Source: Asanoa ishikariensis (GTDB lineage Bacteria; Actinomycetota; Actinomycetes; Mycobacteriales; Micromonosporaceae). Taken from it: DNA of 64,000 nt. This document shows, in pieces, positions 1-64,000 of this stretch. The translations under genes and the position numbers were made by a program. Numbering within the stretch: the first letter of the stretch is position 1; each line of letters opens with the position of its first letter. The DNA is taken from positions 682,001-746,000 of the forward strand of contig NZ_FNQB01000002.1 in NCBI RefSeq assembly GCF_900107455.1, written 5' to 3'. A model generated the notes under the pieces. That model did not search any database. It was not told the DNA's origin and was given only the letters and a program-made list of their open reading frames with translations.

Positions 1-2
1 CC

Positions 3-581
3 GACATCGTGATGCCCCGCCGGCTGCCCGACCACGGCGAGCCGCGCAGCGAATACCTCACGGTCCGGCGCGGCCTGACCCACGGCGACGGCTTCGTGCA
101 GACCTCGATGATCCTGGCCCCGACCGAGCTGTTCCGGAAGGTGCCGTTCACCGTCGGGCTGCCCCGGCTCCAGGAGCTGGACTGGACCCTGCGCGCGCTC
201 GCGCAGGACGGTGTCGACCTGTTCGTCGCACCCGAGCCGCTGCTCGTCTGGCACACCGACGAGAACCGGCCGAGGCTGAGCCTGGTGTCGCCGTGGGAGA
301 AGATGTTCGTCTGGTCCCGCGCCAACCGCTCGTTGTTCACCCCGCGGGCGTACGCGGCGGTCACGCTGAGCGTGATCAGCTCGATGGCCGTGGCCAGCGG
401 CAGCTTCACGGTGTTCCGTGCGGTCCTGAGCGAAGCCCGCCGGCACGGCCGGCCCGGTGTGCTCGACTACGTGACGTTCCTGCAGATCTGGCTGCTGCCA
501 CCGGGGCTGCGGGCGAAGCTGCGCGACCTGGTGCTGCGCCGCCGGCCGGCGGCTAGCCCCGGCGGATCAGTCGCGCCCTGA
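3..581 (+). CDS. GT2-family glycosyltransferase, C-terminal part (5' end outside window)
   Basis: The reading frame is already open at the window edge, so the N-terminal nucleotide-sugar binding half is missing. The visible 190 or so residues carry the acidic LQELDWTLRAL stretch, which resembles the ED-W catalytic-base region of family 2 glycosyltransferases, followed by EPLLVWH. A mostly helical, basic C-terminus follows. The product probably transfers a sugar to a cell-surface polymer at the cytoplasmic face of the membrane; donor and acceptor cannot be read. It converges on the next glycosyltransferase and the two stops overlap by 29 bases. The GT2 call is an inference from this C-terminal motif alone. 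Confidence 0.6.
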   Translation, partial: DIVMPRRLPDHGEPRSEYLTVRRGLTHGDGFVQTSMILAPTELFRKVPFTVGLPRLQELDWTLRALAQDGVDLFVAPEPLLVWHTDENRPRLSLVSPWEKMFVWSRANRSLFTPRAYAAVTLSVISSMAVASGSFTVFRAVLSEARRHGRPGVLDYVTFLQIWLLPPGLRAKLRDLVLRRRPAASPGGSVAP

Positions 582-2076
582 GCTGGCGGCCGGTGAGCCG
601 GCCGACCATCACCGTGGCCCGGGCCAGCGAGCGCACGCCGCCGACCTCGAGGGTGGACGGCATGGGCCGCTTGCGGCGGCCTGACGCCTCTTCTCCGTTC
701 GCGGTGATGCCGACGGCGGCGGGCTCCTCCGCCCGGCTGCCGTGCACGGCGGTCACGGCGTCGCGCAAAGACTCGCCGGGCGCGCGCACCTGCTCCGCCC
801 GCCGGACCGCGGCGGTCCGCCACAGCAGCGCCTCGCCGGCCTGGACGAGGCCGACCTGATGGTGGTCGGCCAGCTCGACGAGGTGGCGCAGGGTGTCCGC
901 CGCGAGGAGGTGGGACGGCGGCAGTTCGAGCAGGTAGGGCGCCGGGAACGCGGCCACCGGCTCGGTGACCAGCCGGACCCGCGGCTCACCACGGTAGGTG
1001 GCGGCGATCAGCCGCAGGTCGAGGTGCGGGTCGGCGAGCGGCGCCACCCGGGCGTCGTCCACCTTGTCCCAGGAGCCGAGCAGGTTGACCCGCACGTCGA
1101 GGTCGGTGCCGTGGAGCACCGAGTCGGTCACCGCCCGGACCCGCTCCAACAGCTCGTCGCCGACCGGGATGACCACCTCGGCCAGGGGCACGGTCCACAT
1201 CGTGCCGCCGGCCCGCCGGGTGTGCCGGGGGTAGGGGATCCGGTCGGCGAAGAACGCCTGGTTGTAGCGGGCCACCTGCGCCCGGGCCTTCATCACCTGG
1301 GTCCGGCCGAGGTGCCACGCGCGGGCCGCCGGCTCGGGCACGAACACGGCGCCGGCCTGCGCGAGCCGGTAGCCGAACTCGGTGTCCTCGCCGAGCCGCA
1401 GGTCGGTGTCGAACCCGCCGGCCGCCTCGTAGAGCTCCCGGCGCAGCGCGGCGGTGGCGCCGACGTGGATCCGGAACGCCAGATGGTCGGCGGTGCGGAG
1501 CTGGTCGGTCTGCGTGATGTAGCGCTCGACGTAGCTGTGTGGCTCGCCGGCCGCGCCACCGAACAGGCCGTCCGGCGTGCCCCGGCGCCAGGCGTCGTCG
1601 ACGACGTCGGCGGCCGGCCACGGGCCGTGCGTCTCCGGGTCGACGAACCGCTTGTAGCCCAGCGTCACGGCGTACGGCAGGACGTGCTGCCAGCGGGCCT
1701 GCGCCGCGACGTGCTCCGGGTAGACCACCATGTCGGCGTCCAGCCAGTGCAGGATCTCGCCGGTGCTGTGCCGGACGCCCCACGCCAGCGCGTTGGCCCG
1801 GCCCCAGCCGCTCTCGACCCGCACCAGCGTGGTCCGCGCCGGCCGGATCGGCGGCAGCGTCAGCGCCGGCTCCGAACCGTCGTCGACGACGACCACCTCG
1901 AGCAGGTCCGCCGGGTAAGTCTGCCGGCTCAGGGAGGCCAGCGTGAGGTCGAGCGTCGCCTGGGCCCGGTAGGCCGGGATGATCACGCTGACCGACCGGG
2001 TCGGTTGCCAGCCGGCAAGCTCCGGCACCGCGACCGTCGACCAGTCGTTGCGGAGCACCCGCGGAATGGCGTCCAT
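553..2076 (-). CDS. GT2-family glycosyltransferase
   Basis: A 507-residue protein. It opens with a Rossmann-like GT-A fold: VSVIIPAYRA near residue 28, VVVVDDGSE, and the metal-binding LDADMV (DXD-type) motif near residue 110. RLGEDTEFGYRLA matches the ED acid-base region. The C-terminal 200 residues are a less conserved accessory part. I chose the ATG at 2076 because GGAAGGG lies 7-8 bases upstream and the fold begins shortly after. The frame stays open further upstream, but that part is low-complexity and runs antisense to another gene. It lies next to another glycosyltransferase, which suggests a cell-envelope or exopolysaccharide locus extending to the left of the window. Confidence 0.85.
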   Translation of the reverse strand: MDAIPRVLRNDWSTVAVPELAGWQPTRSVSVIIPAYRAQATLDLTLASLSRQTYPADLLEVVVVDDGSEPALTLPPIRPARTTLVRVESGWGRANALAWGVRHSTGEILHWLDADMVVYPEHVAAQARWQHVLPYAVTLGYKRFVDPETHGPWPAADVVDDAWRRGTPDGLFGGAAGEPHSYVERYITQTDQLRTADHLAFRIHVGATAALRRELYEAAGGFDTDLRLGEDTEFGYRLAQAGAVFVPEPAARAWHLGRTQVMKARAQVARYNQAFFADRIPYPRHTRRAGGTMWTVPLAEVVIPVGDELLERVRAVTDSVLHGTDLDVRVNLLGSWDKVDDARVAPLADPHLDLRLIAATYRGEPRVRLVTEPVAAFPAPYLLELPPSHLLAADTLRHLVELADHHQVGLVQAGEALLWRTAAVRRAEQVRAPGESLRDAVTAVHGSRAEEPAAVGITANGEEASGRRKRPMPSTLEVGGVRSLARATVMVGRLTGRQLRARLIRRG

Positions 2077-2236
2077 GACCAACCCTTCCGCGCCGCGAAC
2101 ATCTGGCCGGGAGGATAGTCCGCCCGCGTTACGCCCTGGTGGACGCGAGGTGGACCGTTTGGGCTCGGCCGCATCGGGTAGGCGCCAACGTGGGTCCCCC
2201 CTGTCCGTGTTCTGTCCGCGAACAAGGAGGAGTCGC

Positions 2237-2677
2237 GTGTTGTTGCTGCGAGATCTCGCCCACCAGGCGCCGCTGAGGTTGGCCACGGGTGCCTTCGTGC
2301 TCAACTCCGGTCTGTCCAAACGGGGTGCCGACTCGGACGCGGCGGCCGGCATGCACGGCTTCGCCACGACGGCGTACCCGTTCCTGGGCCGGATGGAGCC
2401 CCGCAAGTTCGCCAAGCTCCTGTCGACGGCGGAGATCACGGTGGGCGCGGTGCTGCTGTTCCCACTGGTGCCGGAGGGGCTGGCGGGCCTCACGTTGACC
2501 GGGTTCGCGGCCGGGCTGTTGGGTCTGTACCTCAAGACGCCCGGCATGCGCCTCGACGGCAGCCTGCGGCCCACCGAGGCGGGCACGGTGCTGGCCAAGG
2601 ACACCTGGCTGCTCGGCATCGGCCTGTCCCTGCTGACCGACGACCTCGTCCGGACGTTCTACCGGGTGCGTGGCTGA
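2237..2677 (+). CDS. Small membrane protein, DoxX-like
   Basis: A 146-residue protein starting at GTG 2237, six bases after a strong AAGGAGG. It has about three hydrophobic segments: around residues 10-20, an AEITVGAVLLFPLVPEGL segment followed by FAAGLLGLYL, and a C-terminal LLGIGLSLL. The arrangement resembles small DoxX-like actinobacterial membrane proteins, but no catalytic motif is visible. The FUSC gene starts inside its last codons (8-base overlap), so the two are translationally coupled and probably act together at the membrane. Function is not known. Confidence 0.7.
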   Translation: MLLLRDLAHQAPLRLATGAFVLNSGLSKRGADSDAAAGMHGFATTAYPFLGRMEPRKFAKLLSTAEITVGAVLLFPLVPEGLAGLTLTGFAAGLLGLYLKTPGMRLDGSLRPTEAGTVLAKDTWLLGIGLSLLTDDLVRTFYRVRG

Positions 2678-3680
2678 CGGCAGGCTGCGGGCTCGCCTGC
2701 GGGCCACCTGGATCGACCGCTGGGTGGTTCTGGAACTCGGTGTGGCCGCCGGGCTGGCCTGGTTCATCGCCGGGATGGTCCTGGGGCAGACCAACGCCTT
2801 TTTCGCGCCGGCGGCCGCCGTGCTGGTGGTCGGCGGCTCGATCGGCCGGCAGTTGCGGCAGACCGTCGAGCTGATCGCCGGCGTGACGGTCGGGCTCATC
2901 CTCGCCGACGGGCTGGTGCACCTGATCGGCCGCGGCCCGATCCAGCTCGCGGTGGTGGTGGTCCTGGCCGCCGGCCTGGCGCTGCTCGTCAGCGGCGGAA
3001 AGATGCTCCTGAACCAGGCGACGACGACCGCGGTTCTGATCGTCGCGCTGTATCCCTCGGCCAACGCCGGGATCTTCTACGAACGCTGGCTGGACGCCCT
3101 GATCGGCGCCGGGGTGGCGCTCGGGGTCCGGGCGGTGGTCGTGCCGTTCCTGCCGCTCGCGCTCCGCCGGGCGACCGGCGTCCTGCGCGCTTCGTTGGCC
3201 GATGCGTTCGACGGCGCGAACGCCGGGCTGCGTGCCGCCGACCAGCCGGTCACGCGGGACGCCGCGGCCCGCCTCGAGTCGGCCCAGACGGTGCTGCGGG
3301 ACCTGGCCGAAGAGACCGGGCGGCTCGCGAAGGTGGTCTCGATAGCGGTCGCGCGGCACCGGACCAGGCAGATCCTGGCCGGGGTCGAGGCCAAGCTGCC
3401 ACACCTCGGATCCGCGCTCACCCATGCCCATCTCGCCCTGCGGGCCGAAGCGGACGAGTTGCCGGCGAAGGTGCCGGACGACCTGGTCGACGCGGTCTCG
3501 GCCCTGGCCCACGCCAGCGACGAACTGGTGGAGTCGCTGTTGCGCCCGGCCGGGTCCGCGAAAGAGAGCCCCGGCCCGCCGCCCGAGCACCGTCTGGCGG
3601 GCGTGTCGCCACCGGTCGCCGAGCACGTCCGCTCCGCGGCCGGCGAGCTTGCCCGCGCCGCCGCCCCGTCCGGTGTTTGA
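2670..3680 (+). CDS. FUSC / aromatic acid exporter family membrane protein
   Basis: A 336-residue protein. The first 170 residues form a block of membrane helices (around residues 20-45, 48-60, 70-85, 90-110, 115-130 and 140-165), ending in the VPFLPLALRR turn typical of FUSC/ArAE half-channels. The remaining 160 residues are soluble, helical and rich in Ala, Leu and acidic residues, as in family members with a cytoplasmic domain. The GTG start overlaps the upstream gene. Related proteins export aromatic or weak acids; the substrate here is unknown. No regulator lies next to it. Confidence 0.8.
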   Translation: MADGRLRARLRATWIDRWVVLELGVAAGLAWFIAGMVLGQTNAFFAPAAAVLVVGGSIGRQLRQTVELIAGVTVGLILADGLVHLIGRGPIQLAVVVVLAAGLALLVSGGKMLLNQATTTAVLIVALYPSANAGIFYERWLDALIGAGVALGVRAVVVPFLPLALRRATGVLRASLADAFDGANAGLRAADQPVTRDAAARLESAQTVLRDLAEETGRLAKVVSIAVARHRTRQILAGVEAKLPHLGSALTHAHLALRAEADELPAKVPDDLVDAVSALAHASDELVESLLRPAGSAKESPGPPPEHRLAGVSPPVAEHVRSAAGELARAAAPSGV

Positions 3681-3767
3681 GGAAACCGACCCGACCGGGT
3701 TCGGGGCTGGCTGTAATGGCTGTAGATGCGGACCCGGGTCCGTGTGCCTGCTGCGGTGAGGTGGTTG

Positions 3768-4754
3768 ATGCGGGTTTCGGCAGTGGCCAGTGGGAGCCGA
3801 GTGGTCAGCGTCGGCGCCTACCGGCCCGCGCGGGTGGTGACCAACGCCGAGATCTGCGAACGGATCGACTCGACCGACGAGTGGATCCGGCGACGGTCCG
3901 GCATCGTCAGCCGCCGGTTCAGCGCCGAGACCGAGACCGTGACCAGCATGGCGGCGGCCGCCGGGCGCCAGGCGGTGCAGCGCGCGGGCCTCGAACCGGC
4001 CGACATCGACATGGTCCTGCTGGCCACCATGTCGCGGGTCCAGCAGACGCCGCCGGCCGCTCCGCAGGTGGCGCACGAGATCGGTGCGACCACCGCCGCG
4101 GCGCTCGACCTGGGCGTGGCCTGCGCCGGTTTCTGCCACGGCATCGCGATCGCCGACGGGCTGATCTGGGCCGGCAGTGCCCGCCACGTGCTGGTGATCG
4201 GCTCGGAGAAGATGACCGACATCATCGACCCCACCGACCGATCGCTGGCGTTCCTGTTCGCCGACGGCGCCGGCGCGGTGGTCGTCGGCCCGGCGTCCGA
4301 GCCCGGCGTCGGCCCGGTGGTCTGGGGCTCCGACGGCGCCCGGGCCGGCCTGATCGGGCACCCGGAGCCGTACACCAGCATGCTCGAGAAGCCCGACTTC
4401 TGGCCGACAATGGCGATGGCCGGGCCGGAGGTCTTCCGCTGGGCGGTGCAGGAGGTCACCGCGACCGCCCGCGCGGCGGTGTCCATGGCCGGGCTGGTGA
4501 CGGCGGAGGTGGCCGCGTTCGTGCCGCACCAGGCCAACGCCCGGATCACCGACCGGATGGTCGCCGGGCTGGACCTGACGGAGTCGTGTGTGGTCGCCCG
4601 TGACATCGAGACGGCCGGCAACACCTCGGCCGCCTCGATCCCGTTGGCGCTGGACGCGTTGCTCGCCTCCGCCGACGCCCCGCGCGGCCCGGCCCTGTTG
4701 GTGGGCTTCGGCGCGGGGCTGTCCTACTCGGCCTTGGTGGTGGATCTGCCTTAG
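3768..4754 (+). CDS. Beta-ketoacyl-ACP synthase III family protein (FabH-like)
   Basis: A 328-residue thiolase-fold ketosynthase. The catalytic triad is visible as Cys-119 in VACAGFCHG, His-254 in VPHQANARI and Asn-285 in ETAGNTSA, matching FabH, which condenses acyl-CoA with malonyl-ACP. The start at ATG 3768 is preferred because GGTGAGGTGG lies directly upstream; an in-frame ATG at 3726 has no ribosome site. No acyl carrier protein or other fatty acid gene is adjacent, so this may be a stand-alone or accessory KAS III that primes a specialised acyl chain rather than the housekeeping FabH. The gene ends against glyA, and the two stop codons overlap by two bases. Confidence 0.9.
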
Positions 4755-6304
4755 GCCGCTGCGCCGCGGTGCTCGAAGGCCGTCAGGCCGAAGTCCGCCG
4801 GGTGCACGTGGTCGAGGTCGAGCTCCGGGTAGAGCACGTGCTGGGCGAGCAACGCGTGCACGCGCTTGCCGGCCTCGCCGACCGCGTCGGGCGTGGTGCT
4901 GAACTTGGCCTTGCTGGCCGGCTTGCCACCCTCGCCGGACGCCGGCGTGGTGGCGCCCAACACCCGGGCGACGATGTCGGCGATCTCGTCCATCTCGGCG
5001 GCGCCCATGCCGAGCGTGGTCAGCGCCGGCGTGCCCAGCCGCAGCCCGCTGGTGTACCAGGCGCCGTTCGGGTCACCGGGCAGGCTGTTGCGGTTGAGCG
5101 TCATGCCGCAGTCGCGCAGCGCCTGCTCGGCCTGCCGGCCGGTGAGGCCGAAGCCCTCCTCGACGTCGACCAGCAGCAGGTGGTTGTCCGTGCCGCCGGT
5201 GAGCACCGGGACGCCGCGGCGCAGCAGGCCCTCGGCCAGGGCCTGGGAGTTGACGACGATCCGCTGCGCGTAGTCCGCGAACTCCGGCCGGGACGCCTCG
5301 CGCAGCGCGACCGCCTTCGCGGCCATCACGTGTGACAGCGGGCCGCCGAGGATCGCCGGGCAGCCCTTGTCCATGGCCTCCGCGTATTCACCCGTCGAGA
5401 GCACCATGCCGCCGCGCGGGCCGCGCAGGGTCTTGTGCGTGGTCGTGGTGACCACGTGCGCGTGCGCGACCGGGTCGAAGTCGCCCGTGAACACCTTGCC
5501 GGCGACCAGACCGGCGAAGTGCGCCATGTCGACCATCAGCGTCGCGCCGACCTCGTCGGCGATCGAGCGCAGCTCCGCGAAGTTGATTTTCCGGGAGTAC
5601 GCGGAATAGCCGGCCAGCAGGATCAGCGGGCGCACCTCGCGCGCCTTGCGCCGCACCTCGGCCAGGTCGAGCAGCTTGGTCTCCGGGTCGACGGAGTACG
5701 AGTGCGCCTCGAACATCCGGCTGGAGATGTTGAACCGGTAGCCGTGCGTCAGGTGCCCGCCGGAGTAGTAGTCCATCGCGAGCAGCCGCTGGTTGTTGAG
5801 CTCCGTGCGAAGCTCGGCGAACTGCTCGGCCGTGATCTGCGGCAGCCGGGCCGGCGCGTCGGCGGTGCCGAACCGGGTGAGCACGTCGGCCTCGACCCGG
5901 GTGGCCAGGATGGCCAGGAACGCGACCAGGTTGGCGTCGGCACCCGAGTGCGGCTGCACGTACGCGTGCGCGGCGCCGAACAGGTCGGTGGCCAGCTTCG
6001 CCGCGGTCGCCTCGATGCTGTCCACGTTGTCGCAGCCGGCGTAGAACCGGTGGCCCGGGTAGCCCTCCGCGTACTTGTCGGTCAGCAGCGAGCCCTGGGC
6101 GGCCTGCACGGCCAGCGAGCTGAAGTTCTCGCTCGCGATGAGCTTGAGGTGCGACCGCTGGTCGAGCAGCTCCTGCACGGTCGACGCGGCGATGCCGGGG
6201 TCGACCGCCCGCACCGCGTCGAGCATCGCGTAGAACCCGATGGCGGACGGATCGAGCCGCCCGTGGCCAACCGCACCGAGATACCTGCCGACGATCGTCT
6301 CCAT
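4751..6304 (-). CDS. glyA: Serine hydroxymethyltransferase, long form
   Basis: A 517-residue PLP enzyme that interconverts serine and glycine while loading one-carbon units onto tetrahydrofolate. Landmarks are [11 protein letters not shown], the [14 protein letters not shown] signature, HSGADANL, and the Schiff-base Lys-291 in [14 protein letters not shown]. It is about 90 residues longer than the usual 420, with the extra length mainly in an insertion after residue 150 ([19 protein letters not shown] and onward) and near the C-terminus ([13 protein letters not shown]). This is a known long SHMT type in actinobacteria. The start at 6304 follows GAATGAGG and precedes a conserved [12 protein letters not shown] beginning. 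Confidence 0.95.
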
Positions 6305-6432
6305 GGCCTCATTCTCAACCAACCGCCAGGTGCGGCGGTCAGCGGGTGTCCGAAACACGGGCACTTGATCGCCGTTACCCGCCGCCTTAAGTTGATCTTC
6401 GCCAACCACTTTCGCGTTACGGGGGAACCTTC

Positions 6433-7956
6433 ATGCGGAGTTCCGCGCGCCTGTCATTCTTCATATCCGTGTTGACCGTGGCCGGGATCGCCGGCGCCGG
6501 GCCGGCGTCCGCCGAGGAGCGGCCGCGACCGTCCGTGGCCATGTGGGGCCTGGAGACATCGCCGCCGATTTCGGTCGACACGGCGCTCGCCGATCGGCAA
6601 GGCCGGGCCGGATCGTTGACCACCACCGGATTGAAATGGCTCTCTGACGCCCGATTGCTCGGCGCGCGGACGGCGAGTTTCAACGGGACGACCACCGTGT
6701 TGACCGCGGGCGGCGACGCGCTCGACACCGCTGGAGCGTACGGGGTGACTGCCTGGGTCCAGGCCGACGCCTGCGTCGGTGAGCGGACCGCGGTGTCCGC
6801 CGACGGCCAGCACACCAGCGCCTTCCGGCTCGTCTTCGACTGTGCCACCCGGCTCTGGAGCTTCGAGGTGGCCGACCGGGACGTCGCGGCGGCGTCGGGC
6901 GCTTCGGTCGCGGCGACCACGCCCGTCGCCGTCGGGCAGTGGACGCACGTCGCGGGCAGCTTCGACCCGGCCACCTCGAAACTGGTGCTGTACGTCGACG
7001 GGACGCTGACCGCCGACGCGACCGCACCGGCGGACTGGGTAGCCGCGCGCGGCGCCGGCTGGGACGCCGGCCGGATCGTGGTCGGCCGTGACCGGCAGTC
7101 CGATGTGGATGGTGACTGGTTCGACGGGCAGCTGGCCGACCTCCGACTGTACGACCGGCCGCTGCTCCAGGAGGATCTGACCGGCGGCTTCGGCGAGCCG
7201 GGCATCGTTGAGCCGGTGCAGGTCGCCTGGTTCGGCTTCGCCGAGGGCTACTGCTACGACCCAGAGGTCGTCGACTGCGGCGTCACCGAGATGACCGGGC
7301 AGTGGAATCGCCGGTTGCAGCTGACCACCGGCACCTCACAGACCGACGGCCCCAACGTCGGCGGCGCGCTTGTCCTGGACACCACACACTGGATCGAGGA
7401 CCCGGAGGACCCGCATTACGGCATGACCACCCAGGAATACGGGCGGTCGCAGCTCAACACGAACCCGGCCGGTGAGCCGAACTGGGTGGACAGCCCGGTG
7501 CTGCGTACCGACGAGTCGTTCACGATCTCGACCTGGGTGCGGCTGGACGACGTCTCCGTGCCGCAGACGGTGCTGGCCCAGGATTCCGCGGTGGGCGGCT
7601 ACAGCGGCTTCACGATCGGCTACACGCCGGGGCAGTGGCAGTTCGCGGTGCGCCGGGCCAAGACCATCGACACCGACCGGTCCGTCGCCTCGGCGCCGGC
7701 CACCGACCCGACCGGGTGGCATCACCTGGTCGCCGTGCTTGACCAGGGGAAGCGTCAGGTGAGGCTCTACGTCGACGGCGGACTCGCCGACGCGCAGCCG
7801 CTGCACGCGCGCTACAAGCCATGGCAGGCCAACGGGCCGTTCCTGGTCGGCCGCGGCACGACGCCCGCCGGGCCGGCCGGCTGGCTGCACGGCGCGGTCG
7901 CCGAGATCAAGGTCTACCAGGGCGTGTACACCGATGCGTGGGTGAACGGCCTTTAA
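6433..7956 (+). CDS. Secreted protein with two LamG (concanavalin-like) domains
   Basis: A 507-residue exported protein. The first 28 residues are a classical signal peptide (MRSSARLSFF, then a hydrophobic core ending at AGPASAEE). Two LamG/concanavalin-type jelly-roll domains follow, about residues 75-255 and 330-505. Each has the pattern FTISTWVRLDD, TGWHHLVAVLDQGKRQVRLYVDG and a closing IKVYQGVYT or LRLYDRPL strand. No enzyme domain is attached, so it is probably a carbohydrate- or surface-binding protein. GGGGGA lies just before ATG 6433. It ends at a strong palindromic terminator shared with the convergent M36 peptidase. Confidence 0.85.
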   Translation: MRSSARLSFFISVLTVAGIAGAGPASAEERPRPSVAMWGLETSPPISVDTALADRQGRAGSLTTTGLKWLSDARLLGARTASFNGTTTVLTAGGDALDTAGAYGVTAWVQADACVGERTAVSADGQHTSAFRLVFDCATRLWSFEVADRDVAAASGASVAATTPVAVGQWTHVAGSFDPATSKLVLYVDGTLTADATAPADWVAARGAGWDAGRIVVGRDRQSDVDGDWFDGQLADLRLYDRPLLQEDLTGGFGEPGIVEPVQVAWFGFAEGYCYDPEVVDCGVTEMTGQWNRRLQLTTGTSQTDGPNVGGALVLDTTHWIEDPEDPHYGMTTQEYGRSQLNTNPAGEPNWVDSPVLRTDESFTISTWVRLDDVSVPQTVLAQDSAVGGYSGFTIGYTPGQWQFAVRRAKTIDTDRSVASAPATDPTGWHHLVAVLDQGKRQVRLYVDGGLADAQPLHARYKPWQANGPFLVGRGTTPAGPAGWLHGAVAEIKVYQGVYTDAWVNGL

Positions 7957-7960
7957 CGAG

Positions 7961-7994
7961 CGAAGGGGGCCCTTGTCGACAAGGGCCCCCTTCG
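7961..7994. terminator. Bidirectional terminator, 34-bp perfect palindrome
   Basis: Two 17-base arms, starting CGAAGGGGGCCC and meeting at TTGTCGACAA, are perfectly complementary with no unpaired loop bases. It sits between the stop of the LamG gene and the stop of the convergent M36 peptidase gene, and serves both. The outer pairs give short T-rich tails (TTCGGTT on the plus strand). Confidence 0.85.
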
Positions 7995-8002
7995 GTTCAG
8001 GC

Positions 8003-10954
8003 TCAGCCCAGGAAGGCCTGGAACTCGGCGGCGCGGACGAAGTCGTCCTGGATGCTGCCGGCCGCGCAGTCGGTGGTGAACTGCGGGTCCTGGTCCTGCT
8101 CACCGGCGTAGTCGGGCGCGCCGGTGCACTGGTTGGTGACCACCTCGAAGCGCAGGTGAGTGGCCAGGGTGAGCGGGATCCGGAAGCTCTCGAAGATCAG
8201 CTCCGGGGCCCTCGGCCGGGGTGCGACCGACGGGAACGCGTCCTTCGGGCTGATGTAGACGGACCGGAAGTCGGCCGCGTCCGCACAGGTCACCGTGCCG
8301 CGAGCCGTGCAGGCCGAGACCTTGAACTGGCGCAGCGCGCTGAACCTGTTCTGGCCTCCCGCGTCCGGATCGCCGGCGATCGCCGGTCGGAGCATGGCGC
8401 TGACCTGCACCCGGCTGACCAACTGCGGGCCGCCGGCCAGGTCGACCGTGACCTGCTTGCCGGCGACCGGGCTGTTCAGCGACGCCCAGTTGGTGGCCTC
8501 GTCCTCGTCGACCAGCCTGGCCTGGTTGACGCCGTCGCCGGTGGCGGTGGCGCCGGCCGCGGCCGATGCGACGTTCGGAAGCATGATCACCGGCAGTGGC
8601 ACGGTCTGCCCGGCCTTGACGGTGATCGGGCCGACCCGGGCCAGACCCCGGCCGGGCGCCTGCACGACGAACTCGTAGCTGCCCGGCACCAGGCGGACCT
8701 CGCTGCCCAGCGGTGTCGCGGCGTCGGTGTCGGCCACCGGCACCGCGCGGGCCTGGTAGCGGCCCACGAACAGCTTGGCGTTCTCCAGCGCGCCGGTGCC
8801 GCCGCCGAGGGCGATCGGCTTGAAGAGCACCCGGGCCTCGTTCGCCAGTGGCGACTCGAAGCTGGGCACCGGGTTGACGTCGGCCGGACCGGTGCTGGTG
8901 GCACTTTCGCCCAGGCCGCGCTTGGCGAAGGCGTTCCAGAGCAGGTCCTGGTTGGCCCCGCCGAAGCGGATCCGGTCGGCGGCCAGCATGGCATCGCGGG
9001 AGTCGACCATGCTGACCCCGCTGACGGCCATCAACAGGTACGAGTCGAAGACGAGCTGGATCCAGCGCCGGTTGCCGGGGCACGCCGTGACGGCCCGCGT
9101 GCCGTTGGCGCACGCCTTCTGGATCGTCGCGTTGCCGGACCCGTACCGCTTCATCATCGCGGCCCGGATGTCGAAGTTGGTCGCCGTCCACACCTCGCCC
9201 GAGGCGTGTACCTGCAGGCCGACGAAGTCGTAGTCGACCGAGCTGTAGTTGAGCGGGCTCTGGCTCATGTTGTAGTTGCGGATGCCGGCGATCGGGTCCG
9301 AGGTGACGTACTGGCCGATCGTGTAGCCACGGAGGCCCGCGGGCGCGTAGCCGTATTCGTACGCGTATTCCATCGCGAGTTGGTCGGACCAGCTCTCGCT
9401 CATGCCCTGCGGGCTGCTCACGCCCGCGTTCGGGCCGGCGATCATGCGGCCCGTGACGGCGTGGCCGTATTCGTGCGCGATCACGGACATGTCGTAGTCG
9501 CCGTCGACGCACGGTGCGTAGAAGGTGCCCGGGATCGCCTGCCACAGGTACATGTTGGTGATCGGGGCGGTGCCTTCCGGCGGCGTGATCTGGTTGGCGT
9601 TGTCGCGGGCGGCGAAGCCGGGGAACCCGCCGGCGATGCCACCGGCCTGGGCGTTGCCCTGCTCGACGTCGTTGCCCAGCCCGCCCTTGCCGAAGTTGTC
9701 GCCCTGCATGTTCCAGGTTTCCTCGGTGAAGCCAAGGTGGTAGGTCCAGTCGTGCATCCGGTTGTGCATCCCGAACAGGTTGGCCCGGGCGGCGTCGATG
9801 TCGTTGCGCTCCGGCGAGGTGAACACGGCCGGGTCGCAACCCCGCTCGTACCACTGGTTGGTCCAGGGGTAGTTGTAGTCGCGGTCGGCCCGCGGCGTCG
9901 CGGTCTCCGTGCCGACGGTGAACGGGTCGGCGCTGTTCCAGTTGTGCACCGCGATCGCGTTGTTGCCGCGGGTGGTGTTGGTGGACAGGCCGGTGGCCGG
10001 GTCGACGTCCCAGGGCAGCGGCGAGGCCGAGGTGCCGACCGTCTCGTCGCAGCCCTTGGCGCGGGCCCAGCACCAGTCGACGCGGGTGTCGGCGGAGCTG
10101 TAGTCGACCCGCGGCGCGTGCGGGAATACCTGCCACCGCGGGTTGTCGTCGGCCGAGTCGTGGTGGTCGACGAGGTCCTCGCGGACCAGCACCCCGCCGT
10201 CCCGAGCATCCACATAGGTGGAATAGCCGACCGGCTCGGCGCCGTTGGCCACGACCACCACCTGGTACGCCGCGCGGGCGCCCCGGTCGGCGGTGGGCAC
10301 GGCAACCAGGTCGGTGCGCATGACCCGGGCACCGGATGCCGCGGCGTCGGCCAGCGCGATCCGTTCCGCGTCGGCGGCGGACAGCGTCGCCGGCGCCGGC
10401 GCCGCACCGTCGCGGGCCAGGGAGGAACTGACGTGCCAGACGGAGCCCGCCCGGACGCCGACGCTCAGGATGCCGTCGTGGCCGGCCGGCAGGTCGCCGA
10501 ACCGTTGCCGCATGACGACCACGGCGCCCTCGCCCATCGGCCGCACGGTCAGCGGCTCGAGCGCGGCGGCGCCGGACTCGGACAGGCCCAGCAGGTCGCG
10601 GTTCGCGGCTACGTATTCGCGGACCGCTCGCACCGGGTCGGCGGACAGCCCCGTGGCCAGCGCCTTGTCGGTGGGGGAGAGCACCGCGGTGGTGCCGAGG
10701 TTGTTGAAGGTCGCCCGCGCCTGTGCGCGGCTGGCCCGGTCGCGCTGAGCGCTGGTCGGCGCGATCGCGCCGCGGCGGTTGTCCTTGTCGCGGGTGCCGA
10801 CGTGGTCACCCTGCACCACCACGCCGCCGTCAACCGGTCCACGTTGCTGCGGTGCCTGACGCGCGGCACCGCCTGCCGCACCGGACGCGAGGACCAGCAC
10901 CGCTGCGGTCAGCAGCACGGTGGATCCTCGCGAGCCAAGAAGTCGTCTTTGCAC
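8003..10954 (-). CDS. Secreted M36 (fungalysin-type) zinc metallopeptidase
   Basis: A 983-residue exported protease. GTG 10954 follows GAGAGGAGGGG at ideal spacing, and the first 35 residues are a signal peptide (QRRLLGSRG, then a hydrophobic core). A propeptide with FTP-like repeats (around residues 60-260) precedes the M36 catalytic domain. Its zinc site is HEYGH at 494-498, within SVIAHEYGHAVTGRMI, with the glutamate ligand probably in the downstream SESWSD stretch. About 300 C-terminal residues include a PEGA-like segment (PLPVIMLPN) and a beta-rich, probably substrate-binding domain. Family members degrade extracellular proteins. The whole reading frame is intact. Confidence 0.92.
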   Translation of the reverse strand: MQRRLLGSRGSTVLLTAAVLVLASGAAGGAARQAPQQRGPVDGGVVVQGDHVGTRDKDNRRGAIAPTSAQRDRASRAQARATFNNLGTTAVLSPTDKALATGLSADPVRAVREYVAANRDLLGLSESGAAALEPLTVRPMGEGAVVVMRQRFGDLPAGHDGILSVGVRAGSVWHVSSSLARDGAAPAPATLSAADAERIALADAAASGARVMRTDLVAVPTADRGARAAYQVVVVANGAEPVGYSTYVDARDGGVLVREDLVDHHDSADDNPRWQVFPHAPRVDYSSADTRVDWCWARAKGCDETVGTSASPLPWDVDPATGLSTNTTRGNNAIAVHNWNSADPFTVGTETATPRADRDYNYPWTNQWYERGCDPAVFTSPERNDIDAARANLFGMHNRMHDWTYHLGFTEETWNMQGDNFGKGGLGNDVEQGNAQAGGIAGGFPGFAARDNANQITPPEGTAPITNMYLWQAIPGTFYAPCVDGDYDMSVIAHEYGHAVTGRMIAGPNAGVSSPQGMSESWSDQLAMEYAYEYGYAPAGLRGYTIGQYVTSDPIAGIRNYNMSQSPLNYSSVDYDFVGLQVHASGEVWTATNFDIRAAMMKRYGSGNATIQKACANGTRAVTACPGNRRWIQLVFDSYLLMAVSGVSMVDSRDAMLAADRIRFGGANQDLLWNAFAKRGLGESATSTGPADVNPVPSFESPLANEARVLFKPIALGGGTGALENAKLFVGRYQARAVPVADTDAATPLGSEVRLVPGSYEFVVQAPGRGLARVGPITVKAGQTVPLPVIMLPNVASAAAGATATGDGVNQARLVDEDEATNWASLNSPVAGKQVTVDLAGGPQLVSRVQVSAMLRPAIAGDPDAGGQNRFSALRQFKVSACTARGTVTCADAADFRSVYISPKDAFPSVAPRPRAPELIFESFRIPLTLATHLRFEVVTNQCTGAPDYAGEQDQDPQFTTDCAAGSIQDDFVRAAEFQAFLG

Positions 10955-11019
10955 GGCCCCTCCTCTCCGGACGGCCGCGTTGCCGTCGGAGAGGAATTTA
11001 CGTGTGTCACTGACTTCGG

Positions 11020-11040
11020 CACATCCCCTGTATGGATGTG
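11020..11040 (-). terminator. Possible short terminator hairpin
   Basis: CACATCC at 11020-11026 pairs with GGATGTG at 11034-11040 just beyond the stop of the TPR-like gene. The stem is only 7 bp and there is no clear T-run, so this is a weak call. Confidence 0.35.
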
Positions 11041-11046
11041 AGTCGA

Positions 11047-11988
11047 TTAGACCGCGACGGCTTTCGCGCGATGCCGGGCGTACGCCTTTCCGGGACTCGC
11101 CAGGACGGTGTCGTAGGTCCACGGGTACTCGGTGACGCGGTCGCCGAGTGCGGCGAAACAGGCAGCCGCCGCCTGGCGATCACCGGTCATCGAGAACGCG
11201 TACGCGAACAGGTTCATCGCCCAGACCGAGCCCGCCCGCGGCCGGTAGTCGGCGTGGAAGACCGAGCGGGCGGCCGCGGCGTGCAGTTCGTCGCGCACCT
11301 CCGACGTGGTCCAGTAGTCGCCGCGGTCGTCCATGGAACGTTCGACGTGCGCGTCCGGTACGAGTGCGCCGAGCAGGCTGCCGTCCGGAGCGGCCGCGAA
11401 GGAGGCGCGGGCGAAGCCGAACATCTCGTCGTCGCTGCCGAACCACTTCCGGCACAGGTACTGGAGCCGGTGCTGGTGCGCGAAGCAGTGGTGCGGGTGG
11501 CGGTCGACCACGGCCGCGAACCGCTCGGCGGCCTCGTCCGGCTCGACCTGGCGGCCGCGAGCGGAGAGGACCAGGAAGGCGCGCGCGGTGACCTCGCCGG
11601 CGTCGAGCGCGATCGCCTGGTCCAGGTCGTCCTCGGCCAGCCGCAGCCGGCGGAAGAACTCCTGGAACTGCTCCTTGGTGACGTACTTGGCCCGGGCCGC
11701 GGTGCGCGCCTGCCAGGCCCAGCCGATCGCGTACGCGCCGCGCACGGTCAGCGGCAACGGGTCGCCGGCCGCGTCGGCCACCCACGAGCCCAGGGCCGGC
11801 CACAGGTCCGGAAGCTCGCTGATCCGGCTCAGGTGGTGCGCCCGGTCGTCGGCGTCCGGCACGCCGTGCAGCACGGCCTCGGCGGCTGCCCAGTCGTTGC
11901 TGGTCAGCGCGTCGTGCAGGGCCCGCGTGGTCGGGTCGCCCTCGGCCGGGTCGAGCGGCGGGGCAGGTGTTCGGGTGAACGGCCACAT
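11047..11988 (-). CDS. Hypothetical protein, TPR-like helical repeats
   Basis: A 313-residue soluble protein starting at ATG 11988. After a short proline-rich leader (PFTRTPAPPLDP), the sequence is nearly all alpha-helical with repeating Ala/Leu helix pairs (DWAAAEAVLHGV, LRLAEDDLDQAIALDAGEVTARAFLVL, ARASFAAAPDGSLLGAL). This resembles degenerate tetratricopeptide repeats and suggests a protein-binding scaffold. There is no signal peptide or membrane helix. It resembles uncharacterised actinobacterial proteins. It is transcribed towards the protease gene but is not in an operon with it. Confidence 0.7.
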   Translation of the reverse strand: MWPFTRTPAPPLDPAEGDPTTRALHDALTSNDWAAAEAVLHGVPDADDRAHHLSRISELPDLWPALGSWVADAAGDPLPLTVRGAYAIGWAWQARTAARAKYVTKEQFQEFFRRLRLAEDDLDQAIALDAGEVTARAFLVLSARGRQVEPDEAAERFAAVVDRHPHHCFAHQHRLQYLCRKWFGSDDEMFGFARASFAAAPDGSLLGALVPDAHVERSMDDRGDYWTTSEVRDELHAAAARSVFHADYRPRAGSVWAMNLFAYAFSMTGDRQAAAACFAALGDRVTEYPWTYDTVLASPGKAYARHRAKAVAV

Positions 11989-12047
11989 GGCCGCCGATCG
12001 TAAAGGGTGGTGATCTTCGATCGGAAGGGTCTTGCCGAAGGAAGATC

Positions 12048-12060
12048 AACGTCGTACGTT
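12048..12060. promoter_or_regulatory. Short palindrome upstream of M48 pseudogene
   Basis: AACGT-CGT-ACGTT is a 5-bp perfect inverted repeat with a 3-base spacer, 40 bases before the start of the broken M48 gene. It may be an operator in the divergent promoter with the TPR-like gene. The evidence is positional only. Confidence 0.3.
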
Positions 12061-12100
12061 CCCCTGCGCCCGGTCGCGCGGCGGCTGGCAGGAGGAAACA

Positions 12101-13101
12101 ATGATCGCCGCCGTGCGCGCACTCGTCTCGGTCGTCATGCTGGCGGGCTTCTACGTCGTGGCGCTGGTCCAGGTCGACCAGCTCCGCGCGGTGATCGCGC
12201 ACGAGCTCGGCCACTACTCCGGCCTGCACACGCAACTCGCCGGCGGCGCCTACCGGGGCCGGCTCACCATCGCCGAGACGATCGGCGGGCTCTCCACGTA
12301 CAACCCACTGCGTTGGGTCTTCGGGGGTTATGCCCACCTCTATCGGCTGGTCGACAACGTCGTCTCGCGCCGGCAGGAGTTGGAGGCCGACCGCGCCTCC
12401 GCGCGGGTCGCCGGTCGGGCCGCCGCCATTTCCGCGCTGCGCGAGGTGCGCGGCCTGTCCGTCGAGCCGGGCTGGACCGCCCGCTTCGCGCCAGACGACC
12501 TGTTCGGCGGGTTCGGCGCGCTGCTCGACGCCCGGACCGACGCGCTCGCGACGCTGCGTGAGCGCGAGCCCGAGGTGAGCGGCTCGGCGTGGGACACCCA
12601 CCCGCCGATCGGTGCGCGGGTGGCGGCGATGGCGGACGCACCCGAGATCGACCGCGCACCGGACACCCGCAAGGCCCGCGCTGTTGCCGGACCTGCGTGC
12701 CGGCCCGAAAGCGGCTCGCGGACCTGGGCATCGACCCGGCCGCGGCGGCGATCGTGGAGGAGCGGACGGCGCGCGGTGCCCAGTTCATCGCCGCGCTGGC
12801 CAACGTCAAGATTGACGGCGTGGGGCACGACCTGCTGCTGCTGAACAACGGCTTCGTCTTCGTGCCGGACCCGGGCGACGTCGACAAGGGCCGGGAGCGG
12901 CTGCGCACGCTGATCGGTTCCGCGCCGGCCGAGAAGCTGGCGGAACGGCACCTCTTCCTCCCGTACGAGGAGGTCGCGTCGACGAAGATCGAGAAGCGTG
13001 CGCCGATCCGGGCGACGCTCACCCTGCACGACGGGCGCCGGATCACGCTCCGCGAGAAGTGGGACGGCGAGGACCTGGAGCTCACGGACCTCAAGGGCTA
13101 G
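12101..13101 (+). pseudogene. Broken M48-family membrane zinc peptidase
   Basis: A good ribosome site (AGGAGGAAACA) and a typical start (ATGATCGCCGCC) lead into MIAAVRALVSVVMLAGFYVVAL. Then LVQVDQLRAVIAHELGHYSG follows immediately. Intact family members place roughly 90-110 residues, including further membrane helices, between these points, so there is an in-frame internal deletion near 12165. The zinc site HELGH and the downstream glutamate region (RRQELEADRAS) remain. Near 12680-12720 the frame slips twice: the homologous text moves to the third frame (ARPALLPDL) and then to the frame that runs RLADLGIDPAAA to the stop at 13101. No functional protease is expected, unless the slips are assembly errors. 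Confidence 0.75.
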
Positions 13102-13110
13102 GCTTTTGCG

Positions 13111-13131
13111 GATAATCCGTTACGGACCGAA
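13111..13131 (+). promoter_or_regulatory. Promoter and likely MarR operator before marR gene
   Basis: GATAAT at 13111-13116 resembles a -10 box. The overlapping TAATCCGTTACGGACC (13113-13128) contains the dyad CCGT-T-ACGG. A related copy, CTATCCGCTACGGTCC, lies at 13666-13681 before the MFS gene, and each copy ends within six bases of a start codon. This suggests that the MarR protein controls both genes. Confidence 0.55.
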
Positions 13132-13638
13132 ATGGGTATGCTGGACGGCATGACCGCCATGGCACCCCGGCGCGACAGCCCGGACCTGTCGTTCCTGCTC
13201 GACCACACCAGCCACGTGCTGCGTTCGCGGCTTGCCGCGGCGCTGGCCGAGATCGGCCTCACCGCGCGGATGCACTGTGTGCTGGTGCACGCCCTGGAGG
13301 AGGAGCGCACCCAGATTCAGCTCGCCGAGCTCGGTGACATGGACAAGACCACGATGGTGGTGACGGTGGACGCGCTGGAGGAGGCCGGGCTGGCCGAGCG
13401 CCGGCCGTCCAGCACCGACCGGCGGGCCCGGATCATCGCGGTCACGCCCGAGGGCGCCAAGGTGGCCCGGCGCAGCCAGCAGATCGTCGACGGAGTGCAC
13501 GCCGACGCCCTGGGCGCCCTGCCGGCCACCGAGCGCAAGGCCTTCCTGCGCGCCCTGGAGCGCCTGGTCGGCGACCACCTCGCCACCCCCGTGGAGAACC
13601 CCCGTCCGGTCCGCCGGGCCCGGGAGCGCGCCAACTAG
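13132..13638 (+). CDS. MarR-family transcriptional regulator
   Basis: A 168-residue protein with a winged helix of MarR type: the recognition-helix region DKTTMVVTVDALEEAGL around residues 65-81 and the wing RRPSSTDRRARIIAVT around 84-100, flanked by dimerisation helices. Such proteins repress efflux genes and are released by small phenolic or xenobiotic ligands. It lies 48 bases upstream of a co-directional DHA2-type exporter, and both genes share an operator-like motif, so it most likely regulates itself and the pump. The start could be any of three nearby Met codons (13132, 13138, 13150); there is no clear ribosome site. Confidence 0.88.
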   Translation: MGMLDGMTAMAPRRDSPDLSFLLDHTSHVLRSRLAAALAEIGLTARMHCVLVHALEEERTQIQLAELGDMDKTTMVVTVDALEEAGLAERRPSSTDRRARIIAVTPEGAKVARRSQQIVDGVHADALGALPATERKAFLRALERLVGDHLATPVENPRPVRRARERAN

Positions 13639-13665
13639 ATCCTTCAGAGATTGTCTGCAACGAAA

Positions 13666-13681
13666 CTATCCGCTACGGTCC
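13666..13681 (+). promoter_or_regulatory. Second copy of the MarR operator motif, before MFS gene
   Basis: CTATCCGCTACGGTCC matches 12 of 16 positions of the motif at 13113-13128 and ends five bases before the MFS start codon at 13687. Its position would let a bound repressor block initiation of transcription or translation. Confidence 0.5.
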
Positions 13682-13686
13682 TTCGC

Positions 13687-15108
13687 ATGGACCGTACCCG
13701 TTGGACTGCCCTTGGCGTGCTCGCCACCGGCTCGTTGATGACCATCCTCGACGGCAGCATCGTCACCGTCGCGATGCCAGCCATCCAGGCCGACCTCGGC
13801 TTCTCGTCGGCCGAGCTGAGCTGGGTCGTCAACGCCTACCTGATCGCCTTCGGCAGCCTGCTCCTGCTCGCCGGCCGGCTCGGCGACCTGATCGGCCGCA
13901 AGCGGATGTTCCTGACCGGCACCGCGGTGTTCACCGCGGCATCGCTGCTGGCGGGTGCCGCCACCAGCCCGGCGCTGTTGATCGCCGCCCGCTTCCTCCA
14001 GGGAGTGGGCAGCGCGATGGCCATGGCGGTCAGCCTCGGCATCCTGGTCACGCTGTTCACCGTGCCGGCCGATCGGTCGCGCGCGATCGCGGTGTTCAGC
14101 TTCACCGGGGCGGCCGGCGCGGCGATCGGCCAGGTGGTCGGCGGCGTGCTCACCGACGCGCTGAGCTGGCACTGGATCTTCTTCATCAACCTGCCGATCG
14201 GCCTGGCCACCCTGTTCCTGGGCCGCCGCACGCTGCCGGGGGAGCGCGGGCTCGGGCTGGGCTCCGGGGCCGACCTCGCCGGCGCACTGCTGGTCACCGC
14301 CGGCCTGGTGACCGGCATCTACGCGGTCGTCGAGCTCGAGAAGTCGGGTCCGATCCGCACCGCCGGCCTGTTCGCGCTCGCCGTCGCCCTGCTGGCCGGC
14401 TTCGTGGTGCGCCAGACCACGGCCCGCGACCCGCTGGTGCCGGTGCGAGTGCTGCGCACGCCCGGCGTCGCCGTGGCCAACCTGGTGCAGGTGCTGACGC
14501 TCGCCGCCTGCTTCGCGTTCCAGGTGCTGGTGACGCTCTACCTACAGAACGTCCTCGGGTACGACGCGCTGCGCACCGGCCTGGCCATGCTGCCGGCGGC
14601 GGTGGCGATCGGCGCCGTCTCGCTGGGCCTCTCGGCCCGACTCAACGCGCGGTTCGGCGAGCGCCGGATGCTGCTGGTCGGCCTGGCGATGCTGTTCGGC
14701 GTGCTCGCGCTGCTCGTTCGGGTGCCGGTGCACGCCAACTACGCCGTCGACGTGCTGCCGGTGATGCTGCTCGTGGCCGGCTTCGGCCTGGTGCTCCCGG
14801 CCCTGGCGACGCTGGCCATGTCGGGTGCGCGGGCCGACGACGCGGGCCTGGTCTCCGGGTTGTTCAACACGACGCAGCAGATCGGGATGGCGCTGGGTGT
14901 CGCGGTGCTGGCCACCCTGGCAGCGGCCCGCACCGACACGCTGCGGGCCGCCGGCCAGGGTGCGGCCGAGGCGCTGACCGGCGGCTACCGGCTCGCCTTC
15001 GCGGTCGGCGCCGGGCTGGTCGTGGTCGCGTTCGTGACCGCGGCGCTACTGCTCCGGCCCGCGCCGGCTCAGATCGTCACGGAGTCGCCGACGGCGATCC
15101 GCTTGTAG
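13687..15108 (+). CDS. MFS drug exporter, DHA2 (14-helix) family
   Basis: A 473-residue integral membrane protein with about 14 hydrophobic segments. It carries the DHA2 motifs LDGSIVTVAMPAIQADLG in helix 1 (motif D1), the loop GRLGDLIGRKRM (motif A), and FTGAAGAAIGQVVGG near helix 5 (motif C of antiporters). Members expel dyes, antibiotics and other lipophilic cations using the proton gradient. The ATG at 13687 is chosen because the protein family starts just before helix 1; an upstream TTG at 13651 is possible. It is downstream of a marR gene with a shared operator motif. It overlaps the convergent MBL gene by 40 bases. Confidence 0.9.
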   Translation: MDRTRWTALGVLATGSLMTILDGSIVTVAMPAIQADLGFSSAELSWVVNAYLIAFGSLLLLAGRLGDLIGRKRMFLTGTAVFTAASLLAGAATSPALLIAARFLQGVGSAMAMAVSLGILVTLFTVPADRSRAIAVFSFTGAAGAAIGQVVGGVLTDALSWHWIFFINLPIGLATLFLGRRTLPGERGLGLGSGADLAGALLVTAGLVTGIYAVVELEKSGPIRTAGLFALAVALLAGFVVRQTTARDPLVPVRVLRTPGVAVANLVQVLTLAACFAFQVLVTLYLQNVLGYDALRTGLAMLPAAVAIGAVSLGLSARLNARFGERRMLLVGLAMLFGVLALLVRVPVHANYAVDVLPVMLLVAGFGLVLPALATLAMSGARADDAGLVSGLFNTTQQIGMALGVAVLATLAAARTDTLRAAGQGAAEALTGGYRLAFAVGAGLVVVAFVTAALLLRPAPAQIVTESPTAIRL

Positions 15109-15698
15109 GTGGTTTGGCCCTTCTCTTCCAGCCAGCCGTCGAAGTTCGCGTTGCCGACCGCCGAGAGGAGCTCGTCGTGGATCGGGAAGGCCCGGGCCGG
15201 CGCGACCGCGCGGGTGAAGTCCAGCGACTCACCGAGCTTGGCCCACGGCCCGCTGGTCGGCACCAGCAGGGTCTCCACCTGCTCGGTCGGCACGAAGTAC
15301 GAGTCGCCCGGGTGGTAGACGCCATCGACGATGAAGCCCACGTTGGCGCAGCCGGGCAGGCCGTCGTAGATCTCCGCGTGCGCGCCGCCTACGGCGACGA
15401 CCTCGAAGCCCGCCACGGTGAACCGGTCACCCACTGCGACCGGCTGGATCGCGGCCGCCACCCGCTCGTTCTCGGCCGCCGCCCGCAGCGAGGCGTGGCC
15501 GTGAATGCGCAGCTCCCGCGTTTCCAGCAGGGCCGCGATCTGCTCGACCGCGAAGTGGTCGGCGTGCTCGTGGGTGACCAGGATGTCGGTGATGCCCTCG
15601 TAGGCCGCCGGCTCGGTCCAGATGCCCGGATCGACCAGCAACCGCCGGTCGCCGTCCTCGAACCGGACACAGGCGTGCTTGTACTTGGTGAGCAACAT
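15069..15698 (-). CDS. MBL-fold metallo-hydrolase
   Basis: About 209 residues starting at ATG 15698, with an in-frame ATG two codons earlier. It shows the metallo-beta-lactamase signature HEHADHF near residue 45, further metal ligands in VAVGGAHAEIY and VYHPGDSYFVP, and a closing FPIHDELLS histidine. It resembles the UlaG-like or YcfI-like branch with the N-terminal LLTKYKHACVRFEDGDRRLLVDPG. The likely role is a phosphodiesterase or lactone hydrolase; the substrate is not predictable. The gene is convergent with the MFS exporter and overlaps its 3' end. Confidence 0.88.
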   Translation of the reverse strand: MLLTKYKHACVRFEDGDRRLLVDPGIWTEPAAYEGITDILVTHEHADHFAVEQIAALLETRELRIHGHASLRAAAENERVAAAIQPVAVGDRFTVAGFEVVAVGGAHAEIYDGLPGCANVGFIVDGVYHPGDSYFVPTEQVETLLVPTSGPWAKLGESLDFTRAVAPARAFPIHDELLSAVGNANFDGWLEEKGQTTYKRIAVGDSVTI

Positions 15699-15737
15699 GA
15701 TCACACCCTACTTGCGGTGTGGCCGCACAATCTTGGC

Positions 15738-16459
15738 ATGGTGTGGTGGGGTCGGGCCGCCTGTCCGGTGCGGCCGGTCGAAGCGGAGTGGGTCGACGCG
15801 TCGCTCGACTGGCTGCTGGCCGAGTTCGGCGACGAACGGTTGCGGGGCACGGTCGTGCTGCCCAACGACGAGTTCTTTCCCGGTGTCTACCGCGGCACCC
15901 GTGGCGACGTCGAGGCAGTGCTGCGCCGGCTCTGTGTCCACATGGGAATTCCCGGGACCGGGTCGACCTCGAGCACTACGAGAACGACGACGTCTCCGAG
16001 CTGTCGGACCATGTGCCGCTCACCTCGTCGTCGTCGGGCGCCGCCGGGCATCATCGGCTGCGCGCCGGCCGTTCGGTGATCGGGATCCGCGACGACCGGG
16101 CGGCGGCCCCGATGGCCCTGGTGGCGACCATCAGTCACGAGCTCGGCCACGTCCTGCTGATCGGCGACGGGCGGGTCTCCGCGCACCGCGAAGACCACGA
16201 GCCGCTCACCGACCTGCTCACCGTCTTCTTCGGCCTGGGCATCTTCGGTGCCAACGCGGCGTTCGAGTACAGCCGCGACGCCGGCTACGCGCGCACCGCG
16301 CGCCTGGGCTACCTGACCGAGCCGATGTTCGGCTACGCGCTGGCCCGTTACGCCTGGCTGCGCGGAGAGCGGAACCCGGGCTGGGCCGGGCACCTGGACA
16401 CCAACCCCCGCACCTTCCTCAAGCGGGGTCTGCGTTTCCTCGAACGGGTGCGTCTGTAA
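15738..16459 (+). pseudogene. Zinc-peptidase-like protein gene with frameshift
   Basis: Protein-like sequence begins at ATG 15738 (MVWWGRAACPVRPVEAEW) and runs to RRLCVHMGIP at about 15955. It then continues in another frame as RDRVDLEHYENDD and on to the stop at 16459. One missing C in the CCC run near 15951-15955 would restore a single frame of about 240 residues. The second part contains ISHELGHVLLIGDG, an HExxH zinc motif, and DHEPLTDLLTVFFGLGIFGANAAF, with an acidic EPLTD that could supply the third ligand. The protein resembles uncharacterised actinobacterial proteins. It is either a recent pseudogene or carries a sequencing error. Confidence 0.65.
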
Positions 16460-16503
16460 TCCACCTGACGGCGCCGGAGCGCGGCCGGCGCGAGACTGCC
16501 GGG

Positions 16504-17706
16504 GTGACCACCATCGCGACACCACGCCGGCGGTTGACCGCCATCCGGGCCGCCCGGCTGTTCGACGGGACCGGCGACGCCCTGACCCCGCACCCGGTGG
16601 TGACCGTCGACTCCGACTCCGGCCGGATCGTCTCGGTCGGCACGGCCGGCCCGGTCGAGGCGGAGGTGGTCGACCTCGGCGCCGCCACGCTGCTGCCCGG
16701 TCTGGTCGACGGGCACGTGCACCTGGCCTTCGACGCCTCTCCCGACCCGGTCGGTGCCCTGGCCGCCCGGGACAACCCGGCCGCGTACGCCGCGATGCTG
16801 GTGGCCGCCCGGCGCACCGCGGCCGGTGGCGTGACCACCGTGCGCGACCTGGGAGACCGGAACTACCTGGCGTTGCGGGTGCGCGACGCCGCCGGCGGCG
16901 ACCGCACGCTGCCGACGATCGTCGCGTCCGGCCCGCCGATCACCACGCCCGGCGGACACTGCCACTATCTGGGCGCCCCGGCGTCCGGTGCCGACGGGAT
17001 CCGCGCCGCCGTCCGCGCGCACGCCGACCGCGGCGTCGACGTCATCAAGATCATGGCGAGCGGCGGCAACCTGACCCAGGGCAGCCGGCCGGAGCTCTCC
17101 CAGTTCACGGCCGACGAGCTGCGGGTCGCGGTCGACGAGGCACACGCGTGCGGGCTCCCGATCACCGCGCACGTGCACGGCCTGCGGGCCGTCCGCGACG
17201 CGCTCGCCGCCGGCGTCGACGGTCTCGAGCACGTCACCCTGATGACCGCCGACGGTGTCGACGAGATGCCCGCCGACCTGGTCGCCGCGCTCGCCGCCGC
17301 CCCCGTCACGATCGGGCTCACGCTCGGCGTGATCCTCGCGCCGGGCGCGGAGATCATGCCCGCCATGGCCTCGCGCCTGCCGACGATCTCGGCCAACGTG
17401 CGCAAGCTGCACGCCGGTGGCGTCGACCTGATCGCCGGCACCGACGCCGGCATCGGGCCGATCAAGCCGCCGGACGTGCTGCGCTCGGCGATCGGCATGC
17501 TGTCCACCGCGGTCGGCATGACCCCGGCCGAGGCGCTGCGCGCCAACACGGCGCGCGCGGCCGTCGTGCTGGGCCTCGGCGACCGCAAGGGCCGGATCGC
17601 GCCCGGGTACGACGCCGACCTGCTCGCCGTGGACGGCGACCCGCTCACCGATCCGGCCGCCCTGGACGCGATCCAGGCCGTCTACGTGCGCGGCGCACGG
17701 CTCTGA
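16504..17706 (+). CDS. Amidohydrolase-family protein (imidazolonepropionase/prolidase-like)
   Basis: A 400-residue TIM-barrel metalloenzyme. Metal-binding landmarks are LVDGHVHL (His-71 and His-73), the lysine in VDVIKIMASGG, ITAHVHG, GLEHVTL and the catalytic aspartate in IAGTDAGI. The ends form the usual small beta domain (IRAARLFDGTG... and GYDADLLAVDGDPL). Related enzymes hydrolyse cyclic amides or dipeptides such as Xaa-Pro; the substrate is unassigned. The GTG start at 16504 lacks a convincing ribosome site. The 3' end overlaps the convergent response regulator by 25 bases. Confidence 0.88.
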   Translation: MTTIATPRRRLTAIRAARLFDGTGDALTPHPVVTVDSDSGRIVSVGTAGPVEAEVVDLGAATLLPGLVDGHVHLAFDASPDPVGALAARDNPAAYAAMLVAARRTAAGGVTTVRDLGDRNYLALRVRDAAGGDRTLPTIVASGPPITTPGGHCHYLGAPASGADGIRAAVRAHADRGVDVIKIMASGGNLTQGSRPELSQFTADELRVAVDEAHACGLPITAHVHGLRAVRDALAAGVDGLEHVTLMTADGVDEMPADLVAALAAAPVTIGLTLGVILAPGAEIMPAMASRLPTISANVRKLHAGGVDLIAGTDAGIGPIKPPDVLRSAIGMLSTAVGMTPAEALRANTARAAVVLGLGDRKGRIAPGYDADLLAVDGDPLTDPAALDAIQAVYVRGARL

Positions 17707-18365
17707 CGGCCGGGCACGACCAGGCCCGACTCGTACGCGAGGACGACCGCCTGGACCCGGTCGCGCAGGCCGAGCTTCGCCAGCAGGTTGCTGACGTGCG
17801 TCTTGACCGTGTGTTCTGTAACGAAGAGCTGCCCGGCGATCTCCGCGTTGGACAGGCCGCGGGCCAGCAGGTGCAGCGTGTCGGTCTCTCGGCCGGTGAG
17901 CAGGTCCAGCCGGGCTGGTGCGCTGGGCGGCTCGCGACCCCGCTCCACCATCTGGGCGATCAGCCGCCGGGTCACGGTCGGCGCCAGCAGCGCGTCGCCG
18001 GCCGCCACCGTGCGGACGGCCGCGACCAGATCGGCCCGCCTGGTGTTCTTGAGCAGGAAGCCGCTGGCGCCGGCGTGCAGGGCGGCGTACACGTACTCGT
18101 CGAGGTCGAAGGTGGTCAGCACGAGCACGCGGGCGTCGGTGCCGGCACAGATCCGGGTCGTCGCCTGGATGCCGTCCAGCTTCGGCATGCGGATGTCCAT
18201 CAGCACGACGTCGGGCCGCAGGGCCTGCGCCGCCCGGACGGCCTGCTCGCCGTCGCCCGCCTCGCCCACGACCGTGATGTCGGGCTGCGCCTCGAGGATG
18301 ACGGCGATGCCGTCGCGGATCAGCGCCTCGTCGTCGACGACCAGCACTCCCAGCGGGTCAGTCAT
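17682..18365 (-). CDS. NarL/FixJ-type response regulator
   Basis: A 227-residue protein. The receiver domain (residues 5-120) has the acidic pair Asp-11/12, phospho-acceptor Asp-57 in VVLMDIRMP and Lys in FLLKNT. A LuxR-type helix-turn-helix (residues 150-212) contains LTGRETDTLHLLARGLSNAEIA and TVKTHVSNLLAKL. It overlaps the upstream histidine kinase gene by eight bases, so the two form a coupled two-component system. Signal and regulon are unknown; the adjacent amidohydrolase is a possible but unproven target. Confidence 0.93.
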   Translation of the reverse strand: MTDPLGVLVVDDEALIRDGIAVILEAQPDITVVGEAGDGEQAVRAAQALRPDVVLMDIRMPKLDGIQATTRICAGTDARVLVLTTFDLDEYVYAALHAGASGFLLKNTRRADLVAAVRTVAAGDALLAPTVTRRLIAQMVERGREPPSAPARLDLLTGRETDTLHLLARGLSNAEIAGQLFVTEHTVKTHVSNLLAKLGLRDRVQAVVLAYESGLVVPGRQSRAPRT

Positions 18366-19389
18366 CGATCGCCTCCAGCGGCAGCAGCGCGGTCACCCGG
18401 AACCCGGCGCCGTCGGTGCGCGGACCGGCGTGCAGGGTGCCGCCGATCGCCGTCATCCGCTCCCGCATGCCGATCAGCCCGTGGCAGGGTGTCGTGGGAC
18501 CGGGCGAGCCGTCGTCGGACACGTCGATGCGCAGCCCTTCGCGGGACCAGTCGAGGCCGACCTCGACCTGTGTCGCCTTGGCGTGGCGGACCACATTGGT
18601 CAGTGACTCCTGGACGACGCGGTACGCGGCCGTGCCCAGCAACGGCGGCAGCGACCGCGCGGCACCGTGCTGGGCGACCGTGACCCGCAGCCCGGTCGCG
18701 CCGGCTCGCTCGACCAATGTGGACAGCTCGGCCAATTGCGGCTGTGGCGCCAGGTCGTCGGCGGGCCCGCGTACCGTGCCGAGGGTCTGCCGCAGTTGGG
18801 CCAGGGCCTCGCGAGCGGTGTCGCCGATGACGTCGAAGGCCCGCTCCGCCCGGGCCGGATCGGGCCGCACCAGCACGGGTCCGGCCTCGGCCTGCACGGC
18901 GATGAGGCTGAACGAGTGGGCCAGGATGTCGTGCATGTCGCGGGCGATCGCCTCGCGCTCCCGGGCCGCGACCGCGACCTGCTCCTCGGCATGCCGGCGG
19001 CCGCGTTCCTCGAGCAGCGCGATCCGGTCCCGGCGGGCGCGGGCGCTGGTGCCGAGGGCGTACGCGACCGCGAAGACGAGACCCACGAACGAGACACCGC
19101 GTACGGACCCGCCGGGCACCAGGATGGAGATCGTGACACCCGCCGCCGTGCCCACCACACCGACCACGCGACCGACCGGCCCACACAGCGCGGCGAACGT
19201 GTAGGTCGCGACAAGCTGCCCAACCGGCTGATCGTCGATGGCGTCGAGCATGCTGAGCCAGACGGTGCCGATGCCGCAGAACGTGGTGACCAGCAGCGGA
19301 TGCCGCCGGCGCCAGACGAGCGGGAGACTGGCCAGCGCGCAGACCAGCAGGACCAGGGTGTCGTGGTCGAGTTCTAAGATCCACTTCAC
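18358..19389 (-). CDS. Sensor histidine kinase (HisKA_3 type)
   Basis: A 343-residue membrane kinase. Four or five hydrophobic helices occupy residues 10-115 and sense the signal without a large external domain. They are followed by a coiled-coil linker, the phospho-acceptor His at about residue 153 in ARDMHDILAHS, and a HATPase domain with QESLTNVVRHAKAT (N box) and SDDGSPG (G1 box). It would phosphorylate the response regulator encoded directly downstream. GTG 19389 is chosen; TTG 19404 is the only other option and would run into the divergent gene. The start codons of the two divergent genes are then one base apart. Confidence 0.9.
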   Translation of the reverse strand: MKWILELDHDTLVLLVCALASLPLVWRRRHPLLVTTFCGIGTVWLSMLDAIDDQPVGQLVATYTFAALCGPVGRVVGVVGTAAGVTISILVPGGSVRGVSFVGLVFAVAYALGTSARARRDRIALLEERGRRHAEEQVAVAAREREAIARDMHDILAHSFSLIAVQAEAGPVLVRPDPARAERAFDVIGDTAREALAQLRQTLGTVRGPADDLAPQPQLAELSTLVERAGATGLRVTVAQHGAARSLPPLLGTAAYRVVQESLTNVVRHAKATQVEVGLDWSREGLRIDVSDDGSPGPTTPCHGLIGMRERMTAIGGTLHAGPRTDGAGFRVTALLPLEAIDD

Positions 19390-19390
19390 G

Positions 19391-19732
19391 ATGACATTTC
19401 TCAAGAAGCTCCGGGTACTCGCCGGTGTGGGCGCGGTCGCCGTCTACGCCTGGGGGCTGTTGCACGTCGGCTACGCGGTGATGCGGGCCGAGGACGGTGG
19501 CACCGGGGCGTCGCCGATCGAGCCCTGCCGGGCGGCCGGGCCGGGGTTGGCGAGCCAGGTCGACGGGTACGCCGTCGGCTTCCTGCCGCTCCGCTTCGAA
19601 TGCCGGCTCAGCGGCGGCGGCGCGTTCACCGCCCCGTCCGTTCCCGGTTATGTCAACCCGGCCGCGGCCGTGCTGGCGCTGACCGCTGCCGGGTCCGCGA
19701 TCGTCGCGTACACGTTCGGTCGCGGGAAGTAA
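19391..19732 (+). CDS. Small hypothetical membrane protein
   Basis: A 113-residue protein with two membrane helices, residues 8-32 (VLAGVGAVAVYAWGLLHVGY) and 88-108 (AAAVLALTAAGSAIVAYTFG). Between them is an extracytoplasmic loop containing two cysteines that could form a disulphide (EPCRAAG and FECRLSG). Its start lies against the start of the divergent histidine kinase, so the two may share one promoter region and the protein might be linked to that system. No homologous family is recognised. Confidence 0.6.
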   Translation: MTFLKKLRVLAGVGAVAVYAWGLLHVGYAVMRAEDGGTGASPIEPCRAAGPGLASQVDGYAVGFLPLRFECRLSGGGAFTAPSVPGYVNPAAAVLALTAAGSAIVAYTFGRGK

Positions 19733-19752
19733 GGGATGTGTCCCCGCGCCTG

Positions 19753-19771
19753 AGTGACTACATTGGTCACT
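19753..19771. promoter_or_regulatory. Inverted repeat before methyltransferase gene
   Basis: AGTGAC and GTCACT form perfect 6-base arms around a 7-base spacer, about 30 bases before the methyltransferase start. This fits a dimeric regulator site near the promoter. No regulator can be assigned. Confidence 0.35.
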
Positions 19772-19798
19772 GTTGTCCGATGATGGGGAGGCGCGTCG

Positions 19799-20620
19799 AT
19801 GTCGCAGGAATCGGCGGAGTCGGAGTGGGCGCCACCGGGGATCGACGTCACGATGCCGCACTCCGCCCGCATGTACGACTGGTGGATCGGCGGCAAGGAC
19901 AACTTCGCGGCTGACCGGGCCATGGGCGCCGCGTTCGTCGAGGCCATTCCGAGCATTCGCACGATGGCCCGGGCCAACCGGGCGTTCATGCACCGGGTCG
20001 TGCGCTATCTCTCGGCCGAGGCCGGCGTCCACCAGTTCCTCGACATCGGCACCGGCATCCCGACCCGGCCCAACGTGCACGAGATCGCCGAGGCGAGCGG
20101 TGCCGAGACCCGGGTCGTCTATCTCGACAACGACCCGATCGTGCTGGCGCACGCCCGCGCGCTCCAGGTCAGCGGCGAGCACGGGCGCACCGCCTACATC
20201 GACGCCGACGTCCGCGAGCCCGAGAAGATCCTCGCCCACCCGGAGCTACGCGAGACCCTCGACCTCGATCGGCCGGTCGGGCTGTTGCTGATCGCGATCC
20301 TGATGCTGCTCAAGGACGAGGACGACCCGTACGGCGCCGTCGGCACGCTGCTCGAAGCCCTGCCGTCCGGCAGCTATGTCGCGATCAGCCACCCGGGCCA
20401 GGACTTCGACCCGGCGGCGATGGCCGCTGTGGTCGGCGCGGCCACCCAGGGCGGCGTCACCCTCGTGCCACGCGAGCACGACCAGGTCAGCCGGTTCTTC
20501 TCCGGCTGGGACCTGGTCGAGCCCGGCGTGGTGCCCGTGCTGTCCTGGCGGCCCGACGGCCCACCTCCCGAGGACCCGCGCGCCGCCTACTACTGGGCCG
20601 GCCTAGCCCGAAAGCCTTAA
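19799..20620 (+). CDS. SAM-dependent methyltransferase, DUF574 family
   Basis: A 273-residue protein of the actinobacterial S-adenosyl methyltransferase family (PF04672). Signatures are MYDWWIGGKDNFAADR near residue 25, the SAM-binding glycine loop LDIGTGIPTRPNVHE near residue 82 and VVYLDNDPIVLAHARAL. The ATG follows GGGGAGG at a workable distance. These proteins occur in many paralogous copies in filamentous actinobacteria, often beside regulators, and the substrate is not known. Here it stands alone between a membrane protein and a convergent NmrA-family gene. Confidence 0.9.
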   Translation: MSQESAESEWAPPGIDVTMPHSARMYDWWIGGKDNFAADRAMGAAFVEAIPSIRTMARANRAFMHRVVRYLSAEAGVHQFLDIGTGIPTRPNVHEIAEASGAETRVVYLDNDPIVLAHARALQVSGEHGRTAYIDADVREPEKILAHPELRETLDLDRPVGLLLIAILMLLKDEDDPYGAVGTLLEALPSGSYVAISHPGQDFDPAAMAAVVGAATQGGVTLVPREHDQVSRFFSGWDLVEPGVVPVLSWRPDGPPPEDPRAAYYWAGLARKP

Positions 20621-21462
20621 TCCCGCGCGAGGTGGTCGCGGTGGTCGCGGGCGAACTCGGCCAGGCTGCGCGGCGGGCGACCGACGACGCTGGCGACGTG
20701 GTCGTTGGCGAAGTCGCCCCAGCCGGAGCCGTACGCGACGCGGTACTCGGCCAGCACCTCGGACATCCACCGGTCGATGCCGTACGCCAGAAAGCGGGCG
20801 AGGGCCTCTTCCGCGCTGTCCGACACGTACCGCACCGGACGGTCGAGCGTGCGCCCGAACTCCTCCGCCACCTCGTGCAGCGAGAGGCTCTCGGGGCCGG
20901 TCAGCGTGTAGATCTTGCCCGCGTGTGGCTCCGGACGTTGGAGGATCTCGGCCGCCACAGCCGCGATGTCGCGGATGTCGACGAAGCCGACCTTGCTCTC
21001 GCCGATGAGGCCGTTCAGCTCGCCGCCGCCGACCGAGCCGAAGAGGTTCTGCATGAAGTGGCTGGGGCGCAGGATGGTCCAGGGGATACCCGAGTTCTGC
21101 AGCTCGACGTCGGAGAGCGCGTGCAGCCGGCCGTTGCGGGTGGGCGCGTCGAAGGCGGCGCCGATCGCGGACATCCGGACGATGTGCTCGACACCGGCCT
21201 GCTTGGCGGCCCAGACCGCGTTCATGCTCTGGCTCGGCGCCATCGGGCCCATCGCGTTGAGCAGCCACACCGTGCGTATACCGGCGAAGGCCGGACCCAG
21301 CGTGTCGGGTTGGTCGAGGTCGCCGACGACGTACTCGACGCCGTCGAGGTCGGTTGCCTGGGACTTGTCACGCACGAGGGCCCGCAGGGGCGCCTTGCCG
21401 GCCAGCTCCCGGATTACCTCCCGGGACACGGCACCGTTCGCTCCGGTGATCAGAATGGTCAT
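20617..21462 (-). CDS. NmrA-like NAD(P)-binding protein
   Basis: A 281-residue atypical short-chain dehydrogenase. It starts with ILITGANGAVSREVI, an NmrA-type glycine-rich nucleotide loop, then RALVRDKS (phosphate-binding Arg), VVGDLDQPDTL and HIVRMSAIGA. The YxxxK catalytic pair is absent, as in NmrA and quinone reductase 2-like members. The likely role is an NAD(P)H-dependent quinone or azo reductase or a redox sensor. It is divergent from a MarR gene with a palindrome between them, a typical repressor-target arrangement. Confidence 0.85.
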   Translation of the reverse strand: MTILITGANGAVSREVIRELAGKAPLRALVRDKSQATDLDGVEYVVGDLDQPDTLGPAFAGIRTVWLLNAMGPMAPSQSMNAVWAAKQAGVEHIVRMSAIGAAFDAPTRNGRLHALSDVELQNSGIPWTILRPSHFMQNLFGSVGGGELNGLIGESKVGFVDIRDIAAVAAEILQRPEPHAGKIYTLTGPESLSLHEVAEEFGRTLDRPVRYVSDSAEEALARFLAYGIDRWMSEVLAEYRVAYGSGWGDFANDHVASVVGRPPRSLAEFARDHRDHLARD

Positions 21463-21477
21463 GGCGAAGACGATATA

Positions 21478-21508
21478 GTCCAAACCTGTGACCGTCCAAC
21501 GATTGGAC
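21478..21508. promoter_or_regulatory. MarR operator in the NmrA/MarR divergent promoter
   Basis: GTCCAA-CGA-TTGGAC (21494-21508) is a perfect 6-bp inverted repeat, and a third half-site GTCCAA lies at 21478-21483. The cluster falls between the divergent starts at 21462 and 21515, so one bound dimer could control both genes. Confidence 0.7.
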
Positions 21509-21514
21509 CAAAGT

Positions 21515-21982
21515 ATGAACCGCAGCACACGCAAGGAGCGGGAACCCGACCTCGGGATCCTGGCCGTCCAACTGTCGGCCCGGGTCCAGCGGCAGATCTT
21601 CGCCCGCGCGGCGGAGCAGGGTTTCGCGGACGCCCGCCCCCGGCACGGCGCTGTGCTCGCCTACCTCGACGCCAACGGGACCCGGCCGGGTGAACTGGCG
21701 CGGTTGGCCGGGCGCAACAAGCAGACGATGGGCGCGATCGTGGACGAGCTCGAACGGCTGGGCTACGTCCGTCGCACCCCCGACCCGGCCGACCGCCGGG
21801 CGAAGCTGATCGTGCCGACGGAGCGTGGCCTGCGGTTCATGGAGGTCACCGACAACCTGGTGGGCGACATCGAGCGCGACCTGTCCGCGACGCTCGGAGC
21901 GGACACCTATCGCGCGTTCCGGGCCGCCCTGCACGACGGTGTCGCCAGCCTCCCCGCGGGCGGCCAGGACACCGACGCCTGA
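21515..21982 (+). CDS. MarR-family transcriptional regulator
   Basis: About 155 residues from ATG 21515. A GTG at 21488 is possible but lies upstream of the operator. The winged helix shows GELARLAGRNKQTMGAIVDELERLGYV (recognition helix) and the wing RRTPDPADRRAKLIVPT. N- and C-terminal helices form the dimer interface. By arrangement it represses the divergent NmrA-like gene and itself through the GTCCAA palindrome. The inducer is unknown, possibly a quinone or other redox-active compound. Confidence 0.88.
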   Translation: MNRSTRKEREPDLGILAVQLSARVQRQIFARAAEQGFADARPRHGAVLAYLDANGTRPGELARLAGRNKQTMGAIVDELERLGYVRRTPDPADRRAKLIVPTERGLRFMEVTDNLVGDIERDLSATLGADTYRAFRAALHDGVASLPAGGQDTDA

Positions 21983-21991
21983 CGGCGTGAC

Positions 21992-22249
21992 TCAGGACTT
22001 ACCCTTGCGGTCCCCGTACCTCCGGCGGAACTTCTCGATCTGGCCCGCGCTGTCCAGGACCCGCTGGCGGCCGGTCCAGAAGGGGTGGCTCGCGGAGGAG
22101 ATCTCGACATCGATCACCGGGTACGTCTTCCCGTCGGTCCACTCGACCGTCTTGTCGCTCGTCTCGGTGGACCGGGTCAGGATCGCGAAGTCCGCGCCAC
22201 GATCGCGGAAGACCACCTGCTGGTACTTCGGGTGAGTATTGGGCTTCAT
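21992..22249 (-). CDS. rpmE2: Ribosomal protein bL31, zinc-free type B
   Basis: An 85-residue protein with the L31 signatures [31 protein letters not shown] and EKFRRRYG. It has no cysteines, so it is the C-minus paralogue that replaces the zinc-binding form on the ribosome under zinc limitation and so frees zinc. CAAGGAGC precedes the ATG. In relatives this gene is under Zur control; I could not see a convincing Zur box in the 80 bases upstream. Confidence 0.95.
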
Positions 22250-22331
22250 GTCGCTCCTTGGGCGATTTCGACCTCTCGACCGCCCCTCATCTACCCGCAA
22301 CCGCCGGAATCCCACGTGCGATGGTGTGCCG

Positions 22332-22829
22332 ATGACCGAACCCACCGTCCGGCTCGTGCCGTGGTCCGCCGCCGACCTGCCCCTGCTGCGCCGGATCAAC
22401 ACGCCGGAGATGCGCGCGCACGTCGGCGGCGCGGAGAGCGAGGAGCAGGTGCTGGTGCGCCACCAGCGCTACCTCGCCCTCGACAACGGCTGGATGTTCC
22501 GGGTGGAACTGCCCAGCGGCGAGCCGGCCGGCAGCGTCGCGTTCTGGAGCCGGGTCTGGCACGACGAGCCCGTATACGAGTCGGGCTGGGACGTCCTGCC
22601 GGAGTTCCAGGGCCAGGGCATCGCCAGCGCGGCCGTGCGGGCCGTCCTCGTGGCTGCCCGCGAGGACGGCCGGCACCGGTGGCTCCACGCCTTCCCGAGC
22701 GTGGCGAACGCGCCCTCGAACGCGGTCTGCCGCAAGACGGGCTTCACCCTCGTCGGCGAGACCGAGTTCGAGTACCCGCGCGGCCGCTTCATGCGCAGCA
22801 ACGACTGGCGCTACGACCTCACCGCTTGA
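22332..22829 (+). CDS. GNAT-family N-acetyltransferase
   Basis: A 165-residue acetyltransferase of the RimJ/RimL-like branch. It opens with [17 protein letters not shown], has the [23 protein letters not shown] motif (acetyl-CoA pyrophosphate loop QGQGIA) near residue 95 and the [14 protein letters not shown] helix near residue 132. The acceptor could be a small molecule, a ribosomal N-terminus or a drug. It is divergent from rpmE2 and has no obvious partner. Confidence 0.87.
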
Positions 22830-22845
22830 CCACACTGGACAGTGC

Positions 22846-23610
22846 TCAGAGGTGCATTCCGCCGGAGACCTCGATGCGCTGGCCGCTGACCCAGCGGTTG
22901 TCGGCGCGCAGCAGGGCGGCGATCGCGCCGCCGGCGTCGTCCGCGACGGCGATGCGGCCGAGTGCGGTCAGCCCGGCGATGTGCTCCTGGACCTGCGGGT
23001 TGTCGCGCAGCAGGCCGCCGCTGAAGTCGGTGGCGACGGCGCCAGGTGCGACGGTGTTGACGCGGATGCCGCGGCGGCCGAGGTCCTGGGCGAGGTAGCG
23101 GGTGAGCACCTCGACCGCACCCTTGGCCGCGCTGTAGACGATGCGCTCCGGCACGTAGAACCGGGTCATCGCGGACGACACGTTGACGATGGCGCCGTTG
23201 TCGGCCAGCAGGCCGGAGAGCTTCTGGGTCAGGAAATAGACGCCCTTGAAGTAGACGTTCACGACCCGGTCGAAGTTCTCCTCGGTCACCTCGCCGAAGG
23301 ACATCGGGATCTGCATGCCGGCGTTGTTGACCAGGTAGTCGAAGGTGTCCCGGTCCCACGTCCGCCGCAACACGTCGGTCACGGAGGCCACGAAGCCGTC
23401 GAACGACTCGACCGCGCCGGCGTCGAGCTCCAGAGCCACAGCGGTCGCACCGAGCTCAGCGATCTCCTGGACCACTTGGGCCGCCTCTTCGGGGTGCGAC
23501 CGGTAGGTCAGGATGACGTCGACCCCCTCGCGGGCCAGGTGCAGGGCGGCGCTGCGCCCGATGCCCCGGTTGGCGCCGGTGATGAGTGCGATGTGCGATG
23601 AAGTAGTCAT
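22846..23610 (-). CDS. SDR-family NAD(P)-dependent oxidoreductase
   Basis: A 254-residue classical short-chain dehydrogenase. It has the cofactor loop TGANRGIG (residues 13-20), VNNAG, the catalytic Ser in VNVSSAM, the YSAAK pair, and the closing SGQRIEVSGGMHL. The loop and TYRSH favour NADPH. The start at 23610 removes a low-complexity upstream extension. It is divergent from an ArsR-type regulator gene with a dyad in between, so that regulator may control it. Confidence 0.9.
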   Translation of the reverse strand: MTTSSHIALITGANRGIGRSAALHLAREGVDVILTYRSHPEEAAQVVQEIAELGATAVALELDAGAVESFDGFVASVTDVLRRTWDRDTFDYLVNNAGMQIPMSFGEVTEENFDRVVNVYFKGVYFLTQKLSGLLADNGAIVNVSSAMTRFYVPERIVYSAAKGAVEVLTRYLAQDLGRRGIRVNTVAPGAVATDFSGGLLRDNPQVQEHIAGLTALGRIAVADDAGGAIAALLRADNRWVSGQRIEVSGGMHL

Positions 23611-23683
23611 GGCTTCCACTCTCCGCGTGGCGGAGAGGGGAGCCAGTGTGGGCTCTTCCTGGGAGTGGCGGGACCAGTCATGG

Positions 23684-23710
23684 TTGACAGGCAAGTGCTC
23701 GCTTGCATAA
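23684..23710 (+). promoter_or_regulatory. Promoter and ArsR-type operator
   Basis: TTGACA at 23684-23689 is a consensus -35 box. CATAAC at 23705-23710 is a plausible -10 at a slightly short spacing of 15 bases. The inverted repeat GCAAG (23691-23695) and CTTGC (23702-23706) lies between them, where a bound ArsR dimer would block polymerase. Confidence 0.5.
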
Positions 23711-23720
23711 CGTGCGGGTC

Positions 23721-23999
23721 GTGGGTGACGTCTTCAAGGCCTTGGCCGATCCCACGCGTCGCACGATCCTCGACGAGCTGACCGACCGCGACGGCCAGAC
23801 GCTCTTCGAGATCTGCGCGCGTCTGGCGACCAAGCACGGGCTCGGCTCGTCGCGGCAGGCCATCTCGCAGCACCTCGACACTCTCGAGGCCGCGGGTCTG
23901 GTCGAGACCCGCCGCGAGGGCCGCTACAAGTTCCACTACATCAACACCACGCCGCTCGAACCGATCGTGCAGCGGTGGCTGAGGAAGGGATCGAGATGA
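23721..23999 (+). CDS. ArsR-family transcriptional regulator
   Basis: About 92 residues from GTG 23721; GTG 23712 and TTG 23703 are alternatives. It is a compact winged helix starting VFKALADPTRRTILDELTDRDG, with SSRQAISQHLDTLEAAGLV as recognition helix and RREGRYKFHYIN as wing. No cysteine metal site is present, so it belongs to the non-metal branch. The stop overlaps the VOC gene start (ATGA), so the two are coupled. This regulator/VOC pairing is common in actinobacteria. Confidence 0.88.
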   Translation: MGDVFKALADPTRRTILDELTDRDGQTLFEICARLATKHGLGSSRQAISQHLDTLEAAGLVETRREGRYKFHYINTTPLEPIVQRWLRKGSR

Positions 24000-24385
24000 G
24001 GATTCACCTGGCCAGCGTGCTGGTCGACGACCAGCAGAAGGCGTTGCGGTTCTACACCGAGGTCCTCGGTTTCAAGGAGAAGACCAACGTGCCGCTCGGC
24101 GAGCACGCGTGGATCACCGTGGTGTCCCCGGAAGACCCGGACGGCACGGAGCTCGTCCTCGAACCCGACGAGCACCCGGCGGTCAAGCCGTTCAAGACCG
24201 CTCTGGTCGCGGACGGCATCCCGTTCACGTCCTTCGCGGTCACCGACGTCCAGGCGGAGTACGAGCGGCTGCGCGCGCTGGGGGTGCACTTCACCCAGGA
24301 GCCCACGGAGATGGGGCCGGTGATCACGGCGGTCCTGGACGACACCTGCGGCAACCTGATCCAGATCGCTCACCTGGCGGGCTGA
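23996..24385 (+). CDS. VOC-family (glyoxalase/bleomycin resistance-like) protein
   Basis: A 129-residue protein with two beta-alpha-beta-beta-beta modules: IHLASVLVDDQQKALRFYTEVLGF at the N-terminus and the C-terminal VLDDTCGNLIQIAHL. His-3, Glu in TELVLEP and the final Gln are candidate metal or ligand contacts. Family members include glyoxalase I, dioxygenases and antibiotic-binding proteins. It is translationally coupled to the ArsR gene (4-base overlap). The exact function is open. Confidence 0.88.
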   Translation: MRIHLASVLVDDQQKALRFYTEVLGFKEKTNVPLGEHAWITVVSPEDPDGTELVLEPDEHPAVKPFKTALVADGIPFTSFAVTDVQAEYERLRALGVHFTQEPTEMGPVITAVLDDTCGNLIQIAHLAG

Positions 24386-24395
24386 GGCTCCACGG

Positions 24396-24437
24396 GAAAG
24401 GCCCCGCCCCGGGCGAACCCGGGACGGGGCCTTTCTC
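24396..24437. terminator. Bidirectional terminator hairpin
   Basis: GAAAGGCCCCGCCCCGGG pairs with CCCGGGACGGGGCCTTTC across a CGAA tetraloop, with one A/C mismatch. The stem of about 18 bp ends in AAA and TTT tails on the two strands, serving both the VOC gene and the convergent RILDTR-repeat gene. Confidence 0.9.
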
Positions 24438-24452
24438 GTGTGTGGAAAACCG

Positions 24453-25775
24453 TCAGCGAGTGCTCTTGGCGACCCGGCCGGACACTGCCGGCAGGCTCGC
24501 CGCACGCGCGGTGTCCGACGGGAAGTACTCGAACAGGCCGCCCAGGTCGGCGACGACGTTGAGCGAACCGCCGTTGTTGTAGATGAAGAAATTGTTGTCC
24601 GGCAGGATCTCGACGTTCGTGCCGTTGGACACCGTCTCACCCTTGAGGGGGTTGAGGGTGCTCACGGTCGGACGCGGGCCGCCGTTGTTCGGGTAGACCG
24701 TCAGGTAGGTGTTCGCCGTCGGGTTCACCGCCGTGACGTTGAGCGAGAGGGCCTCGGTCTCGGGGGTGATCGACGACGGCGCGCTGACCAGACGGTTGCC
24801 CACGCCGACCGGGGCACCCGTGCGGGTGTCCAGGATCCGCTGCGGCGCCACCGGCTTGAACTTCAGCGAGACGAACGTGTCGTTGAAGTAGACGCCGATC
24901 ACGTCGACGAGCCAGTGGGTGGTGGTGCTGGTGTAGACGCCGAACATCGGCAGGGAGGGATCCCCGCAGAAGTCGCACGGCGAGGTCGGCACGACGCCGC
25001 TGTTGGGCCAGATGCCGCCCTTGGCGTAGTTGACCGCCGAGACGCCGGCCGGCGGGTCGCCGGCACCGTTCCAGGTGGTCAGGTAGCCGCTGCTGGCCGG
25101 GTTGACCGCGGTGACGTTGACGGCGACCGCGGTGATTGCCGCGTCCACCGTCGGGTCGTCGAACGTGATCGCGTACTGGATCCAGCTCTGCGACGGAACC
25201 GGCGGGAGCGAGGCTCCGGTCTGCGGGTCCTTGCGGGTGTCGTCGACCCGGAACGCGTTCACCGGGAAGTAGGTGCTGCCCGGGGTCGCGTTCTCGTCAC
25301 CGCTGTAGTAGCCGGCGACGTCGGCGATGACGTGCGCGCCGAGGCTGCTCTGGAAGATCTTGACGACACCGCTGGCGCCGACGGCGACGGTGACCGAGTT
25401 GGCCCGCGTCACCCCCTTGGCGAAGCTGATGGAGGCAGCGGTCGGCCGTGCGGTGCCGTCGGGGTAAGCGGTCAGGTAACCGTTGCCCTGGGCGCCGGTG
25501 ACCGTCAGATTGAGCACGACGGCCGAGACGTTGGCCCCCGGGACCCCGGCGCGGCCGTTGACCTGGAGGTTGACGGTGCCGCCCGCGGGGACGATGCCCT
25601 GAGGAGCGCCGTTGCCGCTGCGGGTGTCGAGGATGCGGCTCGGAGCGAGCGGCGTGAAGGTGCCGACCGCCCCGACCGGCGCCGCGGAAGCGGCCGACGC
25701 CATGACGAAGACGGAACCGGTGACAGCGAGAGCAGCCGCTGCCGTGCCGGCGAGGACTGTGCGCAATACGCGCAT
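24453..25775 (-). CDS. Secreted RILDTR-repeat protein
   Basis: A 440-residue exported protein with a 35-residue signal peptide (MRVLRTVLAGTAAAALAVTG, core ending ASAAP). The mature part consists of three beta-rich modules of about 130 residues. Two begin with SRILDTRSG or QRILDTRTG, and the middle one has the variant FRVDDTRKD. Each contains a VVLNLTVT- or ALSLNVTAV-type strand and ends with a VVADLGG- or VIADVAGYY-type strand. One CDFC pair may form a disulphide or bind metal. Such modules are common in actinobacterial surface proteins, sometimes attached to amidases; here they stand alone. A structural or adhesive role is inferred. Confidence 0.8.
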   Translation of the reverse strand: MRVLRTVLAGTAAAALAVTGSVFVMASAASAAPVGAVGTFTPLAPSRILDTRSGNGAPQGIVPAGGTVNLQVNGRAGVPGANVSAVVLNLTVTGAQGNGYLTAYPDGTARPTAASISFAKGVTRANSVTVAVGASGVVKIFQSSLGAHVIADVAGYYSGDENATPGSTYFPVNAFRVDDTRKDPQTGASLPPVPSQSWIQYAITFDDPTVDAAITAVAVNVTAVNPASSGYLTTWNGAGDPPAGVSAVNYAKGGIWPNSGVVPTSPCDFCGDPSLPMFGVYTSTTTHWLVDVIGVYFNDTFVSLKFKPVAPQRILDTRTGAPVGVGNRLVSAPSSITPETEALSLNVTAVNPTANTYLTVYPNNGGPRPTVSTLNPLKGETVSNGTNVEILPDNNFFIYNNGGSLNVVADLGGLFEYFPSDTARAASLPAVSGRVAKSTR

Positions 25776-26136
25776 TGATCACCCCGTGTGACTGGAGATA
25801 GAGATGGGTTTGGGAGGACATCGATACCAGACCACTCCGCGGGCGGTGGCGCAAGGCCGCGGGCCAAGGTTTGGACCGAACTGTTGTGATCATCGGCCAA
25901 ACGGATAGCCGTGGCAACGGTTTTGTCGACGAAATCGGTGTCCGTCGTGATGTTGACCACTGTGGACACGCCCGGTTGGTTCTCGCCAAGGCCTTCGTCG
26001 GCATTGCCCGTTTCGGTTGACCACGAGGCGATCCGGGATGACGATCGAGGTGCCCGCTCAAATCCGCTCGACGTGGCGGCTACCCGGCGCGGATATCCCA
26101 GTTACCGACGGTGCTGCGGGTGGGGGAGGTGGCGAC
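25776..26136. other. Divergent intergenic region, no gene seen
   Basis: This 361-base stretch separates the secreted RILDTR protein from the hybrid regulator. It holds both promoters. The frame of the regulator stays open back to TTG 26017, but codons 26038-26136 encode a glycine-rich, unconserved-looking stretch and lack a ribosome site, so I treat it as leader. I found no strong dyad in it. Confidence 0.5.
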
Positions 26137-27885
26137 GTGAAGGTCGTCGCGGCACAGCTCGACGCACTGCACGCGGCCGCCGAAGATCTGGCCGGTGAGT
26201 TGGGGTTGCGCCCGTTGCTGGAGCGAATCCTGCGCCGCTGCACGGATTTGCTCGACTGCGACGCCGGATCTGTTTCGAGCGTCGACGAATCGGCCGGCAC
26301 CTATCGCAAAGAGGCCGACATCGGCGTCAAATGCCAGTCCGGCCGCGTGTTTTCGTTGTCGGAGGGGATGACCGGCGAGGTGGTCCGCCGCCGCGGGCCG
26401 GTCTGGTTCGACCGGTACGAAGACGTGGCGGGCGGCCACATCAGCGACACCGACCGGGCGAGCCTGCGCGGCGTGATCGGAGTGCCGATCGAGTGGCGGG
26501 GCCGGATCATCGGCGCCTGCGTGGTGTTCAGCCGCGACGAGCACCGGGTCTTCACCGAGGCCGACGCCGATCTGCTGCGGCTGTTCGCCCGGCACGCAGC
26601 CGTGGCACTGGTCAACGCCAACTCGCACGAGGCCGCCGAGGAACGGGCCCGCCTTCAGGCCGCCGGCGCGGAACGCGAACGACTCCTCGTCGAGGTGCAG
26701 GGCCTGCTGGCCAAGGGACTTGTCGATCTGACTGCGGAGCTCGACCAGGCCGAGCGGTACGCGCCGGCCACGGTGACCGGACATCTGCGTCGCGCCCGCG
26801 CCGAAGCGGAGAACACGATGACCGCGGTGCGCCTGTCGCTCGGCGCCGCCGGCCACTCGCAGTTGGAGGACCGGACCCTCGAGGACGCGCTGCGGGCGGA
26901 GCTCGGTTGGGCCCGACGGGCGCGGGATGCCGACGTGCGCCTGGTGGTCGCCGGAGCGCCGGTGCCGCTGGACCGGGCGTTGGCCGAACATGTGTTGAGC
27001 GTGGCGCAGGAAGCCGTGTCCAACATCGTGCGGCACTCGGGCGCGTCGACGATCCGGCTCGGGCTGGTCTACAACTCGGCCGCGCTGGCGCTGCTCGTGC
27101 AGGACGACGGGCACGGTTTCGTGCTCGACTCGGACGACCAGCGCGCCGGGGTCGGCCTGCGCCGGATGGTCGAGCTCACCGGCAGTGTCGGCGGTTCGGC
27201 CACGATCGAGTCGGTGCCCGGCTGGGGCACGAGTGTGCGGGCCACTTTCCCTTACCAGCGCACTGCCGGCGGTGACGACCAGGAGCGCATCGACGTGCTC
27301 GTCGTGGCGGCCCGTCCGCTGCTGCGGGCCGGGATATCGCGCCTGTTGGCCTGGTCCGGCCCGAGCCTGGCCGTGATCGGTGAGGCCGCGACCGAAGCCG
27401 ACGCGCTCTCGGCGATCGACTCCGCGCGCCCGGCTGTGGTCGTGGTGGGTCCGGACCTCGACGGCCAGGACGAGCTGATCAGAAAGGTGGTGGCCGGGGG
27501 TGTCTCCGTCGTCGCGATGTGCGCGGCGGGCGACCATCACGCGGTCGCCGAGGCGCTGCTCGCCGGCACGCACTGCTGTGTCGAGACCACCGCGGACGGG
27601 CCGACGCTGGCCCGGGCGGTCGTGGCCGCCTCCCGCGGCGAGTCCCTGGTGTCGGACAGCGGTGTCTGGGCCGGGCGGCTGTCCAGCGAGCCCAACCCGG
27701 CCGGTCTGACCGCCCGGGAGTTGGAGGTGTACGCCCTGGTCAGTCAGGGTCTCTCCGACAAGATGATCGCCACCCGGCTGGGCATCGCGGTGAAGACCGT
27801 GGGAAAGCACGTAGGCGCCGTGCTCCGCAAGACCCGTTCGCGAGGCCGCGCCGAGTTGATCGCCCGCGGGCTGCCTCAACGGTAG
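26137..27885 (+). CDS. Hybrid regulator: GAF, degenerate kinase, pseudoreceiver, LuxR HTH
   Basis: A 582-residue single-chain regulator starting at GTG 26137, seven bases after GGGGGAGG. A GAF domain occupies residues 20-160. The expected H-box then reads ERERLLVEVQGLLAKG, with Gln-188 where HisKA_3 kinases have the phospho-acceptor His. The HATPase domain is well kept (QEAVSNIVRHSGAS with Asn-296; DDGHGF 323-328). Residues 386-500 resemble a receiver, but the acidic pair is replaced by Ala-Ala and the phospho-Asp position in AVVVVGPDL is Gly. A LuxR HTH (522-580) closes it. It may bind ligand and nucleotide and act directly on DNA. It lies 71 bases upstream of the aldolase/Dak operon. Confidence 0.85.
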   Translation: MKVVAAQLDALHAAAEDLAGELGLRPLLERILRRCTDLLDCDAGSVSSVDESAGTYRKEADIGVKCQSGRVFSLSEGMTGEVVRRRGPVWFDRYEDVAGGHISDTDRASLRGVIGVPIEWRGRIIGACVVFSRDEHRVFTEADADLLRLFARHAAVALVNANSHEAAEERARLQAAGAERERLLVEVQGLLAKGLVDLTAELDQAERYAPATVTGHLRRARAEAENTMTAVRLSLGAAGHSQLEDRTLEDALRAELGWARRARDADVRLVVAGAPVPLDRALAEHVLSVAQEAVSNIVRHSGASTIRLGLVYNSAALALLVQDDGHGFVLDSDDQRAGVGLRRMVELTGSVGGSATIESVPGWGTSVRATFPYQRTAGGDDQERIDVLVVAARPLLRAGISRLLAWSGPSLAVIGEAATEADALSAIDSARPAVVVVGPDLDGQDELIRKVVAGGVSVVAMCAAGDHHAVAEALLAGTHCCVETTADGPTLARAVVAASRGESLVSDSGVWAGRLSSEPNPAGLTARELEVYALVSQGLSDKMIATRLGIAVKTVGKHVGAVLRKTRSRGRAELIARGLPQR

Positions 27886-27932
27886 GGACGTTACCCATGC
27901 CGTGCGGGTACTTTCCCTGATGCTGCCCGCAC
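27885..27932. promoter_or_regulatory. Inverted motif pair and dyad before the aldolase operon
   Basis: GGGACGTTACCC (27885-27896) and GGGTACTTTCCC (27906-27917) are inverted copies of GGGTA-N3-TCCC. A further dyad, GTGCGGG (27902-27908) with CCCGCAC (27926-27932), overlaps them. Together they fill most of the 71 bases between the hybrid regulator and the operon, so this is a plausible operator for that regulator. Confidence 0.45.
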
Positions 27933-27956
27933 CGTGGCGCTTCTAGCGTTCGCCGT

Positions 27957-28817
27957 ATGGGTGTGGTGCCGCTCAAGGAGATCGTCGACCGGGCGATGCG
28001 CGACCGCTACGGCGTTGCCGCGATCAACATCGTCAACGACCTGACGCTGGAAAGCGTACTCGCGGCCGCGGTGGAGCGGCGTTCACCGATCATCGTCCAG
28101 ACCTCGGTGAAGACGGTGAAGTCCATCGGATCCGATGTGCTGATGGCGATGTGGCGCGCGATGACGGCCGGCATCGAGGTGCCGTGCTGCCTCCACCTAG
28201 ACCATTGCCCCGAGCGGGCAGTGATCACCGAGTGCCTCGACAAGGGCTGGAACTCGGTGCTGTTCGACGCCTCGACCATGCCGGTCGAGGAGAACCTGCG
28301 CCAGACGATCGAGGTGGTCGCCGAGGCCCGGGCGCACGGCGCCCACGTCGAGGGCGAGATCGAGGCGATCAAAGGCGTCGAGGACGACGTCGGCAGCGAC
28401 GAGGTCTCCAAGCGGCAGTCGTTGGAGGTCTCGGTGCACTTCGTCGAGACGTCCGGTGTCGACGTGTTCGCGCCGTCGATCGGCAACGCACACGGCGTCT
28501 ACTCGGCCACGCCGCACCTTGACGACCAGCGCGTCACCGACCTCGTCGCGGCGACCGGCGTGCCGATCGCGCTGCACGGCGGCACCGGCCTGAGCGACGA
28601 GCAGTTCACCGACCTGATCGCCCGTGGCTGCGCGAAGGTCAACGTGTCCACCGCGCTGAAGGTGACCTACATGCAGTCGAACCTGGCGTTCCTGCGCGAG
28701 ACCGAAGAGCGCGGGAAGTGGGACCCGCCGTCGCTGTTCCGCCACGTCGGTGCGGACGTCACCGCGATGGCCGCCGGTTACGTCGACCGCTTCGGGAGCG
28801 CGGGGATGGCATGGTGA
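27957..28817 (+). CDS. Class II fructose-bisphosphate aldolase-family protein
   Basis: A 286-residue zinc aldolase. LDHC near residues 81-84 carries the catalytic Asp-82 and metal-binding His-83. EGEIEAIKGVEDD, SIGNAHGVY and ALHGGTGLSD supply the remaining zinc and phosphate sites. It would cleave or form a ketose phosphate using DHAP or a related ketone. It heads an operon with a HAD phosphatase and both dihydroxyacetone kinase subunits, so its substrate is probably not fructose-1,6-bisphosphate but a ketose made or used with the Dak kinase. No ribosome site is visible before ATG 27957. The next gene overlaps its stop. Confidence 0.9.
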   Translation: MGVVPLKEIVDRAMRDRYGVAAINIVNDLTLESVLAAAVERRSPIIVQTSVKTVKSIGSDVLMAMWRAMTAGIEVPCCLHLDHCPERAVITECLDKGWNSVLFDASTMPVEENLRQTIEVVAEARAHGAHVEGEIEAIKGVEDDVGSDEVSKRQSLEVSVHFVETSGVDVFAPSIGNAHGVYSATPHLDDQRVTDLVAATGVPIALHGGTGLSDEQFTDLIARGCAKVNVSTALKVTYMQSNLAFLRETEERGKWDPPSLFRHVGADVTAMAAGYVDRFGSAGMAW

Positions 28818-29596
28818 CCGCGCTGGTCTTCGACTGCGACGGCGTCCTGGCCGACACCGAACGGTTCGGGCACCTGCCCGCGTTCAACCAGGCGTTCGCC
28901 GAGTTCGGCCTGCCCGTGCGGTGGGACGAGGAGGAGTACGGCCGCAGGCTCGCGATCGGTGGCGGCAAGGAGCGCATGAAGAGCCTGCTGACGCCGGAGT
29001 TCGTCGCCGAGGCCGGCCTGCCCACCGACGCGGCCGGGCAGGCCGAAGCGGTCGCCGCCTGGCACCGCCGCAAGACCGAGCTCTACACCGCCATGGTCGA
29101 GGCGGGGAAACTGCCGGCCCGCCCCGGGATCGCCCGGATCGTCGAGGAGGCGTACGCCGCGGGCTGGCCGCTCGCCGTGGCGTCCACATCGGCCGAACCG
29201 TCCGTGCGTGCCGTGCTGGAGCACGCCGTCGGACCGGACCGGGCGCGCGACTTCACGGTGCTGGCCGGTGATGTGGTGCCGCACAAGAAGCCGGCACCCG
29301 ATATCTACCTGCTCACCCTCGAACGGCTCGGGTTGGCGCCGCACGAGGCCGTCGTCGTGGAGGACTCACACAACGGGCTGGAAGCCGCGAAGGCGGCCGG
29401 GATCGCCTGCGTGGTCACGGTCAACGGCTACACCGCCGACGAGGACTTCACCGGTGCCGCGTTCGTGGTCGACTCGCTGGGTGAGCCGGGCGCCGAACCG
29501 GTCACGGTGCTGGCCAACCACAGCCCGGCGCGGCCGGGCGCGTACGTCACGCTGGCCGACCTCGCGGCCGTCTTCGGCGAAAGGGACGCTCGATGA
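28811..29596 (+). CDS. HAD-superfamily phosphatase (CbbY-like)
   Basis: A 261-residue HAD-IA hydrolase. Motif I is FDCDGVLADTE (nucleophile Asp-8, acid Asp-10), motif II is VASTSAEPS, motif III is HKKPAPDIY, and motif IV is VVVEDSHNGLEAA. A helical cap lies between residues 15 and 90, as in beta-phosphoglucomutase and sugar phosphate phosphatases. The C-terminal extension after residue 220 is unusual for the family (ANHSPARPGAYVTLADL). It overlaps both neighbours (7 and 4 bases), so it is translated as part of the aldolase-Dak operon and probably dephosphorylates an intermediate of that pathway. Confidence 0.9.
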   Translation: MVTALVFDCDGVLADTERFGHLPAFNQAFAEFGLPVRWDEEEYGRRLAIGGGKERMKSLLTPEFVAEAGLPTDAAGQAEAVAAWHRRKTELYTAMVEAGKLPARPGIARIVEEAYAAGWPLAVASTSAEPSVRAVLEHAVGPDRARDFTVLAGDVVPHKKPAPDIYLLTLERLGLAPHEAVVVEDSHNGLEAAKAAGIACVVTVNGYTADEDFTGAAFVVDSLGEPGAEPVTVLANHSPARPGAYVTLADLAAVFGERDAR

Positions 29597-30228
29597 CCGA
29601 CTACCCGCTCGGCCAGGTGGAGTTCGTGGTGCGGACGATCGCGGATACCGCCGTCGCGAACGAGAAGTACTTCGGCGAGCTCGACGCGGTCGTCGGTGAC
29701 GGTGATTTCGGCTATTCGCTGGCCCGCGGCTTCGAGCTCGTCATCCGCGACTGGGACAGCTTCGACCGCACCGACGTCGCCACCTTCCTGCGTAAGGTCG
29801 CACTCGTCATCACCAGCCGGATCGGCGGCACCTCGGGACCGTTGTGGGGCACCGCCTTCCTGCGCGCGGCCACCGCCGTGCCGGGAAAGTCCGCAGTGGA
29901 TGGTCCCACCGCGGTCCTGATGCTCCGCGCGGCGAGCGAGGGCATCGCGACCCGCGGCAACGCCAGCCTCGGCGACAAGACCCTGCTCGACTCGCTCGTG
30001 CCGGCCACCGACGAGATCGAGCGCCAGATCGGCCTCGGCAGTGATGGACCGACCACGGTGCGGGCCGCCGCGACCGTCGCCCGGGCGACCGCGGAGGAGA
30101 CCGCGAAGCTACAGGCCCGGCGCGGCCGGCAGAGCTACACGGGCGAGCGCAGCATCGGCAGCGTCGACCCCGGAGCGGTCGCCGTCGCCGTCATCTTCGA
30201 AGCCCTTGCCGACGCCTGGGCCGTTTGA
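29593..30228 (+). CDS. dhaL: Dihydroxyacetone kinase subunit DhaL
   Basis: A 211-residue all-helical nucleotide-binding subunit. AVVGDGDFGYSLARG carries the three Mg-ADP aspartates (Asp-31, 36 and 38), followed by GGTSGPLWGTAF, LGDKTLLDSLVPA and the ARRGRQSYTGERSIGSVDPGA C-terminal signature. It supplies phosphate to the substrate bound covalently on DhaK. No DhaM phosphotransferase subunit is present in the operon, so the ADP would be recharged elsewhere or the kinase uses ATP. The start overlaps the HAD gene by four bases. Confidence 0.93.
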   Translation: MTDYPLGQVEFVVRTIADTAVANEKYFGELDAVVGDGDFGYSLARGFELVIRDWDSFDRTDVATFLRKVALVITSRIGGTSGPLWGTAFLRAATAVPGKSAVDGPTAVLMLRAASEGIATRGNASLGDKTLLDSLVPATDEIERQIGLGSDGPTTVRAAATVARATAEETAKLQARRGRQSYTGERSIGSVDPGAVAVAVIFEALADAWAV

Positions 30229-30245
30229 TCTAAGGGGGAGCCGCC

Positions 30246-31241
30246 ATGAAGAAGTTCGTCAACGATCCCAACCAGTTCGTGCCCGAGATGCTCAAGGGTG
30301 TCGCCCTGGCGAACCCGGACACGCTGCGCTACGTGCCCGAATACAACCTGATCATGCGGGTCGACGCCCCGAACGACGACCGCGTCTCCCTCGTCCAGGG
30401 CTCCGGCTCCGGCCACGAACCCGCCCACGCGATGATCGTCGGCAAGGGCATGCTCGACGCCGCCTGCCCCGGTGACGTGTTCTCCGCGCCGCCGATGGAC
30501 TACGTGCTGGAGACCAGCAAGATGCTGGCCTCGCCGAAGGGCGTGCTGCACATCATCAACAACTACACCGGCGACCGGATGGCCTTCGACATGGGCAAGG
30601 AGCTGGCCGAGGCGGAGGGCGTCCAGATCAAGACGCTGCTGGTCGACGACGACGTCGCCGTGGCGGACTCCACGTACACGATCGGTCGGCGTGGTGTCGC
30701 CGGCAACTTCTTCGTCATCAAGGTCGTCGGCGCGGCCGCCGAGCAGGGCGCCGACATCGACGAGCTGGTGCGGCTCGGGGAGAAGGTCAACTCGGTCACC
30801 CGGACCATGGGCATGGCGCTCACGTCGTGCACCCCGCCGGCCAAGGGCTCGCCGCTGTTCGACCTGGGCGACGACGAGATGGAGATGGGCGTCGGGATCC
30901 ACGGGGAGCCGGGCCGCCGCCGCGAGAAGCTCGCCGACGCCAACACCATCGTCGACGAGCTGTTGGAGGCCGTGGTCACCGACCTGCCGTACAAGAAGGG
31001 TGACGACGTCGCTTTGATGATCAACGGCCTTGGCGGTACGCCCATCGGTGAGCTCTACATCCTGTACGGCCGTGCCTTCGAGCAGCTCGAGGCCCGTGGC
31101 ATCCATGTCCGCCGCAACTACGTCGGCGAGTACTGCACCTCGCTCGACATGGCCGGCGCGTCGCTGACCCTCGTCAAGCTCGACGACGAGATCGTCAACG
31201 GGCTGTCCGCGCCGGCCGACATCGCGATCCGCACGTTCTAG
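30246..31241 (+). CDS. dhaK: Dihydroxyacetone kinase subunit DhaK
   Basis: A 331-residue substrate-binding subunit. The conserved opening MKKFVNDPNQFVPEMLKG is followed by QGSGSGHEPAHA, HIINNYTGDRMAF and His-219 in MGVGIHGEPG, which binds the ketone as a hemiaminal. It closes with RNYVGEYCTSLDMAGASLTL. Together with DhaL it would phosphorylate dihydroxyacetone or another short ketose such as erythrulose. AAGGGGGAGCC precedes the ATG. The order aldolase, HAD, DhaL, DhaK suggests a dedicated ketose catabolic route rather than glycerol use, since no glycerol dehydrogenase is present. Confidence 0.94.
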   Translation: MKKFVNDPNQFVPEMLKGVALANPDTLRYVPEYNLIMRVDAPNDDRVSLVQGSGSGHEPAHAMIVGKGMLDAACPGDVFSAPPMDYVLETSKMLASPKGVLHIINNYTGDRMAFDMGKELAEAEGVQIKTLLVDDDVAVADSTYTIGRRGVAGNFFVIKVVGAAAEQGADIDELVRLGEKVNSVTRTMGMALTSCTPPAKGSPLFDLGDDEMEMGVGIHGEPGRRREKLADANTIVDELLEAVVTDLPYKKGDDVALMINGLGGTPIGELYILYGRAFEQLEARGIHVRRNYVGEYCTSLDMAGASLTLVKLDDEIVNGLSAPADIAIRTF

Positions 31242-31370
31242 ACGGTGGCCTCGGCTCCGACGAGGTTGCCCCGCATGAGCCAGGTCGGCCCCTGCACGTA
31301 GGTGCTCGCTTCGGCGAAGAACGCACCGAAGTAGGGGCCGCCGGCGTGGGTGCTAGTTAGCAGCGTGGTT
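31238..31370 (-). pseudogene. 3' remnant of an unknown convergent gene
   Basis: On the minus strand a frame of about 43 codons, open only from a TGA at 31369-31371, reads TSTHAGGPYFGAFFAEAS, then TYVQGPTWLMRGNLVGAEAT, then V and a stop. The stop shares the CTAG tetranucleotide with the dhaK stop, as real convergent genes often do, and the composition looks like protein. No start or ribosome site is present, so it looks like the C-terminal end of a gene whose front was deleted. I do not recognise the family. Confidence 0.4.
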
Positions 31371-31383
31371 CAGTGAATGAACC
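31351..31383 (+). promoter_or_regulatory. Two dyads in the hxlR promoter
   Basis: TGCTA-GT-TAGCA (31351-31362) and GGTTCA-GTGAA-TGAACC (31367-31383) are perfect inverted repeats placed 21 bases or more before the HxlR start codon. They are likely operators for autoregulation. Confidence 0.55.
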
Positions 31384-31403
31384 GGGACGGGTAAGCTTTC
31401 GGC

Positions 31404-31910
31404 ATGGCTTTGCCCAGCACCTACGCGGACCGCAACTGCTCGCTGGCACGCGCCCTGGAGGTCGTCGGCGAGCGGTGGACGCTGCTGATCGTCCGGGACG
31501 CGTTCTACGGCGTGCGTCGCTTCGGCGACTTCGCCACCCAGCTCGGCATACCCCGTGCCAGCCTCACCACCAGGCTGAAGGCGCTGGTCGAGGAGGGCGT
31601 GTTCGAACGGGACGTCGACGGATACACGTTGACCCCCAAGGGCATCGCTCTCTGGCCGACGGTACGCGCGTTGATGGCCTGGGGAGACGTCCACTACTCG
31701 CCGGCCGGGGTGAAGCGCGCCCTGCGCCACGACGCGGACGGCGGCCTGCTCGACGCGCAGGGACGCTGCGAGCAGTGCGGGTCGCTGGTCGAGGTGCCGG
31801 AGACGCGGATCGAGCCAGGTCCCGGATTCCAGCCGACGGTGACCGATCCCGATCTCGTGTCGCAGGCGATGAACCAGCCACGCCGCCTGCTCGACCCCAT
31901 CAAGCTCTAG
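31404..31910 (+). CDS. HxlR-family transcriptional regulator with Cys-rich tail
   Basis: A 168-residue protein with an HxlR winged helix: CSLARALEVVGERWTLLIVRDAFYGVRRF, then RASLTTRLKALVEEGVF and a wing at RDVDGYTLTPKG. Residue Cys-13 is the conserved N-terminal cysteine that senses electrophiles in several members. The last 65 residues include a CEQCG pair, which may bind metal or sense redox. The usual divergent target gene is missing; only a gene remnant lies upstream. Confidence 0.88.
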   Translation: MALPSTYADRNCSLARALEVVGERWTLLIVRDAFYGVRRFGDFATQLGIPRASLTTRLKALVEEGVFERDVDGYTLTPKGIALWPTVRALMAWGDVHYSPAGVKRALRHDADGGLLDAQGRCEQCGSLVEVPETRIEPGPGFQPTVTDPDLVSQAMNQPRRLLDPIKL

Positions 31911-32025
31911 CAGTCGCGACGCGTACGTGTCGATGATCATGAAAATGCGTTTGTTCTTCTTCTGCTAACCAACTCGTCGCTCGCCCTGGATCTACTCCCT
32001 CGGGAACTGTCACGAGGGGGACCTG

Positions 32026-35000
32026 ATGGTGAAGAAGTCGGTGGCGGGGGTCGTCGTCCTGCTGGCGGCGCTGGGCTTGGTGTCGCCGCCGGTGTTGGCG
32101 GCACAGAACGACCCCGCCCACCCGAGATATCTGGGGAAGACGTTCTACACCGGTGAGTTCCACGCGCACACGTCGGTCAGCGACGGCGTCGAACTGCCGC
32201 AGGACGCGTTCGACTACGTGCGCGGCCAGACCGACGCGGACTTCGTCACCCTGTCCGAGCACGACGTGATGTGGGACCTGCGCACCGGCGAGGACTTCCT
32301 CGACGACTGGCGTGACGCCGACTCGACCGAATGGCGCAAGGTGCACGAGCAGGCCTACGCCTTCAACAAGAGCCAGCAGGACCTGGTGGCCGTCCCGGCG
32401 ATCGAGAACACCTGGTACGACGGCACCGGGCACATCAACGTCTTCAACACGGACTGGCATGCCACCGCCCGGGCGACGGAGAAGGGCAGCGTCGACGGCT
32501 TCGCCAACTCCTTCGGCACCGGCGACCTGAAGTACGACATGCCGACCTTCTTCGCCCGGCTGAAGCTCGACCCGGACGCGATCGCGCAGTTCAACCACCC
32601 GAGCACCACCTCGAAGGGCAACTTCTTCGGTTTCCAGGGCCTCGACCCGCAGGTGGACGACCGGATCGACCTCATCGAGGTGAAGACGGCCGCCCAGTTC
32701 GCCCAGTTCCAGCAGGCGCTGGACGTCGGTTGGCACCTCGGCCCGGTCTGGAACGGCGACGAGCACACCGCCAACTGGGTCAAGAGCAACGCCGCGATCA
32801 CCGGTGTCTGGGCGAAGAACCACTCCCTGGACGGCCTCTACGCCGCGATGCGCGACCGCAGCGTCTTCAGCACGCTGGACGTCAACTCGATCCTCGGCTT
32901 CAGCGCGGACGACCACCTGATGGGCTCGATCCTGCCCGCCGGCAAGAAGTCGACCGACTTCGACGTCTGGCTGACCGACCCGGACGCGAGCGACTCGTTC
33001 ACGTCGGTGAAGCTCTACACGAACCACGGCCAGGTGGCACACACCTTCCCGGGCGTCAGCGGCAACAACGTGCACCTGACCCTGGACCGGCCGGTGGCCG
33101 ACGGCGACTACTACTACGTCCGCGCCGACCAGGCCGACGGTGACTTCGTCGTCTCGGCCCCGATCTGGTTCGGCAAGAAGACGCGCGACGCGAACTACGC
33201 ACCGGTCATCACCGTCAAGGACCGGGTTCCGGACCACGCGGCGTACGGCCAGACGATCAAGCTGCCCGCGGTGAGCGCGACCGACGACTCCGGCGCGACC
33301 CCGACGGTCTCCTACGAGGTGTACGACAGCGCCGGCCTGGTCCCCGTGACGAACGGCGCCTTCCGCGTCCGCAGCTACCAGGACCACTTCGTGGTGGTCA
33401 AGGCGACCGACGCGACCGGCAGCACCAACGCGGAACTGCTGCGCATCACGGTCGACCAGGACAAGCTCGACCCCGCCGGGGTGTTCGCCTACTTCGGCAG
33501 CACGGCGACCGTGTCCGAGCGCCCCGGCGGCGCCGGCATCGCGGTGACCACCGACCGGACCATCAAGAAGGTGTACGCGCAGGTGCTGCCCGCGGGATCG
33601 CGGGACTGGTCGAAGGCGCAGGTGCGCACCTCGACGAACGACCGGCCGTACGAGGTCAACACGATCGGCAACGCCGAGCCGGAGTACCAGCACTCGATCA
33701 CCGGGCAGGCGTTGCGCAGCCACGAGTTCGACGTCAAGGACCTGCGCGGCGGCTCGCGCTACCAGTACCGCTTCGGCGTCGCGGTCCGCGGCCGCGCGCC
33801 CAACCCCTCGGACGCCTCGGCCTGGACCGCCGTCGAGGGCGAGTTCGTGGCCGGCGGGGCGGGAAACGAGCCCGTGTACGTCGTGGGTGACCTTCAGGCG
33901 ACGACGCACGACGCGGCCGACCTCGGGCTGCTGCGCAACGTGGTCGACCGGTTGAAGACGGAGAAGCCCGGTGGTGGCACCGTTCTCCAGCTCGGTGACC
34001 TGGTCGACAACGGCGGTCGCGGCCAGTACTGGGACGAGGTCGCGGACCACGTCTTCGACGGGCTGGACCTGCAGTACGCGCCGGTCGCGGGCAACCACGA
34101 GACCTACGGCGACCTGGACTACAACGCGTACTCCGAAGAGCGCACCGCGATCTTCTCCAACATGTTCGACACCCCGAAGAACGGCGTCATCGGCGAGAGC
34201 AACTACTCGTTCGACCGGGGCGACATCCATTTCTCGGTGCTGAACTCCAACGTCGACATGGACAAGCAGCTCGCGTGGCTGCGGGACGACGTCCGGGCGT
34301 CCGCCAGGAAGTGGAACGTCGTCACGGGCCACTTCTCGTACTACGGCGGTGAGCACGGCAACGACGCTCCGTTGGCGGCCGACCGTCCAAAGGTGACGAA
34401 GGCGCTCCACGACCTCGGAGTCGACCTGTACATCGGCGCGCACGACCACGTCTACAAGCGATCGACCATCTTCGAGGGTCGGCTGGCGCAGAACCCGGAC
34501 GAGGAGGCGCGCGGCACCACGTTCGTCACGATGGGCTCGGCCGGTCCGAAGTTCTACGACAACACCGCGCACTGGTGGGACGACGTCGTCTTCGACGAGA
34601 ACACCCAGGTCGGCGGCGTCCTGCGGGCCGACGGCGACGGGCTCACCATGAGCACCTACACGATCGACGGCCGGGTGGTCGACTCGTACACGGTGCGTAA
34701 GCCGACCGGCGACTTCGAGCTCGCCACCAACGACATCGAGAACCGCGAGCTGCGCGGCGTCGGGTTCCGCAGCTACGCGGGCAGTCGGGACACGCTGACG
34801 GTGGCCGCGGCGACGTACGACAACAGCCAGCAGCGGATGATCGAGCTGCGCACCGCCGACGTGCAGCTCGACCACCGGGGCACCGAGCAGTTCGTCACCT
34901 TCGACCGCCCGCTCCCGGTGGGGCCGGGCGACACGGTCAAGGTGTTCGTCTGGGACAGCCTGGCCGGCGGCAGGTCGCTGATCCCGGCGGTCACGGTGCG

Positions 35001-38000
35001 CGAGGGCATCGCCGGCAACGGCACCGCCGCGGACCCTTACCTGATCAAAACGGCGGCCGACCTGCCGAAGATCGCCAACGATCCGGCGGGCGTCTACCAA
35101 CTCACCGCGGACCTCGACCTGACCGGCACCGCCATGTCGCAGATCGGTCGGCTGGTGAGCTTCACCGGCGTCTTCGACGGCGCGGGTCACACCATCCGCG
35201 GCTACACCGCGCCCGCCGACGAGGGCGTCGGCCTGTTCGCCGACAACCACGGGACGATCCGCGACCTCGCGGTCGACGCCGCCATCAACGCCGCGAAGAT
35301 CACGGCGGGCATCGTGGCCGACGTCAACCACGGCACGATCGAGCGGGTACGCACGTCCGGCTCGATCACCGCGACCGAGCGGGTCGGCGGCATCGTCGGC
35401 GACCATTACGGCACGGTGCGCGACAGCTACTCGACCGCCGCGGTCCGCGCGACCAACGTCTACTCGGGTGGCCTGGTCGGCATCGCCTTCGGTGGTTCCA
35501 CCACGGAGAACGCGTACGCCGGCGGCGCCGTCATCGCCGACGGTCGCAACGCCGGCGGTGTGGTGAGCTACGGCTACGACGAGACCGTCGTGCAGCACGT
35601 CGTGGCGATCAACGCGGCCGTCACCGCATCGAGCTTCGCCCACGGCATCGTCGGCCGAGTGCTGGACGGGAACGTCGCCACCCTCGCCGACAACTACACC
35701 AGCGCGGTCGTCCCGGTGAGCGTCCAGTCGCTGTCGGCGCCGCCGGCAGCCGACAACTGGAAGGGCGCGCTCGTTCCGGCCGCCGAGGTCCGCACGAAGG
35801 CCTTCTACGAGAAGCGCGGCTGGGACTTCGGCGCCGTCTGGGACTGGAGTGAGACCGGACTGCGTCCGGTGCTGCGCGCGGTGTTGGAGGACGTCGCACC
35901 GATCGCGACGCCGTCGCTGCCGCGTGACTCGGCTGGCTCTTACATTGTGGACAGTGCTGCCGATCTGGCCCAGGTGGGCGAGTTCCCGGAGTACGACTAC
36001 GTGCTGGCCGCCGACCTGGACCTGAAGGGGACTTCGTTCAGCTCTCTGGGCGGCCTTCGGGCCTTCACGGGTGCGTTTGACGGTGCGGGTCACACCATCA
36101 GCGGCCTCACGTCGACCACGGGCGGTCTCTTCAACAACCTGAGCGGCTCGGTGCACGATCTCGGCATCGTCGGCGCGACGGTCACGAAGTCCACCGCGAA
36201 CAACGGAATCGTCGCCAACACCAACTCCGGGACGATCGAGCGGGTGTACGTGACGGGCACGATCAGCGGTGCCGGGTACGTCGGCGGCATCGCCGGCACT
36301 TCGGCGGGCACGATCCGGGACAGCTACTCGCGCGCCGACGTGACCGTTACGAGCGGGCGTTACTCCGGCGGCATCGTCGGCGTGCCGGCCGCGGGTAGCG
36401 TCACCGAACGCACCTATGCCACCGGCACGATCGCGACCAACGCCAACGAGAGCTCCGGCGGCATCACCGGGTACTCGTACACGGGCACCGTGATCCGGAA
36501 CAACTTCGCACTCAACCCGTCGGTCACCGCGAGCAACTTCGGGCAGCGGGTCGTGGCGCGGACCTACGCGGGGCACTCGCCCACGTTGGAGAACAACTAC
36601 GCGGTGGAGACGCTGACGGCCGGGAAGCAGAACGACACGACGGTCGGTGCCGCGACGCTCAACGGTTCGACCGTCACTGTGGCCGACGCGCGTTCGCAGT
36701 CGACCTGGGAGACCGGGCTCGGCTGGGACTTCACGGCTGTGTGGCAGTGGGACGGGACCCGGCCTCTGCTGCGGTCGGTGCCCGAGAAGACCGTGACTCC
36801 GCCGACCGCGCCGGCACTGGACCGGGACACCGACGGTCACTATTTGGTTCGTACGTCCGCCGACCTGGCGGAGGTCGCTTCCTGGCCGGCCTCGACGTTC
36901 CGGCTCGCCGGGGACATCTCGCTGACCGGTTTTGCCGGCGCCGGGATCGGTGGCGCAACGGGGTTCACCGGTGAGCTCGACGGCGCCGGCCATGTGCTGA
37001 CGGGCTTCACGTCGACGACCGGTGGCCTCTTCGCCACGATCGCTGCCACCGGAAGCGTCCACGACCTCGGCCTGGTCGACGCCGCGGTGACCAAGTCGAC
37101 CAACATCGCGGGCATCCTGGTGGACACCCACCGGGGCACGATCGAGCGGGTCTTCACCTCCGGTGCGGTCACCAGCCCGTCGTACGCCGGTGGCATCGCG
37201 GGCACGTCGTTCGGGACGATCCGGGACGCGTACTCGACGGCGACGGCGACGACCACGACCAGCAACTACGCCGGCGGCATCATCGGCGTGGCGGACAGCC
37301 CGAGCCGCACGGAGCGGGTCTATGCCACGGGTGCCGTCAAGGCGGGCGGCACCACCGCCGGTGGCCTCACCGGCTACGCCCGGGACAGCGGGACCGTGGT
37401 GAAGGACAGCTTCGCCCTCAACCCGACGGTGACCGCGGGGTCACTCTCACAGCGGGTCGTCGCCCGGTTCGCCAATGGACAGACGGCTGCGCTGGCGAAC
37501 AACTTCGCGGTCGAGACTCTCGTGGCCGGAGTGCAGAGCAACACAGCCACCGGACCGACGACGCTCAACGGTGAGACGCGGACGGTGGCCGAGGCGCAGA
37601 CGCAGTCGACCTGGGAGAGCGGGCTGGGCTGGGACTTCGGCACGGTCTGGAAGTGGGACGAGGCCGCCGCGCGCCCGGTGCTGCGGGGTGTGTCATCGCC
37701 GGTGGTCGCGCCGGCTGGTCTGGTTGTGCCGGCTGGCCTCGTTTTCGAAGCCAGGCCCGATATGGGGATCACGTCGGTCGGTCACGAGGCGGTACTCGGG
37801 GCGGACGGCGTGGCGACGGTGACCGCGCACCTGGGTGCGGCCGCGGCGGGGGCGCGGCTCAGCGTGCTGCTGCTCGACGGCAAGCGGATCGCCTACCTCA
37901 ACGAGGCGAAGCTTGACTCCGCCGGCGACGCCACGTTGCACATCGCGGTGCCGACGTTGGACAAGTTCACGATCGCGCTCGGCACGTCCGCGGGAACTCC

Positions 38001-38250
38001 GCGGTACGTGGCACCGCTCGATCCTTCCGGTGGTCCGACGAAAATCAAGATCACGGTGGACGGACGCGGTGTCGCGTTCGCCGACAAGCACCAGACCGCG
38101 GGCAGCATCCTGCGTGCGGCCGGGGTCGACCCGGCAAAGTACGATCTTGCCGAAGCACGGGGTCGCGGGAAGCAGCACGTCTTCCCCGACAACCACCCCA
38201 TCACCGTTAAGGAAGGCGACGCGTACGCGACGGTGCGAACCTCGCGTTAG
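32026..38250 (+). CDS. Giant secreted PHP/metallophosphatase/GLUG protein, ubiquitin-like tail
   Basis: A 2074-residue exported protein with a signal peptide (residues 1-25, ending PVLAAQ). Domain order: a PHP/CehA-like metallohydrolase (about 38-390, GEFHAHTS with His-46 and His-48, TLSEHD, FNHPS); a beta domain (395-480); a purple-acid-phosphatase-like Fn3 domain (490-605); and a calcineurin-type phosphoesterase (615-890; Asp-622, Asp-658, GNHE with Asn-690 and His-691, GAHDHVY). Three GLUG-repeat blocks follow (about 995-1290, 1300-1590 and 1598-1890), each with DGAGHTI-type and GTIERV-type motifs, then an Ig-like domain (1895-2000). Residues 2003-2074 resemble the beta-grasp of bacterial multi-ubiquitin proteins. 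The N-terminal domains should be extracellular phosphoesterases. GGGGGACCTG precedes the ATG. Confidence 0.85.
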   Translation: MVKKSVAGVVVLLAALGLVSPPVLAAQNDPAHPRYLGKTFYTGEFHAHTSVSDGVELPQDAFDYVRGQTDADFVTLSEHDVMWDLRTGEDFLDDWRDADSTEWRKVHEQAYAFNKSQQDLVAVPAIENTWYDGTGHINVFNTDWHATARATEKGSVDGFANSFGTGDLKYDMPTFFARLKLDPDAIAQFNHPSTTSKGNFFGFQGLDPQVDDRIDLIEVKTAAQFAQFQQALDVGWHLGPVWNGDEHTANWVKSNAAITGVWAKNHSLDGLYAAMRDRSVFSTLDVNSILGFSADDHLMGSILPAGKKSTDFDVWLTDPDASDSFTSVKLYTNHGQVAHTFPGVSGNNVHLTLDRPVADGDYYYVRADQADGDFVVSAPIWFGKKTRDANYAPVITVKDRVPDHAAYGQTIKLPAVSATDDSGATPTVSYEVYDSAGLVPVTNGAFRVRSYQDHFVVVKATDATGSTNAELLRITVDQDKLDPAGVFAYFGSTATVSERPGGAGIAVTTDRTIKKVYAQVLPAGSRDWSKAQVRTSTNDRPYEVNTIGNAEPEYQHSITGQALRSHEFDVKDLRGGSRYQYRFGVAVRGRAPNPSDASAWTAVEGEFVAGGAGNEPVYVVGDLQATTHDAADLGLLRNVVDRLKTEKPGGGTVLQLGDLVDNGGRGQYWDEVADHVFDGLDLQYAPVAGNHETYGDLDYNAYSEERTAIFSNMFDTPKNGVIGESNYSFDRGDIHFSVLNSNVDMDKQLAWLRDDVRASARKWNVVTGHFSYYGGEHGNDAPLAADRPKVTKALHDLGVDLYIGAHDHVYKRSTIFEGRLAQNPDEEARGTTFVTMGSAGPKFYDNTAHWWDDVVFDENTQVGGVLRADGDGLTMSTYTIDGRVVDSYTVRKPTGDFELATNDIENRELRGVGFRSYAGSRDTLTVAAATYDNSQQRMIELRTADVQLDHRGTEQFVTFDRPLPVGPGDTVKVFVWDSLAGGRSLIPAVTVREGIAGNGTAADPYLIKTAADLPKIANDPAGVYQLTADLDLTGTAMSQIGRLVSFTGVFDGAGHTIRGYTAPADEGVGLFADNHGTIRDLAVDAAINAAKITAGIVADVNHGTIERVRTSGSITATERVGGIVGDHYGTVRDSYSTAAVRATNVYSGGLVGIAFGGSTTENAYAGGAVIADGRNAGGVVSYGYDETVVQHVVAINAAVTASSFAHGIVGRVLDGNVATLADNYTSAVVPVSVQSLSAPPAADNWKGALVPAAEVRTKAFYEKRGWDFGAVWDWSETGLRPVLRAVLEDVAPIATPSLPRDSAGSYIVDSAADLAQVGEFPEYDYVLAADLDLKGTSFSSLGGLRAFTGAFDGAGHTISGLTSTTGGLFNNLSGSVHDLGIVGATVTKSTANNGIVANTNSGTIERVYVTGTISGAGYVGGIAGTSAGTIRDSYSRADVTVTSGRYSGGIVGVPAAGSVTERTYATGTIATNANESSGGITGYSYTGTVIRNNFALNPSVTASNFGQRVVARTYAGHSPTLENNYAVETLTAGKQNDTTVGAATLNGSTVTVADARSQSTWETGLGWDFTAVWQWDGTRPLLRSVPEKTVTPPTAPALDRDTDGHYLVRTSADLAEVASWPASTFRLAGDISLTGFAGAGIGGATGFTGELDGAGHVLTGFTSTTGGLFATIAATGSVHDLGLVDAAVTKSTNIAGILVDTHRGTIERVFTSGAVTSPSYAGGIAGTSFGTIRDAYSTATATTTTSNYAGGIIGVADSPSRTERVYATGAVKAGGTTAGGLTGYARDSGTVVKDSFALNPTVTAGSLSQRVVARFANGQTAALANNFAVETLVAGVQSNTATGPTTLNGETRTVAEAQTQSTWESGLGWDFGTVWKWDEAAARPVLRGVSSPVVAPAGLVVPAGLVFEARPDMGITSVGHEAVLGADGVATVTAHLGAAAAGARLSVLLLDGKRIAYLNEAKLDSAGDATLHIAVPTLDKFTIALGTSAGTPRYVAPLDPSGGPTKIKITVDGRGVAFADKHQTAGSILRAAGVDPAKYDLAEARGRGKQHVFPDNHPITVKEGDAYATVRTSR

Positions 38251-38262
38251 ACGACGGCGCCG

Positions 38263-38310
38263 ACAGGCGTCGCCGAGGCCCGTTTCGCGGCCTCGGCGGC
38301 GCCTGTTTTT
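38263..38310 (+). terminator. Strong Rho-independent terminator
   Basis: ACAGGCGTCGCCGAGGCC (38263-38280) pairs with GGCCTCGGCGGCGCCTGT (38289-38306), with one mismatch and an 8-base loop. The hairpin ends in TTTTT. It terminates the giant gene. Confidence 0.93.
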
Positions 38311-38325
38311 GTGGTTGCCAAAAGG

Positions 38326-38345
38326 TACCTTGCTGCGGCAAGGTA
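38326..38345 (+). promoter_or_regulatory. PadR operator, perfect 8-bp dyad
   Basis: TACCTTGC-TGCG-GCAAGGTA is a perfect inverted repeat that ends at the base before the GTG at 38346. Its position fits autorepression by the PadR protein encoded next. Confidence 0.75.
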
Positions 38346-38351
38346 GTGGGT

Positions 38352-38675
38352 ATGCAGACCGACCCGAAGCTCGTCGCACTGCGGCGCGGCCTGCTCGAAC
38401 CACTCGTCCTGGCCGCCGTCGAGTCCCAGCAGCGATATGCGGCGGAGATCCTCGCGGGGTTGCAGGAGGTGGGTTTCCCGGCGCAGGAGGGCGCGCTCTA
38501 TCCGCTGCTGAGCAAACTCCGGCGAGACGGCCTGGTCGAGCACGAGTGGCGCGAGTCCCTGTCCGGCCCGCCACGGAAGTACTTCTCCCTGACGGATGCG
38601 GGCAGAGCTCAGTTGGAGGAGTTCCGCTCGTACTGGAACCAACTGTCGTACATGATCGACACGATTGGACAATGA
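38352..38675 (+). CDS. PadR-family transcriptional regulator
   Basis: A 107-residue winged-helix protein (109 if started at GTG 38346) that appears leaderless. It shows the PadR pattern LVALRRGLLEPLVLAAVESQQRYAAEIL, then QEGALYPLLSKLRRDGLVEHEW and PPRKYFSLTDAGRAQLEEF. The short C-terminal helix is the dimer element of subfamily 2. It overlaps nothing and lies three bases before a PspC gene, so the pair forms an envelope-stress type operon controlled by the dyad in front. Confidence 0.92.
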   Translation: MQTDPKLVALRRGLLEPLVLAAVESQQRYAAEILAGLQEVGFPAQEGALYPLLSKLRRDGLVEHEWRESLSGPPRKYFSLTDAGRAQLEEFRSYWNQLSYMIDTIGQ

Positions 38676-38678
38676 GCC

Positions 38679-39167
38679 ATGGATGAGCCGATCTCCATCC
38701 GCCTGACCGGGCACGCCGCGGCCTTCCCCGCCACCCGCGAAGCCCGCGACGCACTGCGGCAGTATGTCGACGACGCCCGCACCAGACTGCGCTTCGACCC
38801 GGACGCGGACGAGATCGTCCGAGACCTCGAGACGGCGATCGGCGACCGCCTGAGCACACACGAGGTGCTGACCGGCAACCAGATGACGGCGATCCTGGCC
38901 GACCTGGGCCCGGTAGGCGCAGCGAACCCGTCGCCACCCCGAGGCCGCTTCTGGTGCCGGATCGAAGAGAAACAATGGTTCGGCGGCATCTGCGGTGGCT
39001 TGGCCGCCTACGGCAACTTCAGCCTCGACTGGACCAGGACGATCGCATTGGCACTGCTCGCCTTCAGCGGCGGCCTGCTCGTGATCCCGTACCTGATCCT
39101 GCTCTTCGTGCTCCCCGTCGTCCCGACGTTCGCCGAGTACGAGCGCCAACGCGACAGCCCGCGATAG
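38679..39167 (+). CDS. PspC-domain membrane protein
   Basis: A 162-residue protein. The N-terminal 75 residues are helical, containing DARTRLRFDPDADEIVRDLETAIGD, a segment that resembles the N-terminal part of DUF1700-like partners. The C-terminal PspC domain has EEKQWFGGICGGLAAYGNFSLDWTRTIA and the membrane helix FSGGLLVIPYLILLFVLPVV. PspC proteins sense or stabilise membrane damage. It is co-transcribed with the PadR gene, a frequent actinobacterial pairing. Confidence 0.9.
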   Translation: MDEPISIRLTGHAAAFPATREARDALRQYVDDARTRLRFDPDADEIVRDLETAIGDRLSTHEVLTGNQMTAILADLGPVGAANPSPPRGRFWCRIEEKQWFGGICGGLAAYGNFSLDWTRTIALALLAFSGGLLVIPYLILLFVLPVVPTFAEYERQRDSPR

Positions 39168-39278
39168 GCGGCAGGGTCGTCGGCCGGATGAGGCCATTGG
39201 CCGCAGTAGGCCACGGTCTGGAGCGGCGCGTCACCTCGGGACTCACCTACCGTGGGCCTGTCGCGCCAAGGAGGCCAG

Positions 39279-40244
39279 ATGATCATCGATTGGAACGGGT
39301 CGCGCTCATCCGGCCGCCTGGCCGCGTTGCTGGTGGCGTTCGTGCTGGCCCTGGCCGGCGCCGCCGCCGTGACCTCGCCCGCGAGGGCCGCCGGCTGCGT
39401 GGACGCTACGCGGGTCTTCGCCGTCGACGGCGGCACCGGACGCCTCGTGGAGCTCAACTCGTGCCGCAGCACGCCCGCGCTCGGGCCGGGTGTCGAGGTC
39501 GACTCCGCTGACTGGCGGGCGTACCGGCTGGTGACCGGAGTCTTCGACGGCAACGCGGCGGTGCTGTACGCGGTGACCGCGGACGGCCGGCTGCAGTGGC
39601 GCCGCCAACCGTCGCCCGGCGCTGCGTTCGGTGCTCCGACATCGGTCGGGTCGTCGATCGACTGGTCCCAGTTCAGCTCGGTGTTCGCGCCCGCCGTCGG
39701 TTATCTGCACACCGTGGGCCCGTACGGTCCGGTTAGGACGTTCCGCCACGACGGCTGGGCCACCGGCGCCGGCCCGGTGAGCGAGATCGACCCCCTGTTG
39801 GGCAACTTCGCCGGCCCCTCGATGTCCGCGGCGGCGTGGGGCGCGTACGCGGAAGGCAACGAGAGCGGCCATCACTTCCGGATCTGGCGGGTCCCGGGCT
39901 ATCCCAACTCCAAGGAGTACGCCGACGCGTGGTACGTGAGCGGGCGGCTGCCGTCGGGGGTCACCAGTGTCGCCGGTGCGGAGCCGGAACTGTACGCGGT
40001 GGATGGCGCCGGCCGCGTCGTGCGGCTCAAGCAGCCGCCGCCGTGGTCGCCGGGACCCAAGCGCAACTGGGACTGCGCACGGCAGAACAAACAGACGTGG
40101 TCTGTCGTCACGACCTCACCGAATGCCGGGTACGCCTCGGTTGTCGTGCCGCTGAGCCACTCGTTCACGCCGCCGGCCGGTCTGAACACACCGCACTTCG
40201 GCGAGGACTGTGACCCGATCGACGACCCATGGGAGTGGCAATGA
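39279..40244 (+). CDS. Secreted propeller-like protein
   Basis: A 321-residue exported protein. ATG 39279 follows AAGGAGG, and residues 1-37 form a signal peptide ending PARAAG. The mature part contains repeated beta blades of about 45 residues with aromatic endings (RVFAVDGGTGRLVELN, VLYAVTADGRLQWRR, ELYAVDGAGRVVRLK), like tachylectin-type beta-propellers that bind sugars. Four cysteines may form disulphides. No enzyme motif is visible. A lectin-like role is inferred. Confidence 0.75.
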   Translation: MIIDWNGSRSSGRLAALLVAFVLALAGAAAVTSPARAAGCVDATRVFAVDGGTGRLVELNSCRSTPALGPGVEVDSADWRAYRLVTGVFDGNAAVLYAVTADGRLQWRRQPSPGAAFGAPTSVGSSIDWSQFSSVFAPAVGYLHTVGPYGPVRTFRHDGWATGAGPVSEIDPLLGNFAGPSMSAAAWGAYAEGNESGHHFRIWRVPGYPNSKEYADAWYVSGRLPSGVTSVAGAEPELYAVDGAGRVVRLKQPPPWSPGPKRNWDCARQNKQTWSVVTTSPNAGYASVVVPLSHSFTPPAGLNTPHFGEDCDPIDDPWEWQ

Positions 40245-40249
40245 TCCGG

Positions 40250-41218
40250 TCAGTCCGCGGCTCCTTCGCGCACCGCGGCCACCGCGAGCGCGACCCGGTT
40301 GGTGACGCCGAAGCGAGTGAGCAGGGCGCCGACGTGCCGGCGCACGGTCCGCTCGCTGACGCCTAGGTGTCGGGCGATCGCCGCGTCGGTCATGCCGGTC
40401 AACACCAGACGCAGCACGCTGCCCTGCTCCGAGGAGAGATCGGCGGGACCACCCTCGACCGGCACGGCGCGCGACCAGAGCAGCTCGAAGTAGCCGCGTA
40501 GGGCCGCGACGACGACCGGCGCCTGGATCAGGATCGCGCCTTCCATGCCGGTCCGTCCCAGCGGCAGGAGCGCCGCCCGTTCGTCCACCAGCACCATCTT
40601 CATCGGCATGCTGGGATACACCCGGCAAAGCCAGCCGGCCGCGATCGACGCGTTCAACATCTGCCTGGCGCCGTCGATCTCCATTGCCGCACGGCTGTAG
40701 ATGTTGCGGAACCGCACTCCGCGCGCCACCAGGTCGGCCGGCAGGGCGCGCACCGAGCGAGGGTCGGGCGCCCGGGTGAAGTGCTCGGTCTCCAGGCTCA
40801 GCACGTCCTGCTGTGCCGACAGGCTCAGCTCCACCGAGAGGGCGCCGATCTCCTGCCGGTCGGTAATGACCCGAACCAGGTCAGTGGGTTCCTCCGCCAG
40901 ACGGGACGTGGACGCGTACAACTGCTGCAAGGAGGTCATCTCGTCGCGCAGCTTCAACAGGCCCTGGTATTGATCGAGGATCTGCCGCTGGCGGACCAGG
41001 ATGGCGTTGTCGATGGCCCGGATCGGCTCGACCGCGACCAGCACGGCCACACCGACGTGGCGTTCGCGAGCGAAGGCCTTGTCGATGAGCTCCCGGGATT
41101 CCGGCAAGCCGGTGAGCTCGGGGTTGTCCGTCAACGACAACCCACCGGTCGCGATGAGCTTTTCGTAGAGCAGCGCGGCTGGCTCGGACAGCACGCCTCG
41201 TAGTCCCGTTCGTGTCAC
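40250..41218 (-). CDS. LuxR-type transcriptional regulator with large sensor region
   Basis: A 322-residue protein. The first 240 residues are a mostly helical effector region of a type common in actinobacterial LuxR proteins (RQRQILDQYQGLLKLRDEM, then VRFRNIYSRAAMEI and the PLD-like tail ERAALLPLG). The C-terminus is a LuxR HTH (LSSEQGSVLRLVLTGMTDAAIARHLGV and TVRRHVGALLTRFGV). GTG 41218 follows GGAAGGGGG. It lies next to a secreted propeller-like protein with convergent orientation. Its targets are unknown. Confidence 0.85.
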   Translation of the reverse strand: MTRTGLRGVLSEPAALLYEKLIATGGLSLTDNPELTGLPESRELIDKAFARERHVGVAVLVAVEPIRAIDNAILVRQRQILDQYQGLLKLRDEMTSLQQLYASTSRLAEEPTDLVRVITDRQEIGALSVELSLSAQQDVLSLETEHFTRAPDPRSVRALPADLVARGVRFRNIYSRAAMEIDGARQMLNASIAAGWLCRVYPSMPMKMVLVDERAALLPLGRTGMEGAILIQAPVVVAALRGYFELLWSRAVPVEGGPADLSSEQGSVLRLVLTGMTDAAIARHLGVSERTVRRHVGALLTRFGVTNRVALAVAAVREGAAD

Positions 41219-41417
41219 ACCATGCCCCCTTCCCGCCCCAGGGCCGTCCGGCGCCGGTGGCAAGAGCGTAGCCGCGCTGATCAATGCCTTGGCGCCGATG
41301 CCGCGTCGCACCGACCACACGGACGGCCGGCCCACCCGGGACGGCCGCAACCGGCCAATGGCCTTATGCGGCAACGTTTTCGAGGGCTCGCGCGCCTCGG
41401 TGGCACCTATCGTTGAG

Positions 41418-41485
41418 GTGCCGGCAAGGGCATTTCGGCACGTGAGTCGACGGCGCCGGATAGACGGGGGTGTCCTTGCCGGCAC
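41418..41485. repeat. 12-bp inverted repeat flanking 44 bases
   Basis: GTGCCGGCAAGG (41418-41429) and CCTTGCCGGCAC (41474-41485) are perfect inverted copies 44 bases apart, in the 284-base space between the LuxR gene start and the SDR gene end. It could be the SDR terminator with a long loop, a regulator site pair, or a tiny MITE-like element. No coding sequence was seen between 41219 and 41502. Confidence 0.55.
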
Positions 41486-41502
41486 GGCCGCGAAAGACCC
41501 GC

Positions 41503-42279
41503 TCAGGCGCGGGCGCCGCCGTCCACGCGCAGGACCGTGCCCGTGACCCAGGACGCGCGGTCGCTCAGGAGCCAGGCGGCGGCTTCGGCGATCTCGTCCG
41601 GCCGCGCGGCGCGGCCGAGGGGCGTCAGTGCCGTGAGGCGCTCGACCAGGCCCGGCGTGTGGGCCGCCCAGGTGTCGATCATCTTCGTCGGTGTGTTGCC
41701 GGGTGCGATCGCGTTGACCCGGATGCCCTCCGGCCCGTACGTGATGGCCGCCGACTCGGTCAGGCTGTTGACCGCGCGCTTCATCGCCCCGTACGCGGGA
41801 AGCTGTGGGTTGCCCATCAGGCTGCCGATGGACGAGTTGTTGACGATGGCGCCCGTCCCGGCGGTCGCCCGGATCGCGTTCACCTCGGCGACCATGGCCA
41901 GCCAGACGCCCTTGAGGTTCACGGCATAGAGATGGTCGAACTGCGCCTCCGTCAGCTCGTCCATCGGGCCGGGCGGGACGAACGTCGCGCCGTTGTTGAA
42001 GGCGACGTCGAGCCGGCCGTACAGGTCCACAGCGCGCGCCACCGCGGCCCGCACGCTGCCGCTGTCGCCCAGGTCACACACCACGTGATCCGCGGTGCCG
42101 CCGGTCGCGCGGATGTCGGCGGTCACCGCCCGCAGTTCCGTCTCGGTGCGGGCGGCGAGCACCACCCGCGCGCCCTCCCGCGCGAACAGTCGCGCGGCGG
42201 CAGCACCGATGCCACGGCCGGCACCGGTGACGAAAGCGACCTTGCCCGCCAGGAGGCCCAGAGTTGTCGTGTCGGTCAT
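41503..42279 (-). CDS. SDR-family NAD(P)-dependent oxidoreductase
   Basis: A 258-residue classical SDR. It has TGAGRGIG for cofactor binding, DLGDSGSV, NNGA (variant of NNAG), catalytic Ser in VNNSSIG, YGAMK and the closing GTVLRVDGGARA. AARTE after strand 2 favours NADP. It is divergent from an XRE/MmyB-type regulator, the usual arrangement for that regulator class, which often controls a neighbouring SDR gene. The substrate is unknown. Confidence 0.92.
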   Translation of the reverse strand: MTDTTTLGLLAGKVAFVTGAGRGIGAAAARLFAREGARVVLAARTETELRAVTADIRATGGTADHVVCDLGDSGSVRAAVARAVDLYGRLDVAFNNGATFVPPGPMDELTEAQFDHLYAVNLKGVWLAMVAEVNAIRATAGTGAIVNNSSIGSLMGNPQLPAYGAMKRAVNSLTESAAITYGPEGIRVNAIAPGNTPTKMIDTWAAHTPGLVERLTALTPLGRAARPDEIAEAAAWLLSDRASWVTGTVLRVDGGARA

Positions 42280-42365
42280 GGTTCGAGCGTCCGGTGCTGC
42301 GGCGGTGCCATCCAGGCAGCAGCGGTACCTGGCTGACGGACCCGCGGATGGGCAGACTGGGAACG

Positions 42366-43223
42366 GTGAACAGACCGGAACTGGCGGCCTTCCTGCGCAG
42401 CCGCCGCGAGCGGATCACCCCCGCCGAGGTGGACCCGCGGCGCCGCACCCCCGGGTTGCGCCGCGAGGAGGTCGCGGGGCTCGCGTTCATCTCGATCGAG
42501 TACTACACGCGCCTGGAGCAGGCCCGCGGCCCGCGCCCGTCGCGTGAGGTGCTGACCGGCCTCGCCCGGGCGCTGCGCCTGACGGACGCCGAGCGCGTCC
42601 ACCTCCACCACCTCGCCGGCGCGCCGCCCGGCCCACCGCCCGGGCCCGCGCGCGACGTGCGGCCGAGCATCCTCGACCTGCTCCGCCGCCTGCCGGGCGC
42701 CGCCGCGTTCGTGACGTCCGCGACGTACGAGGTGCTCGCCTGGAACGACCTCGCCGCCGCGCTCATGGAGGACTTCTCCGCCGTCCCACGCCGCGAACGC
42801 AACCTGCTGCGCCGCACCTTCCTCGAGCCGGATCTTGACGGGCGCCGGTTGTACGGAGTCTCCGACCCCGACACCTTCGGCCGCACCGCGACGCACCATC
42901 TGCGCGCCGCCGCCGCTCGCTACCCGGACGACCCCGAGCTGAACGCGCTCGTGACGGACCTGCTGGCCGGAAGCGCCGAGTTCGCCCGGCTGTGGCACTC
43001 CCACGACGTCTCGGCCCAGCACACGCTGCGCAAGACCTTCGCGCACCCGCGGGTCGGCCCGGTCACGGTCAACTGCGACGTGCTCGACATCGCCAACCAG
43101 GACCAGCGGATGGTCATCTACACAGCCGATCCCGGCTCGCCCTCCGAGGAAGCCCTGCGGTTGCTGGCGGTGATCGGCACACAGCGGATGGACGCGGTCC
43201 ATCAGAAGAGCAGCAGCCGGTAG
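42366..43223 (+). CDS. XRE-family regulator with MmyB-like ligand domain
   Basis: A 285-residue protein. The HTH is at residues 3-65 (FLRSRRERITPAEV, TPGLRREEVAGLAFISIEYYTRLEQARGPRPS). The MmyB-like PAS-type ligand domain occupies residues 95-280 (AFVTSATYEVLAWNDLAAALM, DPELNALVTDLLAGSAEFARLWHSHDV and FAHPRVGPVTVNCDVLDI). The domain is thought to bind a fatty acid-like molecule. The GTG start gives the family beginning NRPELAAFLR. It is divergent from the SDR gene, its most likely target. Confidence 0.92.
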   Translation: MNRPELAAFLRSRRERITPAEVDPRRRTPGLRREEVAGLAFISIEYYTRLEQARGPRPSREVLTGLARALRLTDAERVHLHHLAGAPPGPPPGPARDVRPSILDLLRRLPGAAAFVTSATYEVLAWNDLAAALMEDFSAVPRRERNLLRRTFLEPDLDGRRLYGVSDPDTFGRTATHHLRAAAARYPDDPELNALVTDLLAGSAEFARLWHSHDVSAQHTLRKTFAHPRVGPVTVNCDVLDIANQDQRMVIYTADPGSPSEEALRLLAVIGTQRMDAVHQKSSSR

Positions 43224-44335
43224 TCGAACGCGACCGTGAAGAATCCCGCTGCCGCCAGCGTGAGCAGCGTGTAGGAGATCCGGGCTGTGCGACCCCACCA
43301 GCGTCCCCGCCAGGCCAGGACCGTCGCCGGCACCATGGGCACGGCGAACACCAGGGAGAGCGTCGCCAGGACCGGCAGGGCCAGCAGGCTCGGCGAGCCC
43401 AGGGGCAGGGCCGCCATGACGACGTTCGGGTCGGCCATCACCAGGGCGAACCCGGCGAGAAACGCGGTGGTCAAGGCGGCGCTGAGCCAGGCGGTGCAGC
43501 CGGCCAGCCGGGCCGGGCGCGAGGTCCTGACCCGGCGGCGGCGTCGGAGCACGGCCGCGATGGGCAGACCGAGAGCGGCGAGCAGGAAGGCGAGCGCGCC
43601 GGCCGCGAACAACGGCAGGTTGACGTTCGGGGTGTCGTACCAGGGAAGCTTTTCGTAGACCTCGGAGGGGATCGCGGAGGAGACCAGGATCCCGGGCTCG
43701 GGGAAGGAGATCCGGGCCTGACCGTCGCGTTCCTGGAAGAGCCCGGGGCCGACCTGAACCCAGTGTTGGGTGGACCGGTCGGGATCCGGGGACAGCCCGG
43801 TGCTCGTGAGCGTGCCGTCCTGGTTGGCCTGGACGGTCGGCACGGAGAACAGCGACGACGCCTTCATCAGGCTCGTCTGGCTGGTCCGGGCGGAGCGATA
43901 CGAACCCGCGTACGCGGAGACGTCGGTGGAGAGCCCGGTGGGCGACGGCGCTGAGGCGGCCGGGACGCTCTGGTCGACGATCGTGTTGACGATCTTCTGG
44001 ACGTCCCAGGCGGCGGCTCCGGCGGTGCCGTCTCCGTTGACGACGACGTAGATGCCGATCTTCTGGTCAGGCAGGAGTGCCATGGCGCTGTGGTAGCCGG
44101 GGACGTCGCCGTCCTTGTAGAGGAGCCGCGATCCGTTGCGGGGGCGCCCTTCCAGGACGTAGCCCATGCCGGGCATCCGGTCGTCGGCCGTGACGTGGCG
44201 CTGCTGCAGCTTCCGGGCGATCGGGTCGCCGTCGAGCTGGTAGGTCAGGTATCTGGCCATGTCGGCCGGCGTGACGGCGGGACCCGTGCCGGACGGCGTC
44301 CACGGTGCGTACTGGCCCGTACGAGGTGCGGCGTA
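43202..44335 (-). pseudogene. Serine hydrolase (beta-lactamase family), 5'-truncated
   Basis: The frame encodes the C-terminal part of a class C beta-lactamase-like hydrolase, from AVTPADMARYLTYQLDG and LLYKDGDVPGYHSAMALLPDQKIGIYVVVNGDG to a membrane domain of four helices (around 43220-43620). The N-terminal region with the SxxK nucleophile and YxN is absent. At about 44335 the sequence passes directly into the antisense of a histidine kinase fragment, and the apparent start at 44488 lies inside that fragment. It is therefore a truncated gene. It overlaps the 3' end of the XRE gene by 22 bases. Confidence 0.75.
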
Positions 44336-44345
44336 CCTCCGCGCT

Positions 44346-44656
44346 GATCCCGGCCGCCGCGGGACGACGCGTTGTTGGCGGTCGTCGTCCGCGAAGCCGT
44401 CACCAGCGTGCTGCGGCACAGCACCGCCACCTGTTGCCTCATCGAGATCACACCGGACGGCCTTGTCATCGCCAACGACGGCGCCCACTCCGCCCGTGGA
44501 CGCGGCACCGGCACGGCGAATCTGACGGCTCGCGTGACCGCTGCGGGCGGCACCCTCAGCGTCGGCGGTGCCGTGGGTGAATACCGCTTGAGCGTCCTAT
44601 ATCCAGCCGTTCTCGCCCGCGATGCGGACGGCGTCGAGCCGGTTGCGTGCGTCTAG
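44346..44656 (+). pseudogene. Histidine kinase C-terminal fragment
   Basis: From 44346 the plus strand encodes DDALLAVVVREAVTSVLRHS (HATPase N box), IEITPDGLVIANDG (G1), GTGTANLTARVTAAGGTLSVGG (G2) and GEYRLSVLYP. This matches the ATPase end of a DesK/NarX-type kinase. A stop codon lies just upstream and no dimerisation or sensor region is present. Its 5' break coincides with the 5' break of the serine hydrolase fragment on the other strand. Confidence 0.75.
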
Positions 44657-45178
44657 CTTCGTGACGATCGCTCCCAGGTAGTCGCGCACCGTCCCCTTGC
44701 TGAGAAAGAACTCCTCCGCGATCTCGGCCAGTTCCGCCCCTTCGCCGGCCCGACGCAACACCTGCGCCTCCCGCTGGCTCAGCGGATTGGCCCGACCCGC
44801 GATCGCCGCGGCCGCCAGGTTGGGGTCAACGACGGTCTCGCCGGCGGCCCACCCTGCGGATCGCCTCGGCCAACCGCTCCGGCGGCGCGTCCTTGACCAT
44901 GAACCCACGCGCGCCGATCGCCAGCGCCTTGCGCAGCGACTCCGGGTTGCCCGTCGACGTCAGCATCAGCAGCCCGCATTCCGGCGCCCGCTCCCGCAAC
45001 TCCCGCGCCGCGTCGAGCCCGTCCAGCCGACCCGGCATCTGGATGTCCAGCACGACCACGTCGGGGCGTAGCTCCACCCCCAACGCCACGGCCGCCTCAC
45101 CCGTGTCCACCGTGCCGGCGACCCGCATGTCGACTTCCAACTCGATCAGCGCGGCCAACGCACGGCTGCGGTCAAGCT
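44597..45178 (-). pseudogene. DesR-like response regulator, truncated and frameshifted
   Basis: Receiver sequence runs from LDRSRALAALIELEVDMRVAG through VVVLDIQMPGRLDG and GFMVKDAPPERLAEAIRRV in one frame. It then continues as AAGETVVDPNLAAAA with the LuxR HTH (NPLSQREAQVLRRA, KGTVRDYLGAIVTKLDARN) in another. One extra G in GTGGGCC near 44848 explains the slip. The first 15 or so residues with the acidic pair are missing; a TGA precedes the fragment at 45178. It overlaps the kinase fragment tail to tail, an orientation not expected for an ancestral kinase-regulator operon. Confidence 0.75.
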
Positions 45179-45240
45179 GTCAGCGGAGCGTGACGTGATC
45201 AACAACGAATCCCATAAAGAACGGAACTCGAAGTATCTGG

Positions 45241-45294
45241 TACGGTTCTCATATTATCCGAGCTACGTGGCGGAGTCGTTCCATGAGAACCGTA
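45241..45294 (+). promoter_or_regulatory. Long-range hairpin spanning the doxX start codon
   Basis: TACGGTTCTCAT (45241-45252) is the perfect complement of ATGAGAACCGTA (45283-45294), and the right arm contains the ATG of the DoxX gene. TATTAT at 45253-45258 resembles a -10 box. If transcription starts at or upstream of 45241, the start codon would be buried in a 12-bp stem. If it starts later, the arms are two protein-binding sites. Confidence 0.55.
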
Positions 45295-45654
45295 TTTCTG
45301 ACAGTCGCTCTGCTGACGGTGGCCGCGAACGCCTTCTCGGGCTTCGCCGCCATCACCCGCTTCCCGCCGATCATGCGTACGCTGCGCCCGGCACTGGCCA
45401 GAGCCGGTGTTCCGGAGTCCTGGCTCGTCTTTCCCATCGGCATCCCGAAGTTGGCCGGCGCTGCCGGCGTGCTGCTGGGGGTGCTCGGCGTGCCGCTGGT
45501 GGGCGCCGCGGCCGCGATCGGGCTCGTGCTGTATTTCGTCTGCGCCGTCTACACCCACGTGCGAGTCAGCGACTACAGCGTGCAGTTCTATCTGGCCAAC
45601 GTCTTTCTCGCCCTCGCCGTTGCGACCCTGGCGCTCGACCTGGCGACGTCGTGA
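45283..45654 (+). CDS. DoxX-family membrane protein
   Basis: A 123-residue protein with four membrane helices: residues 2-24, 44-68 (FPIGIPKLAGAAGVLLGVLG), 70-90 and 100-120. The pattern NAFSGFAAITRFPP followed by GIPKLAGAAGVL is that of DoxX-like proteins. The start codon lies within a 12-bp inverted repeat. The next gene starts inside its stop (GTGA), so the two are coupled. A role in membrane redox or detoxification is inferred from the family only. Confidence 0.82.
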   Translation: MRTVFLTVALLTVAANAFSGFAAITRFPPIMRTLRPALARAGVPESWLVFPIGIPKLAGAAGVLLGVLGVPLVGAAAAIGLVLYFVCAVYTHVRVSDYSVQFYLANVFLALAVATLALDLATS

Positions 45655-46133
45655 ACCGGGTCGTCGGCATCGCTCGCTTCGTGTGCGCGCTGTTCACCGG
45701 GACGTTCGCCGGTTTCCTCGTCGGCGTCCTGGTCCTGGAACTGGCGTTGCGCGGTTACGACGAGCACGTCTACACCCAGGTGCGGCACGTCGAGCTGGTC
45801 CGGCTCGACGACCTCGCGTCGGCCACGCTCGTTCCGGCACTCCTCACGGCCGCGCTCCTCGTCGCTCTCACTGCCCGCGGGCGGGGCCGGGGCTTCTGGC
45901 TCACCACGGCCGCACTCGCCCTGCTGGCAACGGTCTTCGTCATCTCGCTGCTGGTCAACCTGCCCATCAACGGCGACCAGGTCGGATGGAGCGTGCAGGC
46001 CCCGCCGAGGGACTGGGCCGGCATCCGGGACGAATGGCAGATCGCCCACGCCGCACGAACGGCCGCGGCCGTCGTCGCGTTCGGCTGCCTCCTTGCCGCC
46101 GCGATGACCAGACCGCCGGCGCGCGGCCGCTGA
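45651..46133 (+). CDS. DUF1772 / anthrone oxygenase-like membrane protein
   Basis: A 160-residue protein with four membrane helices (residues 5-28, 60-80, 85-105 and 138-155). The DUF1772 signature NLPINGDQVGWSVQAPPRDWAGIRDEW sits between helices 3 and 4, followed by the histidine-containing IAHAARTAAA. Family members include anthrone oxygenases that make quinones from polyketides, but most are uncharacterised. It is coupled to the DoxX gene and convergent with a MarR gene one base downstream. Confidence 0.82.
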   Translation: MNRVVGIARFVCALFTGTFAGFLVGVLVLELALRGYDEHVYTQVRHVELVRLDDLASATLVPALLTAALLVALTARGRGRGFWLTTAALALLATVFVISLLVNLPINGDQVGWSVQAPPRDWAGIRDEWQIAHAARTAAAVVAFGCLLAAAMTRPPARGR

Positions 46134-46134
46134 C

Positions 46135-46623
46135 TTATCCCGCCGTCAGGTCGTCGGTCGCTGATTTCCCGGCTTCGGTGGTGCGACGCACGAAGTCCGC
46201 GATCGTCTCGAGCTCGTCCACTGTGTAGCCGGTCAGCAGCTTGTCCATCGACGTGTTCATGCCCGAGTAGAGGCGGAACATCTCCGGGTTGCGTTCACGC
46301 AATGCACGCAGGACCACGGCCCGCCGGTCGACCGAGTCGCGGTCGCGCGCGATCCAGCCGCCCTTCTCCAGCCGGTCCAGGATCCCGGTCATGGTGGCCG
46401 CGTGCAGGCCGGTCCGCCGGACCAACGCGGTGGGGCTGAGTGGTCCGTGCCGCTGAATGACGTCGAGACAGTCGAGGTCGCTGTCGCGCAGGTCGACGTG
46501 CGAGCTGAGCTGGTGATTGAACAGCGAAAGCTGCACGCTCAGTTCGCGCAGCGACTCCTTGATCGCGGTGCTGGTCCGGCGTCGCTGCCGCTTGGTCTCC
46601 GCGTCCTCAGCCGCTGGCGCCAT
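46135..46623 (-). CDS. MarR-family transcriptional regulator
   Basis: A 162-residue winged-helix protein: LSPTALVRRTGLHAATMTGILDRLEKGGWIARDRDSVDRRAVVL spans the HTH and wing, with dimer helices at either end. A basic leader (KRQRRRTSTAIKES) precedes it. It is divergent from an ABC-2-like membrane protein, and the shared region contains the CATATGAA/TTCGTATG dyad. It probably represses that gene and itself; control of the convergent DoxX/DUF1772 pair is less certain. Confidence 0.9.
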   Translation of the reverse strand: MAPAAEDAETKRQRRRTSTAIKESLRELSVQLSLFNHQLSSHVDLRDSDLDCLDVIQRHGPLSPTALVRRTGLHAATMTGILDRLEKGGWIARDRDSVDRRAVVLRALRERNPEMFRLYSGMNTSMDKLLTGYTVDELETIADFVRRTTEAGKSATDDLTAG

Positions 46624-46719
46624 CTGACCGTTCCTCCCGAGACATCTAGTACAGGAATCATATTATATACGTCACAGCCTTCAACTGACCGCGGCGCTCG
46701 GGCCATATCCAGCACCGAC

Positions 46720-46736
46720 CATATGAAGTTCGTATG
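46720..46736. promoter_or_regulatory. Operator-like dyad between marR and membrane protein
   Basis: CATATGAA-G-TTCGTATG has 8-base arms with one mismatch. Another CGTATG half-site overlaps the downstream start codon (46747-46752). The local sequence (46640-46750) is notably A/T-rich for this genome, as expected of a promoter region. Confidence 0.55.
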
Positions 46737-46749
46737 ATACCTTCCTCGT

Positions 46750-47823
46750 ATGTCATCACCCGTTTCAGGCGAGGGAGCAGTTGTGGAAGATGTGGCGCTA
46801 CAACGACCTGCGCCCTCGACAGAGTCCGCTGTCGAGGGCACTGGGCGCGTTCGGTCAACGCCGTGGCCATCCGCGGTGGGGATCGGGCTTGGTCTGGCGG
46901 CACTGATCGGCGTGTTGGTCACGGCGTTCGCTTGGCCGCCGGCCAAGTCGGCGCCCAAGGACGTCCCGGTCGCCGTCGTCGGGTCCGCGCAGGCGATCGT
47001 TCAGGCGGAAGAACAGGTTGATGCCGCATTGCCCGACGCGTTGAAGCTGAGGCCGACAACCGACGTGGAAACGGCTCGCGATCTCATTCGCGCCCGGGAG
47101 GTCTACGGCGCGATCGTGTTCGAGGCATCGGCTCCGCCGCGGGTGTTGATCGCGTCGGCCGCTAGTCCCGTCGTCGCGCAGCTCCTGCAAGGCATCGCCG
47201 GCCGCATGGCCCAGCCTGACGGCGCTGCCAACGGCCAGGTCGAAGACGTCGTGCCGCTGTCCGTCGACGACCCGCGCGGCGCTACGTTCACGTCCTCGGC
47301 GCTGCCGATGGTGCTCGGGGGCATGCTCGTCGGCATCCTGATGTCGTTCCTGATATCCGGCCTCTGGCGTCGGGTCGCCGGTGCCGCGGTCGCCGCTGTG
47401 GCAGCCGGGTGGGTGGTGGTCGGGGTGACCCAGGTCTGGCTCGGTGCGCTGGAGGGCAGCGAATGGGTGAACGCCGGCGCGGTAACCCTGGCCATAGCCG
47501 CCATCTCGATGACCCTGATCGGACTGGTGGCCACGTTCGGACCGGCGGGGATCGGCATCGGCGCGATCATCGTCTTCCTGGTCGGCAACTCGATCTCCGG
47601 GGTCGCCTCGGCGCCGGAGCTGTTGCCAACTGGGTTCGGAGCGCTGGGGCAGATGCTTCCAGCCGGCGCCGCCGGGACGCTACTGCGCTCGACCTCCTAC
47701 TTCGACTCCGCCGGCGCCGCCGGCCCAATCGTGGTCCTGGCCTCGTGGGGAGCAGCAGGACTGCTTCTCACCGCGCTTGGCCGACGTCTGCGGCCGGCGA
47801 GCCATCGAGCGCTCGCCGGATAG
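46750..47823 (+). CDS. ABC-2/YhgE-like membrane protein
   Basis: A 357-residue protein. One helix lies near residues 42-62 (GIGLGLAALIGVLVTAFAW). An extracytoplasmic domain of about 120 residues follows, beginning KDVPVAVVGSAQAI and containing ETARDLIRAREVYGAIVFE, the small-domain pattern of YhgE/Pip and DUF3533 proteins. Five or six helices fill residues 185-350. Relatives are ABC-2-like permeases or phage-infection-type proteins without their own ATPase. It is divergent from a MarR gene that probably controls it. A role in export or drug tolerance is inference. Confidence 0.75.
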   Translation: MSSPVSGEGAVVEDVALQRPAPSTESAVEGTGRVRSTPWPSAVGIGLGLAALIGVLVTAFAWPPAKSAPKDVPVAVVGSAQAIVQAEEQVDAALPDALKLRPTTDVETARDLIRAREVYGAIVFEASAPPRVLIASAASPVVAQLLQGIAGRMAQPDGAANGQVEDVVPLSVDDPRGATFTSSALPMVLGGMLVGILMSFLISGLWRRVAGAAVAAVAAGWVVVGVTQVWLGALEGSEWVNAGAVTLAIAAISMTLIGLVATFGPAGIGIGAIIVFLVGNSISGVASAPELLPTGFGALGQMLPAGAAGTLLRSTSYFDSAGAAGPIVVLASWGAAGLLLTALGRRLRPASHRALAG

Positions 47824-47847
47824 TCCCCGCACCCAGCTCAAGAAATG

Positions 47848-47876
47848 AAGCCCCGACGCCATGGCCGTCGGGGCTT
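47848..47876 (+). terminator. Terminator hairpin
   Basis: AAGCCCCGACG pairs with the mirrored GTCGGGGCTT around a short CCATGG centre. It lies 25 bases after the membrane protein stop and has a weak T-containing tail. Confidence 0.75.
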
Positions 47877-47935
47877 CGTCTCAGTTGTGGTCCGGACCCA
47901 GGCAACCTTGCGGGTGGCCGGACCGTGGTAGAGGC

Positions 47936-48454
47936 GTGACGGACTACACCAAGCCACTGTCGGCGGCGGACGCGTCGTACGTGGCATTCGTCGAGGCGGC
48001 CTGGCAACGCCATATCCGGCTGGCCGTGCTGCTGACCGGCGACCGGTTGCGGGCCGAGGAACTGCTCCAGGACAGCCTGGTCAAGATGTACGAGCGGTGG
48101 CGCAAGCTGTCCCGGCTCGACGACCTGCATGCCTACCTCCGCCGTTCCCTGGTCAACAACCACACCTCGGTCTGGCGACGGCGTCGCCGGGAGAGCCTCG
48201 TCGCGGAGATACCCGACCGGGCCATGCCAAGTGACGGCACCGACGAGGACGCCGACGCACTTCGTCGCGCGCTGTTGTCCCTGCCTCCGAAGCAGCGGGC
48301 GGTGGTGGTGCTGCGCCACTACGAAGACCTGTCCGAACGCGCGGTGGCCCAGGCACTGGGCTGCTCGGTCGGCACGGTCAAAAGTCAGCACTCACGGGCG
48401 TTGGAAAAGCTCCGGCGGATCGTGGAACAGCCCTCCTACACAGGAAACAGGTGA
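47936..48454 (+). CDS. SigE-family ECF RNA polymerase sigma factor
   Basis: A 172-residue two-domain sigma factor. Region 2 runs YVAFVEAAWQRHIRLAVLLTGDRLRAEELLQDSLVKMYERW, and region 4 runs LSLPPKQRAVVVLRHYEDLSERAVAQALGCSVGTVKSQHSRALEKLR. The pattern is that of the actinobacterial SigE-like ECF family. It lies six bases upstream of a membrane protein that probably serves as its anti-sigma or accessory factor. The GTG start gives the usual short N-terminus. Confidence 0.93.
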   Translation: MTDYTKPLSAADASYVAFVEAAWQRHIRLAVLLTGDRLRAEELLQDSLVKMYERWRKLSRLDDLHAYLRRSLVNNHTSVWRRRRRESLVAEIPDRAMPSDGTDEDADALRRALLSLPPKQRAVVVLRHYEDLSERAVAQALGCSVGTVKSQHSRALEKLRRIVEQPSYTGNR

Positions 48455-48460
48455 ACTGAC

Positions 48461-49348
48461 ATGCACAACCTCGATGAGCGGCTCGCCCACGGGTTGCACC
48501 GCATCGTCGACGGGGAGGCCGACTCCATCCCGCCGACCGGAAAGTTGTTGGAGCGCGGCCGGCGCGGCCGCCGCCGCCGCGTGTCCGCCCTGGCGGGTTC
48601 GACGCTCGCGGTTGTGGCGCTGGGCGCGCTGGGCATCGCGGCGGTCGCGCAACCGACCCGCGACGTCCCGGCCGGTGCGTCATCAGCCCAGGCGCCGTCG
48701 CCGGAGCTCAAGCTCGCCTCGGCGTTCGCCACGAGCAAGGACCTGAGCTACCGGCTACGGCTGACGACCGCCAGCCGGGCTGGTGCGGGCCCCACCTACG
48801 AGGGCGCGTTCGACCCGAGGACCGACACCGGGTACCTGGCGTTGGCCCAGAACGCCTCCGTGCGGACCGAACTACTGATCAACGGCACGCGCTACACCAT
48901 CGTGGATCGGCCGAAGGGCGAAAAGTACGGCTACCGTCAGCAATACGGTAGGCACGACAGGCTGTCGCTCTACGACTCACCGATGGCGGTCGTCGCGCTC
49001 GCCGCGGGCGGCGGCGAGCTGCCGGCCGAGGTCGCGCGCATGGGCTCTGCCTCGCCCGATCCCGCGGCGCTGTACGAGATCCTGCGGAAGGCGAACGCCA
49101 CCATCACGGAGAACGGCGACGGCTCGCTGCACTTCGTGCTCAGCACCCAGGACCAGGGCGGCTCGAACGGGCTGTCCGGCGACATCACCCGCGATGCCGA
49201 TGGCCGGATCGGCAAAGTCACGCTCACCAGCAACTGGAGCTCGATGCCGAAGATCCCCACCGGCACGATGAGCGCGACACTGGAACTGTTCGACTACGGC
49301 GTCGACGTGAAGGTCGAGCGTCCGACCGACATCGTGCCGTCCAAGTAG
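48461..49348 (+). CDS. Membrane-anchored protein, partner of the ECF sigma factor
   Basis: A 295-residue protein. A cytoplasmic N-terminus of about 40 residues (MHNLDERLAHGLHRIVDGEA) ends in the basic run RGRRGRRRR. One membrane helix follows (residues 42-63), then an extracytoplasmic beta-rich domain of 220 residues with YEGAFDPRTDTGYLAL and LSGDITRDADGRIGKVTLTSNW. The topology fits an anti-sigma factor with an outer sensor domain, but a zinc-binding HxxxCxxC motif is absent. The outer domain resembles lipid-binding lipoproteins such as LppX only in general pattern. ACAGGAAACAGG precedes the gene. Confidence 0.65.
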   Translation: MHNLDERLAHGLHRIVDGEADSIPPTGKLLERGRRGRRRRVSALAGSTLAVVALGALGIAAVAQPTRDVPAGASSAQAPSPELKLASAFATSKDLSYRLRLTTASRAGAGPTYEGAFDPRTDTGYLALAQNASVRTELLINGTRYTIVDRPKGEKYGYRQQYGRHDRLSLYDSPMAVVALAAGGGELPAEVARMGSASPDPAALYEILRKANATITENGDGSLHFVLSTQDQGGSNGLSGDITRDADGRIGKVTLTSNWSSMPKIPTGTMSATLELFDYGVDVKVERPTDIVPSK

Positions 49349-49471
49349 CGGATCTGCCGGTCCGGCGGGTACTCAGAACGTCTGTCGCGAGCAGCAGCGG
49401 GGAGACCACCCGAGCCGACCTCGTTCGTGCGGTTCGTTTGGACACCTCGACCTCCACGACGCGACATGAAA

Positions 49472-49499
49472 TGCCGGACCGCTGGGCGGCGGTCCGGCA
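49472..49499 (-). terminator. Terminator hairpin for the DoxX gene
   Basis: TGCCGGACCGC and GCGGTCCGGCA are perfect 11-bp arms around a 6-base loop, 15 bases beyond the DoxX stop. On the minus strand the hairpin is followed by TTTC. Confidence 0.85.
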
Positions 49500-49513
49500 C
49501 GTTTGGGCGGGGG

Positions 49514-50101
49514 TCAGATCATCCAGCGGTTGCGTTGCACGAGGGGTAGGCGGGCCCAGATGCGGCCGAGGCCCCAGGTGTGTCCGGCGTAGCTGGCGGC
49601 GAGGACGACCAGGGCGACTGCGTAGATGAGGTGGTAGTCGGTGATCGGGTTGGTGGAGCCGGATGGCTCGCCGGTCGCGGTGAACCGGTCGAGGGGGAAC
49701 TCGGCGAGCCACATCATGGTCATGATCAGGGCGCCTGAGACTGCGGCGACGCGTAGGCCGATGCCGGCGATGAGGGCGATGCCGACGGCGGCCATGCCGG
49801 TCATGAAGAGTGTGTCGGCCCACCAGGTGCCGGCGATGGATTGGGCGATGGATTGGAATGGGCCGACCTCGACGTGGGAGAGGAAGCCGTTGGTGGGGGA
49901 TCCGCCGTTGATCCATGCTCGATCGGCGGGGGTGGAGTAGGCGAGGCCGAAGGTCTTGTCGAGGAACGCCCACAGGAACACGAAGCCGGTGGCGATGCGC
50001 AGGACTGCCAGGGCGCGGGCGGCGGTAGTGGTCAGCATCGGGCCCGGGGAGGCCGCGTGTTCGAGTGCCGTTGCCCGGGTCGTCGCGGCGTTGGTGGTCA
50101 T
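49514..50101 (-). CDS. DoxX-family protein (thiosulfate:quinone oxidoreductase-like)
   Basis: A 195-residue membrane protein, start supported by GGAGGTAAGA. Four helices: residues 28-45 (LAVLRIATGFVFLWAFLDKT), 88-110, 112-135 and 160-178. The extended loop WINGGSPTNGFLSH between helices 1 and 2 marks the DoxD/TQO-like branch, which passes electrons to quinone. It is the leftmost gene of the dormancy module and is divergent from the CBS protein. A DosR-type box lies 89 bases upstream. Confidence 0.85.
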   Translation of the reverse strand: MTTNAATTRATALEHAASPGPMLTTTAARALAVLRIATGFVFLWAFLDKTFGLAYSTPADRAWINGGSPTNGFLSHVEVGPFQSIAQSIAGTWWADTLFMTGMAAVGIALIAGIGLRVAAVSGALIMTMMWLAEFPLDRFTATGEPSGSTNPITDYHLIYAVALVVLAASYAGHTWGLGRIWARLPLVQRNRWMI

Positions 50102-50524
50102 TCTTACCTCCGAGTGGGCTCTGTGTTGACACCCATACCTTCGCCCACGCAACGGGGTTGGCACTCGGGCCAGAACACCCGACCTTGGCGGGACCAACGT
50201 CCCGTCCATCCCACGGCCTTCTGTCCAACGGCTCCATGGCTGAGGGCGTGAGCGGAGGAAGAGTGGAGCGACGGGACTGAGGACCCACCATGACGGTCCG
50301 TTCGGCACTTCTGCGCTGTCGGCCTCGATCGCATGCTGATGTCGAACGTGACGACAGGTGATCCACGATGGAGGCTCGTTGTGGGTTCGCGTAGGCGCGG
50401 AGTTTCTTCGGGCTGGTCTTGCGTTCGGTCAGCCAGGGACTGGTTCGCCAGGCCGAAGGCCCGATCGCACAGGTACCCCACGGGCGCGGGATGCCGCCCA
50501 CCGATGACCCACGAGGAGGTCGAC
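50102..50524. promoter_or_regulatory. Divergent control region with DosR-type boxes
   Basis: This 423-base region between the DoxX and CBS genes holds GGGACCAACGTCCC at 50190-50203. That is the DosR/DevR box pattern GGGAC-N4-GTCCC, here with CAAC where the mycobacterial consensus has TWWA, and TTGGC flanks it on the left. A weaker copy, GGGACTGAGGACCC, lies at 50273-50286. I see no gene in the region. The CBS gene carries its own ribosome site (GAGGAGG at 50513-50519). Confidence 0.65.
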
Positions 50525-50953
50525 ATGAAGCAGACCTACGCGGCGCGAGGCCGAAAGGTCCCGCCGCTCCTGTCCCGACCGGTGCGGCATGTGATGGGCA
50601 CACCGCTGGTCTGCGTCGCTGAAGGTACCCGACTGGGCGAGGCGCTGGCGGAGATGGTCCGGCATGGCCTGCGGCACCTCGTCGTCATCGACGGCCTGGG
50701 AACCTGCCGGGGCGTAGTGGCTGACCGGACGATCGTGGCCGCATGGGCCCGCAGCCCGGAATCATTGGACAGCCAGACGGTTGGATCCGTGCTGGAGCCC
50801 GGCTCGGCGATCATGGACCCGGAGTCTCCGGTCGTGAACGCGGCACGACTCATGCACACAACGCATGTGGACGCCGTCGTGGTCGCCGGCGCCGACCTGC
50901 GCCCCATCGGCATCGTGACAGGCAGCGATCTCATCGCATATCTCGCCGTGTGA
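50525..50953 (+). CDS. CBS-pair protein, Hrp1-like
   Basis: A 142-residue protein made of two CBS motifs. The first is residues 16-70 (RPVRHVMGTPLVCVAEGTRLGEALAEMVRHGLRHLVVID) and the second residues 83-140 (TVGSVLEPGSAIMDPESPVVNAARLMHTTHVDAVVVAG, ending IGIVTGSDLIAYL). Length and layout match the DosR-regulated mycobacterial protein Hrp1 (Rv2626c, 143 residues). CBS pairs bind adenine nucleotides. GAGGAGGTCGAC precedes the ATG. It faces the DosR-type box upstream. Confidence 0.88.
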   Translation: MKQTYAARGRKVPPLLSRPVRHVMGTPLVCVAEGTRLGEALAEMVRHGLRHLVVIDGLGTCRGVVADRTIVAAWARSPESLDSQTVGSVLEPGSAIMDPESPVVNAARLMHTTHVDAVVVAGADLRPIGIVTGSDLIAYLAV

Positions 50954-51236
50954 CCCGCACTCCCGTGCGTGGACATTCGGCCCACGACGAGTTGGCAGGC
51001 CCGCGACACGGGTCCACCAGGGCCACAGCGCGCCGACCGCAGCGATGGCGCGGTCGCTCGCGCATCTCGATCGGCCCGTCGGTGTTCGACCCGTAGCAGG
51101 CGTGCCGTTATCCATCCAGGTCGCGGCGGGTGACCCCGCAGGGCCATCCGGCCCGGCCCGGCGGGACCGTCGCCTCTGGATCGCGGCCCGCGGCGCGATC
51201 AGGCTGGACGTGGATGAGGGGTTGGAGGTGGGTGTG

Positions 51237-51740
51237 ATGAGGGTCCTGGTGACCGCCGCTTCGAAGCACGGCGCCACGGTGCAGATCGCCGGCGCGATAG
51301 CCGATGAGCTCAGGCTGCGGGGGCATGAGGCCGTGCATCTTCCACTCGGGGAGGCCAGAGTCGAGGAGTTTGACGCCGTCGTGGTGGGCAGCGCGGTCTA
51401 TATCGGACACTGGCTGAAAGAGGCGACCCAGTTCGTCCGGCAGAACCAGGTCGCCTTGCGTGCGCGCCGGGTGTGGTTGTTCTCCAGCGGACCGGTCGGA
51501 AACCTGCCGCGGCCGGACGAACCCGCCGTCGATGTCGAGAAAGTGGAACGGATGACCGCAGCTGCCGGCCACGTCGTCTTCAGCGGGCGCCTGGATCACG
51601 ACCAGCTCACCTTCGGCGAGAAAGCGATCCTGTCCGCCCTGCGCGCCCCGGAGGGCGACTTCCGGGACTGGGCGGCCATCCGATCGTGGGCCGGATCCGT
51701 CGCCGACGACCTCACTTCCGCCGCGATTACGGCGAGGTGA
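51237..51740 (+). CDS. Flavodoxin-domain protein (HemG-like)
   Basis: A 167-residue FMN-binding protein. The phosphate loop is VTAASKHGATVQIAGAIA, followed by DAVVVGSAVYIGHWLKEA and VWLFSSGPVGN, the flavodoxin pattern of menaquinone-dependent protoporphyrinogen oxidase-like proteins. TTGGAGGTG precedes the ATG. The stress protein gene follows after four bases, so the two form an operon. Low-potential electron transfer under hypoxia is inferred from context. The 283 bases upstream (50954-51236) show no gene or clear DosR box. Confidence 0.87.
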   Translation: MRVLVTAASKHGATVQIAGAIADELRLRGHEAVHLPLGEARVEEFDAVVVGSAVYIGHWLKEATQFVRQNQVALRARRVWLFSSGPVGNLPRPDEPAVDVEKVERMTAAAGHVVFSGRLDHDQLTFGEKAILSALRAPEGDFRDWAAIRSWAGSVADDLTSAAITAR

Positions 51741-51744
51741 GGAC

Positions 51745-52599
51745 GTGGGACCGACAGTTGCCGTTGGCTTCGGCGGCATCAACGGCTGGTACGCCCTGTC
51801 GTGGGCAAGCGACTATGTCGGCAGGACCGGCGGCACGTTGGTGCTCTGCCAAGCGTATGACCCCGCGTCGTCGAATGACGGTGTGTGCCTCCCGACCGGC
51901 CCGGTGGGGGACACCGCCGTGGCACAGGGTGTCACGGCGGCGCGCAACCGGCTCGGCGCCGAGCACGTCCGGTTTCGACTGGAACCCGTCCCAGTGGTCG
52001 AACTGTTGTTGGATGCCGCGTCAACCGCTGATCTTGTCGTTGTCGGACCACCCGAGGCCAAACCGCGGCCCCGACACCCGAGCACCGTCCATGAGGTCGC
52101 CGGTCGCGCCCAGAGGCCGGTGGTCGTCGCGCGTCGAGGCGGCGGCCGCGATCACGGTGCCTTCGCCGGACACGTCGTCGTCGGCGTCGACGGACACAGC
52201 CGGGCCGCGCTCGAGTTCGCGTTCGTCACGGCGTCCACGTTGGGCACGCCCTTGGCCGCCGTACATGTGACAGGCGATCGTCGCCGGGACTACTGGTTCG
52301 ACGAGGAGATGCGCACCACGCACGTCACCGCGCCGCCGGCGGCCTTCGAACTGCTGGCCCGCGAGATCGAGCCGTGGGAGCTCAAGTATCCCGACATCGC
52401 GGTCAAGCGCGCCGTCTTTGGCTGCAGTCCGGCGGCCGGACTCATCCGAGCGTCGCGGGGCGCAGCCCTGCTCGTGGTGAGCCGGTCCCGCCGCACGGTC
52501 GGAAGCGCTCCGCACGGCGGTGTCGTCGGCCGCGCCATCGAGTCCTCCGACGCGCCGGTCGCGGTGGTCGCCTTGGCCGAGGGAACGCGAGGTGGCTAG
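51745..52599 (+). CDS. Tandem universal stress protein
   Basis: A 284-residue protein with two USP folds. The first (3-135: TVAVGFGGINGWYALSWA, ADLVVVGPPEAKPRPRHPSTVHEV) lacks the classical ATP-binding glycine signature. The second (145-280: HVVVGVDGHSRAALEFAF, ALLVVSRSRRTVGSAPHGGVVGRAIESSDAPVAVVA) has a related GxG-xxxx-GS loop in altered form. DosR-regulated double-USP proteins such as Rv2623 have this size and layout and bind ATP to restrain growth. It is co-transcribed with the flavodoxin gene. Confidence 0.88.
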   Translation: MGPTVAVGFGGINGWYALSWASDYVGRTGGTLVLCQAYDPASSNDGVCLPTGPVGDTAVAQGVTAARNRLGAEHVRFRLEPVPVVELLLDAASTADLVVVGPPEAKPRPRHPSTVHEVAGRAQRPVVVARRGGGRDHGAFAGHVVVGVDGHSRAALEFAFVTASTLGTPLAAVHVTGDRRRDYWFDEEMRTTHVTAPPAAFELLAREIEPWELKYPDIAVKRAVFGCSPAAGLIRASRGAALLVVSRSRRTVGSAPHGGVVGRAIESSDAPVAVVALAEGTRGG

Positions 52600-52805
52600 C
52601 GATTCTGGAGTGCAACACCGGCTGCTGGCCGCTGACGCGTCCGTCTTGCGGCCGGCTCGGATGAGGTCGCGGGCTGAAATGTTTGGCCGGCAGCAAGGAC
52701 GCGCTGCCCGCACGTGACGCGATCGGTGAAGATGACCCGGCCGATGGCGCCGGTCGCCAGCAGCCACAGGCAGTCGGCGCGTTGCCGGTGGTCCCGGTGG
52801 GTCAC
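52596..52805 (-). pseudogene. Remnant of a pyridoxamine 5'-phosphate oxidase-family gene
   Basis: A GTG at 52805 overlaps the stop of the sensor kinase (GTGA) and begins THRDHRQRADCLWLLATGAIGRVIFTDR. This matches the start of PNPOx-like proteins, in which a CLxLLA and GRVVFTD segment opens the flavin-binding barrel. After about 30 residues the homology stops and low-complexity sequence runs to the stop at 52596. The rest of the gene is gone. PNPOx-like proteins are frequent members of DosR regulons. Confidence 0.6.
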
Positions 52806-54628
52806 ACCTCGGCGAGCGGGACCGACCAGCACAGCCGGGTTCCGGTCGGAGTGACGTCGCTGACGGTCAAGGTGCCGCCGTGCCGCTCGGCCCGGTGGCG
52901 CATGTTGGCCAGCCCGCTGTCCCGGACGGTCTCGCCGAAGCCCACCCCGTTGTCGCGGACCTCCATCGTCACCCCTTCAGCGGCGATCTTGAGATCCACC
53001 TCGGCGGTGCGCGCGTGCGCGTGCCGTGCGATGTTCGTCAGCGCTTCGCGCAGGACGGCCACGAGGTCGTCCGCGAGGTCGGGCGAAACCGTGTCTTCGA
53101 CGAGACCGGCGAACCGCACCGCGGGCTCGAAACCGAGCGCCGGTGCCACCTCGCCCACGACGTCGAGCAGCCGTCCCCGCACTCCGGTCCACGCAGCACC
53201 GGGAAGCCGTTGCAGCGCAAAGATCGTGGTGCGGATCTGGCTGATCGTCGTGTCGAGGTCGTCGATCACACCGAGAACCTTGTCACCCACCCGGCCTTGG
53301 CCGATCTGCCCCGCGACGCTCTGCAACGAGAGCCCGGCGGCGAAGAGCCGCTGGATCACATGGTCGTGCAGGTCCGCCGCGATCCGGTCCCGTTCGTCGA
53401 GCATCGCCGCCCGTTGCTGCTCGGCGCGCGCCTCCGCCAGCTCGATCGCCACAGCGGCCTGGTTGGCGAAGCTGGCCGCCATCTCCACGTCGTCCACGGT
53501 GAACGTCGGTCGGCCTTGGCCGCGGGCGGCCCACAGCACGCCGTGGATGCGTGCCGAGCCGTGCAGGGGGACCGCCAAGACCGGGCCGACCTGGACCAGG
53601 TCCGACGCCGTCATGGTGGTTTCGGCGGCCTCCGGGTCGGGTAGGCGCAGCGGTTCACCAGTGGTGAACACCTGACCCGACATGCTGCCGGACACCGGTG
53701 TGCGGGAGCCCGGCAGCCGGTCCGCGGCTAGGCCGACGGCGACGTCGACGCGGAGCATGCTGTCGTCGTCGGGATCCGGAAAGATGACGGTCACCAGGTC
53801 CGCGTCGGCGACGTCTTTGGTCCGCTCGGCGATGTACCGCAGCGGATGGGTGGCCGAACCCTCGGCCGAGAGCAAGTGACGGGTTATCGCCGCAGACGCT
53901 TGCAGCCACTCGCTGCGAAGCCGGGCCGATGCGTAGAGCCGGGCGTTGTCGATGGCCACGGCGGCCGTTGCCGCCAGCGCCTTGACCAACTCCTCGTCCT
54001 CAGCGCTGAACGCGCCGGATTCGGTCTCCGAGAGATACAGGTTGCCGAAAACCACGTCACGGACCCGGATCGGCACCCCGAGAAAGCTGTTCATCGGTGG
54101 ATGCCCGGCCGGAAACCCGGTCGATCGTGGGTCGTCGGCGATGCGCCGTAGCCGGATCGGGAACGGATCGTCGATCAGCGCACCGAGCAGCCCCTTGCCC
54201 TCGGGCAGGTGCCCGATGACCTCGACCTTGTCGGCCGGCATGCCGCTGTGGATGAACTCGATGAGCCCGCCGCCCTGTGCGATCACTCCGAGAGCGGCGT
54301 AGCGGGCACCCACCAGCTCGCGTGCCGCCTCGACAATGCGGCGCAGCGCGGCGGGGAGCCCAAGGTCGCCGATGATCAGCTGGTTGGCGCGGAGCAGCCC
54401 ACGCAGCCGCCCCTGGGTGGCCATCACCTCTTGGGCCCGCTCGACCAGCTGGCTCAGGAGCTGGTCGAGCTCCAACCTGGGCAGATCCGGAAAAGTCAGA
54501 GTATCTTCGCCCGGCTCGCGGTCACGCCCGACCGGTCTTGGATCGTCATGCTGCGAGGCGACGTCTGGTGTGCCGAGGCCCTCATCGTGGGACACCTCTC
54601 TTCGTACCACGGAAACCACGCTTTTCAC
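52802..54628 (-). CDS. devS: DevS/DosT-like sensor histidine kinase
   Basis: A 608-residue soluble sensor. GAF-A (about 85-235) contains FPAGHPPMNSFLGVP with His-176, which aligns with the heme-ligand histidine of mycobacterial DevS (His-149). GAF-B spans about 250-405. The HisKA_3 H-box has His-421 in RIAADLHDHVIQRLFA; the 245-residue distance to His-176 equals, within one residue, that between His-149 and His-395 in DevS. A HATPase domain with REALTNIARHAHAR and DNGVGFG ends it. It should sense O2, NO or CO through heme and phosphorylate the DevR-like protein. An alternative GTG start is at 54595. Confidence 0.9.
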   Translation of the reverse strand: MKSVVSVVRREVSHDEGLGTPDVASQHDDPRPVGRDREPGEDTLTFPDLPRLELDQLLSQLVERAQEVMATQGRLRGLLRANQLIIGDLGLPAALRRIVEAARELVGARYAALGVIAQGGGLIEFIHSGMPADKVEVIGHLPEGKGLLGALIDDPFPIRLRRIADDPRSTGFPAGHPPMNSFLGVPIRVRDVVFGNLYLSETESGAFSAEDEELVKALAATAAVAIDNARLYASARLRSEWLQASAAITRHLLSAEGSATHPLRYIAERTKDVADADLVTVIFPDPDDDSMLRVDVAVGLAADRLPGSRTPVSGSMSGQVFTTGEPLRLPDPEAAETTMTASDLVQVGPVLAVPLHGSARIHGVLWAARGQGRPTFTVDDVEMAASFANQAAVAIELAEARAEQQRAAMLDERDRIAADLHDHVIQRLFAAGLSLQSVAGQIGQGRVGDKVLGVIDDLDTTISQIRTTIFALQRLPGAAWTGVRGRLLDVVGEVAPALGFEPAVRFAGLVEDTVSPDLADDLVAVLREALTNIARHAHARTAEVDLKIAAEGVTMEVRDNGVGFGETVRDSGLANMRHRAERHGGTLTVSDVTPTGTRLCWSVPLAEV

Positions 54629-54678
54629 CCGCCCCGATCCGTCGGGCAGTTCGGAGCCGCACCAGACCGTCGGCGCGT

Positions 54679-55317
54679 TCAGGGATGCTTTCCGATCAGG
54701 CGCGTCGCGAGGACGGCGGCCTGTGTCCGCCGCTCGAGCCCGAGCTTGGCCAACAGCCCGGACACGTAGTTCTTTACGGTCTTCTCAGCCAGGAACATCG
54801 CGGTCGCGATCTCCCGGTTGGTCAGGCCCTGTGCGATGTATTCGAGGACTCGGCGCTCCTGCGCGGACAAGGACTTGAGCTCGTTGGGCTGTTCCACGCC
54901 GTTGCGGATGCGCTCCAGGACCCGTTGCGTCACCGCCGGGTCGAGCATCGACTGGCCAGCGGCGACGCGGCGCACGGCGTCAACGAGGTCGGTGCCGCGG
55001 ATCTGTTTGAGGACATAGCCGGATGCACCGGCCATGATCGCGGCGAAGAGTGCCTCGTCATCCTCGTACGAGGTCAGGATCAGCCCTTTGATCGAGGAGT
55101 CAACCGCCCGGACATCTCGGCAGACGTCGATCCCGCTGCCGTCAGGCAGTCGGGCGTCGAGAATCGCCACGTCGGGCTTGAGGGCTGGGATGCGCCTGAC
55201 CGCCTCGAGGGCCAGGCCAGACTCGCCGACCACCTCGATGTCGCCCGGGCTCTGTAGGAGGTCAGCGAGTCCCCGCCGCACCACCTCGTGGTCGTCGAGC
55301 AGGAATACCCGGATCAT
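54679..55317 (-). CDS. devR: DevR/DosR-like response regulator
   Basis: A 212-residue NarL-type regulator. The receiver has Asp-8/9, phospho-acceptor Asp-54 (VAILDARLP), Thr-82 and Lys-104. The HTH has Lys-179 and Asn-183 in AEKTVKNYVSGLL, the DNA-contact residues of mycobacterial DosR, and Thr-198. All fall at identical residue numbers to the mycobacterial protein. It lies 50 bases upstream of the kinase gene on the same strand and should switch on the module under hypoxia through GGGAC-N4-GTCCC boxes. Confidence 0.92.
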   Translation of the reverse strand: MIRVFLLDDHEVVRRGLADLLQSPGDIEVVGESGLALEAVRRIPALKPDVAILDARLPDGSGIDVCRDVRAVDSSIKGLILTSYEDDEALFAAIMAGASGYVLKQIRGTDLVDAVRRVAAGQSMLDPAVTQRVLERIRNGVEQPNELKSLSAQERRVLEYIAQGLTNREIATAMFLAEKTVKNYVSGLLAKLGLERRTQAAVLATRLIGKHP

Positions 55318-55320
55318 CCC

Positions 55321-56229
55321 TCATTTATACGGGGTCCGGAGCGTATGACCACCATCGCATTTCGCGGCTGCTGCAGGACCGCTCCCGTCGTACGCGCCGC
55401 CCGCCTCCGTCGCGACGCCGGGCGACTGTGCACGACGACCACGAGCCAATTGCACGGTCTGCGGTTCGTCGACCGCGGGCACCTGATCCTCCGCGCGTGC
55501 GGCGACGGCCAGTCCGGCATGCCAGCCGGGTGCTCGGCCGCGAGCGGGCGGGACGAGGCGGCTGGTGTCATGGCCGCTGCGAACGAGCAACCAGGCGGCC
55601 AGTGAGTTGGAGTTCCACATGTCGCCGGTGTGTCGTTCGTCCCGGCCCCACGTAAGGGCGGGCACGGACGGCGCCAGCCGCAGCAGTAGCAATGCTTGGG
55701 CGAGGTCGTGACCCACAGACACAGGGCTGTCGACGGCCTCGGCCATGTTCGCGATGACGCCCGTGTGCCAGCGGCGAACTTCGTACCGGAAGGCCGCGAA
55801 CCGGCCGAGCCGGCGCGAGCCGACCGGGCCTTCCCGCACGACACCCCGGTCGGTGGCCTTGGGACCCCACGCCGGAGTCATCTCGACAACGAACCGGTCG
55901 TCGGCGACGTGCACTTCGAGTGCGGAGTGGTAGAGATCTTGAACCGTTCGACGCTCGCGGCGTGCCATGAGCGCCTCGAAGAGCCGGCCGTTCCAGCGCA
56001 CAACGTGACCACCTGCGCCGAGCGGTAACCAGTAGAGCAACACCTTGGCCGTTCCCGGATGCTGCTTCACCGGATGCGCCCCGGTGGCCGACGGTGCCTC
56101 GGTGCCGAGGCCGCGCAGCGTTCGTGCCAGGACGGTCGTTCCAGCCAGCCGAGGCATGGAAGGCTCGTCTGCGTCGTGGCGGGTGGGCATCGGACTGAGG
56201 TGGGTCGGCGCTCTGGAGACGAGCGGCAT
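55321..56229 (-). CDS. Conserved hypothetical protein in the dormancy module
   Basis: About 302 residues from ATG 56229. The conserved core, roughly residues 60-235, reads VLLYWLPLGAGGHVVRWNGRLFEAL, DLYHSALEVHVADDRFVVEMTPAWG, RFAAFRYEVRRWHTGVI and ERHTGDMWNSNSLAAWLLVRSGHDT. I recognise this as a recurring actinobacterial protein of unknown function; there are no membrane helices. The last 65 residues (after RAPGWHAGLAVAA) are compositionally random and may be a frameshifted tail. It lies directly upstream of devR, sharing its direction, and might be co-transcribed with it. Confidence 0.6.
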   Translation of the reverse strand: MPLVSRAPTHLSPMPTRHDADEPSMPRLAGTTVLARTLRGLGTEAPSATGAHPVKQHPGTAKVLLYWLPLGAGGHVVRWNGRLFEALMARRERRTVQDLYHSALEVHVADDRFVVEMTPAWGPKATDRGVVREGPVGSRRLGRFAAFRYEVRRWHTGVIANMAEAVDSPVSVGHDLAQALLLLRLAPSVPALTWGRDERHTGDMWNSNSLAAWLLVRSGHDTSRLVPPARGRAPGWHAGLAVAARAEDQVPAVDEPQTVQLARGRRAQSPGVATEAGGAYDGSGPAAAAKCDGGHTLRTPYK

Positions 56230-56565
56230 GAGGCGGGCCTCTCTGACGACCACAAGGCCGCCGCCGGCCGCGAGCAACGCGTGCCACCGGGGTCCCGAGC
56301 GACGACTCTCACCCTACGCGCTCTCGGCTCGACAAGCGCCGCGGAGGACGACAACTACGCACAGGGCGTGTGGTCCGGCTGCGTGGCAATCGAGCACAAC
56401 GTGGATCGGCGTAGTGTGAGACCGGGATCGATCTCGCGGCTGCGTGCCTGCCAGCGCGTGGATCGACTCGCCTTCCTCCGCCGCCTGGACCTCGCGGCTA
56501 CGACCAGATGCACGTTTCCTGGCTGCTGTGGCACGCCCTCACCCAACTCAGGGGAGGACCAACCC
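56230..56565. other. Intergenic region without a recognised gene
   Basis: This 336-base stretch lies between the hypothetical protein start and the phosphoketolase remnant. It contains a GGGGTCCCGAG half-box near 56291 that is reminiscent of, but too poor for, a DosR site. GGGGAGGACC at 56551-56560 is the old ribosome site of the remnant. No coding homology was seen. Confidence 0.4.
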
Positions 56566-56797
56566 ATGCACGTCGTAGACGCACAACCGGATCGACACCA
56601 CGTCATGGACGACGCGGCCCTGCACTGCGCACGCGGGCTGGGCATCTGGGACCACGATCCAATGAGGATGGTGGCCTCGTTCGACATGCTGGTCCTCAAC
56701 GACATGGACCACTTCCACCTCGTCACGGATGTCATCGATCGCACTCCGAAGACCTTCCCGAGCTCCGCGACTGGGTTTGGCCGACGGCATGACCGAC
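56566..56797 (+). pseudogene. Phosphoketolase remnant with internal deletions
   Basis: Three separate pieces of a xylulose-5-phosphate/fructose-6-phosphate phosphoketolase are stitched together. VMDDAALHCARGLGIWDHDP matches the mid-protein segment that reads like MDEAIEHCTRGIGIWEWAS. FDMLVLNDMDHFHLVTDVIDR is the late FDM-LND-DRFHL segment. In a different frame, EDLPELRDWVWP is the extreme C-terminus. The several-hundred-residue intervals are missing, so the gene is dead, though a ribosome site (GGGGAGGACC) and ATG remain in front. Phosphoketolase genes are often near DevR modules in actinobacteria. Confidence 0.7.
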
Positions 56798-56815
56798 ACC
56801 GGAAAGAAGTCCACT

Positions 56816-57817
56816 ATGTCCAACGACGCCCTGGCCCAGCCGATCGACGCCCTCGCAGAAGTCCACGCTCTCACCGAGGCAGCCACAACTGCCGGCTATG
56901 CGCCGTCGATCCACAACACCCAACCGTGGCGATGGCGGCTGACCGATCGCACCCTGGACCTGTTCACCAACCGCAGCCGCGTCCTGACGGTCACCGACCC
57001 CGATGCCCGGCTCGCGACGCTGAGCTGCGGCGTCGCACTCCACCACGCCCGCATGTCACTGGCCGCGCAGGGTTGGCGCGTCACAACCACGTTGATGCCG
57101 GAATCCGCCGACCCGGATCATCTCGCCCGGATCCACGTCGACGGCCGGGCCCCCGTCGACCTGCCGGCCACTCTGCACCTGCGGGCCATCCCGCTGCGGC
57201 ACACCGACCGCCGGCCCGTCCAGGGCGAGCCGGTCGGGCAACAGGAACTGCGGGCCATCACCGCGGCCGTCGAGGCGGAAGGCACCTGGCTGCACACCCT
57301 GCGCCCGGAGCAGGTCTTCGAACTGGCCAGCGCCGCCGACCACGCTCAACGCACCGAAGCCGACGAGCCCGCTTGGCGTGACGAGCTCGCCTACTGGACC
57401 GGCGGCACCCGCCCAGTTGGCACCGGCATCCCCGACGCCGCCATCCCGACCCGAGCGACCCGGACCACTGTGCCCGGCCGCGACTTCGGCCACCACGGCG
57501 ACCTACGCGTCAGCGCGGACCATGACAAGGCCGCGGTGTTCGTCATGCTCTACGGCCGCGCCGACGAGCCAACGGACTGGCTGCGTGCCGGGGCGGCGCT
57601 ATCAGCCGGGTGGCTGACCGCGATCGAAAGCGGCGTGTCCGTGCTGCCGCACAGCGCCCCGGTCGAGGTCCTCGCCACCCGTCAGGCCCTGCGGGTCATG
57701 CTCGCCAGCGTCGGCCACCCATACCTGGTCCTGCGCCTCGGCACGACCGACCCGGCCGACGCCGGACCACCGCACGCGCCCCGGCTACCCGCCGACCAGA
57801 TCATCGAACAGCCGTAG
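56816..57817 (+). CDS. Acg-family nitroreductase-like FMN protein
   Basis: A 333-residue protein of the Acg type, a DosR-regulated nitroreductase family whose mycobacterial members (such as Rv2032 and Rv3131) have about 332 residues. Signatures are AGYAPSIHNTQPWRWRL at the N-terminus, the central IPLRHTDRRPVQGEPV (arginine-rich FMN region) and the C-terminal SVLPHSAPVEVLATRQALRVMLASVGHPYLVLRLG. Mycobacterial Acg binds FMN tightly and lacks strong nitroreductase activity. The ATG at 56816 is favoured; 56789 is an alternative inside the phosphoketolase remnant. Confidence 0.88.
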   Translation: MSNDALAQPIDALAEVHALTEAATTAGYAPSIHNTQPWRWRLTDRTLDLFTNRSRVLTVTDPDARLATLSCGVALHHARMSLAAQGWRVTTTLMPESADPDHLARIHVDGRAPVDLPATLHLRAIPLRHTDRRPVQGEPVGQQELRAITAAVEAEGTWLHTLRPEQVFELASAADHAQRTEADEPAWRDELAYWTGGTRPVGTGIPDAAIPTRATRTTVPGRDFGHHGDLRVSADHDKAAVFVMLYGRADEPTDWLRAGAALSAGWLTAIESGVSVLPHSAPVEVLATRQALRVMLASVGHPYLVLRLGTTDPADAGPPHAPRLPADQIIEQP

Positions 57818-58050
57818 CCGCGGGTCGGCGTTCGACCACGCTGCAGGGGCTGCGAGATGGACAGCGATGCGGGGACCCCGTTGGCTGACGCCGCCTGGCC
57901 GTGACGCTTTGGAACTCGATGGTGTGGCCACGACCGCCGCCGCGATGACGAAGCGCTCAGACAGGGCCAAACGCCAGCGGGCTGGGCGGGGGTCCGGGGG
58001 CGGAGCCCCACGGCGTGGGGTCTGGGGCTCGGGCCCAAGGCGAGGAATAA
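57818..58050. repeat. G-rich intergenic stretch with small inverted repeats
   Basis: No gene was seen. Around 57985-58045 the sequence is extremely G-rich and contains GGGGC-GGA-GCCCC (57997-58009) and GGGCTCGGGCCC-like elements. Similar G-rich palindromic runs are common in actinobacterial intergenic DNA. It separates the nitroreductase gene from the tRNA terminator. Confidence 0.4.
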
Positions 58051-58087
58051 GCACAATTTTTGCTCGCTCGCGAGCCGAAAATTGTGC
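58051..58087 (-). terminator. Terminator of tRNA-Arg
   Basis: GCACAATTTT (58051-58060) pairs with AAAATTGTGC (58078-58087), with an inner GCTCGC/GCGAGC stem. On the minus strand the hairpin immediately follows the tRNA 3' end, overlaps its last bases, and its distal arm contains the T-run. Confidence 0.8.
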
Positions 58088-58156
58088 CCCCGGCAGGATT
58101 CGAACCTGCGCCACCGCCTCCGGAGGGCGGTGCTCTATCCCCTGAGCTACGGGGGC
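58085..58156 (-). tRNA. tRNA-Arg (anticodon CCG)
   Basis: Reading the minus strand gives a complete cloverleaf: acceptor GCCCCCG with CGGGGGC plus discriminator A, D-arm region GCTCAGGGGATAGAGC, anticodon stem CCGCC/GGCGG with loop CTCCGGA (anticodon CCG, decoding CGG), and T-loop GGTTCGAATCC. CCA is not encoded. CGG is a common arginine codon in this GC-rich genome. The arginyl-tRNA synthetase gene lies 3.1 kb away. Confidence 0.95.
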
Positions 58157-58328
58157 TCAGCGACCGAGAAAGAGTACCAGGGATCCGACCCTGGGTTGCG
58201 CGGGCACCCGGGAGGTGCCGTGTCGGGGGGTCCGAGCTGCTGTTGAAGCTGTCCCTTTAGTGGATGCGCCGGGTGTCAGCCGCCGAGAAACATGTGTCGA
58301 CCAGGGGACGTTCGGAGGCTGGAGGATC

Positions 58329-58946
58329 ATGCGTTGGCGGCCTGCGCTGGCACTCGCCGCTTCGGTGGTGGGTGTTGCCCTGCTCTCCGGAGCCGGGCCG
58401 GCCTGGGCTGATCAACTCGCCGCGGCCCCCGGCGTTGGCGTGGGTCACCCGCCGCCCGCCAGCCCACCGCCGCCGCCGCCGGCCGGCACACCGAAGCTGC
58501 CGCCGGCCGACACGGACCCGCCGAGCCCGCCTCCGGCCGAGGTCGATCCGACCGCGTCGGACGACCTTCGACTGGACAAGACGCCGGTGCCACCGCCGCC
58601 GCCTCCGCCGGATGGGCTCCGGGCTGGGCCGCGTACCTCCCGCCACACGCTCGCGGACGGCGTCGTCGACGCGGTCCTCAAGGTCGCCACCGTCAGTGCG
58701 GTCCGGGTGGTCGATCGCTCGGTGGCGGGCAACGACGACGACGTCCTGCCGACCGGCACCGCGGTCGTGCCCAGCACCGGTCCGTCCGTGCCCGGCACCG
58801 GCGGTGGTGCCGACGAAGGCACCGATCCGAAGGCCACCGGCATGGCTGTCGGCAGCGTCCTGTTGATCGGCGTGGGGTTGATGGCCGCCGGCGTCGCCCT
58901 GGTCGGCCTACGCAACCGCCGCGACATGGCGGACCACACCCACTAG
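58329..58946 (+). CDS. Proline-rich secreted protein with C-terminal membrane anchor
   Basis: A 205-residue protein. ATG 58329 follows GGAGG, and residues 1-28 are a signal peptide ending PAWAD. Two proline-rich runs (around residues 40-70 and 88-98) look like wall-spanning linkers, and a 90-residue region of unknown fold follows. Near the C-terminus, ATGMAVGSVLLIGVGLMAAGVALVGL is a membrane helix followed by the basic RNRRDMADHTH. There is no LPxTG sortase motif in front, although VLPTGTA is a degenerate echo. A cell-envelope protein of unknown role. Confidence 0.7.
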   Translation: MRWRPALALAASVVGVALLSGAGPAWADQLAAAPGVGVGHPPPASPPPPPPAGTPKLPPADTDPPSPPPAEVDPTASDDLRLDKTPVPPPPPPPDGLRAGPRTSRHTLADGVVDAVLKVATVSAVRVVDRSVAGNDDDVLPTGTAVVPSTGPSVPGTGGGADEGTDPKATGMAVGSVLLIGVGLMAAGVALVGLRNRRDMADHTH

Positions 58947-58947
58947 C

Positions 58948-59619
58948 TCAGCGGCGCTCGCAGCTCGGCATCGGGTGCAGGACCACTCGGCCCGAAACCC
59001 GCCTCGGTAGCTGCCACGTCGCCCAGGTGCCGTCCACGATGGCGTGTGCCGTGCGGTCCGGGCTCAGCCGTCCCAGGAAGTCGCGGGGGAGTGCCGCCGA
59101 CGGGCCGCCTGGCGCGATCATGAAGCCGATCCGGGTCCGGCCCGCCGGTCCCGAGACCGCCGACACCACGTCGGCGGCCGGGGCCACGCCGCACAGCCGT
59201 GCCCGGCCGATCCAGTGGAGCTCCGCCCGGTGGGTGGCCGCTGTTCGGGCGATCAGTGGGTACGCCGTGGTCATCCACCGGCCGACCGCTCCCGCGCACA
59301 TCGGGCAGGCGCGTTGGGCGGGGTCGCGGGCGATCGCTCCCCACGTCGTCAGCAGGCGGGTCACCCGGGCGGCGGTCAGTCTCACGCCGAGCAGCCCGGT
59401 GGCCAGGGCGATTACCGCCCGCCGGGTCCACAGGTCGCCGGGCAGGTCAAGGTCGGCGGGTGCGTGGCCGCGGATGGCGTCGATCAGGGCGGCTTCCTGC
59501 GTACGGGTGAGCGCGCGGGAGTCGGCGCGTGGCCCGGCCGCCAGCGCACCGTCGCCGCCGATGCGTTCTCGGCGGCACCAGCTCAGCGCCGAGGCGCGCG
59601 GGTCGAGAAGTGCCCCCAT
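58948..59619 (-). CDS. Domesticated IS630-transposase-like protein, catalytic site lost
   Basis: A 223-residue protein. Residues 35-97 form the winged helix of IS630 transposases (LTRTQEAALIDAIRG, LPGDLWTRRAVIALATGLLGVRLTAARVTRLLTTWG). The rest follows the RNase H-like fold: AELHWIGRARLCG sits where transposases have HWxDE, GRTRIGFMIAPG follows, and HAIVDGTWA matches the second Asp strand. The protein ends at LHPMPSCERR, before the PxLNPIE glutamate. The first acidic pair is Gly-Arg and the third acidic residue is absent, so it cannot transpose. The frame is intact with no inverted repeats nearby, which suggests exaptation, perhaps as a DNA-binding protein. Confidence 0.7.
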   Translation of the reverse strand: MGALLDPRASALSWCRRERIGGDGALAAGPRADSRALTRTQEAALIDAIRGHAPADLDLPGDLWTRRAVIALATGLLGVRLTAARVTRLLTTWGAIARDPAQRACPMCAGAVGRWMTTAYPLIARTAATHRAELHWIGRARLCGVAPAADVVSAVSGPAGRTRIGFMIAPGGPSAALPRDFLGRLSPDRTAHAIVDGTWATWQLPRRVSGRVVLHPMPSCERR

Positions 59620-59675
59620 GACAGGTCAACGACCGTCATGGGGGCTAGGTAGCGCAATGTAACCAAGAAACTACG

Positions 59676-60338
59676 CTAAGCGCCGATCTTGGTCAGGATC
59701 TGCTGGATGAACTCGAGTTCGGCGCGCTGGTTGTTGGCCATCGACTGGGCCAGCCAGACCACGTCGGTCTCGTTGGTCTCGGCCAGCACGCCCTCGACCA
59801 TGTGGATGCCGCCCAGGTGGTGCTGCTGCATCAGGCGCAGGAAGAGGTGGTCGAACTCGCTGCCGGTCGCGTTGCGCAGCTTGGTCATGTCAGCGGCGCT
59901 GGCCATGCCGGGCATCAGCCCGTCGTGCACGAGGCTGGCGCCGTCGGTCATCCAGCTCATCTGCGGCTGGTGCCCGGTCGGGCCGAGGTGCCAGTCGCGC
60001 AGCCAGGTCTGCATCATGCCGATCTGGGCCTGCTGCGCCTGGGCGATCTCGCCGGCCAGTAGGCGCAGGTCGGGCTGCGTGCTCTTGTCGAGGGCCAGCA
60101 TCGACATCTCGACCGCCTGGGCGTGGTGGCTCGACATGTCACGGGCGAAACCGGCCTCGACCGAGTCCTCGCCGGGGTGGTTGCGCGAGTTCGCGAACCA
60201 CCCCGCTCCGAAGGCAGCGATCACCACGAGCACGGCCGCGACGACGGCGGACGTGACGACTAGAGCCCTCCGGCGCGGAGGCGCCGGCGAGTACGTGACG
60301 TCGTCATCCACCGCGGCGTCGTCATAGGTCGTGCTCAT
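59676..60338 (-). CDS. DUF305-family membrane-anchored protein
   Basis: A 220-residue protein with one N-terminal helix (residues 26-50) and an extracytoplasmic four-helix DUF305 domain. Paired histidine/methionine motifs are present: FARDMSSHHAQAVEMSMLAL and LFLRLMQQHHLGGIHMVEGVLAE, with MMQTWLRDW between. The ferritin-like His/Met arrangement suggests copper or other metal binding. It follows the DUF3105 gene after three bases, so the two form an operon. This DUF3105-DUF305 pair is a common actinobacterial combination. Confidence 0.92.
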   Translation of the reverse strand: MSTTYDDAAVDDDVTYSPAPPRRRALVVTSAVVAAVLVVIAAFGAGWFANSRNHPGEDSVEAGFARDMSSHHAQAVEMSMLALDKSTQPDLRLLAGEIAQAQQAQIGMMQTWLRDWHLGPTGHQPQMSWMTDGASLVHDGLMPGMASAADMTKLRNATGSEFDHLFLRLMQQHHLGGIHMVEGVLAETNETDVVWLAQSMANNQRAELEFIQQILTKIGA

Positions 60339-60341
60339 TGA

Positions 60342-61163
60342 TCACTGCCCCTGTGGCTGCTGCTGCTGGAGCTCCCGGGGAGTCGTCCCGGTAGCGGTCA
60401 CGCCGCCCGAGCAGCCGACGCCAGGTTCGAGACTGGCGTTGAGTCGCAGCGCGCGGATGAACTCGTCGATCCGGTCGTCGCCGGCGTTGTCGACCTTGAG
60501 CTGGTAGCCCCAGGCCTGCAGCGAGATCGGCTTGTCGAGCCCCGGGAAGGGGCTCATCATGGTGAACTCCTGACCCCGCACCTTGGACGCGAGCGCGTCG
60601 ATCTGGTCCTTGGGGAGGTCGGGGCGGTAGGTCACCCAGACGGCGCCGTGCTCGAGGCTGTGCACCGCGTTCTCGTTGGCGATCTGCGCGTCGTAGACGT
60701 CGCCCATGCAGTTCTGCCAACTGATGTTGTGGTCACCGGCCACCGGAGGCGCCTGCGCGTACTGGATCGAGCCGCTCTTGTGCGAACGCGTGTTGGTCAG
60801 CTTGGGGTCGGACTTGCGGAAGTCGCTGATCCCCGAGATGCCCGCGGCCATCTCCTTGTAGTCCTTCGGACCGACCGAGACGGCGTAGATGCCGTACCCG
60901 ATGATCGCCGCGGCGATGACGCCGACCGCGCTGAACAGCGCGATCGGGCCCCAGCTGCGGCCCTGGCTGACCTTGACCGGTGTGATCGGCTTGCGGGGCT
61001 TGCCCCCGCCACCCGGCCGGGTACCTTTACCGGCGCCTCCGCCACCACCGGAAGGGCGGGCGCCGCGCGCGGCTGGGGGACGACCAGCGCCGGCCGTGGC
61101 CTTTTTGGCGGCGGGCGGCGAGGTCTGACGGCTCGAGTCGCCGGCCGGAGTGCTGATGCTCAT
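60342..61163 (-). CDS. DUF3105-family membrane-anchored protein
   Basis: A 273-residue protein. A basic, Gly/Pro-rich cytoplasmic N-terminus (residues 1-68) precedes one helix (72-95, ALFSAVGVIAAAIIGYGIYA). The external DUF3105 domain contains PPVAGDHNISWQNCMGDVYDAQIANENAVHSLEHGAVWVTYRPD, with conserved His, Cys and HSLEHG residues that look like a metal site. A second cysteine is in GVGCSGG. It is the first gene of an operon with DUF305 and lies divergent from argS. Function is unknown; a shared metal-handling role with DUF305 is inference. Confidence 0.92.
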   Translation of the reverse strand: MSISTPAGDSSRQTSPPAAKKATAGAGRPPAARGARPSGGGGGAGKGTRPGGGGKPRKPITPVKVSQGRSWGPIALFSAVGVIAAAIIGYGIYAVSVGPKDYKEMAAGISGISDFRKSDPKLTNTRSHKSGSIQYAQAPPVAGDHNISWQNCMGDVYDAQIANENAVHSLEHGAVWVTYRPDLPKDQIDALASKVRGQEFTMMSPFPGLDKPISLQAWGYQLKVDNAGDDRIDEFIRALRLNASLEPGVGCSGGVTATGTTPRELQQQQPQGQ

Positions 61164-61259
61164 GGTGCCTCGTCAGTTCGGTCGGTGATGGGGGGATGCA
61201 TCATCGGGCGCGCAGGGTCGCCACCGAGTGACAGAGTCTACCCCCGCTAGCATGGATCA

Positions 61260-62924
61260 GTGACTCCCGCCAAGCTCGCCGAGGTCGTGCTCGCCGCTGC
61301 CCACGCCGTCTTCACCGGCCGTGGCCTTGATCTGTCCGCCCTGCCCCAGACCACGGCGGTCGAGCGACCTCGCAACCCCGAGCACGGCGACTACGCCTCC
61401 ACGCTGGCACTTCAGCTCGCCAAGAAGACCGGTGTGCCGCCGCGCGAGCTCGCGTCGGCGATCGCCGAGCAGCTCGGTCGGACGTCAGGTATCAAATCGG
61501 TAGAGATCGCCGGGCCGGGCTTCCTCAACATCCGGCTCGACGCCGCCGCCGCCGGGCAGCTCGCCCGTGTGGTGGTCGAGGCAGGAGAGGCGTACGGGCA
61601 CAGCGACCGGTTCGACGGTCAGCACGTCAACCTCGAGTTCGTCTCGGCCAACCCGACCGGCCCCGTCCACATCGGCGGCGTCCGCTGGGCCGCCGTCGGC
61701 GACGCGCTGAGCCGGCTGCTGCGGGCGGCGGGCGCCGAGGTCACCACCGAGTACTACTTCAACGACGCCGGCTCGCAGATCGACCGGTTCGCCCGCTCGC
61801 TGCGGGCGGCCGCGCGCGACGAGCCGACGCCGGAGGACGGCTACCGGGGTGCGTACATCGGCGAGATCGCGAACACGGTCGCCAAGGAGCACCCGGAGGC
61901 GCTCACCGCGCCCGAGCCGGAGAGCCTGGAGATCTTCCGGGTGGCGGGCGTCAACATCATGTTCGAGGAGATCAAGTCGTCGCTCGTCGACTTCGGCGTG
62001 CACTTCGACGTCTACTTCAACGAGAAGCAGCTCCACGACGAGGGCGAGCTCGAGCTGGCGCTGACCCGGCTGCGCGCCGAGGGCCACATCTTCGACGCCG
62101 ACGGCGCCGTCTGGCTGCGCACCACCGACTTCGGCGACGACAAGGACCGGGTGCTGCGCAAGTCCGACGGCGACTGGACCTACTTCGCCGGCGACTGCGC
62201 CTACTACCTCGACAAGCGTCAGCGCGGCTTCGACCGGGTCGTGATCATGCTCGGCGCCGACCACCACGGCTACATCGGCCGGATGAAGGCGATGTCGGCG
62301 TGCTTCGGCGACAACCCGGACCACAACCTGGAAATCCTCATCGGGCAGTTGGTGAACCTCGTCGAGAACGGCGAGGCGCTGCGGATGTCCAAGCGGGCCG
62401 GCACCACGCTGACGCTGGAGGACCTGGTCGACAGGATCGGTGTCGACGCCGCCCGCTACGCGTTGGCTCGCTACTCCATCGACTCGCCGATCGACATCGA
62501 CGTCGACCTGTGGACGCGGTCGACGAGGGACAACCCCGTCTACTACGTGCAATACGTCGCCGCGCGCACCGCGAGCGTCGGCCGCAACGCCGCCGAGGTC
62601 GGGCTGACCCGCGGTGCCGGCGCGGAGTTCCACCCCGAGCTGCTCGACCACGAGAAGGAGCTCGACCTCCTCAAGTCGCTGGGTGACTACCCGGCCGCGG
62701 TCACCGCCGCGGCCGAGCTGCGCGAACCCCACCGGGTGGCGCGCTACCTGGAAGACCTGTCCGGTGCATACCACCGGTTCTATGACAACTGCCGGATCCT
62801 GCCCCGTGGCGACGAAGAGCTCACCGACACGCACCGCGCGCGCCTGTGGCTCAACGACGCCACCCGCACCGTGATCGCCAACGGGCTGGGGCTGCTCGGC
62901 GTCACCGCACCTGAACGGATGTAA
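61260..62924 (+). CDS. argS: Arginyl-tRNA synthetase
   Basis: A 554-residue class I synthetase. It has an N-terminal ArgRS-specific domain (residues 1-90), the HIGH-box region [20 protein letters not shown] near residue 132 (HIGG variant usual in actinobacteria), the KMSKS-equivalent [10 protein letters not shown] near residue 380, and the DALR anticodon-binding domain at the C-terminus, ending [10 protein letters not shown]. It charges tRNA-Arg. GTG 61260 gives the normal start. lysA follows after eight bases, the classical actinobacterial argS-lysA operon, which usually continues to hom, thrC and thrB outside the window. Confidence 0.98.
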
Positions 62925-62932
62925 CAAGGAAC

Positions 62933-64000
62933 ATGAGGGCGCACGAAGCTGGCGCGCTGCACGGGGAGCTCGGCAATCGGGGTCCCGCCTGGCTGCGTAC
63001 CCCCGATGACGTCAACGCACTGGTGCCACAGCTCTGGCCGCGCGGCGTGGTCCGCGACAGCGACGGAGTGCTGACCGTCAGCGGGCTCAACGTAAAAGAC
63101 CTCCGCGCGGAGTTCGGCACACCCGCGTACGTGCTCGACGAGGACGATCTGCGGGCCCGGGCCCGCGCGTTCCAGGCGGCGTTCCAAGGGCACGACGTCT
63201 ACTACGCAGGCAAGGCGTTCCTCTGCCGGGCCGTGGTGCGGGCCATCGACGAGGAGGGGCTGTTCCTCGACGTCTGCAGCGGCGGCGAGCTCGCCACCGC
63301 GCTGTCGGCCGGCATGTCGCCCGAGCGGATCGGCTTCCACGGCAACAACAAGTCGGTGCGCGAGCTCGAGCGCGCGGTCGACGCCGGCGTCGGCCGGATC
63401 ATCGTCGACTCGTTCGACGAGATCGACCGGCTCGCGGCGATCGCCCGGGAGCGCGGCAAGAGGCAACCCGTCCTCGTACGGGTGACCGTCGGCGTCGAGG
63501 CGCACACCCACGAGTTCATCGCCACCGCGCACGAGGACCAGAAGTTCGGCTTCTCGGTCGGCGGGGGAGCGGCGTTCAAGGCGGTCTGCAAGATCCTCGA
63601 CGACGACGTGCTCGACCTGCGCGGGCTGCACTCGCACATCGGCTCCCAGATCTTCGACGCGAGCGGGTTCGAGGTCGCCGCCCGGCGGGTGCTGGCCCTC
63701 CAGGCCCAGATCCGGGACGCGCGTGGGGTCGAGTTGCCCGAGATCGACCTCGGCGGCGGGTTCGGCATCGCGTACACGACCCAGGACGATCCGGCCGCCC
63801 CGGCGGACCTGGCCGAGCGGATGCTCAAGATCGTCGACGACGAGTGCGAGGCGCGCGGCCTGGCCGTGCCGAAGCTGTCCGTCGAGCCCGGCCGGGCCAT
63901 CGTGGGCCCCGCGGTGTTCACGTTGTACGAGGTCGGCACCGTCAAGGACGTCGACGGCCTGCGCACCTACGTCAGCGTCGACGGCGGCATGAGCGACAAC
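62933..64000 (+). CDS. lysA: Diaminopimelate decarboxylase, N-terminal part (runs off window)
   Basis: The first 356 residues of LysA, the PLP enzyme that makes lysine from meso-diaminopimelate. It shows the alanine-racemase-like barrel: GTPAYVLDEDDLRARARAF, the PLP lysine in VYYAGKAFLCRAV, FHGNNKS, LHSHIGSQIFD, DLGGGFGIAY and SVEPGRAIVG. An actinobacterial N-terminal extension (HEAGALHGELGNRGPAWLRTPDDVNAL) is present. AACAAGGAAC precedes the ATG. The C-terminal substrate-binding barrel lies beyond the window. Confidence 0.97.
   Translation, partial: MRAHEAGALHGELGNRGPAWLRTPDDVNALVPQLWPRGVVRDSDGVLTVSGLNVKDLRAEFGTPAYVLDEDDLRARARAFQAAFQGHDVYYAGKAFLCRAVVRAIDEEGLFLDVCSGGELATALSAGMSPERIGFHGNNKSVRELERAVDAGVGRIIVDSFDEIDRLAAIARERGKRQPVLVRVTVGVEAHTHEFIATAHEDQKFGFSVGGGAAFKAVCKILDDDVLDLRGLHSHIGSQIFDASGFEVAARRVLALQAQIRDARGVELPEIDLGGGFGIAYTTQDDPAAPADLAERMLKIVDDECEARGLAVPKLSVEPGRAIVGPAVFTLYEVGTVKDVDGLRTYVSVDGGMSDN

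Follow-up and report, generated by a model that had tools for sequence, protein, structure and literature searches.

The window (the whole 64,000-nucleotide stretch of DNA that was analysed) encodes a 2074-residue protein, probably exported, that combines two metallo-phosphoesterase-type domains with GLUG repeats and closes with a single ubiquitin-like (Ubl) domain of the polyUbl/Multi_ubiq type. We consider it the most probable explanation, at roughly 0.6, that a captured polyUbl/Bub-type domain has been kept on this exported phosphoesterase for non-covalent binding, assembly or capping. The earlier note had called a single Ubl copy on an exported hydrolase unexpected, and it is indeed unusual; the searches made here found the fusion in this genus alone. 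The Ubl fusion is lineage-specific. The parts of the protein are as follows.

32026 to 32103, + strand: signal peptide, residues 1-26, with a KK n-region, a hydrophobic core and an A-A-Q site (cleavage site placed by eye)
32143 to 33171, + strand: CehA/McbA-type PHP metallohydrolase, residues 40-382 (NCBIfam NF038032; HAH at residue 46)
33871 to 34455, + strand: calcineurin-like/purple-acid-phosphatase-like phosphoesterase, residues 616-810 (PF00149, E 1e-14)
35041 to 37665, + strand: GLUG-repeat region in three blocks, residues 1006-1880 approximately (four PF07581 stretches at 33.7 bits; limits by eye)
37666 to 38031, + strand: post-GLUG beta-rich domain, about residues 1881-2002 (alignment to the C-terminus of homologue G165)
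38041 to 38247, + strand: C-terminal Ubl (polyUbl/Multi_ubiq) domain, residues 2006-2074, 69 amino acids (PF14452, lineage profile, identity to a Nocardioides Ubl, fold search)

The start, stop and length of the open reading frame (32026-38250, + strand) were verified, an SD-like GAGGGGG lies upstream of its ATG, and GC3 is of the coding type throughout its parts (0.79-0.98); a search 5' of the gene for PHO-box-like sites found no tandem site. The PHP, calcineurin-type and GLUG parts named in the earlier note agree with both the coordinates and the domain matches, and the tail motifs that it had quoted are present at the C-terminus. The signal peptide, on which the call of export depends, was judged by eye; the most hydrophobic 19-mer of the protein begins at residue 6, within it, and the giant is probably secreted. 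It contains no cysteine. NF038032 covers the full PHP domain at 76.7 bits (E 2e-21), just under its cut-off of 80, and we therefore term the domain CehA/McbA-like. Metallophos (PF00149) scores 55.8 bits against a gathering score of 21.5, the purple acid phosphatases 6git and 6gja match the same domain (E 2e-5), and the metal-site motifs GDLVD, GNHE, GHFS and GAHDH are found within it. We infer that the giant is an exported multidomain metallo-phosphoesterase, with catalysis predicted from motifs alone. The division of the GLUG region into three blocks follows recurring WDF-VW-W ends read by eye, and the alignment of the post-GLUG domain with G165 runs to a YVAPLDP / YVASLLP motif.

Several lines of evidence place the tail among the Multi_ubiq Ubls. 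PF14452 matches residues 2008-2062 at 17.9 bits in the whole protein and 19.5 bits in the tail alone, so the profile match that the earlier note had anticipated falls short of the cut-off of 24.5 but equals the scores of operon-borne single Ubls. Two of these, from plasmid Ubl/ThiF operons (L053 and L054), likewise stay under the cut-off at 17.2 and 17.9 bits, and it consequently cannot tell members from non-members among single Ubls, whereas the two-repeat relatives L055 and L005 exceed it (43.9 and 24.9 bits). Multi_ubiq is the top Pfam match in all four of these relatives. As a control, the model gives sub-cut-off matches (E up to 10) in five of 14 well-known genomes, where the window tail has an E value of 0.023. 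A 12-row profile of related Ubls scores the tail at 79.8 bits, a value that is partly circular because the canonical rows were collected by similarity to the tail; since shuffled tails reached at most 5.9 bits (2000 shuffles, 1851 reported), the match is not due to chance. That circularity touches neither the operon context nor the PF14452 scores.

Sequence identity shows the tail to be homologous to Ubls from E2/E1-JAB operons: the Ubl of the Nocardioides plasmid pCHL is 51% identical to it over 67 aligned columns, and ten plasmid records are related to it at 32-52% identity, half of them annotated as multiubiquitin. In a tree of Ubl domains the two known giants pair (96/85) within a weak six-row fork (75/83) that includes the Nocardioides plasmid Ubl, the rest being weakly resolved. 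PADLOC and NCBIfam models gave no match to the tail. The lineage profile and the operon-borne relatives thus bear out the earlier reading of the tail as a polyUbl-type domain, its beta-grasp fold being predicted.

For that fold, a model of the tail was built from an alignment including two known relatives (pLDDT 55.7). The eight top PDB chains in a Foldseek search, from five entries, are multi-ubiquitin/BubA (prob 1.00, TMq 0.57-0.62), although the best E value is 3e-3 and none reaches 0.001. The structure prediction suggested in the earlier note therefore puts the expected proteins on top, but from a low-confidence model. The post-GLUG domain and tail predicted together without an alignment gave a model that is too poor (pLDDT 47.3), with matches chiefly to scattered beta-sandwich proteins and no multi-ubiquitin protein among the best 50. 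One match of this second model is titled as a diubiquitin-derived binder.

The giant is present in two of the 354 genomes of the family. The second is a congener (G101) with a syntenic copy in which frame and tail are intact; the two proteins are 91% identical overall and 66-68% identical in the tail, and the locus DNA of the two species is 89% identical where aligned. Homologues outside the genus are secreted CehA/McbA-metallophosphoesterase-GLUG proteins that share the PHP, Metallophos and GLUG body at 50-66% identity over a 963-residue query (residues 39-1001), the closest being G165 at 66%. They differ at the C-terminus: G165 has the preceding post-GLUG domain in common with the giant but ends in another domain, and eight of the nine homologues of family f22 (genera g88 and g110) reach no further than their last GLUG block, the frame of the ninth being broken. 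On whether homologues keep the tail, a point raised in the earlier note, the one congener with the protein does, but a Ubl was found at none of the ten loci outside the genus. The position of the Ubl is thus a slot of replacement, holding a different domain or none in homologues.

Several further candidates were rejected. Two candidates for additional Ubl copies in the genome (13.2 and 12.7 bits, sub-threshold) lie in unrelated frames and seem to match by chance. None of 13 low matches (24 bits or less, open frames of up to 2413 amino acids) looks like a Ubl fusion; they are penicillin-binding-protein-, thiolase- and polyketide-synthase-like proteins, other proteins or antisense frames. For one of them, the exported surface protein L030 (18 bits), the match is partial. 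The match G124 (35%, E 0.005) is an antisense overlap with another open reading frame. Viral contigs searched with the giant and three Ubl queries, and phages searched with the tail, contained no relative. A plasmid search with the whole giant matched 53 records, none of which covered 80% of the protein, and the best of these were the GLUG regions of other proteins.

The evolution of the tail bears on whether it is used at all. Its dN/dS of 0.66 is the highest in the protein, against 0.11-0.36 in the other parts, and its shortfall from 1 is not significant (Fisher p 0.17 for pN against pS); its GC3 of 0.79 is the lowest. High dN/dS and low GC3 match the expectation for a young, weakly used appendage. 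Together with the presence of the giant in so few genomes, these values favor the idea that the tail is a recent, near-neutral passenger, a harmless fusion accident without a function of its own. Against this, mean entropy across the 12 canonical rows is 1.35 bits for the 44 columns in which the two giants agree and 2.10 for the 21 in which they differ (Mann-Whitney p 3e-4), so that change has fallen where the canonical family is itself variable. The hydrophobic core is also mostly preserved, with 16 of the 18 hydrophobic Ubl columns hydrophobic in both giants and two lost in the congener (Y to S, A to P), and the frame is intact in two species despite the divergence of their loci. The tail evolves fast, but its changes avoid conserved columns and leave a family-like conservation pattern, and we regard a functionless passenger as unlikely, if the most serious of the alternatives.

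The earlier note had offered three roles for the tail: surface anchor, ligation or transpeptidation handle, and pure binding domain. An anchor finds no footing, as the giant has no LPXTG, its eight most hydrophobic 19-mers begin at residues 1-9 and 1889 with none at the C-terminus, and a Pfam scan of its ten neighbors found no sortase gene; we rejected the sortase reading. A ligation handle would have its C-terminus joined to another protein or to the wall, either before export by an E1-like enzyme or outside the cell by a sortase-like one. The tail does lie at the extreme C-terminus, and its family is found in Ubl/ThiF operons: the Ubl is followed by a short open reading frame and then a ThiF-type gene in nine of nine loci examined (five by eye), in keeping with the usual pairing with E1/E2-like genes stated in the earlier note. 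However, E1-JAB (ThiF) searches of six congeneric genomes (G000 and five others) gave no full-length match, the best being 20.9-24.2 bits to the ThiF domain alone, and none of the ten neighbors scanned is an E1-like, JAB or other conjugation gene. Moreover, the tail stops three residues before the end of its closest relative, and the giants end in TVRTSR (window) and TVRTAR (congener), whereas 13 of 20 free relatives read end in -VA. A ligated tail is accordingly very unlikely, and of the three roles only binding still stands, itself as a predicted one.

In RpfB, the DUF348 Ubl domains are N-terminal and accompanied by G5. That the tail is instead such a G5-linked DUF348, a Ubl kind known from secreted actinobacterial proteins, would fit the cellular location and the faint PF03990 matches (12.7 bits in the tail, 13.9 in the congener), but it has least in its favor of all, since 24 bits are required, no G5 domain matches, Multi_ubiq covers the domain with a higher score in the window tail (if closely in the congener, at 15.8 bits over the first half of the domain), the scanned relatives and plasmid annotations side with Multi_ubiq, and RpfB 5e27 appears at rank 25 (prob 0.47) in the fold search with the low-confidence model.

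The reading that we favor, a captured non-covalent module, would run as follows. In one actinomycete genus, the C-terminal slot of an exported PHP plus purple-acid-phosphatase-like enzyme would have been filled by a Ubl of the polyUbl/Bub family, probably acquired from a mobile Ubl operon. The family is normally intracellular and accompanied by E2-like and JAB-ThiF (E1) enzymes, from which the tail would have been separated. Lacking conjugation enzymes, the tail probably has a binding or structural task in place of tagging; cut off from E1/E2-type enzymes and missing the usual end, it would most likely act non-covalently. As a small, charged module of predicted beta-grasp fold and free of cysteine, it may cap the protein and, outside the cell, bind a partner or a second copy of the enzyme. 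Going further, a Ubl from a bacterial ubiquitination-like system, having shed its conjugation end, might have been domesticated extracellularly for assembly or docking of the phosphoesterase. It might perhaps self-associate through surfaces of the kind found in multi-ubiquitin filaments of the PDB, a tag thereby becoming a polymerisation or adhesion domain; this we hold only as a tentative and rather doubtful extension. An exported Ubl on an enzyme without a detected E1-JAB would show the family leaving its pathway by domain capture, and the giant could serve as a small test case for Ubl surface function with conjugation excluded. No published description of an exported polyUbl/Bub-type fusion appears among the literature matches listed, whose scope leaves out most subscription papers.

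The excerpts available from the literature describe polyUbl, Bub and Bil-type Ubls alongside E1/E2/JAB partners. PolyUbl/multiubiquitin is operon type 6e in the excerpt of Iyer et al. 2006 (PMC1779556); its Ubl is homologous to the tail, and the actinobacterial relatives examined show the same order of Ubl, short open reading frame and JAB/ThiF. As far as that excerpt describes type 6e, the giant differs in that its Ubl forms the C-terminus of an exported hydrolase and has a Pfam score under the cut-off, its genome has no detected cognate E1-JAB and its tail lacks the usual end. The bacterial ubiquitination-like (Bub) pathway, including BubA, is named in the excerpt of PMC13373217, and in the fold search the low-confidence model of the tail came closest to multi-ubiquitin and BubA proteins (PDB 9ea8 and related). 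Compared with Bub as given there, an E1-JAB-like partner was not found in the six congeneric genomes, and the giant's Ubl is fused and presumably extracellular. The DUF348 domains of RpfB (PDB 5e27) resemble the tail in being Ubl domains on a secreted actinobacterial enzyme, but belong to a separate Ubl family that the tail matches less well in sequence and fold. Other beta-grasp families, in the portion of PMC1949818 available, occur in secreted proteins such as superantigens, streptokinase/staphylokinase and SLBB; these, with the DUF348 of RpfB, temper the surprise of finding a Ubl on an exported enzyme.

The open reading frame of interest lies in a genome of 9.1 Mb, which its relatives mark as that of an actinomycete, and encodes a large protein, here called the giant, with the following features.

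32026-38250, + strand: open reading frame of the giant, 2074 residues, with a GAGGGGG motif ahead of the start
N-terminus, + strand: plain signal peptide, called by eye
Residues 40-382: CehA/McbA-like PHP metallohydrolase (76.7 bits; cut-off, 80)
Residues 616-810: calcineurin-like phosphoesterase, similar to purple acid phosphatases of solved structure (E 2e-5)
Up to about residue 1880: GLUG blocks
After the GLUG blocks, up to about residue 2002: beta-rich domain
Residues 2006-2074: C-terminal ubiquitin-like (Ubl) tail

The phosphoesterase domain carries the motifs GDLVD, GNHE, GHFS, and GAHDH, and the protein contains no cysteine. Its N-terminal segment is the most hydrophobic, with the runner-up at residue 1889.

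The tail of the giant is a ubiquitin-like domain. Multi_ubiq was its top Pfam match at 17.9 and 19.5 bits, under the curated 24.5, while DUF348 scored 12.7 bits; the tail of the copy in a congener (G101) reached 15.8 bits over the first half of the domain only. As a control, the Multi_ubiq model was run on 14 well-known genomes, and 5 of them also gave sub-cut-off matches at E values of up to 10. The shortfall alone is not telling, however, because two operon-borne single-Ubl proteins on plasmids, L053 and L054, score 17.2 and 17.9 bits; the two-repeat proteins of L055 and of Mycobacterium sp. AT1 (L005) score 43.9 and 24.9. Ten plasmid records matched the tail, five of them annotated as multiubiquitin domain-containing proteins, and the best, annotated as hypothetical, was on Nocardioides pCHL (51% identity); the two-Ubl AT1 protein is 41% identical. 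A profile of 12 related Ubl domains gave 79.8 bits for the tail and 62.4 for the G101 protein, compared with 5.9 for the top of 2000 tail shuffles; the tail's 79.8 bits are partly circular, since the profile rows were found through similarity to the tail. AlphaFold, given an alignment of three rows (the two AT1 repeats plus the tail), produced a model of low confidence (pLDDT 55.7) with the element order E-E-H-E-E-E. Its eight top PDB chains, from five entries, were all bacterial multi-ubiquitin/BubA proteins (probability 1.00, E 3e-3 to 5e-2), and no PDB match of this low-confidence model reached E 0.001. When a 14-row profile that included the giants was compared with PDB sequences, only 8u38 and 9d5b appeared at E <=1, both weakly (E 0.36 and 0.49).

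The operon context of the related Ubls provides evidence independent of this circularity. In all nine loci whose downstream genes were examined (L005, L053, L054, L055, L070, L072, L073, L074, and L075; the flanks of three of the ten plasmid matches were covered), the Ubl is followed by a short ORF and a ThiF-type gene, the latter called by annotation in three, by Pfam in two, and by eye in five. An HSHP/HTHP...D pattern at the N terminus of the ThiF-type protein, in L005 and the five by-eye loci, looks JAB-like by eye; the two ThiF-type proteins that were run against Pfam (L005 and L053) matched ThiF but not JAB. The short ORF, without a Pfam match in the two scanned, is putatively E2-like from its position after the Ubl. 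Operon type 6e, described by Iyer et al. 2006 (PMC1779556), has this order. Upstream of the Ubl are HigA- or ImmA-type genes in L053 to L055 (annotated) and L005 (by eye), and a survey (PMC4963859) places 70% of Multi_ubiq proteins beside toxin-antitoxin loci with a COG2856/DUF955 component. Near the Ubl operon of the Rhodococcus plasmid (L054) are genes annotated as a DarT-type ADP-ribosyltransferase and an ADP-ribosylglycohydrolase (1721-4224), and in L075 an in-frame TAG stop interrupts the free Ubl gene (1501-1695), followed by an open ThiF-type frame. About 1.2 kb behind the AT1 operon is a YADD-motif ORF, reverse-transcriptase-like by eye (L005, 12320-13885); the surroundings of L005 are possibly a defence island.

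Conjugation by the giant's tail is unlikely, because the six congeneric genomes searched showed no E1-JAB (JAB/ThiF-type) partner and the usual C-terminal end is missing. In these genomes, the Nocardioides E1-JAB protein as query gave only ThiF-domain matches (20.9-24.2 bits). The ten scanned neighbours encode a GAF/ATPase/LuxR regulator, aldolase, HAD hydrolase, DhaL, DhaK, HxlR, PadR, PspC, a tachylectin-like protein, and a LuxR regulator. Free Ubl proteins end in -VA in 13 of 20 cases (10/15 in a set that leaves out two chance matches, and 3/5 in another); the giants end in TVRTSR and TVRTAR, three residues shorter than the Nocardioides relative. Upstream, the consecutive class II aldolase, HAD hydrolase, DhaL, and DhaK genes (27957-31241, syntenic in G101 from 28608 on) are probably a sugar or dihydroxyacetone catabolic operon. 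Just downstream, the tachylectin-like protein (39252-40244, under the Pfam cut-off) has a signal-like N terminus; five congeneric genomes gave no match to it at E 1e-10.

The Ubl fusion is rare and lineage-specific. At E <=1e-4, a Ubl was found in 7 of 354 family genomes searched (400 requested): two are the giants (the window's protein and its G101 counterpart), and five are free Ubls in frames of 116-303 aa. In the class (394 genomes) and phylum (396) samples, the window's own match aside, everything that scored above 29 bits lay in frames of <=180 aa. Weak relatives may have been missed, as scoring stopped at the best 15-17 or so first-look candidates per genome. The G101 copy is orthologous: its locus aligns at 89-93% DNA identity over a stretch that includes the HAD/dihydroxyacetone-kinase genes at one end, the giant, and the PspC gene at the other end. 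The giant's body is present in 2/354 family and 2/6 genus genomes, but a sample of 296 class genomes added 10 carriers belonging to two other families, which suggests that it arrived horizontally.

Homologues of the body show the C terminus of giant-type proteins to be a slot whose domain can be replaced. G165 (locus L043, open frame 795-6398; 66% over the 963-residue query), the nearest homologue from outside the genus, has the post-GLUG domain in common with the giant as far as the YVAPLDP/YVASLLP motif, and then, at the Ubl's place, a domain of some 100 residues that looks unrelated and has no Pfam match. In family f22, eight of nine homologues terminate directly behind the last GLUG block, including L052, whose N-terminal part is broken; in the ninth, L050, the frame is broken and its end unreadable. 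When the ten outside loci were searched in six frames with the profile, no Ubl emerged: the top score was 4.8 bits, against 62.4 for the G101 control.

Between the giants, the tail is 66-68% identical (other parts, 69-95%), with a dN/dS of 0.66 (other parts, 0.11-0.36). The tail could still be a neutral passenger, since its nonsynonymous changes are not significantly rarer than its synonymous ones (Fisher p 0.17). However, the 21 columns in which the giants differ are variable in the canonical family as well (mean entropy 2.10 bits, versus 1.35 for the unchanged columns; p 3e-4), and both giants keep a hydrophobic residue at 16 of the 18 hydrophobic positions. We read these alignments as a tail whose fold is probably kept while its surface diverges.

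We infer every functional step of the mechanism proposed here. Judging by its motifs, the enzyme most likely hydrolyses phosphate esters outside the cell; the GLUG blocks probably serve as a spacer or in binding, while the Ubl probably works non-covalently as a C-terminal cap or docking module. Self-association of the Ubl would be a testable role because PDB titles (9d5b and 9d59) record filaments of multi-ubiquitin proteins.

Among the literature matches listed, in a search without most subscription journals, none described an exported, partner-free Ubl combined with an enzyme. Taken singly, the enzyme domains and the family of the Ubl are already known, and the DUF348 of RpfB and like secreted beta-grasp domains make extracellular Ubls in general less startling.
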